In this document: one piece after another, positions 1 to 39,823 of the stretch
How the letters are laid out: the number at the start of each line of letters is the position of its first letter
Position numbering within the stretch: the stretch's first letter is position 1
Assembly (NCBI GenBank): GCA_026398635.1
Contig: JAPLSM010000067.1
Coordinates: 1 to 39,823, forward strand
DNA length: 39,823 nucleotides
Direction: 5' to 3'
Source: Spirochaetota bacterium
GTDB lineage: Bacteria > Spirochaetota > Spirochaetia > SZUA-6 > Fen-1364
Program-made: the position numbers and the translations under genes
Notes under the pieces: generated by a model
Told to the model about the DNA's origin: nothing
What the model saw: only the letters and a program-made list of their open reading frames with translations
Database searches by the model: none

Positions 1-1
1 G

Positions 2-313
2 ATCGGCGTCAGCGACTACGCCCAGCACTCGCTGTCGGACGTGGTGTTCGTCGAGGCGCCCGGCCCGGGCGCGCCGCTCAGCCGGGAGAAGCCCTTCACC
101 GTCATCGAGAGCGTGAAGGCGGCCGAGGACGTCATCGCGCCTGTCACGGGCACGGTGACGGCGAAGAACGCACGGCTGGAGAAGGAACCCGAGCTGGTCA
201 ACAGGGATCCCTTCGGCGAAGGCTGGCTCGTGCGGGTGAAGCTCTCCGACGCGAAGGAGCTCGACGCGCTCATGGATGAGGCTGCCTACCGGAAGTTCGT
301 GGAGTCGCTGTGA
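2..313 (+). CDS. gcvH: Glycine cleavage system H protein, C-terminal part (5' end outside window)
   Basis: Frame 2 reads IGVSDYAQHSLSDVVFVEAPGPG..FTVIESVKAAEDVIAPVTGTV..NRDPFGEGWLVRV; ESVKA lipoyl-lysine motif; followed by gcvPA/gcvPB. Confidence 0.96.
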   Translation: MGVSDYAQHSLSDVVFVEAPGPGAPLSREKPFTVIESVKAAEDVIAPVTGTVTAKNARLEKEPELVNRDPFGEGWLVRVKLSDAKELDALMDEAAYRKFVESL

Positions 314-320
314 GACCGCG

Positions 321-1682
321 GTGAGCTACATCCCGAACACGGACGCCGACCGGGCGCTCATGCTCGCCTCGATCGGCCTCGGCGGCGTCGAGGAGCTCTT
401 CCACGACGTGCCCGAGCGCTGCCGCTTCCCCCGGCTCGAGCTGCCCGCACCCCTGTCGGAGCTCGAGCTGATGCGGGAGCTCTCGGCCCAGGCGGGGCGC
501 AACGCGGCCGGCCCCGGCGTCGCATGCTTCCTCGGTGCCGGCGCCTACCATCACTTCGTTCCCGCCGTGGTCGACGCCCTCGTCTCGCGCTCCGAGTTCG
601 CCACTGCCTACACGCCCTACCAGCCCGAGATCTCGCAAGGCACGCTGCAGGCGATCTTCGAGTACCAGACCATGATCGCGCGGCTCACCGGCATGGACGC
701 GGCCAACGCCTCGCACTACGACGGGGCCACCGCGGTGGCGGAAGGGGTACTCCTGGCGCTCAACGCGGGCCGGCGGGAACGGAAGACGGTCCTGCTCGCC
801 CCCGGCCTCCACCCCCAGTACCGGGAGGTGGTTCGCACCTACACGCAGGGCATGGGCCTCTCCTTCGAGGGGGAGGACCTCCTCGCGACGGACATCGGCG
901 CCGAGGCCGCCGGGCTCGCTGCTCGCTGCGGCCCGTCGACTGCCTGCGTCGTGCTCCAGAGTCCCGATTTCCTCGGCCGGGTCCTGCCGCCCGCCGGCAT
1001 GAGGGCGCTCGCCGACGCGGCCCACGCGGCGGGAGCGCTGCTCGTCGTCGCGGCCAATCCCGTCGCGCTGGGGCTGCTCGAGCCGCCCGGGAGTTCCGGC
1101 GCGGACGTGGTTGCGGGAGAAGGGCAGCCACTCGGCAGCCCGACCGGCTTCGGCGGCCCCTACCTGGGCTTCTTCGCGTTCAAGCGCGAGCACATCCGGC
1201 GATCGAGCGGCCGGATCGCCGGCGAGACCGCCGACCGGGAGGGACGGCGCGGTTACGTCTTCACCCTCAACACGCGCGAGCAGCACATCCGGCGCGAGAA
1301 GGCCACCTCGAACATCTGCTCCAACGAGTCGCTCGTGGCCCTCGCCGCAGCCGTCCATCTCGCCGCGCTTGGGCCCCGTGGCCTGCGCCGGGTCGCGGAG
1401 CTGTGCTGGCACAATGCGCACTACGCGGCCGCGCGGATCGCAGAGCTTCCCGGCTTCGCGGTCTGGTCGCGCGGCTTCTTCCACGAGTTCGCGGTGCACT
1501 GCCCCGTGCCGCCCGGCCGGATCAACGACCGACTTCGCGAGCGGGGCATCATCGGGGGCTACGATCTCGGAAGCGAGTACCCGGGGCTGAAGGGCCACCT
1601 CCTCCTCTGCTGCACGGAGGTCGCGACGCGCGACGACATCGACGGCCTGGTCGCGGCATTAAGGGAGGCGAGCCATGCCTGA
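321..1682 (+). CDS. gcvPA: Glycine dehydrogenase (decarboxylating) subunit 1
   Basis: GTG start at 321 gives VSYIPNTDADRALMLASIGLGGVEELFHDVP; YTPYQPEISQGTLQAIFEYQTMIARLTGMDAANASHYDGATA typical of GcvPA. Confidence 0.96.
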   Translation: MSYIPNTDADRALMLASIGLGGVEELFHDVPERCRFPRLELPAPLSELELMRELSAQAGRNAAGPGVACFLGAGAYHHFVPAVVDALVSRSEFATAYTPYQPEISQGTLQAIFEYQTMIARLTGMDAANASHYDGATAVAEGVLLALNAGRRERKTVLLAPGLHPQYREVVRTYTQGMGLSFEGEDLLATDIGAEAAGLAARCGPSTACVVLQSPDFLGRVLPPAGMRALADAAHAAGALLVVAANPVALGLLEPPGSSGADVVAGEGQPLGSPTGFGGPYLGFFAFKREHIRRSSGRIAGETADREGRRGYVFTLNTREQHIRREKATSNICSNESLVALAAAVHLAALGPRGLRRVAELCWHNAHYAAARIAELPGFAVWSRGFFHEFAVHCPVPPGRINDRLRERGIIGGYDLGSEYPGLKGHLLLCCTEVATRDDIDGLVAALREASHA

Positions 1683-3111
1683 ACCCCTCCTCTTCGAGGT
1701 GTCCCGCCCGGGCCGCGACGGGGTGACGGTTCCCGGCTGCACGGTGCCGGAAACGCCTATACCGGCAGAATGGCTGCGTTCCTCGCTCGACCTTCCCGAG
1801 GTGTCCGAGGTCGACGTGGTGCGGCACTACGTGCGCCTCTCGCACCTCAACTACTCGGTGGACTCGGGCTTCTACCCGCTCGGCTCCTGCACCATGAAGT
1901 ACAACCCCAAGGTGAACGAGGCCGCCGCGCGACTGACGGGCTTTACGGACCTCCATCCGCTCGTCGACGCGCGCGACGCGCAGGGCGCGCTCGCGCTGAT
2001 GCACGGCCTGCAGACCATGCTCGCCGAGATCGGCGGCTTCGCGGCGGTGTCGCTGCAGCCCGCCGCGGGCGCGCACGGCGAGCTCACCGGCATCCTCATC
2101 CTGCGCCGGCGCCTCGCGGACCTCGGCCAGGCGCACCGGACCCGGATCCTCGTGCCCGACTCGGCGCACGGCACCAACCCGGCCTCGACCGCCATGGCGG
2201 GGTTCGAGACGGTGGAGATCCCGTCGGATGCCAGGGGCAACGTGGATCTCGCGAGGCTGAAGGCGGCGCTCGACGAGCGGACCGCGGGCCTGATGCTGAC
2301 CAACCCTAACACGCTCGGCCTGTTCGAGGAGCACCTGGAGGAGGTGACGTCGCTCGTGCACGAGGCGGGCGGCCTGGTGTACGGGGACGGAGCGAACTTC
2401 AACGCCATCCTCGGCGTGTGCCGGCCCGGCGAGCTCGGCATCGACGTCATGCACTTCAACCTGCACAAGACCTTCTCCACCCCGCACGGCGGCGGCGGTC
2501 CCGGTTCGGGCGCGGTCGGCGTGGTGAAGGCGCTGGCCCCGTACCTGCCGGCTCCCGTCGTGGAGCATCGCCCGGGCGGGGATCCGGAGTACCGCTGGGC
2601 CGTCCCGGCGAAGACGATCGGCCGGGTCAAGAGCTTCCACGGCAACTTCGGCGTACTGGTACGCGCCTACGCGTACGTCCGCTCACTCGGTGCGGACGGC
2701 CTGCGCGCCGTGGCGGAGAACGCGGTGCTCAACGCCAACTACCTGCGAGCGCGCATCCGGGACGCGTACCCCGTGCCCCACGGCGAGCGGACCTGCATGC
2801 ACGAGTTCGTGGCCCAGGGGCGGATCGACGGCGCGCCCGACGTGCGTGCGCTCGACGTGGCGAAGCGGCTCATCGACAAGGGGTTCCACCCGCCGACGAA
2901 CTACTTCCCGCTCATCGTGCCCGAGGCGCTCATGATCGAGCCGACGGAGACCGAGAGCCGGGAGACGCTCGACCGGTTCGCGGACGCGCTGCTCGAGATC
3001 GCCCGGGAGGCGGTGACGGACCCCGCCCTCCTGCACGACGCGCCCCACGACGCGCCGGTGCGGCGGCTCGACGAGGTGAAGGCCGCGCGCGAGCTGAAGG
3101 TAACCGCGTAG
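1675..3111 (+). CDS. gcvPB: Glycine dehydrogenase (decarboxylating) subunit 2
   Basis: HYVRLSHLNYSVDSGFYPLGSCTMKYNPKVNE; PLP-lysine region DVMHFNLHKTFSTPHGGGGPGSG; overlaps gcvPA end. Confidence 0.96.
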   Translation: MPEPLLFEVSRPGRDGVTVPGCTVPETPIPAEWLRSSLDLPEVSEVDVVRHYVRLSHLNYSVDSGFYPLGSCTMKYNPKVNEAAARLTGFTDLHPLVDARDAQGALALMHGLQTMLAEIGGFAAVSLQPAAGAHGELTGILILRRRLADLGQAHRTRILVPDSAHGTNPASTAMAGFETVEIPSDARGNVDLARLKAALDERTAGLMLTNPNTLGLFEEHLEEVTSLVHEAGGLVYGDGANFNAILGVCRPGELGIDVMHFNLHKTFSTPHGGGGPGSGAVGVVKALAPYLPAPVVEHRPGGDPEYRWAVPAKTIGRVKSFHGNFGVLVRAYAYVRSLGADGLRAVAENAVLNANYLRARIRDAYPVPHGERTCMHEFVAQGRIDGAPDVRALDVAKRLIDKGFHPPTNYFPLIVPEALMIEPTETESRETLDRFADALLEIAREAVTDPALLHDAPHDAPVRRLDEVKAARELKVTA

Positions 3112-3114
3112 CCT

Positions 3115-4008
3115 GTGATCACCCGCCTTTCGAACCCCTACGCGGGCTGCGGCACGGGCTCCGGTGCCTGGGTGCGCGGCAGCATTCACGGTCACTCGAG
3201 CGAGCACAGCGGTTGCTCCTCGGTGCCGCTCGCGGATGGCGTCGAGCGCTACCGGGCGGCCGGCGCGGGCTTCATGGCCGTCACCGACCACGACCACGTC
3301 TCGGATCTCTCCGCGGCCCGTGCCCGTCATCCGGACATGGTGTTCCTCGAGGGCTTCGAGCACTCGAGCGCAGAGAACGTGCTGTTCGTGGGCGAGCGCG
3401 TGCCGCCCCTGCACCGGCTGCCCATGGCGCAGGCGCTGGCCGCGGCCGACGGGCTCCTGACCGTGGTCTGCCACCCCCGGCCCCGTGCGCACGACGACTA
3501 CTGGACCGTCGAGAAGATCCTCGCGCTCTCGCCCCGGCCCGCGGGCATCGAGGTGTACAACGGGCACTACAGCGGGCGTCACGTGCTCTGGAAGCACACC
3601 AACCCCCTCTACACGGACACCTGGGACGCGCTGCTGTCCCGCGGCGCCCGGCTGTGGGGGTACGCGAACGACGACTTCCACGACCCGCCGGATTTCGGCC
3701 GGGCGTGGAACATGGCCTGGGTCGACTCCCTGACCCCGGCGGGCGTCCTGCGCGCGCTCGCGTCGGGCCGGTGCTACGGCACCACGGGCCTCCTCGCCGA
3801 ATCGATCGACGTGGACCGTTCGCGCGTGAACGTGCGGCTGGCCGGTCCCGCCGAAGGACGGTTCATCGGTCCGGAGGGACGAGTGCTCTCGAACACCGCG
3901 GGGAGGGACTTCGCCTGGCGGCATGATGGCGAGGCGTACCTGCGGTTCGAGGCGCAGGGAGACGCCGGGATGCTCTGGCTCCAGCCGTTTTTCCCGGCGG
4001 CGACTTGA
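3115..4008 (+). CDS. PHP-domain metal-dependent phosphoesterase-like protein
   Basis: GTG start; IHGHSSEHSGCSS and FMAVTDHDHVSDL PHP motifs, further His-rich motifs (CHPRPRAHDDYW). Confidence 0.82.
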   Translation: MITRLSNPYAGCGTGSGAWVRGSIHGHSSEHSGCSSVPLADGVERYRAAGAGFMAVTDHDHVSDLSAARARHPDMVFLEGFEHSSAENVLFVGERVPPLHRLPMAQALAAADGLLTVVCHPRPRAHDDYWTVEKILALSPRPAGIEVYNGHYSGRHVLWKHTNPLYTDTWDALLSRGARLWGYANDDFHDPPDFGRAWNMAWVDSLTPAGVLRALASGRCYGTTGLLAESIDVDRSRVNVRLAGPAEGRFIGPEGRVLSNTAGRDFAWRHDGEAYLRFEAQGDAGMLWLQPFFPAAT

Positions 4009-4112
4009 CACGAATGGCGAAAAAAAACATCGTTTCGTGCGAATGGCACGGTCATGGCCTGCGGCGCCGCCGGGGGCGACCACCGTGCCTGCTCGAAAGG
4101 AGTGCAGATACG

Positions 4113-4712
4113 ATGCGTTTCCTGAAGGTCCTCATCCCGCTGCTCGTTTTCGCAGCGCTCGCCGCATGCTCGAAGCCGCCCCAGGCCGAGGTCGAAGCCG
4201 CCCAGGCCGCCCTCAACGCCGCGGTCCAGAGCCCCGACGTCGCCGCGTACGCGTCGGATGAGCTGCAGGCGGCCCAGGACCGACTGGCACAGCTGCAGGC
4301 CGAGCTGGACGCGCAGGCGGCCAAGGGCACGCTGTCCCGCAAGTACGACGCGGCCAGGAACATGGCCCTCGAGGCGCAGGCCGCAGCCGAGAGTCTCGCC
4401 ACCCAGGCTGCCTCCGCGAAGGAGCAGACCAAGGCCGAGGCCATGACCCTGTTGAACGACCTGAGGATCACGGTGCCCGAGGCAGAGCAGGGGCTAGCCC
4501 AGGCCCGGCGCGTGCGGGGCGTCAACCTTGACTTCAGGTCACTCGCGGCGTCGCTCGCCCAGGCGAAGACCGAAGTCGCGGCCGCCGAGGACGCCTACAA
4601 CAACGGCGACTTCGTCACCGCCCGGGCAACTGCCGCAGCCGTGAAGGGTTCCCTGACCCAAGGCCAGCAGGTCGTTGCAGACGCCATCGCTGCCGCCAAG
4701 GTCAGCAAGTAA
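4113..4712 (+). CDS. Predicted lipoprotein, Ala-rich helical (DUF4398-like)
   Basis: ATG at 4113; signal peptide with lipobox LAAC; coiled-coil-like repeats AAQAALNAAVQSPDVAAYASDELQAAQDRLAQLQAEL. Confidence 0.75.
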   Translation: MRFLKVLIPLLVFAALAACSKPPQAEVEAAQAALNAAVQSPDVAAYASDELQAAQDRLAQLQAELDAQAAKGTLSRKYDAARNMALEAQAAAESLATQAASAKEQTKAEAMTLLNDLRITVPEAEQGLAQARRVRGVNLDFRSLAASLAQAKTEVAAAEDAYNNGDFVTARATAAAVKGSLTQGQQVVADAIAAAKVSK

Positions 4713-4740
4713 CCGACCGCCGGGCACGAGCCTGACAGGA

Positions 4741-4764
4741 AGGCCCCCGGGAGGGGGCCTTTTT
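4741..4764 (+). terminator. Rho-independent terminator
   Basis: AGGCCCCC-GGGA-GGGGGCCT stem-loop followed by a T run, 29 nt after the lipoprotein stop. Confidence 0.88.
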
Positions 4765-4922
4765 CATGGTGCGCCCGGCCGGGAGGCATCCGATGGCTTC
4801 CACGGGCATCCGGTTCGCTGACTTCCAGGGCGTGTCGATGCGCTGCATCCCCATGGCCATGCACACGGCGGAGAGCCCCGTGGGATGCCTCGCCGCAAAG
4901 CACGCCGCCGCAGAGGCTGCTG

Positions 4923-5030
4923 GCAATGGTGATCGCCTGCCCGCTGGGGCAGTGAGATCGGCTGGAGCGCTGCGTCGAGCATGGGAGGCTGCACCCCGAC
5001 AACAACCAGGCCGAGAGGGGACTCGTCATT
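4923..5030 (+). pseudogene. IS66-family transposase C-terminal remnant
   Basis: One frame reads ..ACPLGQ(stop)DRLERCVEHGRLHPDNNQAERGLVI, matching the IS66 'GQW..L....DGRLPIDNNxAERAIR' region; a TGA replaces the expected Trp codon. Confidence 0.75.
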
Positions 5031-6447
5031 GACCCCCAGCGTCACCGGGGCGACAGGGCACCCGAGGCGGCTCTCCCAAAAAGAGGCCAACAAGATCGTC
5101 TGGATACTCGCTGGACCGACTCTTGTGGAGATGTTCCTGGTATCGCTCACGGGCATGGCCGACCTGATACAGTGCGGCCGGTTGGGTCCTGCGGCAATCA
5201 CCGGAATAGGCCTGACCAACCAACCCATGATGCTCCTCCAATCGGTCTTCCAGGCGGTCAACGTGGGGACGACAGCCCTCATAGCCAGGTTCATCGGGAT
5301 GGGGAGGCCTGAAAAGGCCTCGGAAACCCTCAAGCAGACATTCTACGTCACGGTTCTCCTGGGTGTGGTGGTATCCCTCTTCGCCGGAGTGTTCGCGTCG
5401 CAGATCCTCATCTTCATGGGGGCCGATTCCGAAGTCGTACAGGTCGGCACCCCCTACATCCGAACGGTCGGCTACGGCTTCGTCTTCAGTGCCATCGCAA
5501 TGGCCCTCGCTGCCGCGCTCCGCGGCGCCGGGGACACCAGGACTCCGATGACGGTCAACCTGGCGGCGAACGCGGTCAACATCGTTTTCAATGCCATCCT
5601 CATCTGGGGCCTGTTCGGGTTCCCGCGTTGGGGCGTATTCGGCGCAGCGGTCGCGACGACGTTCTCCAGGTTCGTTGCTGCTGTGTGGTTCATAGTGCTC
5701 GCGGTCAAAGGCGAGCGGAGCATCAAGCTCGATCTCAGGGAACGCTACCGGCCGAATAAGGAGATACTCGGCAGGATCTACCATATAGGTCTGCCCGCAG
5801 CCATCGAGCAACTTGTCATGCGGGGCGGACAGGTGATGTTCGCCAAGATCGTGTCGTCCCTGGGCACGGTGACCTTCGCGGCTCACCAGGTCGCCCTGAG
5901 CATCCTCAGCCTGAGTTTCCAGCCTGGCCAGGCTTTCGCCATTGCGGCCACCACCCTGGTCGGGCAATACCTTGGCGCGGAGCGCCCTGATGACGCTGAG
6001 CGTTGCGCGAAAACCTCCCTGAACATGGGGCTTGGCGTCGGTCTCTTCATGGGAGTCATCTTCGTCCTGGCCGGCAAGTACATCTCGCTTCTGTACACCA
6101 ATGAACTGAGCGTGGTACTGGCTTCAGCTCTTGCGCTGAAGATATACGCGGTCGCGCAGCCCTTCCAATCAACCCAGTTCGTGCTTTCCGGCGGTTTGCG
6201 CGGCGCGGGAGATACGACCTATCCTCTCTACTCCACCGCCATCGGCGTCTGGGTAGTCCGGGTCGTGATCGGCTATATCTTCGTGAGGATCTTCCGCTGG
6301 GGGCTCGCCGGGGCCTGGGCGGCAATGGGTCTCGACCAGGTCGCCCGCGGTGCTCTCATTTGGCTGCGGTTCAGGAGCGGCAAGTGGAAGTACATCAAGG
6401 TCTGGAAAGACCGCGAGCGGCCGGCGGATGTGGAGGTCGTGGAGTAG
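5029..6447 (+). CDS. MATE family efflux transporter
   Basis: Polytopic protein; WILAGPTLVEMFLVSLTGMADLIQCGRLGPAAITGIGLTNQP..GTTALIARFIGMGRPEKA; ORF open from 4981, TTG at 5029 preceded by GAGAGGGGA. Confidence 0.9.
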   Translation: MTPSVTGATGHPRRLSQKEANKIVWILAGPTLVEMFLVSLTGMADLIQCGRLGPAAITGIGLTNQPMMLLQSVFQAVNVGTTALIARFIGMGRPEKASETLKQTFYVTVLLGVVVSLFAGVFASQILIFMGADSEVVQVGTPYIRTVGYGFVFSAIAMALAAALRGAGDTRTPMTVNLAANAVNIVFNAILIWGLFGFPRWGVFGAAVATTFSRFVAAVWFIVLAVKGERSIKLDLRERYRPNKEILGRIYHIGLPAAIEQLVMRGGQVMFAKIVSSLGTVTFAAHQVALSILSLSFQPGQAFAIAATTLVGQYLGAERPDDAERCAKTSLNMGLGVGLFMGVIFVLAGKYISLLYTNELSVVLASALALKIYAVAQPFQSTQFVLSGGLRGAGDTTYPLYSTAIGVWVVRVVIGYIFVRIFRWGLAGAWAAMGLDQVARGALIWLRFRSGKWKYIKVWKDRERPADVEVVE

Positions 6448-6626
6448 GCGCCCCTGCGCTGGCCGAGGCATGGCATCCTGGCCACCGGGCTCCATGGCCC
6501 CGGCGTCGCGAACATCACTCGGAGGCGACCTCGTGAGGGGCGGTACGCCGAGCGCTGGGGCAGGTCCATGTCCACGAGCCCGGCGCACCCGTGGTCGCAG
6601 CCGAGGCGGCGCGGGGCGCGGTCTGC

Positions 6627-6654
6627 TTGCTTTTTGCCCCCGCGGGGATAGAAT
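6627..6654 (+). promoter_or_regulatory. Candidate sigma70-type promoter
   Basis: TTGCTT-N16-TAGAAT, 30 nt upstream of the ATG at 6684. Confidence 0.5.
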
Positions 6655-6683
6655 CGGAAAACCTTGACGGAAGGGGATGAGCC

Positions 6684-8024
6684 ATGAACGAGACGTACCG
6701 CGCCGATGTTATCGTCGTCGGAGCGGGGACTGCGGGAAGCTACTTCGCCTGGCAGATGGGGAAGGCGGGGTTCAAGGTCCTTGTCCTGGAAGCGGCCGAC
6801 CCAACCAAGCTGGGAAGCCACATCGAAATCTTTCATATGGATAAAATCAGGTTCGACGAGTTCCACATCCCGCATCCAACGGGGGAGGAGCTGCTCCACA
6901 CCGAGGACGTGGGATACACGTGGTCGCCGGACCTGAAGATCGGCCAGCCCGTCGACTACACCTTCTACGTCATGCACCTGCCCTCCTTCATCCGCCGCCT
7001 GCAGGGCTACGCCGCGCAGGCCGGGGCGACGATCCTCGGCGGGACGCGGATGGATGAGCTGCTGCGCCAAGACGGGCGCCTCGTCGGCGTGACCGGCACG
7101 CGGGGCGATGCGAGCTTCGAAGCGAGGGCCCGGATCGTCGTCGATGCCTCGGGCCTCGATGCTGCGGTCCGCACCCGTATGAGCGACGACTCCGGCGTGG
7201 AAAACTGGAAGGTTCCCCCCGAGAAATGCCTCTACGTCTGCCTCGAGCTGCGCGATGACATCCCCCCGGGATTCCCCCGGGGGAGCAACTCCTACCTTTT
7301 CCACAAGGCGTTCTGGAACCGCAGCTGGGGCGAGGGAGCGATCCTCGGTATCGGTCAGCCAAACAGCTTCGACTGCGCGTGGAAGAAGCACAAGGAGTGG
7401 CGCGAGGAGTATTTCGGGAACCCCGGCAGGGTGCTGCGCACCCGTCAGGGGACCATTCCCTATCACCGGCCCCCGTTCTCTCTCGTGACTGACGGCTTCA
7501 TGGCCATCGGGGATGCGGCCTGCCAGAACAAACCCTTCTCCGGCGAGGGCGTCACTTCGGGTTTCACGGGGGCACTGATCGCCGCCGAGGTCGCCGCCGA
7601 GGCGTTGCGGAAGGGAGACGCGAGCAGGGCAGAGCTTTGGCCGTACAACACGCGCTACTTCCACGGCCAGGGTGCGAAGTTCGCCTCGGGGCTTGCGCAG
7701 CTTCCGGCCGTGGCGGAGCTCGGCAGGGCAGACGTGGACTTCCTCTTCCGTCGCAACATCATCTTTTCCAGCGCCGACTTCGAGGAGCTCAATCGGAACT
7801 ACGAGATCAGCATGGGCTTCGCAAAACTCGCCGGGATCGGCCTGACCCTCCTCGCGGGAGTCGTCACCGGAAAGTTCGGCGGTAAAGCGCTGAAAAAATT
7901 CCTGTCCGCCTCGCTCCGCGCGGGGAAGATCAAGACTCATTACCTCGCGTTTCCCGAGTCACCGGAGGATTTCACCGAGTGGGCCCGCGAGGCTGCGCGC
8001 CTGTGGGGGGAGTGGTCGTCCTGA
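6684..8024 (+). CDS. FAD-dependent oxidoreductase, geranylgeranyl reductase-like family
   Basis: N-terminal ADVIVVGAGTAGSYFAWQMGKAGFKVLVLEAA; GDAACQNKPFSGEGVTSGFTGALIAAE FAD motif. Confidence 0.85.
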   Translation: MNETYRADVIVVGAGTAGSYFAWQMGKAGFKVLVLEAADPTKLGSHIEIFHMDKIRFDEFHIPHPTGEELLHTEDVGYTWSPDLKIGQPVDYTFYVMHLPSFIRRLQGYAAQAGATILGGTRMDELLRQDGRLVGVTGTRGDASFEARARIVVDASGLDAAVRTRMSDDSGVENWKVPPEKCLYVCLELRDDIPPGFPRGSNSYLFHKAFWNRSWGEGAILGIGQPNSFDCAWKKHKEWREEYFGNPGRVLRTRQGTIPYHRPPFSLVTDGFMAIGDAACQNKPFSGEGVTSGFTGALIAAEVAAEALRKGDASRAELWPYNTRYFHGQGAKFASGLAQLPAVAELGRADVDFLFRRNIIFSSADFEELNRNYEISMGFAKLAGIGLTLLAGVVTGKFGGKALKKFLSASLRAGKIKTHYLAFPESPEDFTEWAREAARLWGEWSS

Positions 8025-9736
8025 TGGCCGGGGCACGGATACCCGTCTTCCTCCTCGACGTATCCGGCCTCGACTACGAAGATCGCCTGACCGCCAGCTC
8101 CCTGCAGGGACTTGCGAACCGTGACGGGCCCCGGCTGTTCCTGGACCACGGCAGCTACGACGACCCCGGGTCGCGCCGCACCAACTCCGTGCAGATGACG
8201 GAGGAGAACTGGCGCGTGAAGTACCGGCAGTTCCTCTCGCGTAACGACTTGGACAACCTGGACGAGTACCAGAAGTCGCACCCCATGGCGGTGACGGTGC
8301 TGAGGGACCTCCTGTCGGCGATCCGGGCGTTCCCGGGCCGGGCGAAGGGGATCGTGATCTACGATCCGGCACTCGTCGAGAGCGTGAACCTCGCACTCAT
8401 GCTCGCCGGTCTTTCGGACCTGCTCGTGTCCCATCCCGACCGGGCATCGGGAGTTCGCGAGGCGACGGGTCTTCCCGTCGTGGAGGACCTTCGGGGCAGG
8501 TTTCAGAGCAGGGTCGACCTGTCCCGATGGGCGTTCACACAGCTCTTCCACGAATGCAGGCCGGGACAGGTGGCGTGCGTGGAGCCGGAGTGGAGGAGGA
8601 GCGAGTTCGCCGACTACATCGTGCAGAACCGGCTCTTCACGTACAGCCTGGCGTCGTTCTCCAAGGGCGGTCTGCGCACCCTGGGGCAGAAGCTGCTGCT
8701 CCTCCTGATTGCCGGGCCTTTCGGCGTGCGGAATTTCCTGTTTTCCTTGCGACTGGACACGCTCGTCCGCCGACTGGCGGTGAAGCTCCTGGGCAGCGGC
8801 GCTCCCGAGGTGAGGCTGGCGATCCGCATCCAGCGTGCGGTCGCCGCCGATCCCTATCCCACGATCTTCGGCTGGCACACGCAGCGGGACGATGAGTTCG
8901 CGTTCATGATGCTGCTCTCGGCGAACGGCCTGCGGCTGGTGCCCAGCTTCCTGGCCGGGAACTACTCGTTCCACTCCAGGCTGCCGAAGGTCGTGCCGTT
9001 CCGCCAGCGGTACGTCGAGCCCGGAAGCGTGAAGCTGGAACAGGACAAGGTATACCTCACCTTCGTCCTCTCCGACGGTGACCAGCTCGCGTTGATGAAC
9101 ACTGCCGAGGTGGGGAACTGGCGCCGGCCGGAGCGCGGCAGCGTGCCGTTCAACTACGAGGTGCAGCCCCTCCTGGTCGAGCTGGCGCCCGCGCTCCTCG
9201 GGTCCCTGTACCGCACGCTGACGCCGAACGACCTGCTCGTGGCCGGGCCTTCGGGCGCGGGATACGTCATCCCCCCGCTCGTGCCGCGCTTCCCGGCCTA
9301 CCTGCGTCACACCGCCGCGACCTGCGATGCCGCGGACATACGGGTGATCACCCAGTACAACGCGGATCCCGCCAGGAGGGTCGTGCGCGAGCTCGGGCGG
9401 GCCGGCGGGAATCTCCTGGGTTTTCTCGCCGGCTACTTCCATCTCGGCAGGACGCCCCGGTACCTTGCGGCCGGCCGCCCCTTCGTGGCCTGCGCATGGC
9501 CGCACCTGGATCAGATCGCCCTCGACACCGACAAGGTGCTGGAGGGGATACGCGCGCTGGTCGACGCGCCGGGCCCGTACCCGCGCTTCCTCGCCTGCCA
9601 CCTCTTCGCGTACTGCACCACGGTGTCCGACGTGAGCGCGTTCGTGCGCTCGCTCGATCCCGATCGGGTCCGCGTCGTTCGGGCCGACGAGTTTCTGATC
9701 GCTGCGAAGATACACCTCGAAGGAAAGGAGCGCTGA
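8024..9736 (+). CDS. GxGYxYP-family protein (putative glycoside hydrolase)
   Basis: Starts in a TGATG overlap with the previous stop; LTASSLQGLANRDGPRLFLD N-terminal motif, FVLSDGDQLALMNT, GPSGAGYVIPPL. Confidence 0.75.
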   Translation: MAGARIPVFLLDVSGLDYEDRLTASSLQGLANRDGPRLFLDHGSYDDPGSRRTNSVQMTEENWRVKYRQFLSRNDLDNLDEYQKSHPMAVTVLRDLLSAIRAFPGRAKGIVIYDPALVESVNLALMLAGLSDLLVSHPDRASGVREATGLPVVEDLRGRFQSRVDLSRWAFTQLFHECRPGQVACVEPEWRRSEFADYIVQNRLFTYSLASFSKGGLRTLGQKLLLLLIAGPFGVRNFLFSLRLDTLVRRLAVKLLGSGAPEVRLAIRIQRAVAADPYPTIFGWHTQRDDEFAFMMLLSANGLRLVPSFLAGNYSFHSRLPKVVPFRQRYVEPGSVKLEQDKVYLTFVLSDGDQLALMNTAEVGNWRRPERGSVPFNYEVQPLLVELAPALLGSLYRTLTPNDLLVAGPSGAGYVIPPLVPRFPAYLRHTAATCDAADIRVITQYNADPARRVVRELGRAGGNLLGFLAGYFHLGRTPRYLAAGRPFVACAWPHLDQIALDTDKVLEGIRALVDAPGPYPRFLACHLFAYCTTVSDVSAFVRSLDPDRVRVVRADEFLIAAKIHLEGKER

Positions 9737-9737
9737 C

Positions 9738-11105
9738 GTGGGCAAGGAACCTGTCTCGGAAAAAATCTCCTCGAGGATCAAGGCCCTCTACGGTGTGGCG
9801 GATCTCGGGATCGCGATGCTGACCGCATCGATCCAGTTCTTCCTGCTGATCTTCTACACCGACATCGTGCACATCGACCCCGCGATCGCGGGAACGGCAT
9901 TGATGGTCGGGAAGCTCACCTGGGATGCCATCAACGATCCCGTTTTCGGCTACCTCTCGGACAGGACCCGCACCCGGTGGGGCCGGCGCAGGCCGTTCAT
10001 GCTCCTGGGGGCCATCCCCCTGGGCCTGGCCACGTGGCTGATGTTCTCCATCCCCGAGGGGCTCGTGGGCTGGAGGGCCTTCCTCGCGGTCCTGGTCACC
10101 TTCCTGCTCTTCGACACCTTCCACACCATGGTCAGCGTCGCCTACTACGCCATGACGCCGGAGCTGACCTACGACTACAAGGAGCGCACCTCCCTCACCA
10201 CGGTCCGCGAGGTGTACACCGTGGTCGGCTACATCCTCGGCGCGGCAGCAACCACCGCGCTCGCGGGCCTCTTCCAGGGCCTGTTCCACTGGACGAGCGC
10301 GGCATCCTACAGCGCGATGGGCGCCACCTTCGGCGCCATCGCCGCGGTCACGGTGCTCACCACGGCGATCAACGTGAAGGAGCGCCGGCGCGGCGAGCTC
10401 GTGCCCTCCGCGTTGCCGCCCCTGAGGGCGTTCGCCCAGACCTTCAGGAACCGGCCCTTCATGCAGCTGATGGCAGCCCAGTTCCTCAGTAGCTTCAGCT
10501 TCACGCTCCTCACGTCGCTCCTGCCCTACTACCTGATCTACCAGGTAAATATGGAAGCCGAGATGCCGATCGTGATGCTCCTGATGCTCGTCGCCATCGG
10601 CGCGTTCCTCTTCCCGTGGAAGGCCGTGTCCGACAGGATCAACAAGGGGCCATCGTACGCGCTGGGTCTCCTGATCGCGAGCTGCGCCGTGATCGTCACC
10701 TTCTTCTACCCGCACGCGCCAACGCCGCTCATCTATGTCACGGCCCTGGTCGCGGGCATCGGGTTCTCGGGACAGTGGGTGTTCCCCTGGAGCATGCTGC
10801 CGGACGTCGTGGAATACGACCAGGCTATCACCGGCGAGCGGCGCGAGGGGGTCTACTACGGGATGTGGGCCTTCCTGGGAAAGTTCACCGGGGCCCTCGG
10901 GATCGCCGTGAGCGGGTGGGCGCTGAAGCTGTTCGGCTACATGGCGAACCAGCCGCAGACCCCCCGCGCGCTGCTGGGAATCCGGCTCTTCTTCGGCCCC
11001 GTGCCCGCGGTGGTGCTCATCGCCAGCCTGCCGCTTCTGGTTTGGTATCCCATCACGCGTGCGTCCCACGCGAAGATGCTGGAGCGGATCGCGCGGAAGA
11101 AATGA
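9738..11105 (+). CDS. MFS transporter, glycoside-pentoside-hexuronide (GPH):cation symporter family
   Basis: GTG start; NDPVFGYLSDRTRTRWGRRRPFMLLGAIPLG signature; about 12 hydrophobic segments. Confidence 0.92.
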   Translation: MGKEPVSEKISSRIKALYGVADLGIAMLTASIQFFLLIFYTDIVHIDPAIAGTALMVGKLTWDAINDPVFGYLSDRTRTRWGRRRPFMLLGAIPLGLATWLMFSIPEGLVGWRAFLAVLVTFLLFDTFHTMVSVAYYAMTPELTYDYKERTSLTTVREVYTVVGYILGAAATTALAGLFQGLFHWTSAASYSAMGATFGAIAAVTVLTTAINVKERRRGELVPSALPPLRAFAQTFRNRPFMQLMAAQFLSSFSFTLLTSLLPYYLIYQVNMEAEMPIVMLLMLVAIGAFLFPWKAVSDRINKGPSYALGLLIASCAVIVTFFYPHAPTPLIYVTALVAGIGFSGQWVFPWSMLPDVVEYDQAITGERREGVYYGMWAFLGKFTGALGIAVSGWALKLFGYMANQPQTPRALLGIRLFFGPVPAVVLIASLPLLVWYPITRASHAKMLERIARKK

Positions 11106-11128
11106 AATTCGCGGGCTAAGCAGGGCTC

Positions 11129-12553
11129 TCAGGCCGTCCGCATCCTCCTGAGGATATCCCAGTAGGCGCCTCGGGCACCATCACGGATGGCACGCACCAG
11201 CACATCGTTGTCGTTGTAATTGTAGTCCCGCGTTTCTTCGGGGCCGCTGGGCAGGAAGAAGCGCGGATCATCGCCGACAACATCCCGGATGAGGATTCCA
11301 GGATCCGGGCCGAGTTCCGGGGAGAGATAGAAGACCGGGCGTACCAGCGCCTCATTGCCGACCCGGTCGCCGCGCAGGGCGGGATTCGTCTCCAGCGGAC
11401 CCATACGCTTCACCTCGTCTGCGAGGGGAGTCCCGGGGTAGACCCGGACGCCGAGGGAGATGCCGATGCAATCAGGGCCGATGCGGCGCACCCGGTCAAG
11501 GGATTCCCGCAATGAGTCCCGAGTCTCATCCGGACCCCCCAGGAGCAGGTCGTACATGAAGGGGATTCCGGCCTGCCGGCAGGCGCGTGCCGCTACATCG
11601 AGGTCGGCGGCATGGAAGTGTCTTCCCAACCGGCGCAGCATCCATTCGCTCCCGCTGTCGGCACCGAAGTCGATGCCTGCGCAGCCGGCTTTTCTCATCA
11701 GGGCCGCGGTATCCGCGTCGAACGGCGCCGGGGCGCAGTACGCGTACCAGCGAATCTTCTCCCCGAGCCCGGCCTCGATCATCGCACGGCAGACGTCTTG
11801 CGCGTGGGCGAGGGGGACGTTGAACTCGGGGTCGCAGCTGTGCAGGTGATCGATGCCCTGGCCGAGCAGGGATCGAAGCTCCTCCACGACCCGGGGCGGC
11901 GGCAGCAGGCGTGTGCGTCGTCCCTTCGCCACGGGGTCCGCGCAGTAGATGCAGGCCATGGGGCAGCCACGCCGGGTCTCGAAGCCCGCCTGCCCGCCCT
12001 CGGCGAAATAGCGCCGGTTGTCCACGAAGGAACGCGAGCGGGGCGGCAGCCGGTCGAGGTCGACCTCGGCGGCCGGGGTACGGCGCAAACCGCGCTCGCT
12101 GCGGAAGACGAGGCCCGGCACCTCCGCGAGGCCCGATCGGGTGCGCAGCGCGCCGAGGAGCTGGACGAAGGCTTCCTCGCCTTCGCCGGTAATTCCGTAG
12201 TCGGCGTCGCAGGACTCGACAACCGCTTCCGGCATCACGGAGAATCCCACTCCGCCTAGGACGACGGGCGCGTCGGAGCAACTGCGCAGGCTGGAAATGA
12301 TGTCCCGGATCCCCGGCAGAAAGAACGCGCCGCTCGCGAAGTAGCAGTCGTCGGAGTTTCTGACCGTGCAGCCAATGACGTCGGGGGTCCAGCGGCAGGC
12401 CGCCTCGATGCAGGCCTTGACGTCGGCGTAGAAGCAGAGGTCGAGGAGCGCCGGTTCGTGCCCCGCGGCCCGGACGCTGTCAGCGAGGTAGTCCAGGCCG
12501 ATGGGAGCGACCGGCGGCTTCATGAGGTTGGTGTTGACCAGGAGGACCTTCAT
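11129..12553 (-). CDS. B12-binding-domain-type radical SAM protein
   Basis: N-terminal MKVLLVNTNLMKPPVAPIGLDYLADSVRAAGHE; TRRGCPMACIYCADPVAKGRRTR (CxxxCxxC); no DxHxxG seen. Confidence 0.88.
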   Translation of the reverse strand: MKVLLVNTNLMKPPVAPIGLDYLADSVRAAGHEPALLDLCFYADVKACIEAACRWTPDVIGCTVRNSDDCYFASGAFFLPGIRDIISSLRSCSDAPVVLGGVGFSVMPEAVVESCDADYGITGEGEEAFVQLLGALRTRSGLAEVPGLVFRSERGLRRTPAAEVDLDRLPPRSRSFVDNRRYFAEGGQAGFETRRGCPMACIYCADPVAKGRRTRLLPPPRVVEELRSLLGQGIDHLHSCDPEFNVPLAHAQDVCRAMIEAGLGEKIRWYAYCAPAPFDADTAALMRKAGCAGIDFGADSGSEWMLRRLGRHFHAADLDVAARACRQAGIPFMYDLLLGGPDETRDSLRESLDRVRRIGPDCIGISLGVRVYPGTPLADEVKRMGPLETNPALRGDRVGNEALVRPVFYLSPELGPDPGILIRDVVGDDPRFFLPSGPEETRDYNYNDNDVLVRAIRDGARGAYWDILRRMRTA

Positions 12554-13110
12554 CCGAGGGCCGCGCCGAAAGCCCGGGCCCGGTCGAGGACGCCGCTCAT
12601 GCCGCGCACCGCGTCCTTTGGACCCGCACCGTCCACGAGGAGATTTCCGGCAGGCCGCAGCTCCAGGTACCGGAAACCCATCTCGAAGAGCTTCACCATC
12701 GGCTCGGCAGCCTCGCTTCCCTTCTCCTCCCACGCCGCGACAAGGCCGGCCGCCTTGCCACGGACCAGGGGCCGGGCCTCCGGCGTGTTGAACACCACGA
12801 GCCGGTCGAGGAACGCCTTCATGATCGCGGTGGGACCGTACCAGTACACCGGCGTGACGAAGAGCAGCACGTCCGCGCCGATCATCGCCCGGTAGAGCGT
12901 CTCCCCGTCGTCCCTGAAGATGCAGAGGTGGCCCCGCCTGCCGCAGTTGTCGCAGCCGGTGCAGGGATGGATCCGAAGCGCCCTCAGGGCGAAGCTTTCG
13001 GTCGCGCAGCCCGCGGATCGAGCCCCTTCGAGCACCGCTTCGGCGAGGGTGTCCGTGTTGCCCCGGGGGCGGGGACTGCCGAGGAAGGCGACGACTTTCG
13101 ATCCGGGCAT
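12550..13110 (-). CDS. Flavodoxin-like / NADPH-dependent FMN reductase family iron-sulfur flavoprotein
   Basis: KVVAFLGSPRPRGNTDTLAEAVLEGA..CTGCDNCGRRGHLCIF..TPVYWYGPTAIMKAFLDR; 4-bp overlap with the radical SAM start. Confidence 0.88.
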   Translation of the reverse strand: MPGSKVVAFLGSPRPRGNTDTLAEAVLEGARSAGCATESFALRALRIHPCTGCDNCGRRGHLCIFRDDGETLYRAMIGADVLLFVTPVYWYGPTAIMKAFLDRLVVFNTPEARPLVRGKAAGLVAAWEEKGSEAAEPMVKLFEMGFRYLELRPAGNLLVDGAGPKDAVRGMSGVLDRARAFGAALG

Positions 13111-13184
13111 GCGCCGATCGTGGAGGGGCTTGGCAGATCCTGTCAATGCGTACCGGCCGGGCTCTCCTGCCGGGGCTTCTCCCG

Positions 13185-13479
13185 CTACAGCGCGGTGATC
13201 GACAGGGAGCGCAGCCTGCCCGGGCCCGGGTTGTAGAGCCCGTGCTCGCACTTCGCGTCAAGCACCAGGCACTCTTCGGGTCCGATCGGCCGGCTTGTTC
13301 CACCCGTCTCCACGAGTCCACTGCCTTCCAGCACGAGGAAGGCCTCCACGCCGTCGTGAGCGTGCGCAGGGTGCGCCCGGGCCGATCTCTGAGAGGTGCA
13401 CGTGGAGTCGCTGTGGATCGATCCCCTCGGCGACGAGCATCCTGCGCAGGCCTTTCACCTGGTACTCGATGAAGTTCAT
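13185..13479 (-). pseudogene. Cupin-domain protein, frameshifted
   Basis: MNFIEYQVKGLRRMLVAEGIDPQRLHVHLSEIGPG then, in the -1 frame, AHPAHAHDGVEAFLVLEGSGLVETGGTSRPIGPEECLVLDAKCEHGLYNPGPGRLRSLSITAL(stop). Confidence 0.8.
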
Positions 13480-13904
13480 GGTTGCCTCCGCGTCAGCCGG
13501 CCGCCCAACCCCACGATCGCGCTCGTGCCGTCCAGCGTCGCCACACCGTCGAGGCCGTGGGAGAGGAAGCGCTCCTCGACGGCAGCGACCGCCGCGCGCG
13601 CCGAGGTCAGCCACCGGTCGCCCTCAAGCAGGCCCAAACGACTAGCCTTCGCGAGCGCAGCGGCGAACATGCAGGTCGCGGACACCTCGGGGAAGTTGCC
13701 GGCCCGGTCCGGCTGGTCGGCCACCTGGAACCAGAGCCGGCTCTGCCGATCCTGGAATCCGGCAAGCGCCGTAGCGAGCCGGCCGAGCGCGGCGACCGCC
13801 GGCCACAGCGAGCGGCTCGAGCCGGTGTGGAGGTCTGCGAGAAGCAGACCGACCGTCGGGAATCCGTTGGCCGCCCGGGGCGGCCGTTCGGCGGCCTCGC
13901 TCAT
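13476..13904 (-). pseudogene. Truncated GH88/GH105-type unsaturated glycuronyl hydrolase-like fragment (about 142 aa)
   Basis: GRLATALAGFQDRQSRLWFQVADQPDRAGNFPEVSATCMFAAALAKASRLGLL..DGTSAIVGLGG resembles the C-terminal half of GH105; N-terminal half and extreme C-terminus absent. Confidence 0.68.
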
Positions 13905-14935
13905 GGCGCGGCCGGTGGGTTCTCCGGGGGCACGTCGACGGGTCGTCCCGTTCGTGCGCTTTCGCGCATGGCGAGCGCGACGGCGAGCGAGTGCCGGGCG
14001 CTGCGCAGGGAGTCGGGCGAAGGACGTCCGGCCAGCACGCACTCGAGGAAATGGTCCAGCCCACCGCCGGGCCGCTTCTCGTCGCGCGCCGTGATGATTT
14101 CGGGACGGTCCGATCCCTCCCGGTGGAGCCGCAGCACGGTGCTCCCGGCCTCGCCGCTCATGGCGAGCGAAGCCCGGCTGCCGATGACGAGCGTCGCGTG
14201 CTCGCGGATCCGGCAGACCGAGTCCCCGATCGAACCCACCGCGCCGTCGGCGAAGTCCACCATCCCGAGCACCACCTCCTCGCTCGCGCCGCCGGGCACG
14301 GTGGTCGCGGCGCGCGCGTACGCCCGGACGATGGGGCCGTGCACCCAGGACAGGAGGTCGATGTCGTGGCAGGCGTGGTGCACGGTCCAGCCGCCCGACT
14401 CGTGGGCCTCGGTCACGGCCCGGTGGCGTGCTCCGGCCTCGTACAGGCCGTACCCCCGGGTCCGGAGGTGGTGCACCGCGAGGATGCGGCCCAGCCCGCC
14501 CGAGTGTGCAAGCTCCCGTATGGTCCGGTACGCTTCGATGAAGCGCAGGGAGTAGTTGACCACGGTCACGACGCCCGCCCGCTCCACCGCCGCGATCGCC
14601 CGGTCCGCGTCCTCGAGGGTGAGCGCGATGGGCTTCTCGCAGAATACGGCCAGCCCCCGGCCGGCAGCTGCTTCCACCTGCGCCGCGTGGGCGGCCGAGG
14701 TGGAGGTCACGAGCACGAAGTCGAGGTCCATGGCCAGGAGCTCCGCCAGATCGTGGGTGACGGCGAGGGCGAACCGGTCCCGGGCCACGGCGAGGTTCTC
14801 CGGCCCCCGGTTGCAGGCGGCCACGATGCGCGCCCGGCCCTGCCAGGCGTCCCCGATATGACGGGTGAGCTGCTGCCCGATGTTGCCGAACCCGATCACC
14901 CCGCCCTTCAGCACGTTTCGCGGACCTCCGGACAT
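13901..14935 (-). CDS. Gfo/Idh/MocA family oxidoreductase
   Basis: KGGVIGFGNIGQQLTRH Rossmann motif; GLAVFCEKPIALTLEDADRAI; HHACHDIDLLSWVHG. Confidence 0.93.
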   Translation of the reverse strand: MSGGPRNVLKGGVIGFGNIGQQLTRHIGDAWQGRARIVAACNRGPENLAVARDRFALAVTHDLAELLAMDLDFVLVTSTSAAHAAQVEAAAGRGLAVFCEKPIALTLEDADRAIAAVERAGVVTVVNYSLRFIEAYRTIRELAHSGGLGRILAVHHLRTRGYGLYEAGARHRAVTEAHESGGWTVHHACHDIDLLSWVHGPIVRAYARAATTVPGGASEEVVLGMVDFADGAVGSIGDSVCRIREHATLVIGSRASLAMSGEAGSTVLRLHREGSDRPEIITARDEKRPGGGLDHFLECVLAGRPSPDSLRSARHSLAVALAMRESARTGRPVDVPPENPPAAP

Positions 14936-15016
14936 GGCGAAAAGCATAGGCGGAATCGCGCGGGAACGGAAGGGGAGGCCTCGGCGGCCGCGGACCGAAC
15001 ATCGGGGCTCGGGACA

Positions 15017-15046
15017 GGGGTCATGGGGGACACGGGGGTCATGGGG
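15017..15046 (+). repeat. Two perfect 12-bp direct repeats GGGGTCATGGGG, 18 bp apart start to start
   Basis: Copies at 15017-15028 and 15035-15046, just upstream of a candidate -35 box. Confidence 0.85.
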
Positions 15047-15050
15047 CAGC

Positions 15051-15079
15051 TTGACGATGCCGACAAAGTCCGATATTTT
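15051..15079 (+). promoter_or_regulatory. Candidate sigma70-type promoter
   Basis: TTGACG-N17-TATTTT upstream of the exported-protein gene at 15195. Confidence 0.65.
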
Positions 15080-15194
15080 CTCCCCTTGCAAGAGCTTGGC
15101 CTGCCGGTGCCGGCCACGGCTCATCCCAATCGCGAAAGGACCTGCCCGGGGAATCCGGGCGGTCGAGATATCTCAAAGAAAGAGGGAGGTTCTG

Positions 15195-15905
15195 ATGCGG
15201 ACTCGTTTCATTCTCCTGGTTGCAGCGTTCCTGCTCTGCGCGTTCTTCGCGTCGGCTGCGGATCTCACCATCGACATGCAGGTGAACACCGCTGCCAAGG
15301 ACTCCGCCAACAATTACCTCACGTTCAAGGGCGCCAACAACTCGGTCGACAAGGACCATTTCGTCCTGGCCGCCGACGGCACCACGGGCGCGAGCAAGCT
15401 CCTGTCTACCGAGCTGTTCAACAGCTACCGGTTCGACGTGCGCGGCAAGAAGACCATGCCGGGCGCGCTGCGCAGCCTGCTGCTGTACCCCGTCGCCGAC
15501 GATGGCACCCGCACGGGCGACAACCTCCAGGTTTTCAAGGCCGCCGACGGCACCATCATGATCCGCTACGTGCACCGCGGCACCGCCTTCGAGATCGTAA
15601 CCGACAAGGCCGGCAAGATCGTGCTGCCCACCACCACGGTCCGCTCGCGTAAGATCGGGCACTCGGACAACCAGATCCACGCCGATTTCTCGAGCAACGG
15701 GAAGGCGACCGGCGTCGACTGGGCCAAGGTCTGGAACGCCTCCATCGCGGATGGCAAGACGGTCGGCTCGACCACGTCCAAGACCGGCAAGATCGCTCCC
15801 GACATCGTCGAGAGCGAGTTCTTCGTCCTGGCGGGCACCCTGCAGGTGACCTTCGCCGGCAACATCCTGAAGATCGCCGGCGAGCTGAACGCGCAGAAGC
15901 AGTAG
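15195..15905 (+). CDS. Exported protein of unknown function
   Basis: Signal peptide MRTRFILLVAAFLLCAFFASAAD; Shine-Dalgarno GAGGGAGG; codon-like composition; no family recognised. Confidence 0.82.
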   Translation: MRTRFILLVAAFLLCAFFASAADLTIDMQVNTAAKDSANNYLTFKGANNSVDKDHFVLAADGTTGASKLLSTELFNSYRFDVRGKKTMPGALRSLLLYPVADDGTRTGDNLQVFKAADGTIMIRYVHRGTAFEIVTDKAGKIVLPTTTVRSRKIGHSDNQIHADFSSNGKATGVDWAKVWNASIADGKTVGSTTSKTGKIAPDIVESEFFVLAGTLQVTFAGNILKIAGELNAQKQ

Positions 15906-15925
15906 CCGGTTGTGGGCGCCACGGC

Positions 15926-15943
15926 CGGTTCCGCGAGGAACCG
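15926..15943 (+). other. GNRA-loop hairpin downstream of exported-protein gene
   Basis: CGGTTCC-GCGA-GGAACCG, perfect 7-bp stem; no adjacent U tract. Confidence 0.5.
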
Positions 15944-15979
15944 CTGCCGTGTGCGTCGCGACCCGCCCCCGTTTTTTCT

Positions 15980-17056
15980 TTGCGCACCGCCACGCACCTG
16001 CCCATCGACATCCTCGGCCTCACCTCGGGTGAGCTGATCGAAGCTGCCCGGCGGCTCCTCCCCTCGGGCGCGGGGGTCGCGGGGAAACTCCACGCCCGGG
16101 CTCACGCGACGGGCCGGCTCGAGCCGGAGGCGTTCGGTCTCTCCGCGGCTTCGTGCCGTGCGTGGCGGGACGCGTTCACCGTCGGACTCCTCGGCGTACG
16201 CCGGACCGTGGAAGAGCCGGGGGAGCACGGGGCGACGGTGAAGGCAGTCATGGTCACGGGGGACGGCAGCGATATCGAGTGCGTGCGCGTCCCCGTGCCC
16301 GTGCCCGCGGGGCGTGCTCCGCGCGCCACCCTCTGTGTCTCCTCGCAGGTCGGGTGCCGCATGGGCTGCGTGTTCTGCGAAACCGGCTGCATGGGTCTCG
16401 TGCGCAGCCTGTCGGCGGCGGAGATCGTGTCCCAGGTCGTCACCGCGCGCACGACGCTCGGGTGGGACTGCCGCAACGTGGTGTTCATGGGCATGGGGGA
16501 ACCGCTCGACAACCTCGAGGAGCTCGCGCAGGCGCTGTGGGTGCTCACCGACATGCGGGGCCTGCGCTTCCCGGCCGAGCGGCTCACGGTCTGCACCGTG
16601 GGCGACGCGGAGGGCATCCGCGGCCTGCGCGAGCTGGGTATGCGCCGGCTCAACCTGTCCGTCAGCCTGAACGCGGCAGAGGACGCTCTGCGCAGCCGGC
16701 TCATGCCCGTGAACCGGCGGACCGACCTCGCGGCGCTGGCCGCGGTGCTCGCCGCGTACCCGCAGCGCCGCACCTTCGTGCTCGGCGTCAACTACTGCCT
16801 GCTGCCGGGCATCAACGATTCGCGCGGGGACGCGCACCGGGTGGCGGTGTACTGCGCGTCGCTCGGCCGGGTGTACGTCAACCTCATCCCCTACAACCCC
16901 GGCACCCGACCCCTGTGCCGGGCTCCGGCTCCAGACGAGACGGAACGGTTCCTCGGGTGGCTGCGCGAGGAAGGCCTGGAGGCCGGGCTGCGCAGCGCCC
17001 GGGGTGGTTCGATCATGGCCGGCTGCGGGCAGCTGGGGGAGCCGCGAGGGGGCTGA
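15980..17056 (+). CDS. Radical SAM protein of the RlmN/Cfr family (divergent)
   Basis: ATLCVSSQVGCRMGCVFCETGCMGLVRSL; FMGMGEPLDN; LPGINDS; VNLIPYNP; C-terminal RGGSIMAGCGQLG. Confidence 0.88.
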   Translation: MRTATHLPIDILGLTSGELIEAARRLLPSGAGVAGKLHARAHATGRLEPEAFGLSAASCRAWRDAFTVGLLGVRRTVEEPGEHGATVKAVMVTGDGSDIECVRVPVPVPAGRAPRATLCVSSQVGCRMGCVFCETGCMGLVRSLSAAEIVSQVVTARTTLGWDCRNVVFMGMGEPLDNLEELAQALWVLTDMRGLRFPAERLTVCTVGDAEGIRGLRELGMRRLNLSVSLNAAEDALRSRLMPVNRRTDLAALAAVLAAYPQRRTFVLGVNYCLLPGINDSRGDAHRVAVYCASLGRVYVNLIPYNPGTRPLCRAPAPDETERFLGWLREEGLEAGLRSARGGSIMAGCGQLGEPRGG

Positions 17057-17150
17057 CCGCGCGGGAACCGGGCCGGGGCATCGCGGCTGCGAAGCCGGTT
17101 GCCGACGCCGTCTTCCGGTGAGTATGTCCACCATCCCAAAGGAGACGACG

Positions 17151-18041
17151 ATGACATTTCCCAATGCTTCCCGCGCATCCGGGGGCCCGCTGGCCGCCCT
17201 GGCTGCCGTGCTCTTCTTCGCCGGCCTGGCGCCCCTAGCGGCGCAGGACGCCGAGCCGTTCATCCAGGTGATCCCCCGCACGGAGATCGGGTACGTGGCC
17301 GTGCTGAGCCACGAGTACCAGTCCGGCACGGGCGGCACCCGGTTTAATTTCGTGACCCAGGGCGGGCAGGACATCCTGTTCCCGTATCAGCGGTACGCGG
17401 TGGACGTGGTCCTTGCCGGCCAGCACCGGGTGACGCTGCTTTACCAACCCCTGACCCTGAACACCCAGACCGTGGTCAACCGCAACACCGGGAGCGTCGC
17501 TCCCATCGTGATCGATGACGTCAGTTTCCCCGACGACACGGTGCTGGACCTGAAGTACGGGTTCGACTTCTGGCGTGCGAGCTACCTCTACGACTTCGCG
17601 CGAAGCCCGGACACCATCCTCGGTGCCGGCGTGAGCCTGCAGATCCGCAACGCCTCGATCGTGTTCTCGTCGGCCGATGGAACCCTGCGGACGATCCAGC
17701 AGAACATCGGTCCCGTTCCGATCCTGAAGGTGCGGGCAGCTCACCAGTTCTCGCCGGCCTTCGGCCTGGACCTCGAGGCCGACGGGTTCTACGCATCGAG
17801 CGCGTTCTTCAATGGTTCCGCGAATCCGTTCAAGGGTTGGGTCTGGGACGCGGCACTGACCGCGAAGACGCACTTCACGAGAGAGGCGGTGGCCTTCCGC
17901 GTGGTCCGCAGCATCGGCGGAGGCGCCGAGGGCAACAACGCCTACGACTATTCGTCGAGCACCACGAGCACGCCCGGCAGCTACACCTACAATGCGCTCG
18001 CCACCCTGGCGGTCACGCTGGGGTTCTCGATCGAACGGTAG
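17151..18041 (+). CDS. Exported beta-barrel-like outer membrane protein
   Basis: AAAGGAG RBS; signal peptide ending LAAQDAEP; alternating hydrophobic strands, aromatic near C-terminus (LGFSIER). Confidence 0.65.
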   Translation: MTFPNASRASGGPLAALAAVLFFAGLAPLAAQDAEPFIQVIPRTEIGYVAVLSHEYQSGTGGTRFNFVTQGGQDILFPYQRYAVDVVLAGQHRVTLLYQPLTLNTQTVVNRNTGSVAPIVIDDVSFPDDTVLDLKYGFDFWRASYLYDFARSPDTILGAGVSLQIRNASIVFSSADGTLRTIQQNIGPVPILKVRAAHQFSPAFGLDLEADGFYASSAFFNGSANPFKGWVWDAALTAKTHFTREAVAFRVVRSIGGGAEGNNAYDYSSSTTSTPGSYTYNALATLAVTLGFSIER

Positions 18042-18050
18042 GAGGCACCC

Positions 18051-18329
18051 ATGGAGTGGAGGGTGAGCCACATTCTCGTGAAGGACAAGCGGCTGGCGGA
18101 CGATCTCCTGCGGCGGATCAAGCAGGGAGCCCAGTTCGAGGCGCTCGCGCGAGAGCACTCGACCTGCCCGTCGAAGTCAAAGGGCGGCGACCTGGGCTGG
18201 TTCGGCCCGGGCAAGATGGTCTCCGCCTTCGAGGCGGTATGCAAGCGCCTCTCGCCGGGCTCCCTTTCCGACGTAGTCTCCACCTCGTTTGGTTACCACC
18301 TCATCAAGCTGACGGGCCGCAAGGACTGA
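18051..18329 (+). CDS. Parvulin-type peptidyl-prolyl cis-trans isomerase, single domain
   Basis: VSHILVKDKRLADDLLRRIKQGAQFEALAREHSTCPSKSKGGDLGWFGPGKMVSAFEAVCK..SFGYHLIKL. Confidence 0.93.
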   Translation: MEWRVSHILVKDKRLADDLLRRIKQGAQFEALAREHSTCPSKSKGGDLGWFGPGKMVSAFEAVCKRLSPGSLSDVVSTSFGYHLIKLTGRKD

Positions 18330-18461
18330 AGCAGGGCCGACCCGGGTTCTGCAGGCCGTACTTCGCGCCCGGCTGGCCGGGTCCCTCACGCCAGCCGCTC
18401 GGTTCCGCCGGCCAGCTGGCCTGCCCGGCGTGCGCCGCCCTGGACCCGCCAAAAATTTCTC

Positions 18462-18491
18462 TTGCATTTTTTTTCGCTTTGCGCATACATT
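18462..18491 (+). promoter_or_regulatory. Candidate promoter of the pot-type operon
   Basis: TTGCAT-N18-TACATT in an AT-rich patch upstream of the ABC operon. Confidence 0.4.
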
Positions 18492-18560
18492 GCAGCTGCC
18501 CGGGGAGAATCGATCTGTCCGACCGGGGGTACTTTCGATAACAAGGGGGTACTGCCTGAG

Positions 18561-19700
18561 TTGGAAAGGACACATAGCCTGTCCGCTGCCGCGACCGTCC
18601 AGCCGCTCGTTGAGCGACCGGCCGCGGGCAGCAACGCGCTCGCCGTCGAGCGCAGCGTAGGGGACGCCGCGGGGTTCGAGCTCTCGACCCACGGGGTCAG
18701 CAAGCGCTTCGGTCCGGTGACGGCACTCGACGGAGTGTCTCTCACCGTGTCTGCCGGCGAGTTCGTGACGATCCTCGGTCCTTCGGGATGCGGCAAGACC
18801 ACGCTCCTCCGCATCATCGCGGGCCTGGAGATCGCCGACCAGGGCACGGTCCTCCTCGGCGGCGCGGACATCTCGCGCCTGCCCGCCAACCGGAGGCCCG
18901 TCAACACCGTTTTCCAGAGCTACGCCCTGTTCCCCCACCTCACGGTCTACGAGAACATCGCCTTCGGCCTGCGGGCCCGGCATTTCGCCGATACGGAGGT
19001 GGACCGGCGGGTGGGCGAGGCCCTCGAGATGCTGCACCTCGAGGAGATGCCCGCCCGGCGCACCTGGCAGCTCTCCGGCGGGCAGAAGCAGCGCGTAGCC
19101 CTGGCCCGCGCGCTGGTGAACCAGCCCGACGTGCTCCTGCTCGACGAGCCCATGTCCGCGCTCGACGCGAAGCTGAGGGCCGAGGTCCAGCTCGAGCTGC
19201 GGCGCCTGCAGCGGCGCATCGGCAAGACGTTCATCCTGGTCACGCACGACCAGAACGAGGCCATGACCGTGAGCGACCGCATCTTCGTCATGTGCGAGGG
19301 GCGGATCGTGCAGTCGGGCCCGCCGGTGGAGGTCTACGACCGGCCCGTCAACCGGTTCGTGGCCGAGTTCCTCGGCACCACCAACCTCATCCGCGCGTGG
19401 CGGAACAACGGAACGGTGCACACCGAGATGGGCGACCTCAAGCCCCGGGCCCACCCCACGTGGGACAACGGCGTGCTCGCCATCCGGCCCGAGCGCATCC
19501 TCGTCAGGCGCGACCGGCCCGACGCCAACGGCGTCCGTGCCGTGGTGTCCGAGGTCTTCTACCGTGGCGACCGGCTCGACATCTACGTGCAGCCCCTCAA
19601 CCTGCACCTGCGCAGTGTCCCCGGCGCCGCCCACCTGAAGCCGGGCCAGGAGGTCTGGCTGGAGCTGCCCACCCGGCACCTCGAGGCGCTTGGTGAATAG
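18561..19700 (+). CDS. potA: ABC transporter ATP-binding protein, spermidine/putrescine (PotA) type
   Basis: GPSGCGKTTLLRIIAGLE Walker A; LSGGQKQRVALARAL; LLDEPMSALD; TOBE-like C-terminus; ORF open from 18462, TTG at 18561 preceded by AAGGGGG. Confidence 0.9.
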   Translation: MERTHSLSAAATVQPLVERPAAGSNALAVERSVGDAAGFELSTHGVSKRFGPVTALDGVSLTVSAGEFVTILGPSGCGKTTLLRIIAGLEIADQGTVLLGGADISRLPANRRPVNTVFQSYALFPHLTVYENIAFGLRARHFADTEVDRRVGEALEMLHLEEMPARRTWQLSGGQKQRVALARALVNQPDVLLLDEPMSALDAKLRAEVQLELRRLQRRIGKTFILVTHDQNEAMTVSDRIFVMCEGRIVQSGPPVEVYDRPVNRFVAEFLGTTNLIRAWRNNGTVHTEMGDLKPRAHPTWDNGVLAIRPERILVRRDRPDANGVRAVVSEVFYRGDRLDIYVQPLNLHLRSVPGAAHLKPGQEVWLELPTRHLEALGE

Positions 19701-20598
19701 ACTCCTCGTCTGGTACGGGGAGCTCAGCACCAGCAGGAAGCTCACGGCACGCGGCCTCGCGCTGATGGCGCTGCCCCTCGCCTGGATTTCGCTGCTGCTG
19801 GTCGCGCCCCTCGCCGCAATGGTGGCGTGGTCCGTGGCCACCCGGGGCCCGACAGGCGACATCGTCTGGACGCTCACCCTGGAGAACTTCCGGCGGCTCG
19901 CGGGCTTCGACTCCTTCGGCTGGACGAAGGCGTACCTCTCCATCCTCGGCAACACGGTGCTCATGTCGGCGGTGACGACGGTCGTCACGGTCGCGCTCTC
20001 CTATCCCCTGGCCTTCTTCATCGCCCTGCGGCCGCCGAAGCGGCGCTACCTCTGGCTCGCCATGGTGATGATCCCCTTCTGCACCAACCTCGTCATCCGG
20101 ACCTATGCGTGGATGATGCTGCTGTCCAACCAGATGCCCCTGGCGCGCCTCGCCCAGACGCTGGGCTTCATCGAGCCGTCCGCGGCCCTTTACCCGTCGA
20201 CGCTCGCGCTGTACCTCGGCATGGTGTCGAACTCGCTGCCCTTCGCGGTGCTGCCGCTCTACACCAACGTGGAGAAGCTGGACTGGGGGCTGCTCGAGGC
20301 CGGCCGCGACCTGTACGCGGGGCCGGTCCGCGTGTTCCTGCACGCCATCCTGCCCCAGACCCTGCCCGGTCTGGTGACGGCCGTCATCCTGACCTTCATC
20401 CCGGCCATGGGCGCCTTCGTCATCCCCGACCTGCTCGGCGGCGGCCGGCAGTGGATGCTCGGCAACCTCATTCAGCACCAGTTCGGTGTGAGCCGGGACT
20501 TCCCCTTCGGCGCGGCGGTCAGCCTCGTGCTGACGGCGATCACCCTCGTGGGGCTGCTGGTGCTGCGCCGGGCGGGCGATGAAAGGGTGCTGCCGTGA
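19690..20598 (+). CDS. potB: ABC transporter permease, PotB type
   Basis: Hydrophobic permease; FIPAMGAFVIPDLLGGGRQWMLGNLIQHQFG; within potABCD-like operon. Confidence 0.88.
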   Translation: MVNRLLVWYGELSTSRKLTARGLALMALPLAWISLLLVAPLAAMVAWSVATRGPTGDIVWTLTLENFRRLAGFDSFGWTKAYLSILGNTVLMSAVTTVVTVALSYPLAFFIALRPPKRRYLWLAMVMIPFCTNLVIRTYAWMMLLSNQMPLARLAQTLGFIEPSAALYPSTLALYLGMVSNSLPFAVLPLYTNVEKLDWGLLEAGRDLYAGPVRVFLHAILPQTLPGLVTAVILTFIPAMGAFVIPDLLGGGRQWMLGNLIQHQFGVSRDFPFGAAVSLVLTAITLVGLLVLRRAGDERVLP

Positions 20599-21398
20599 AG
20601 CGGCGCCTGCACCCCGGCTTCTCCGCCGCGGCGATCGCCACCCTCGTGCTCCTGTACCTGCCGCTCGCAGCCGTGGCCGCGCTGTCGCTGAACGCGTCAC
20701 GCTTCGGCGTGGCGTGGAAGGGCTTCTCGCTGCGGTGGTACGCCCAGCTCGCCTCGAACACGCTCGTACTCTCGGCCGCAGCCAACACGCTCGTGCTGGC
20801 TGCGGTGTCCACCGCGGCGTCAACCGTGCTCGGCACGCTGCTCGCCCTCGGCCTCGAGCGCTTCCCGTGGCCGCGGTGGCTGCGCAAGGCCATCGACGCC
20901 GTGGTCTACGTGCCCGTCGTGACCCCGGACATCGTCTTTGCCGTGGGCATGCTCCTCGCATTCGAGGCCGTGCGGGCGGTGCTCGGCGGCCTGCGCCTCG
21001 GCATGGCGACCATGATCGTGGCCCACGTGACGTTCCAGGTGAGCTTCGTGGCCCTCACGGTGTCGAGCCGACTCGCCACCATCGGCCGCACGGTGGAGGA
21101 GGCGGCGCGCGACCTCTACGCCGGCGCCTGGTACTCGATGCGTCGAGTGACCTTCCCGCTGCTCGCCCCCGGTGTGGTGGCCGGCGCGATGCTCGCCTTC
21201 ACGCTGTCGCTCGACGACTTCGTCATCAGCTTCTTCACCTCCGGGCCGTCCTCGGTGACGCTGCCGCTGTACATCTACGGCTCGCTCCGCCGGGGGATCA
21301 CGCCCGAGATCCACGCCTTATCCACCATCGTGTTCCTGGTGACGGTACTGCTCGTGCTCACGCTGCAGCTCGCCACCCGGGCCCCCAGGGAGGACTGA
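20595..21398 (+). CDS. potC: ABC transporter permease, PotC type
   Basis: VEEAARDLYAGAWYSMRRVTFPLLAPGVVAGAMLAFTLSLDDFVISFFTSGP. Confidence 0.9.
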   Translation: MKRRLHPGFSAAAIATLVLLYLPLAAVAALSLNASRFGVAWKGFSLRWYAQLASNTLVLSAAANTLVLAAVSTAASTVLGTLLALGLERFPWPRWLRKAIDAVVYVPVVTPDIVFAVGMLLAFEAVRAVLGGLRLGMATMIVAHVTFQVSFVALTVSSRLATIGRTVEEAARDLYAGAWYSMRRVTFPLLAPGVVAGAMLAFTLSLDDFVISFFTSGPSSVTLPLYIYGSLRRGITPEIHALSTIVFLVTVLLVLTLQLATRAPRED

Positions 21399-21401
21399 CC
21401 C

Positions 21402-22466
21402 ATGCGCAAGCTCTCGGTCACCGCTTTCGTCGTCGTCGCGGCCCTCTCGGCGGCTGCCGCCGCCCTAGGGCTGCTCGCTTCGTGCGCGAAGCAGGCCCCG
21501 AAAACCGTCACGGTCTACATGTGGTCCGAGTACATCGATCCGGCCCTGCTCGAGCAATTCGAGAAGGAGACCGGGCAGAAGGTCGTGCTCGACACCTACG
21601 AGAACACCGAGACCATGATGTCGAAGATCGCGAGTGCCTCGGACCTCTACGACGTGGTGGTAGTGTCCGACCACGCGGTGCGCCCGCTCTCGGGGAAGGG
21701 GACCTTCCGCCAGCTCGACACGAAGAAGATCCCGAACGCGAAGAACGTCATGGCCCGATTCCGCAAGCCCGCGTACGATCCCGAGGAGAAGTGGAGCCTG
21801 CCGTACCAGTGGGGCACCATGGGCCTCGTGTACCGCACGGACAAGGTGCCCGACATCGAACCCAGCTGGATGGCCGTGTTCGACCCGGCCCGACAGCCGG
21901 GCCCGGTTGTGCTGCTGGACTCGATGCGCGACCTCGTGGGGGCCGCGTTGATCGCGAAGGGATTCTCGCCGAACACCCGCAGCGCGGCCGAGCTCGCGGC
22001 CGCGGGCGACCTGCTCGCCGGGGCGCGCACGAAGCGCCTGGTCGGCTTCGCGGGCAGCCCCGACAGCGTGGGTAAAGTGCTCGCGGGCGAGGCGTGGATC
22101 GGCGTGGCCTACAACGGCGACGCGGTCTCCCGGCTCGACGACAACACCGATTTCAGCGTCCCTGTTGAAGGCACGATCATCTGGGTCGACGCGATGACCA
22201 TCCCCGCGAAGGCCCCCAACCCCGACGGCGCGCACCGGTTCATCAACTTCATCCTCGACGCAAAGGTCGGGGCCCAGCTCTCCAACTACCTCGCGTACGC
22301 GACGCCCAACGAGGCGAGCCTGCCGCTGATCGACGAGGAGGTCCGGGGGGACGTGCGGGTGTACCCGTCGGACGACCAGATGGCGCGCATGTCCGTGCTC
22401 GAAGACGTGCTCGACGCCACCACGCTCTACGACCAGGTTTGGACGCGCGTGAAGGCGGGGCAGTAG
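21402..22466 (+). CDS. potD: Spermidine/putrescine-type extracellular substrate-binding lipoprotein (PotD type)
   Basis: Lipobox LLASC; VTVYMWSEYIDPALLEQFEKETGQKVVLDTYENTETMMSKI. Confidence 0.92.
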   Translation: MRKLSVTAFVVVAALSAAAAALGLLASCAKQAPKTVTVYMWSEYIDPALLEQFEKETGQKVVLDTYENTETMMSKIASASDLYDVVVVSDHAVRPLSGKGTFRQLDTKKIPNAKNVMARFRKPAYDPEEKWSLPYQWGTMGLVYRTDKVPDIEPSWMAVFDPARQPGPVVLLDSMRDLVGAALIAKGFSPNTRSAAELAAAGDLLAGARTKRLVGFAGSPDSVGKVLAGEAWIGVAYNGDAVSRLDDNTDFSVPVEGTIIWVDAMTIPAKAPNPDGAHRFINFILDAKVGAQLSNYLAYATPNEASLPLIDEEVRGDVRVYPSDDQMARMSVLEDVLDATTLYDQVWTRVKAGQ

Positions 22467-22529
22467 GGGATCGCGGGGGCCCGTCGCGCGCGGGCAGGTC
22501 CGGGGCAGCCGCACCCGCGGCCGAGCGCT

Positions 22530-24227
22530 TCACACGTACACGAACGGCACGAGGTCCTTCTCTGTCGTCTTGAGCTGGACGCCCGCGTGGCATCGAGCCA
22601 TCTCGTCAGCAAAACGGCCTGCCGCGGCGAGATAGCCGTCGAACAGGAGGCCGAGCGTATCCTCGCTGACATCCATGGCTGCGGGATACACGGACCCGCG
22701 CAACGCCTCGGTGAGGCCGAACGTCGCGCGGACCGGTGCCGCCTCGCGGTGGCGCCACGCGCCCGTGTGCACGTCGAACCGGTACGCCGGCAGGAACTTC
22801 ACCCCGTGGTCGGCCACGAACCGGATCGCGGCAGCGATGAACTCCACCTCCCGGTCGGTGTGCAGGAAGTGGAAGGTGACACGCGTCCAGCCCGGCTTCA
22901 GCCCGATGTTGCCGCGACGGATGGTCTGCTGCAGCCGATCCGAGGTCTGGGTGTCGATGTGCAGGAGCCGGTGGCCGTAGGGCGCGGCGCACGAGCAGCC
23001 CGCCCGGCTCTGGATGCCAAACAGGTCGTTCAGGAGCGTCGTCACGAACCGCGGGTGCAGCCACGAGGCGCCCACGCGCACATTGAAGGAGAAGATGGGG
23101 AGGCCACGGGCGAGCCCCGGGCCGCCCATCAGCTCGATGGACGGGTGCGAAGCGAGCGCCTCCTCGGCGCGCGCGACGAGTTCCCGTTCCCGGCTGCCGA
23201 TCCGGGCAGGATCGAGACGGTCCTTCAGTTCCAGCGCGAGCGCCGCCCGGAAGGTCTGCAGGATGCCGGGGGTTCCGGGCGTCTCCCGGGTCTCGATGTC
23301 GGGGCTGTACTCCTGTCCATCGAAGTTCACGAACTCCACGGTGCCACCTGCGCCGATGGTTGGCGGCAGGTCAGCCCGATAGATGCGCCGGTGGATCACC
23401 AGGACGCCCGCGCTGCCCGGACCGCCGACGAACTTGTGCGGAGAGAAGTACACCGCGTCGAAGAACGCGCGCGGGTCGCGGTCGACGTCGATGGCCTCGT
23501 AGGGCGCCGACGCTGCGTAATCGAAGCAGGCCAGGGCGCCGTGGTCGTGGAGGAGGGCCGCGACCTCGTGCGCGGGGGTCTCCACGCCGGTGACGTTCGA
23601 GGCGGCCGAGAAGGCGCCGATCAGCTGCCGTCCCCGGTACTCAGCGCGGCCGAGCTTCGCCTCGAGGTCGCGGAGGTCCAGCCGTCCGTCGGCGGAGAGC
23701 TCCACCTCCACTACCTCGGCGAAGCACTCCCGCCACGACACCTCGTTGGAGTGGTGCTCGTAGGGGCCCACGAACACCACGGGCCGGCGGCGGTTCATCT
23801 GCGCAGCGAACCGTTCGAAGACGGCCGCACCAAGTGCGTCGCCGGCTAGGCGCGTGAACGCGTCCCGGCCGGCCGGCGGCACGTAGACTCCGAGGATCTG
23901 CTGCAGCAGGTGGACCGCGGCGGTGGCGCCCGCACCGACGCAGATGACCCGGTGGTCGGGTCCGGCATGGACGTGTCGCCGGATGGCATCTACGGCGGCA
24001 CGGAGGCGCTCCGAGGTGACGGTGCCGGTGGCGTCGTCCTCGGTGTGCGTGTTGCCGTAGAGCGCGAGCGCGTCGCGGAGGCGATCCTCGACGAACCCCA
24101 CCGCACGGCCGGAGGCGGTGGTGTCCGCGTAGGTCACCCGCCGCTCGCCGAAGGCCGTCACGATGGACGCGTTCCGCCCGACGATGTCCCGGCGCACTTC
24201 ATCCCAGATGTCGAGCGTCGCTGTCAT
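22530..24227 (-). CDS. Class V aminotransferase (cysteine desulfurase-like fold)
   Basis: YADTTASGR; VFVGPYEHHSNEVSWRE; DAVYFSPHKFVGGPGSAGVLV PLP-lysine motif. Confidence 0.9.
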   Translation of the reverse strand: MTATLDIWDEVRRDIVGRNASIVTAFGERRVTYADTTASGRAVGFVEDRLRDALALYGNTHTEDDATGTVTSERLRAAVDAIRRHVHAGPDHRVICVGAGATAAVHLLQQILGVYVPPAGRDAFTRLAGDALGAAVFERFAAQMNRRRPVVFVGPYEHHSNEVSWRECFAEVVEVELSADGRLDLRDLEAKLGRAEYRGRQLIGAFSAASNVTGVETPAHEVAALLHDHGALACFDYAASAPYEAIDVDRDPRAFFDAVYFSPHKFVGGPGSAGVLVIHRRIYRADLPPTIGAGGTVEFVNFDGQEYSPDIETRETPGTPGILQTFRAALALELKDRLDPARIGSRERELVARAEEALASHPSIELMGGPGLARGLPIFSFNVRVGASWLHPRFVTTLLNDLFGIQSRAGCSCAAPYGHRLLHIDTQTSDRLQQTIRRGNIGLKPGWTRVTFHFLHTDREVEFIAAAIRFVADHGVKFLPAYRFDVHTGAWRHREAAPVRATFGLTEALRGSVYPAAMDVSEDTLGLLFDGYLAAAGRFADEMARCHAGVQLKTTEKDLVPFVYV

Positions 24228-24400
24228 CCCTCCATTTTCGCACACGCCCAAGCCGCGCGGCTACCAGCGACGGCGTCGGGCAGGCGGGGTGACGGCGTCG
24301 TTGTCGGAGTTGGTAGAGCAACGGATCATTGGCACGGGCCGACTTGCATGAGGTCGAGGTACGGACAGGTTTCTTTACGCGCGGGAGTCGTATGCGCTAA

Positions 24401-25315
24401 ATGCCCTCGATGCTGCGCATGCTTCCAGAACGGCTCATTGTGTTCTCCCTGCGCCACGCGCGGATGGTGGTGGCCGCAACATTCGCGTTGACCCTCGTTT
24501 TCGGCTGGTTCGCCCTGAAGGTGAAGGTGAATCCGGATTTCTTCTCCCTGCCCTCGAAGGACGCGGAAGTCAACACCCTGCTCTAGCAGTACAGCAAGAA
24601 TGCCGTCCAGCTCGACGTGCTGGTATTCGCCGTGACCGCCGACAACGGGGACGTGCTCAACCCTGCCGCGCTCGCCATCAGGCTTATGAGCCCCGGTGGC
24701 GTCACACCGGACGCCCGGCACATCGACGAGTTCCACGCCCGGCTCTCCGGCACGCGCTACGCGCAGAACCTGGTTGTCTCCGCGAACGGACGGATGTTGA
24801 TTTCGTATTTCCAGACCGAGAACATGGAATCCTTCAAGGAGTTTATGGCGGATGTGGACAACATCACGGCGGCCGTGCGCGCTGCGGGGCTCACCCCGTA
24901 TGTCACGGGCACCATCCCCCTCAACGTGCGCACGGAATTCCACCTCTCGCACGACGCAGCTCCTGATCTCCTGGCCGCGCTCATCGGCATCCCCTTGGAC
25001 ATGACCACGATCATGGGCTCCAACATTACGATCGGGGTGGGCGTGGACAGCGCCATCTACCTGGTGATCCAGTTCCGGCGAGAGCTGGGTCGTGCACCTC
25101 TGGACCCGGCGCACGCGCTCAGCGACACTCTGGCCGCCATGGGCCAGCCCGTGCTCCTGTCCAGCTTCTCCATCATCGTCGAGATGCTGGTGCTGTTCAC
25201 GCTGCTGGCCACCACGGGCGGTACGCTCCTGAAGCTGCCGACGATCCTGGCGCTGGACGTCCGCTTCCGCATCGCCCGGCGGCAGCGCCGCCGGGCTGCC
25301 GGCCCTTCTGCTTGA
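24401..25315 (+). pseudogene. MMPL/RND-family transporter, decayed
   Basis: LPERLIVFSLRHARMVVAATFALTLVFGWFALKVKVNPDFFSLPSKDAEVNTLL then an in-frame TAG (24584-24586), then MMPL-like segment LDMTTIMGSNITIGVGVDSAIYLVIQFRRE; total only about 305 codons. Confidence 0.78.
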
Positions 25316-25630
25316 CGGGGCGGCCAGAGATTATTACGGTCTACTCAAGGAGGGGCAGAAAGTAGCGTGTCCACCTCGCTGGTCGGGTCCCGCGCGGAGC
25401 TGAAGCGCTCCAGGTTCGTCCCTCACGGGGTGTACCACGCCAAGGGCGTGAACCCCATCATGACCACCGACGTCTTCCGCAGCGGTATCGCGCACGACGT
25501 TCGGCTCGCCGAGCCCGACCCTGAGCCGGAGACGAACTCCAACATCCGGAACGAGTGGAAGATCGTCGCCACCCGTCAGCACGAGCGCCGCCGGATCTGC
25601 AGAAAGGCATTCTGGTAGGCCCGGTCTGGC

Positions 25631-26929
25631 ATGGCGCACCGAGGTTCGATCACCGCTTCCGTCCAGGATTGGTTTTTTATCGCGATCTCCTATGGCCACG
25701 ACCAGACCACCCGGCTTGTCCTGGAACTGGACGGCCGCGTGGACCACCCTCGCCTGGTGCGCGCTCTCGGATTGCTCTTCGAGGTGGAGCCCATCGCCCG
25801 CAGCCGGCTCGTCGAGGGGTTCTTCCGTGCAGTCTGGGAGCCACGGGAGGACCTGGAACCCTCCGCAGCCTGTCTCCTGCTCTCCTCCTCCGATCCCGTC
25901 CGGGATGTGCACGACTACATGGTGGCGCCGATCGATCCCCGCCGGGACCCCGTGGTCCAGGTGCGCGTGTTCCGATCTACCCGTGACACGGTGTGCGTCA
26001 AGGTGAGCCACGTGGCCATGGACGGATCCGGGCTCAAGCAGTTCGTGCAGAAGCTCACCATCCTCTACCGTGGCATCGGGCCCGACGCGAGACAGCCGAC
26101 GTTGCCCCCCGTTGCGGTGGAGCGCCGCCAATCCACAGCCCTGCAGTCATTCTCCTTCGGCACGAGACTGCGCACGTTCCTCACGCAGCCCTTCCACGAG
26201 AAACGGTGGCGGTTCCCCTTCCTCGCGGGAACCCCCTCAGAGATCACGTTCTCCGAACGGACGTCGGTCATCACGGTGCTGCAGCTGAGGGAGGCCGCGC
26301 GCGCGCGCGGCGCCACCATCACCGACGCGATCCTCACCGCCTTTGTGCGCGCGATATTCGAAGAGACCGAGACGCCCGCCCACGTCCCGCTGCCGTTCAC
26401 CGTGGCGGTGGACCTGCGCCGGTTCGTATCAGATCAGAGCATCCTCGGCATGTGCAATCTCTCGTCGCTCTCGTGGATCGAGCTGGTGCACGATCCTGGC
26501 GCGAGCATCGAGAACACGCTCGCGGAGGTGCACGACAGGCTCGGGGCCGCCCTGGCGGACGCGCCCGGCATCGGCCTTGCCATGGTGATGGAAATTACGT
26601 CGGTGCTCGGGTACCGGCTGTTCGTGGCGGGCAACCACCTGCGCATCCGGATGGCCCAGCGCGAGGGACGCGAGTTCCCCTCCCTGTCCAACATCGGTCC
26701 CATCGACAACCGCTTGTTCGACTTCGGGAACACGCGTATAACCCGGGCGCGGTTCTACGGTCCGGTGATCTACCCGCCCACTTTCTACATCGTCGCGGGC
26801 AGCTTCGAGAACTCGCTGTACTTCACCATCTCGTACCCCGGCAACCTCGTACCCGGCAACCTTGCCGAAGCGATCCTGGACCGTACCGTGGCTGAGCTGG
26901 ATTGCCTGCGCTTTGCACCGCAGCCGTGA
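25631..26929 (+). CDS. Condensation / acyltransferase-like protein (HxxxDG)
   Basis: KVSHVAMDGSGLKQFVQKL (HxxxDG); SNIGPIDNRLFDFG; 432 aa. Confidence 0.72.
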   Translation: MAHRGSITASVQDWFFIAISYGHDQTTRLVLELDGRVDHPRLVRALGLLFEVEPIARSRLVEGFFRAVWEPREDLEPSAACLLLSSSDPVRDVHDYMVAPIDPRRDPVVQVRVFRSTRDTVCVKVSHVAMDGSGLKQFVQKLTILYRGIGPDARQPTLPPVAVERRQSTALQSFSFGTRLRTFLTQPFHEKRWRFPFLAGTPSEITFSERTSVITVLQLREAARARGATITDAILTAFVRAIFEETETPAHVPLPFTVAVDLRRFVSDQSILGMCNLSSLSWIELVHDPGASIENTLAEVHDRLGAALADAPGIGLAMVMEITSVLGYRLFVAGNHLRIRMAQREGREFPSLSNIGPIDNRLFDFGNTRITRARFYGPVIYPPTFYIVAGSFENSLYFTISYPGNLVPGNLAEAILDRTVAELDCLRFAPQP

Positions 26930-27223
26930 CGCACCTCGCCGAGCGTGCCCGGTGGAACGTCGCGAGCTCCTGAGCTCCATGGTCGTCATCGGTGTGTCCA
27001 TTGTCCCGCATGACAGGTTTTCGTGATGAACGTCGAAATGGCAGCGTTCCGGGAGAAGCGAAGAGGGGAGGTCGGTCTCCTACCGATTGGGTGTGGCGCA
27101 GTGCGACCGCGGTGATCAGTGGGACAGCCCACCTGCTGCCATCGCAACTCTATTGGCTCCTGAATATACAATGCTCAATACTGGGATTGGGGGGGATTCA
27201 GGAGACCGCACGGAATTCCCAGT

Positions 27224-27349
27224 GTCTTGGAGAAGCGGCGGTATAAGGCGATCGAGCTATCGGTGAAAGGCAAGCAGACCGTTGAGATCGCGCTCATCGT
27301 GGGCATGCAATCCATCAGAGGTTCTTTCCCAATCCGTCACCTGAGCTGA
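27224..27349 (+). pseudogene. Helix-turn-helix remnant of a transposase (IS630-like N-terminus)
   Basis: VLEKRRYKAIELSVKGKQTVEIALIVGMQSIRG then loss of similarity and stop. Confidence 0.5.
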
Positions 27350-27640
27350 TGGAAGCGTCAAAGAAACCCCACGCCGCGAAGGGAGCAAATCCCGGAACGC
27401 CTCTGGTGATTCTCCGTCAGCCAGGTGCGAGAGGATGAAACTGTACCATCCCGCGCCAGCTTCGGCGCCGGCAGGACTGCCAGCGAGCGGCCAATTCTTT
27501 CGGCCGACCACGGAGGGGCGGATAGCCTGCTCGCAGGTGTGGTTGTCCGGCGCTAGGATGGAGCTGTCGAGGTGGCGCACAAGAATCGACCATTGCCTGA
27601 GGGTGTAGCCGATGGCCTTGCCCAGCATCATCGAGGATGG
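27340..27640 (-). pseudogene. IS66-family transposase C-terminal remnant
   Basis: MLGKAIGYTLRQWSILVRHLDSSILAPDNHTCEQAIRPSVVGRKNWPLAGSPAGAEAGAGWYSFILSHLADGESPEAFRDLLPS; DNN degenerated to DNH. Confidence 0.88.
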
Positions 27641-27859
27641 GATCTGTCCTTGGCGATGTTCCAGCCACCCCGTAGGGCGGGGTAACCATCCAGCTTCAAG
27701 GGAGGAAGGTTCTCTACTGGCAATTGGACACCCCAGCAGCGGGATCGGCGCAAGGTCATCTGAGAGGGACATTTCTGATTTGCGTTGACAAGCCGTGCCT
27801 GGCTGCCTCTTGACCTTCGCGGACGCTCGCCGTTCAATCGGCGGACGGAGCATGCCCCG

Positions 27860-28561
27860 GTGAAGATCACCTTCGTCTGGTTCGACCTCGGCTACACCCT
27901 GCTGTACCAGACGCGCGAGCAGGCGTACCGCGAGGTGCTCGCGGAGCTCGGCCACGCGTTCACGCTGGAGCGCCTGGAGCGCGAGTACCACCTCGGGGAC
28001 AAGCTGTTCATGCGCGAGTACCCCGGGGTGTTCGGGTGGAACCCCGACACCTTCGCGCCCTGGTTCCTCGGCGTGCTCAACCACCGGCTCGGCATCCGCA
28101 CCGACCTCTGCCGGACCTGGGGGCGGCTGAAGCAGGTGCTGGCGGCCGACCACACCGGCTGGCTCCCGTTCGACGGGGCTGCGGAGGCGCTCGCGGACCT
28201 GCGGCGCCGCGGGTACCGGCTCGGGGTCATCACCAACTGGGACCCCTCGGCCCGGACGCTCCTCGCCGAGCGCGGCCTCGACGCCTTCTTCGAGCAGGTG
28301 GTCGTGTCGTGCGAGGTCGGCTGCGAAAAGCCCGACCGGCGGATCTTCGACCTGGCCACGACCGCCGCGGGCGTCCGCCCTGCCGAGTGCCTGTACGTGG
28401 GCGACAACTACTACGTGGATACGGTCGGCGCGCGGGGGGCGGGCATGGAGTCCCTGGTCGTCAATCGTTTCGGCAGGCTGGGGGTCGAGGAGATCGTCGA
28501 CGCGCCGATCGTCACGCACGTAGGCGAGGTCGCGCGCTGGCTGGAGTCCGTGAGGCGCTGA
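27860..28561 (+). CDS. HAD superfamily hydrolase
   Basis: KITFVWFDLGYTLLYQTREQAYREV; LGVITNWDPSARTLL; GCEKPDRRIFDLA; YVGDNYYVDTVGARGAGM. Confidence 0.9.
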   Translation: MKITFVWFDLGYTLLYQTREQAYREVLAELGHAFTLERLEREYHLGDKLFMREYPGVFGWNPDTFAPWFLGVLNHRLGIRTDLCRTWGRLKQVLAADHTGWLPFDGAAEALADLRRRGYRLGVITNWDPSARTLLAERGLDAFFEQVVVSCEVGCEKPDRRIFDLATTAAGVRPAECLYVGDNYYVDTVGARGAGMESLVVNRFGRLGVEEIVDAPIVTHVGEVARWLESVRR

Positions 28562-28587
28562 AGCGCTGCCGCGGCGCGGCGGACGAC

Positions 28588-28975
28588 CGTCCTGCGCGGC
28601 GAGGTTTGCCCGGGCCTGCTGTTCCAGCCGGTCGTGGAACGCGGCGGTAAGGAAAATCCGCGGGAGTTCCAGGAATATGCGCAGCACCCGGGACCGTCCG
28701 GCCCTCCAGTCGGGATCCGGCAGGAACCCGTATTCCTGCCGCACGGCAGCCTCGTAGGCATCGAACCGGGCGGGAGGCGCGCCGAAGATCGCGAGATCGA
28801 TGTCCCGGACAGTTGCCGCGTCGCGGTTCGGACCCGCGCCTCTCGCCGCGTCGCGTGCGGACACGGGGCCGGCGGCGGGACCGCGCGACTCCTCCGTCCC
28901 CGCGAAGTGCGCCGTGGCGAGGACCAACCCGGCCGATGCCGAGCCGCGCTGTCGCCTTACGGAGGAGCGCCGCGG
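28588..28975 (-). pseudogene. HD-superfamily phosphohydrolase remnant (N-terminally truncated, frameshifted)
   Basis: SAALLRKATARLG in one frame and LVLATAHFAG..VRDIDLAIFGAPPARFDAYEAAVRQEYGFLPDPDWRAGRSRVLRIFLELPRIFLTAAFHDRLEQQARANLA in another. Confidence 0.68.
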
Positions 28976-29077
28976 AGAACGGGCAGCGCAAGCGGGCCGA
29001 CCCGCGAACCCGGCTCCTGGCTTGCAATTCGGCGCAGCCCGGGTAGAATGCCGTCAGCCGCTTGGGCGGCGCCACCC

Positions 29078-30004
29078 ATGAGACTGCTGGCATTCGCGCT
29101 GAAGAGGCTCGGCCGACTCCTCCTCACCGTCCTGCTGATCTCCACGATCATCTTCTTCGTCATCCGGGTCATCCCGGGCGACCCCGCGCTCGTGATCGCC
29201 GGCCTGGATGCGTCGCCCGAGAGCATTGCCGCCATCCGGGCGAAGATCGGCACCGACCAGCCGCTGGCGCTGCAGTACGTGCGGTGGCTGGCCGCCGTGG
29301 CGCGTTTCGACTTCGGCACCTCGCTCGCCACGGGACAGCCCGTCACGGCCATGATCCTCGAGCGGTTCCCGCTCACCCTCACCCTCGCCCTGCTCGGCAT
29401 GGTGATCGCCCTGGTGCTGTCCATCCCGCTGGGGATCGTCTCGGCGGTCAGGCGCTGGTCCGTCTGGGACTACCTCGGCATGCTCTTCTCGCAGATCGGC
29501 ATGGCGGTGCCCAGCTTCTGGCTCGGCATCCTGCTGCTGCTGGGTCTCGCGGTGAAGGTGCGGCTGTTCCCCCTGTTTGGCTCGGGCACCCTCAAGCACC
29601 TCGTGCTGCCGGCCGTCGCGCTGGGCTTCGCCCGGGCCGCGATCCTGCTGCGCCTGACCCGGGCGTCGATGGTGGAGGAGTTGTCGCGCGAGTACGTGGT
29701 GACCGCCCGGGCCAAGGGTCTCACCGAGCGCATGGTGAAGTACAAGCATGCGCTGAAGAACGCGCTCCTGCCCGTGGTGACGGTGGCGGGCATCCAGCTC
29801 GGCTACATGCTCGGGGGCGCGGTCATCATCGAGCAGGTGTTCTCCCTGCCCGGCCTCGGCCGGCTCTTCCTGACCGGCGTCTACCAGCGCGACTTCCCCC
29901 TCATCCAGGGCGGTATCGTGTTCATCGCGCTCGCCTTCTCCCTGATCAACTTCGCGGTGGACATCCTCTACAGCGTGCTCAACCCGAAGATCAGGATCGG
30001 CTGA
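29078..30004 (+). CDS. Peptide/oligopeptide ABC transporter permease (DppB type)
   Basis: FFVIRVIPGDPALVIAG; ARAKGLTERMVKYKHALKNALLPVVTVAGIQLGYMLGGAVIIEQVFSLPGLGRL. Confidence 0.95.
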   Translation: MRLLAFALKRLGRLLLTVLLISTIIFFVIRVIPGDPALVIAGLDASPESIAAIRAKIGTDQPLALQYVRWLAAVARFDFGTSLATGQPVTAMILERFPLTLTLALLGMVIALVLSIPLGIVSAVRRWSVWDYLGMLFSQIGMAVPSFWLGILLLLGLAVKVRLFPLFGSGTLKHLVLPAVALGFARAAILLRLTRASMVEELSREYVVTARAKGLTERMVKYKHALKNALLPVVTVAGIQLGYMLGGAVIIEQVFSLPGLGRLFLTGVYQRDFPLIQGGIVFIALAFSLINFAVDILYSVLNPKIRIG

Positions 30005-30996
30005 TGGACGGGGGAACGCTGCTCGCGGTCCGTGGTCTCGTGGTGAGCTTCCAGCGCGACCGGGACGGTCCGGTCTCCCGAGCCCTGCGCGGGGTGGACC
30101 TGTCGGTGGAGGCGTCCGAGATCCACGGCCTCGTCGGTGAGTCGGGGTGCGGAAAGACCGTCACCTCGACCGCGATCATTGGACTGCTGCCCGCGCCGCC
30201 GGCGCGCATCGAGGCCGGCAGCATCGTCTTCGAGGGCCGGGACCTGCTCGGCCTCTCCGCCGAGGAGCGCCGGAAGGTGCGGGGCAGGCAGATTGCAATG
30301 GTCTTCCAGGAGCCCGCCCGCTACCTCAACCCGTCCCTCCGCGTGGGCGCCCAGATCACCGAGATGCTCCGCCTCCACCTCCGCATGGGCCGGCAGGAGG
30401 CAGAGGCCCGGGCCGCGGAGCTCGCCGGGCTCGTGGGGCTCGGCGGGGCGCGACGGGTGCTGCAGACCTACCCCCACGAGCTGTCGGGCGGCATGAAGCA
30501 GCGCGCGATGATCGCCATGGCCATCTCGTGCAACCCGCGCCTGCTGATCGCCGACGAGCCGACCACGGCGCTGGACGTGACGCTGCAGCTGCAGATCCTC
30601 CGGCTGATCGTGCGCCTGCGCGAGGCCTTCCGCATGGGGATCCTTTTCATCTCCCACGACCTGCGCCTCGTGCGCACCGTGGCCGACCGGGTGACGGTGA
30701 TGTACGCGGGCCGGGCCGTCGAGACCACGTCGGCGCGCGACCTCTACCGCGGGGCCCTGCACCCATACACGCGCCTCCTGCTCGCCTCCATCCCCGCGGC
30801 CCAGAAGCGCGGCACGCGCCTGAAGGTGATACCCGGCCGGGTGCCGGACGCGCAGGCGATTCCCGCGGGGTGCGCCTTCCACCCCCGGTGCCCGCTCGCC
30901 GAGGACCGGTGCCGGGTCGACATGCCCGAGAGCCGCGAGCACGCACCCGGCCACGCCGCGTCCTGCCATTTCGTGGGGAAGCCATGGCCGGATTGA
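30004..30996 (+). CDS. Peptide ABC transporter ATP-binding protein (DppD type)
   Basis: GESGCGKTVTSTAIIGLLP; LSGGMKQRAMIAMAI; ADEPTTALDVTLQLQIL; CAFHPRCPLAEDRC C-terminal motif. Confidence 0.95.
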   Translation: MDGGTLLAVRGLVVSFQRDRDGPVSRALRGVDLSVEASEIHGLVGESGCGKTVTSTAIIGLLPAPPARIEAGSIVFEGRDLLGLSAEERRKVRGRQIAMVFQEPARYLNPSLRVGAQITEMLRLHLRMGRQEAEARAAELAGLVGLGGARRVLQTYPHELSGGMKQRAMIAMAISCNPRLLIADEPTTALDVTLQLQILRLIVRLREAFRMGILFISHDLRLVRTVADRVTVMYAGRAVETTSARDLYRGALHPYTRLLLASIPAAQKRGTRLKVIPGRVPDAQAIPAGCAFHPRCPLAEDRCRVDMPESREHAPGHAASCHFVGKPWPD

Positions 30997-32024
30997 TCGA
31001 GGTCCGCGACCTCTCGAAGCGCCACCGGGCGCGCGGCCTGCACCGTCCGGGCTCGGGCGTGCTCGCCGTCGACCGGGTGAGCTTCTCGATCGAGCGCGGC
31101 AGCGTGTTCGGGCTGGTGGGCGAGTCGGGATGCGGCAAGACGACCCTGGCGCGCGCGGTCCTCCACCTCGATCCCCCGACCTCGGGCGACGTGCTCTACG
31201 ACGGTGCGAGCCTCTCGGGGCTCCCACGGCGCGCGCTGCGCGAGCAGCGCCGGCACATGCAGATCGTGTTCCAGGACCCGAACGGCGCGCTGGACCCCAA
31301 GATGCGCATTCGGGACAGCATGGAGGAGGGGCTTCGGAACCTCCGCGTGCCGGCAGCCGAGCGGCGCCGCCGGGTGGAGGAGCTGCTGGAGCTGGTGGGC
31401 ATCCCCGCCGAGCACGCGGCCCGGTGGCCGCACGAGTTCTCGGGCGGCCAGAAGCAGCGCATCGTGGTGGCCCGGGCCCTCACGATGGACCCCGACTTCA
31501 TCGTGCTTGACGAGCCGGTCAGCAACCTCGACGTGTCGATCCAGGCCCAGATCATCAACCTGCTGCAAGACTTGCGCGCCCGGTTCAACCTCACGTACCT
31601 GTTCATCTCGCACGACCTGCACCTCGTGGCGTACGTGAGCGACCGGATCGGGGTGATGTACCGGGGCCGGCTCGTGGAGGTCGCGGCTGCCGATCCGATC
31701 ATGGCCCGGCCGCTGCACCCCTACACGCAGCGCCTGTTCTCGTCGGTGCCGGACGCGGTGACCGGCGACGCGGTGGCCGACGGCGCGGCCGGCTCGGAAA
31801 CCCCCGCCGGGGATGGCGCGACCGACGGCCCGGGACACGGACGCGGCTGCCCGTACTGCGGGCAGTGCGGACGGGAAACCTCCCGGTGCCGCGAAGCGGA
31901 GCCGGAGCTCCGCGACGTCGGGGGAGGGCACCTCGTGGCGTGTTGGGGCGGCCTGTCCGACATCCGTGTCGACGGCCGCCCTTCGACATCCCTGTCGAGG
32001 GGGGATGATCCCGGGCGGCTTTGA
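30984..32024 (+). CDS. Peptide ABC transporter ATP-binding protein (DppF type)
   Basis: GESGCGKTTLARAVLHLDPPTSGDVLYDG; FQDPNGALDPKMRI; FSGGQKQRIVVARALTMDPDFIVLDEPVSNLDVSIQAQI. Confidence 0.95.
   Translation: MAGLIEVRDLSKRHRARGLHRPGSGVLAVDRVSFSIERGSVFGLVGESGCGKTTLARAVLHLDPPTSGDVLYDGASLSGLPRRALREQRRHMQIVFQDPNGALDPKMRIRDSMEEGLRNLRVPAAERRRRVEELLELVGIPAEHAARWPHEFSGGQKQRIVVARALTMDPDFIVLDEPVSNLDVSIQAQIINLLQDLRARFNLTYLFISHDLHLVAYVSDRIGVMYRGRLVEVAAADPIMARPLHPYTQRLFSSVPDAVTGDAVADGAAGSETPAGDGATDGPGHGRGCPYCGQCGRETSRCREAEPELRDVGGGHLVACWGGLSDIRVDGRPSTSLSRGDDPGRL
31958..31997. repeat. Tandem palindromic elements CGACATCCsTGTCG
   Basis: CGACATCCGTGTCG at 31958-31971 and CGACATCCCTGTCG at 31984-31997, 26 bp apart, upstream of the dppA-type gene. 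Confidence 0.75.
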
Positions 32025-32050
32025 CGGTATGATGAACGAGCCTGTAGTGA
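32021..32050 (+). promoter_or_regulatory. Candidate internal promoter for the substrate-binding-protein gene
   Basis: TTGACG-N18-TAGTGA between the DppF-type stop and the ATG at 32082. Confidence 0.35.
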
Positions 32051-32081
32051 ACGGCTCGACGGAGAACGAAGGAGGAGAACC

Positions 32082-33575
32082 ATGAATCGATCTCGCTGGA
32101 TCATCGCGGCCCTGCTTGCCGCTCTGCTGGTGCTGCCCGCGGGCGCCCTTCTGGCGAAGGACCTGAACTTCGCCCTGTCGGGCAACCCGGACACCCTCGA
32201 TCCCCACAAGACCTCGGGCACCCTGACGTTCCAGACCCTGAAGAGCGTCTACGACACGCTGGCCGAGTCCGACCAGTCGGGCAAGCTCGTGCCCGCCCTG
32301 GCCGAGAGCTGGACTGTGTCGGGCGATTTCCTCACCTGGACCTTCAAGCTGCGCCAAGGCGTGGTGTTCCACAACGGCGACAAGCTCACCTCGAAGGACG
32401 TCAAAGCGACCTTCGACCGGATCCGGGACAAGGCGACCGCCTCGCCGAAAGCCGCCGAGTACTCGGCGGTCGCGTCGGTCGAGACACCCGACGACGCCAC
32501 CGTGGTGTTCAAGCTCTCGCAGCCTTCGGCGCCGTTTCTCGCCGCCATAGCCTCGGGCTGGGGCGCCATCATGCCCAAGAGCCTCATCGACCAGAACTGG
32601 GACTTTGCGAACAAGCCGGTCGGCACCGGACCCTTCGTGCTGAAGGAGTTCGTGCGCGACAGCCGGATCGTGCTCGAGAAGAACGCGAAGTACTGGATGG
32701 CCGGGCTGCCGAAGCTCGACCGGATCGTCATGAACATCATCCCCGACCGGGCCGTGCAGGTGCAGGGCCTGATGACCGGAGCCATCGACGCCGTGGAGTT
32801 CGTCGACCCCGTGGACTTCCCGGTGCTTCAGACGAGCAAGGACGTGACGATCGACAAGTCGATGTCCGCCCTCATCATGGTCATGGCCATGAACTGCACC
32901 AATCCCGTCCTGTCCAACGTGAACGTGCGCCAGGCGGTGAACTACGCCATCAACAAGCAGCAGGTGCTCGACATCGCCTACGGCGGCGGCAAGGTGATCG
33001 GCACCTTCATGGACGTCGACAACGCTTATTACAAGGACTTCACGTCGCTCTATCCCTACAACCCCGACAAGGCGATGGCGCTCCTGGCCGAGGCGAAGAT
33101 CCCGGCCGGCACGACCTTCGAGATGGTGCTGCCCTCGAACTACGACATGCACGTGAAGGCCGGGCAGATGTACCAGGAGATGCTGACCAAGGTCGGGCTG
33201 AAGGTGAACATCAAGCTCGTCGACTGGCCCACCTGGCTCTCCGACGTCTACACCGGCGGCAAGTACGACTTCACGGTGGTCGGCCACACGGGCAAGCTGG
33301 ACCCCGACGGCACCGTGGGCGGCTACGGCGGGGGCAAGTACGTGAAGTGGATGAACGCGGGTTGCCTGGACCTCATCAACCGGGCGAAGCTCACCGCGGA
33401 CTTCGAGTCGCGCAAGCGCCTGTACGACCAGGCCCTGGAAATCATGGCGAAGCAGGTGCCCTTCGTGTACCTCGGCACCTCGTTCCGCTACAAGGCGTTC
33501 CGCAGCAACGTGTCAGAGTACCGCATGACCCCGAAGCTGGACACCTTCGACTTCCGCTGGACCGACAAGAAGTGA
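32082..33575 (+). CDS. Peptide ABC transporter substrate-binding protein (SBP_bac_5 / DppA type)
   Basis: Signal peptide; LNFALSGNPDTLDPHKTSGTLTFQTLKSVYDTLAESDQ; FHNGDKLTSKDVKATFDRI; VRQAVNYAINKQQVLD. Confidence 0.95.
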   Translation: MNRSRWIIAALLAALLVLPAGALLAKDLNFALSGNPDTLDPHKTSGTLTFQTLKSVYDTLAESDQSGKLVPALAESWTVSGDFLTWTFKLRQGVVFHNGDKLTSKDVKATFDRIRDKATASPKAAEYSAVASVETPDDATVVFKLSQPSAPFLAAIASGWGAIMPKSLIDQNWDFANKPVGTGPFVLKEFVRDSRIVLEKNAKYWMAGLPKLDRIVMNIIPDRAVQVQGLMTGAIDAVEFVDPVDFPVLQTSKDVTIDKSMSALIMVMAMNCTNPVLSNVNVRQAVNYAINKQQVLDIAYGGGKVIGTFMDVDNAYYKDFTSLYPYNPDKAMALLAEAKIPAGTTFEMVLPSNYDMHVKAGQMYQEMLTKVGLKVNIKLVDWPTWLSDVYTGGKYDFTVVGHTGKLDPDGTVGGYGGGKYVKWMNAGCLDLINRAKLTADFESRKRLYDQALEIMAKQVPFVYLGTSFRYKAFRSNVSEYRMTPKLDTFDFRWTDKK

Positions 33576-34393
33576 TCCGTGCCCGCGGACGCGGGAGCGT
33601 GGCCTTCGCGCTCTCGGTCCTGTTCCTGATCATCCTGGGGGCCGCCGCGCTGGCGGCCCCCCTCATCGCCCCGCGCAGCCCGACCGACCAGGTGCTGGCC
33701 GGTCGTTTCTCGCCGCCGGGCGCTGCCTTCCCGCTGGGCAGCGACGACCTGGGCCGGGACATCCTGAGCCGGATCATCTACGGCTCCCGGTCCGCCCTGC
33801 TCGTGGGCATCGTGTCCGTCAGCATCGCGGTCGCGCTCGGGATGACCGCGGGCCTCTTCGCGGGCCTCGCACCCTCGGCGGTGGACAACGCCATCATGCT
33901 CCTCATGGACGGTCTGCTTTCGTTCCCCACGGTGCTCCTGGCCATCACCGTGGTCTCGTTCCTCGGCTACGGCCTGCCCCAGGTGATGATCGCCATCGGC
34001 GTCATCTACAGCCCGACCTTCGCACGCATCGTGCGCGCCGAGACGCTCGTCATCAAAACCGAGGAGTACGTGGAGGCGTCCCGGGCGCTGGGCACGCGCC
34101 TTCCCGTGATCGTCTTCCGGCACATTGTGCCCAACCTGCTCGGCAAGGTGATCGTGCAGGCCTCGATCACGTTCGCCCTTGCGGTGGTGGTGGAGGCGTC
34201 GCTGTCGTACCTGGGGCTCGGCATGCAGCCGCCCGCGGCCAGCTGGGGCCTGATGCTGAAGGACGCCCGCACCTACCTCATGCAGGCGCCGTGGATGGCC
34301 GTGTACCCGGGGCTCGCCCTCGCCCTCACGGTGCTCTGCTTCAATGTGATCGGCGACACCCTGTCCGAGCGCCTGAACCCGAAGGTTCGCTAA
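33572..34393 (+). CDS. Peptide/oligopeptide ABC transporter permease (DppC type)
   Basis: GTG start; AAFPLGSDDLGRDILSRIIYGSRSALLVGIVSVSIAV; VEASRALGTRLPVIVFRHIVPNLLG. Confidence 0.95.
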   Translation: MIRARGRGSVAFALSVLFLIILGAAALAAPLIAPRSPTDQVLAGRFSPPGAAFPLGSDDLGRDILSRIIYGSRSALLVGIVSVSIAVALGMTAGLFAGLAPSAVDNAIMLLMDGLLSFPTVLLAITVVSFLGYGLPQVMIAIGVIYSPTFARIVRAETLVIKTEEYVEASRALGTRLPVIVFRHIVPNLLGKVIVQASITFALAVVVEASLSYLGLGMQPPAASWGLMLKDARTYLMQAPWMAVYPGLALALTVLCFNVIGDTLSERLNPKVR

Positions 34394-35667
34394 TCTCCCT
34401 CCAGCAGTCGCGCCAGGTAGCGCGACTTCATCTGCCGGCTCGCCATCAGCTGCTTGGCCGGCGGCAGCTTCAGGATGACCCCGAGCACCGCGGCCATGGC
34501 CCGATGGCTGGCGAGCACGCCGTTGTCGAAGATGAGGTGCTGGAGCGTGCCGCGCTCGATTGCCATCAGCACAGCACGGTGGGCGCCGTTCACGGGCGAA
34601 ATGACCCTGGCCGCGCGGGGCGAGAGGGACAGCGCCCGGTGCGTGCACGCCCGCACGCACACCCCGCAGCCGAGGCACACCGTCGCGTCCACGCGCGCTT
34701 TCCTCAGCTTCGGCCGGCGCGCGTCGTTGGCCGACACGAGGCCGATCGCCTCCACGGGGCAGGCGGCCGTGCAGGCGCCGCAGCCGGTGCACGCGGAGGC
34801 GTCCACGACCGGCAGCCAGTTAGTGGTCTGGATGGGGTTGAGCACCGCGAACCGGCGCGCGGCGATCATCGCCTCGCAGCAGCACCCGCAGCAGTTGCAG
34901 ATGAAGCTCACCCCGCGCTGCACGTTCTCGCCGAACTGGACCAGGCTCCGGGCCTGCGCTTCCTCCAACAGTGCGAGCGCCTCCGGCACGTCCACCTCTC
35001 GCGCGTACCCGGCCCTCGCGATCGACTCGGCCGCTCCGCCGAAGGTCATGCAGTTGTTTTTCGGCGCGTCGCAGTCCCTGCCGAGGTGCTCCATCTTGTG
35101 CCGGCAGTAGCACACGCCCACGCCCCGGTGCGTCGCGGTCTTCACGACCTCGCTCGCGCGCTCCCAGTCCAGCACCGTGAGGGTGCCCTCGGCCGGAAGC
35201 ACCGCCTCCTGCACGAACGTCCGGCCCAGCCTGGTCTCGCTGGTGAACAGGGCCTTGATGAAGTCCTCCTCCACGTTGAGGTACTGGTAATAGAGCTCCG
35301 CGAGCGCCTTCTGGTCGATGTCCGACCTGATGCGCATCATCGAGAACTCGAAGAACCCCGCCATGGGCGGGGGTAGGAAGAACGTGTGCACGCCGTCCGG
35401 GCCTTCCGTGTCCACGAGGATCGCCCTTCCCGCGAGCGTGTCGAGGGTCTTCCGTGCCTCCGCTTCGTCGATGCTCCAGGCCTTCGCAGCCCGGGCTGCG
35501 GTGAAGGGCCGGATCGGAAGCCGCGCCACGAGGCCGGCCTCGCGCTCGCTGAAGAGCATGGCAAGGATCTTGAACAACACCTCCGACGCCGGGGCGCCCT
35601 GGGGGAACCGGTTCAGCCTGTCCACGAGCGAGGCATAGCCGGACTTCAGGGTCGCGTGCGCCATCAA
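34390..35667 (-). CDS. 4Fe-4S dicluster ferredoxin-type protein with winged-helix-like N-terminus and extra Cys motifs
   Basis: CTGCGACTAACPVEAIGL and CLGCGVCVRACTHRAL; CYCRHKMEHLGRDCDAPKNNC; FICNCCGCCCEAM. Confidence 0.85.
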   Translation of the reverse strand: MMAHATLKSGYASLVDRLNRFPQGAPASEVLFKILAMLFSEREAGLVARLPIRPFTAARAAKAWSIDEAEARKTLDTLAGRAILVDTEGPDGVHTFFLPPPMAGFFEFSMMRIRSDIDQKALAELYYQYLNVEEDFIKALFTSETRLGRTFVQEAVLPAEGTLTVLDWERASEVVKTATHRGVGVCYCRHKMEHLGRDCDAPKNNCMTFGGAAESIARAGYAREVDVPEALALLEEAQARSLVQFGENVQRGVSFICNCCGCCCEAMIAARRFAVLNPIQTTNWLPVVDASACTGCGACTAACPVEAIGLVSANDARRPKLRKARVDATVCLGCGVCVRACTHRALSLSPRAARVISPVNGAHRAVLMAIERGTLQHLIFDNGVLASHRAMAAVLGVILKLPPAKQLMASRQMKSRYLARLLEGD

Positions 35668-36377
35668 TCTCTACCTTTTAGGTCGGTCGGAGCCCCGAGC
35701 GCAGCCAAAGCCGCGTCCCACACCGGGTCCGGCGGCGGCGGGGCGACGATGGTGAGCGTCGTCTTCCGCACGGGGTGCTCGAACGACACTTCCCGGGCGT
35801 GCAGGTGTATGCCGCCGCCCGGGTTGGACCTGCGCGCGCCGTACTTGAGGTCGCCCTTGATGTGGCACCCGATTGCCGCGAGTTGCGCCCTGATCTGGTG
35901 GTGCCGGCCGGTCTTCAGGTCGATCTCGAGCAGGAAGTAACGCTCGAGGACCGCAGCGAGCCGGTACGAGAGGTGCGCCTCCCGGGCTCCCGGCACCGGC
36001 CGGGGCGCTGCGTACGACTTGTTCTGCTCAGGGTTTCGCGTGACCCAGTGCACGAGGGAGTCCGCATCCTTCGGAGGCCGGGCATCCACCACGGCCCAGT
36101 AGCGCTTGTGCACGCCGCCCTCGCGGAACAGCACGTTCATGCGCTCGAGCGCCTTGCTCGTTCGGGCGAAGATCACGACCCCGCTCACCGGCCGGTCGAG
36201 CCGGTGCACGATACCGACGAACACGTTGCCGGGCTTGCCGTGCTTCTCCTTGAGATACCCGGCCACGCGCTCGGCGAGCGTGACGTCGCCCGTGGCGTCG
36301 CCCTGGACGATGTCCGAGGCCGCCTTGTTGACCGCCAGGATATGGTTGTCCTCGTAGAGCAATTGTAGAGGCGTCAT
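35664..36377 (-). CDS. RluA-family pseudouridine synthase
   Basis: LYEDNHILAVNKAASDIVQGD; VHRLDRPVSGVVIFARTSKALERMN; LKTGRHHQIRAQLAAIGCHIKGDLKYG. Confidence 0.94.
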   Translation of the reverse strand: MTPLQLLYEDNHILAVNKAASDIVQGDATGDVTLAERVAGYLKEKHGKPGNVFVGIVHRLDRPVSGVVIFARTSKALERMNVLFREGGVHKRYWAVVDARPPKDADSLVHWVTRNPEQNKSYAAPRPVPGAREAHLSYRLAAVLERYFLLEIDLKTGRHHQIRAQLAAIGCHIKGDLKYGARRSNPGGGIHLHAREVSFEHPVRKTTLTIVAPPPPDPVWDAALAALGAPTDLKGRD

Positions 36378-36642
36378 GGTTGATCCGGTCCGGCCGCTCC
36401 AGTATAGCCCATGCGCGCCGGGAGGGTCCATGAGAGCAGAGGTGCGACGGCAGCGTGGTCGCGAAGGTGAATATGGTGCTCGAGTTCGCGGAGTGGTGTC
36501 TCGAGCGGAGCGAGGCGCGGGTGCCGAATCTGGGCACGGAGACGCGTTGGTCGATCAGCTACGCGATGTGAGTACGGGTCGGCGAACTTCGATCAGACTG
36601 TTTCCATTCAGGTCGCGTATGTGCTACATCCATTAACAGGAT

Positions 36643-38127
36643 ATGAACGTCCTGCTCATCATCGCAGGTGTCGTCTTCGTCATCTGGCTCATCGCCAAGT
36701 CTGTCGCAGATCGCAAGCTGCCCGCGAAAACGGATTCATCGCGACCCGTCATCCCTCATCCCCAACCGGCTCCCGTCCGTTCAGAGAGAGCACAGAAAAC
36801 TCTCGGGCCGCAACCCATTCGTCTGGAAGACATACAGCTCGATGATCCGATCTTCCGATCCGCCCTCGAGGCCATGGAAGCTGGGGAGAGCGCGTTCATC
36901 ACCGGCAGGGCCGGAACGGGCAAGTCGACGCTACTACGCTATTTCAAAGATACGACCCACCGTTCGGTCGTGGTCCTGGCTCCAACGGGCGTCGCGGCGC
37001 TGAACATCGGGGGACAGACGATCCACTCGTTCTTCCGACTGCCACCCCGGGATTTCCTCGATCCCGACGACATGCAGCCGCCCCGCGGACAATCCGTCCT
37101 GTTAATGCGCAAGCTGCAGACGTTGGTGATCGACGAGGTGTCGATGGTCCGCGCGGACATGCTTGAATGCATCGACCGGAAGCTCCGAATGGCTCGTAGC
37201 AGATCACACGAACCCTTCGGCGGGGTTCAGATGGTACTCATAGGCGATCCGTTTCAGCTGCCGCCGGTGGTCCAGGACGCCACGGTCCGCGAGCACTTTC
37301 AGGAGCTTTATGGCGGTCCTTACTTCTTCAAGTCCCCCGCGCTCAAGGAAGCGAACCTACGCCTGATCGAGCTACAGAAGAACTACCGTCAGTCAGATCC
37401 GCGCTTCATCGATCTCCTCAACAGGGTGAGAGAAAACAACCTTGATCCGGCGAGCATCGAAATCCTGAACGGCAGGGTGCAAAGCCGGGAGAGAGCATTC
37501 AATGGAGAACCGTACATCACCGCCACGCCGACCAATGCGATAGCCCAGCAGATCAATACGACCTACTTGAATGCATTGCCAGGCCAGGAAGTCACCTTGC
37601 ATGGAGATTTCGCCGGCGAGCTCACGCCCATCATGAACGGCCTCCCGGCCAAGTTGCCCACTGACGATCCCCTGGTGTTGAAGGATGGCGCACAGGTGAT
37701 GCTCGTTCGAAATGATGTCCAGCGCCGGTGGGTGAATGGTACCCTGGGCACGCTATCAGGGGATCCCCGAAGGTCAATCGCGGTTAATCTCGGCGGAGCC
37801 ACTTATCAAGTCGACAAGTGCACCTGGGAAAAAATCGAGTATGCCTACGACACCATCGAGGAGAAAATAGTCCCAAAAGTCGTTGGAACCTTCACGCAAT
37901 ACCCGCTGAAGCTCGGATGGGCATTCACGATCCACAAGGTGCAGGGGCTCACGCTAGACCGCCTCTACCTCGATCTCGCGGGCGGCGCTTTCGCTCACGG
38001 TCAGACGTACACCGCCCTTAGCAGGTGCAGATCCCTCGACGGCCTTGCCTTGGGCAGGGCAGTGTACCCGGCAGACATCATTCTCGACGCCGGGATATTG
38101 GCATTCAGAGAAGCATTCCGCAGCTGA
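36643..38127 (+). CDS. Pif1-like (SF1B) AAA helicase with predicted N-terminal transmembrane segment
   Basis: FITGRAGTGKSTLLRYFK; VLAPTGVAALNIGGQTIHSFF; LVIDEVSMVRADML; IGDPFQLPPVV; LGWAFTIHKVQGLTLDRLYLDL..YTALSRCRSLDGL; begins MNVLLIIAGVVFVIWLIAKSV. Confidence 0.9.
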   Translation: MNVLLIIAGVVFVIWLIAKSVADRKLPAKTDSSRPVIPHPQPAPVRSERAQKTLGPQPIRLEDIQLDDPIFRSALEAMEAGESAFITGRAGTGKSTLLRYFKDTTHRSVVVLAPTGVAALNIGGQTIHSFFRLPPRDFLDPDDMQPPRGQSVLLMRKLQTLVIDEVSMVRADMLECIDRKLRMARSRSHEPFGGVQMVLIGDPFQLPPVVQDATVREHFQELYGGPYFFKSPALKEANLRLIELQKNYRQSDPRFIDLLNRVRENNLDPASIEILNGRVQSRERAFNGEPYITATPTNAIAQQINTTYLNALPGQEVTLHGDFAGELTPIMNGLPAKLPTDDPLVLKDGAQVMLVRNDVQRRWVNGTLGTLSGDPRRSIAVNLGGATYQVDKCTWEKIEYAYDTIEEKIVPKVVGTFTQYPLKLGWAFTIHKVQGLTLDRLYLDLAGGAFAHGQTYTALSRCRSLDGLALGRAVYPADIILDAGILAFREAFRS

Positions 38128-38144
38128 TCTCCGCGGAACGCGCT

Positions 38145-39823
38145 TCACACCCGCATCCGCTCCGGCACTTCGAGCACCCTCACGAACTCCGCGATCACCT
38201 GCACCTCGTTCTCATCCTGCGGTTCGAGGACGATCGGCTCATACGCAGGGTTCCGTGGCTTCAGCACGATGCGGGCATGGTGCCATCCCTGCTCCGCGTC
38301 CGCGGCCTTCTCCGAGTGGTACTGCTTCACGGTGTACTGGCCGCCGGTGTGGGGATCGGAGATGCCCGAATGCCAGACCAGCAGCACCCGGCCCTCCCTG
38401 CTTCCGGCCCGGGCGGGCCTGAACACGCACCAGGACCCGTTGGGGATCAGCGGAATCATGGAATCGCCCTGCACCTGGGCAATGAACATGCCCTTCTCGA
38501 AGTCGAGGTTCTCGTTCGGCTTCACCCAGGTCTCCGCCCACTCTGGGGCGTCCTCGAGGCTCGCCTGCTCCCGGCTCCACGAACCTGCTGCCGCCTTCAG
38601 CGAAGTCAGGGGGAGGCAGTTCACCCATGGGGAACGCTCTTCAACAGGCACTTCCTTCCAAGGGAAGATCCGCTCGGGTTCCTCACCCGCGCATTCAGAG
38701 AGGATCAGCGGCAGTCGCACCAGCTCCCGGCAGATGCGGAACTCCCACGTGCCGTGCTTCCCGAGATTGCTCACCGCCTTCACCCACTTCTGGGCTGCAG
38801 CGGTCTTGGCCGCGACCTGGTTGGGCTCACGGTCGCCGCCGCCGCCCTTGATCTCGAGCACGAGGATGCGAGCCTCGGCTCCGGCTGCAGGCCGCAGGCG
38901 GATGATGAAGTCCGGGATGCAGACGTGCTGGTTGTCCTGGTACTCGTAGGAGATCTGCAGACCGAGGTGCCGGGTGTTGGCTACGAAGCACTCGACGAGG
39001 GCGGACGACTCCAGGTACTTGATCGCGTACTCCTCGTCGGTGCTCATGACCATCGCGTAATTGAGGTGGCTCTTTTCCAGTGAGACCACGGGACGCGCGG
39101 TGCGTTCGTTGACGTCCCTGGTCGAGAGCCACGGTTTGAACCGGTTCAGAAGCGGCACCAGCGGCGCCTCCTCGCTGGCCGCAACCGGCTGGATGGCATC
39201 CAGGAGCATCGAGCGGATGCGCGTGACGTGCTTCTCGTGTGCGATCTCACGCATATCGACGCCCGGCGCAGCTCGGACGCGGGTTGCGATGTACTCTTCG
39301 AGGATCCTCACGATCTCGGGGAAGAGCTCGTGACGAGCGAGGGCGACCCGCTTGCTGCCCTGCCCCTGCTCGAGGGCTCCGACGATTTCTTTCGCGATCC
39401 CGAAGACGATCTGCTGGAGCCTGACCGTTTGGTAGAACTCCTGCCGGTCCTGCGATATGAACTCCCCGGGCGACCTTCCCAGCGCGCCTTCCCCTGATTT
39501 CGAAGGCCCCGCGCTCGGGGAGCGCGTGGATGTGGTGGTAGACGGGCTCCGATTCGTCGGTCAGTTTGGGTGTCTTGCCCTTGAACGGGATGAGGGAGAA
39601 CGGGATCCCGTACACGTCGACGTATTCGGGCGGCAGCAGTCCCGTCTCGGGGTCGGGGGTGTAGCTGGTACGCCGCAGTCCCCTGCCGACCACCTGCTCG
39701 CAGAGGAGCTGGCTTCGGAACGGACGCAGGCCGAGGATGTGCGTCACGTTGTTCGCGTCCCAGCCTTCGGTCAGCATCGACACCGAGACGACGCAACGCA
39801 CCTGTTCCCCCGGCTTTCCCCGG
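38145..39823 (-). pseudogene. Restriction-type SF2 helicase / PD-(D/E)XK nuclease with C-terminal S24 (LexA-like) peptidase domain; interrupted, 5' end outside window
   Basis: [44 protein letters not shown] (frame A) and, in another frame, [80 protein letters not shown]; frames change near 39455-39498. Confidence 0.82.

Follow-up and report, generated by a model that had tools for sequence, protein, structure and literature searches.

The end of a spirochaete contig raises the question of why a restriction-type helicase-nuclease should carry a LexA/UmuD-type peptidase domain at its C-terminus, and what that domain might do to the enzyme. The window, i.e. the whole stretch of DNA analysed (39,823 nucleotides), is an entire contig, and the contig end falls within the tailed gene. 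A preliminary description had placed at 38145-39311 an open frame for a PD-(D/E)XK-like nuclease fused to an S24 Ser-Lys peptidase domain; the frame was recovered exactly there, on the minus strand, with 388 codons and a GTG start. Residues 2-204 match positions 771-966 of the 970 of NCBIfam NF046055 (BPTD_3080 family restriction endonuclease; E 9.7e-34), i.e. the C-terminus of that family, and the nuclease assignment is borne out by the triad D134, E153 and K155, kept in eight of nine aligned BPTD_3080 homologues (the ninth row, L246, is a wrong-frame ORF and was disregarded). The family profile also matches the nuclease end of a type III Res protein (L062). BPTD_3080 enzymes are normally paired with a DNA methylase. 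The window gene and its homologous loci display the combination of helicase and PD-(D/E)XK nuclease, with an N6/N4-type methylase adjoining the nuclease gene in L045, L162, L021, L022, L024 and L231 (the locus of L212); the window contig stops before such a position. The S24 tail comes in addition to this layout, and we read the gene as coding for an ATP-driven DNA translocase/nuclease of restriction type, a BPTD_3080 family member joined to a mobile C-terminal S24 module.

The frame had also been read as a whole protein, and this did not hold. When L162, an intact 1,219-aa BPTD_3080-S24 fusion, is aligned by tblastn, its residues 767-1219 fall on 39467-38172, an upstream segment of the same gene continues in a different frame to the contig end, and between them 25 bp stand in place of 52 residues (156 bp), about 131 bp being absent near 39467-39493. 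The two pieces score 116.5 and 173.5 bits against the NF046055 cut-off of 800 bits, the window copy being partial, and the missing N-terminal 604 residues are absent from the rest of the window's genome, which was searched for them. The window copy is a truncated, frame-broken gene, damaged by deletion or by an assembly fault, and the 388 residues are no natural protein. A PIF1/RecD-like helicase encoded convergently with the tailed gene at 36643-38127 (plus strand) shows no sign of belonging to it. The features of the gene are as follows:

39493-39822, minus strand: upstream helicase segment belonging to this gene, out of frame with the remainder and cut by the contig end (NF046055 568-674, E 5.8e-51; L162 605-714, 84% identity)
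39468-39492, minus strand: break with change of frame, 25 bp against 52 codons in the intact orthologue (alignment to L162)
38145-39467, minus strand: S24-tailed C-terminal portion of a helicase-nuclease of the BPTD_3080 family, an open frame whose 5' part lies in another frame (NF046055 C-terminus at residues 2-204; tblastn of L162)
38700-38984, minus strand: PD-(D/E)XK nuclease domain, approximately residues 110-204 (PDF..LEIKG; D/E/K in 8/9 aligned homologues)
38910-38912, minus strand: catalytic-type Asp134 (homologue alignment)
38847-38855, minus strand: catalytic-type Glu153-x-Lys155, with Glu153 at 38853-38855 and Lys155 at 38847-38849 (homologue alignment)
38148-38618, minus strand: S24 (LexA/UmuD-type) tail module, residues about 232-388 (Pfam, AlphaFold model, Foldseek)
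38583-38588, minus strand: Ala242-Gly243, predicted scissile pair after Ala241 (LKAAAG; module alignment; low model confidence at 241-244)
38460-38462, minus strand: nucleophile Ser284 (GDSM; Ser in 85/85 modules)
38325-38327, minus strand: general base Lys329 (YTVKQY; Lys in 85/85 modules)

The S24 assignment of the preliminary description was upheld by Pfam, with Peptidase_S24 (PF00717) matching residues 239-376 at E 3.4e-13 and 49.7 bits against a curated cut-off of 23.3. An AlphaFold model of the module (pLDDT 86.6, pTM 0.81) is predicted to adopt the LexA/CI/UmuD fold, and its best Foldseek match in the PDB is lambda CI on the RecA filament, followed by LexA; the top 26 matches (E <= 1e-3) are all CI or LexA, and UmuD' comes next, just short of E 1e-3. 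The Pfam score, the model and these matches together rule out a chance similarity. A sequence search for a solved structure of this particular S24 clade found none, the best match being LexA (E 0.0095).

The Ser and Lys that had been proposed as the dyad lie at the positions claimed and, in a first set of modules, are present in 85/85, as are the Ala residues at P2 and P1; the expected Ala-Gly-type site upstream is A-A-G in 83 of these modules and A-A-S in the other two. In two further sets, sampled with an HMM, every complete module has both Ser and Lys (29/29 and 31/31), and 28/29 and 29/31 of them have Ala-Ala, the exceptions at the site being VIAD, AACG and ATAG. Pooled, the three sets have Ser and Lys in 145/145 complete modules and Ala-Ala before the site in 142/145, in a collection that overlaps slightly and includes near relatives and hence does not amount to 145 independent trials. 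The seed pattern for the 85-module set contained none of Ser, Lys or A-A-G, though similarity ranking still favours intact modules; the HMM-based sampling is less biased, as it would also draw in decayed modules. In control S24 proteins from related genomes the P2 position is often different (QAG in CI-like and PAG in UmuD-like proteins, also YAG and HAG, with LexA mostly AAG), and Ala-Ala is therefore not a requirement of the fold. The single segment of the model with confidence below 50 comprises residues 241-244, i.e. the predicted site, which fits a mobile cleavage-site loop. From these observations we strongly infer that the module is able to cleave its own polypeptide at the Ala242-Gly243 bond, which lies immediately before it on the N-terminal side. 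Conservation of this kind suggests that the module is probably self-cleaving; it does not indicate what follows the cut, and it lends no support to the activation or release of the effector that the preliminary description had suggested.

The preliminary description had allowed that the fusion might be peculiar to the frameshifted copy, a concern removed by intact homologues of 1,119-1,249 aa: besides L162, these include L045 from Phycisphaerales, whose uninterrupted 1,249-aa frame reaches 807 bits with NF046055 (above the cut-off) in addition to its S24 domain, and L212, L218 and L220, with frames of 1,119-1,120 aa. BPTD_3080 members without a tail are common, e.g. L021, L022 and the Thermus plasmid L024, which end after the nuclease, and the tail is thus an optional addition. 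The S24 domain of the intact fusion L162:5600-9256 lacks both the Ser (GDAL) and the Lys (TVRKW) and is a dead tail.

The preliminary description overlooked that the tail is a mobile module common to many unrelated defence enzymes. An earlier scan of genome contigs with the single window protein gave no matches, searches with the S24 part alone returned other large proteins, and an alignment of six modules, searched against one-per-species bacterial genomes, found 380 matching places, of which the best 80 were kept. In most of these best 80 of 380, the module forms the very C-terminus, with 0-30 residues after it, and the frames measure 620-2,050 aa. Clustering of the N-terminal parts, combined with profile scans of representatives, assigned the hosts in the best 80 of 380 to type I HsdR (27 rows, two subtypes), Druantia DruE (18), an SLFN-group-3 helicase often accompanied by a MazG-like gene (18), type ISP/IIG methylase-specificity proteins (4), DrmMI/IIG-like methylases (3), BPTD_3080 (2), a PLD-helicase of type IV-like character (2), canonical type III Res (1), another ResIII protein (1) and a DrmD-like helicase (1). 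A DUF3427 protein joined these hosts in later samples. Judged from their sequences, the tail is common to at least nine unrelated defence-enzyme families; HsdR is the commonest tailed enzyme among the loci found, and the tail sits on otherwise complete enzymes beside their usual partners. The best 80 of 380 loci span 17 named phyla and include isolates, so that metagenome chimeras offer no explanation for the tailed loci. In even samples of genomes the module was found in 29/347 for the phylum of the Acidobacteria locus L044, 36/331 for that of the Myxococcota locus L050, 5/399 for that of Paenalcaligenes and 6/395 for the class of the window's genome.

Several candidate accounts of this spread were rejected. 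Viruses are nearly devoid of the module (one locus in IMG/VR, none in INPHARED), which speaks against its being phage-borne; no conserved partner gene such as an antirepressor or adaptor is common to the host types, the tailed enzymes keeping the partners of their own class; and most short matches that could pass for stand-alone tails are effectors cut by a frameshift or a contig end. The few genuine small proteins among them are of XRE-S24 or DUF3037-S24 type. Two small DUF3037-S24 proteins (L223 and L225) have an intact dyad, and the surroundings of L225 are not evidently a defence locus. Some individual proteins have unusual layouts. L252 combines a GHKL-type ATPase and a nuclease-like domain, recognised by eye and not by profile search, with the same S24 tail. 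At L219:16-1970 an EcoAI-like HsdR has the module inserted into its N-terminal nuclease region, ahead of the matched catalytic part, and in L256 and L257 it lies in the N-terminal half of proteins of 880-1,050 aa and is followed by about 500 residues. L019/L025:3-1196 (the same contig) bears tandem S24 tails, the first without catalytic residues, in a protein cut by the contig end. The tailed PLD-helicase L091:1483-5478 has an additional N-terminal HIT domain, and residues 670-746 of the type ISP/IIG-like restriction protein at L059:5360-10456, a frame of 1,699 aa, form an IS200/REP-type Y1 transposase domain.

On the tree of the modules the host types are strongly mixed, with parsimony needing 20 host-type changes, and several mixed pairs or groups reach SH-aLRT >= 95 (GHKL with HsdR; DruE with SLFN; a Myxococcota-rich set of HsdR, Res and DruE). 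This implies that grafting occurred many times, and more than once onto BPTD_3080. The tails form a clade separate from the LexA, CI and UmuD proteins of related genomes (SH-aLRT 100), and an HMM built for them scores tails at 110-240 bits and LexA/CI/UmuD-like proteins at 26 or less. Inside the tail clade fall XRE (HTH)-S24 regulators from the Myxococcota sample (L245, L248 and L259), and consequently the source of the tail may be a phage-repressor-like regulator.

Compared with LexA, lambda CI and UmuD, the tail has the same fold, Ser-Lys dyad and Ala-Gly site N-terminal of the domain, and its Ala-Ala ahead of the cut is shared with the majority of LexA proteins; it differs in belonging to a separate clade and in its cargo, which is a defence enzyme of 800-2,000 aa instead of a DNA-binding or polymerase domain. 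The domains themselves are known, and single proteins with this architecture are surely already in databases, but an S24 tail that recurs on restriction and antiphage enzymes and is shuffled horizontally among them did not turn up in the searchable open-licence papers: a search of these for S24 tails on such enzymes returned no relevant paper, an earlier mention elsewhere being possible, and neither S24 nor autoproteolysis is mentioned in an extensive review of restriction biology from 2025.

As regards what the cut might accomplish, the trigger and the direction of the switch are what we infer, and our preferred reading is an off-switch. RecA-ssDNA filaments would stimulate self-cleavage of the tail, as they do in LexA, CI and UmuD; the cut at Ala242-Gly243 would part the complete enzyme from its tail and leave it with a new C-terminus, -Ala-Ala-COOH, resembling a latent ClpXP C-degron of the LexA type; and, upon DNA damage, the enzyme would thereby be removed before it could attack unmodified sites arising from repair and recombination. 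Such an SOS-coupled alleviation would serve any enzyme bearing a grafted tail. When LexA is cleaved, signals for ClpX are exposed and the N-terminal part is destroyed as a result (PMC10584840), and in LexA-like proteins the C-degron directly adjoins the A-G site (PMC7101444, PMC5742171). In IrvR and HdiR, A-G self-cleavage exposes a ClpXP C-degron on the N-terminal part in the manner proposed here (PMC7101444, PMC5742171), though these proteins, unlike the tailed enzymes, are transcription regulators. ClpXP also removes EcoKI HsdR, which has been studied more closely than any other relative of the most frequent tailed host, during restriction alleviation (PMC4231737), and the expected outcome for the tailed enzymes is the same, namely proteolytic loss of a translocase/nuclease after damage; however, EcoKI HsdR has no tail, and a search for its degron at the two termini found none (PMC4231737), whereas in the tailed enzymes self-cleavage would create one. 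It is the invariant Ala-Ala at the new C-terminus, together with the biology of restriction alleviation, that makes us prefer this reading. RecA, LexA and ClpX are encoded in the window's genome, as expected of it, and this adds weak evidence.

Several observations count against the off-switch. EcoKI alleviation proceeds without SOS induction, in a lexA1 strain (PMC11109961), and the LexA-like IrvR cleaves independently of RecA (PMC7101444). The Ala-Ala pair may simply be what proteases of this clade prefer. Since relatives that lack the tail are ordinary enzymes, the cut alone would yield a normal enzyme, and the off-switch would hang wholly on the degron step. Furthermore, the tailed member of the ISP/DrmMI-like operons is the methylase/specificity protein, the adjoining helicase having no tail, and the intact homologue L162 has lost its Ser and Lys. 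On balance, the chain from RecA-filament-triggered self-cleavage through the -Ala-Ala end to destruction by ClpXP, i.e. a built-in restriction alleviation, has by our estimate very nearly an even chance of being correct as a whole.

The main rival is an on-switch, in which the tail keeps the enzyme inactive (e.g. by S24 dimerisation) until phage-induced RecA filaments provoke self-cleavage and release an active helicase-nuclease, much as UmuD is converted to UmuD'. Since complete enzymes are tailed and tail-less relatives exist, removal of the tail should restore a normal enzyme, single-stranded DNA is exposed during phage infection, and the conserved catalytic residues fit equally well. Nevertheless, this reading leaves the invariant Ala-Ala at the new C-terminus unexplained; restriction enzymes have to be in place by the time infection begins, and if damage activated them they would be directed at repair intermediates. 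The module within the nuclease region of the HsdR of L219 is counted for the off-switch, as a cut at that place should inactivate the enzyme. We accordingly consider the on-switch unlikely, albeit a serious contender. Less probable still is that self-cleavage is real and has a trigger other than RecA, with the DNA-bound translocating state, or a slow constitutive cleavage, setting the lifetime of the enzyme. IrvR supplies a precedent (PMC7101444), only translocating EcoKI is recognised by ClpXP (PMC4231737), and the loci share no common partner gene; set against this, the structural neighbours of the module are mostly RecA-dependent proteins. A non-proteolytic role of the tail in assembly or sensing, through dimerisation or RecA docking and with an inherited dyad, appears quite improbable: the catalytic residues are missing from L162 and from the first tandem S24 of L019, but a purely structural role gives no account of their retention across all the complete modules. 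Finally, although the window copy is broken and placed at a contig end, it is hardly credible that the fusion is an artefact of a frame-broken or chimeric contig, the architecture itself being secured by the intact fusions (L045, L162, L212, L218 and L220) and by other tailed enzymes in isolates, among them Alcaligenes faecalis AU14, Paenalcaligenes hominis, Thioalkalivibrio and Geomobilimonas; an artefact may account only for the break in that copy.

Thus, in conclusion, the occurrence of the same tail on unrelated defence enzymes suggests a shared, undescribed switch tied to DNA damage. This bears on the old question of how bacteria whose own DNA has been damaged or is newly unmodified escape being killed by their DNA-attacking defence enzymes: the same self-cleaving module seems to have been grafted repeatedly onto type I, type III, Druantia, Schlafen-like and other enzymes as an answer. 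Tentatively, and with somewhat less assurance than for the off-switch, we propose that the shuffled LexA-type tail might be a general plug-in regulator, which would tie at least nine antiphage enzyme families to RecA filaments without transcription and mark them for ClpXP by an end made through cleavage. If this is true, the SOS signal would be coupled to immunity post-translationally through a portable off- or on-switch, and defence systems lifted by DNA damage would be predicted.
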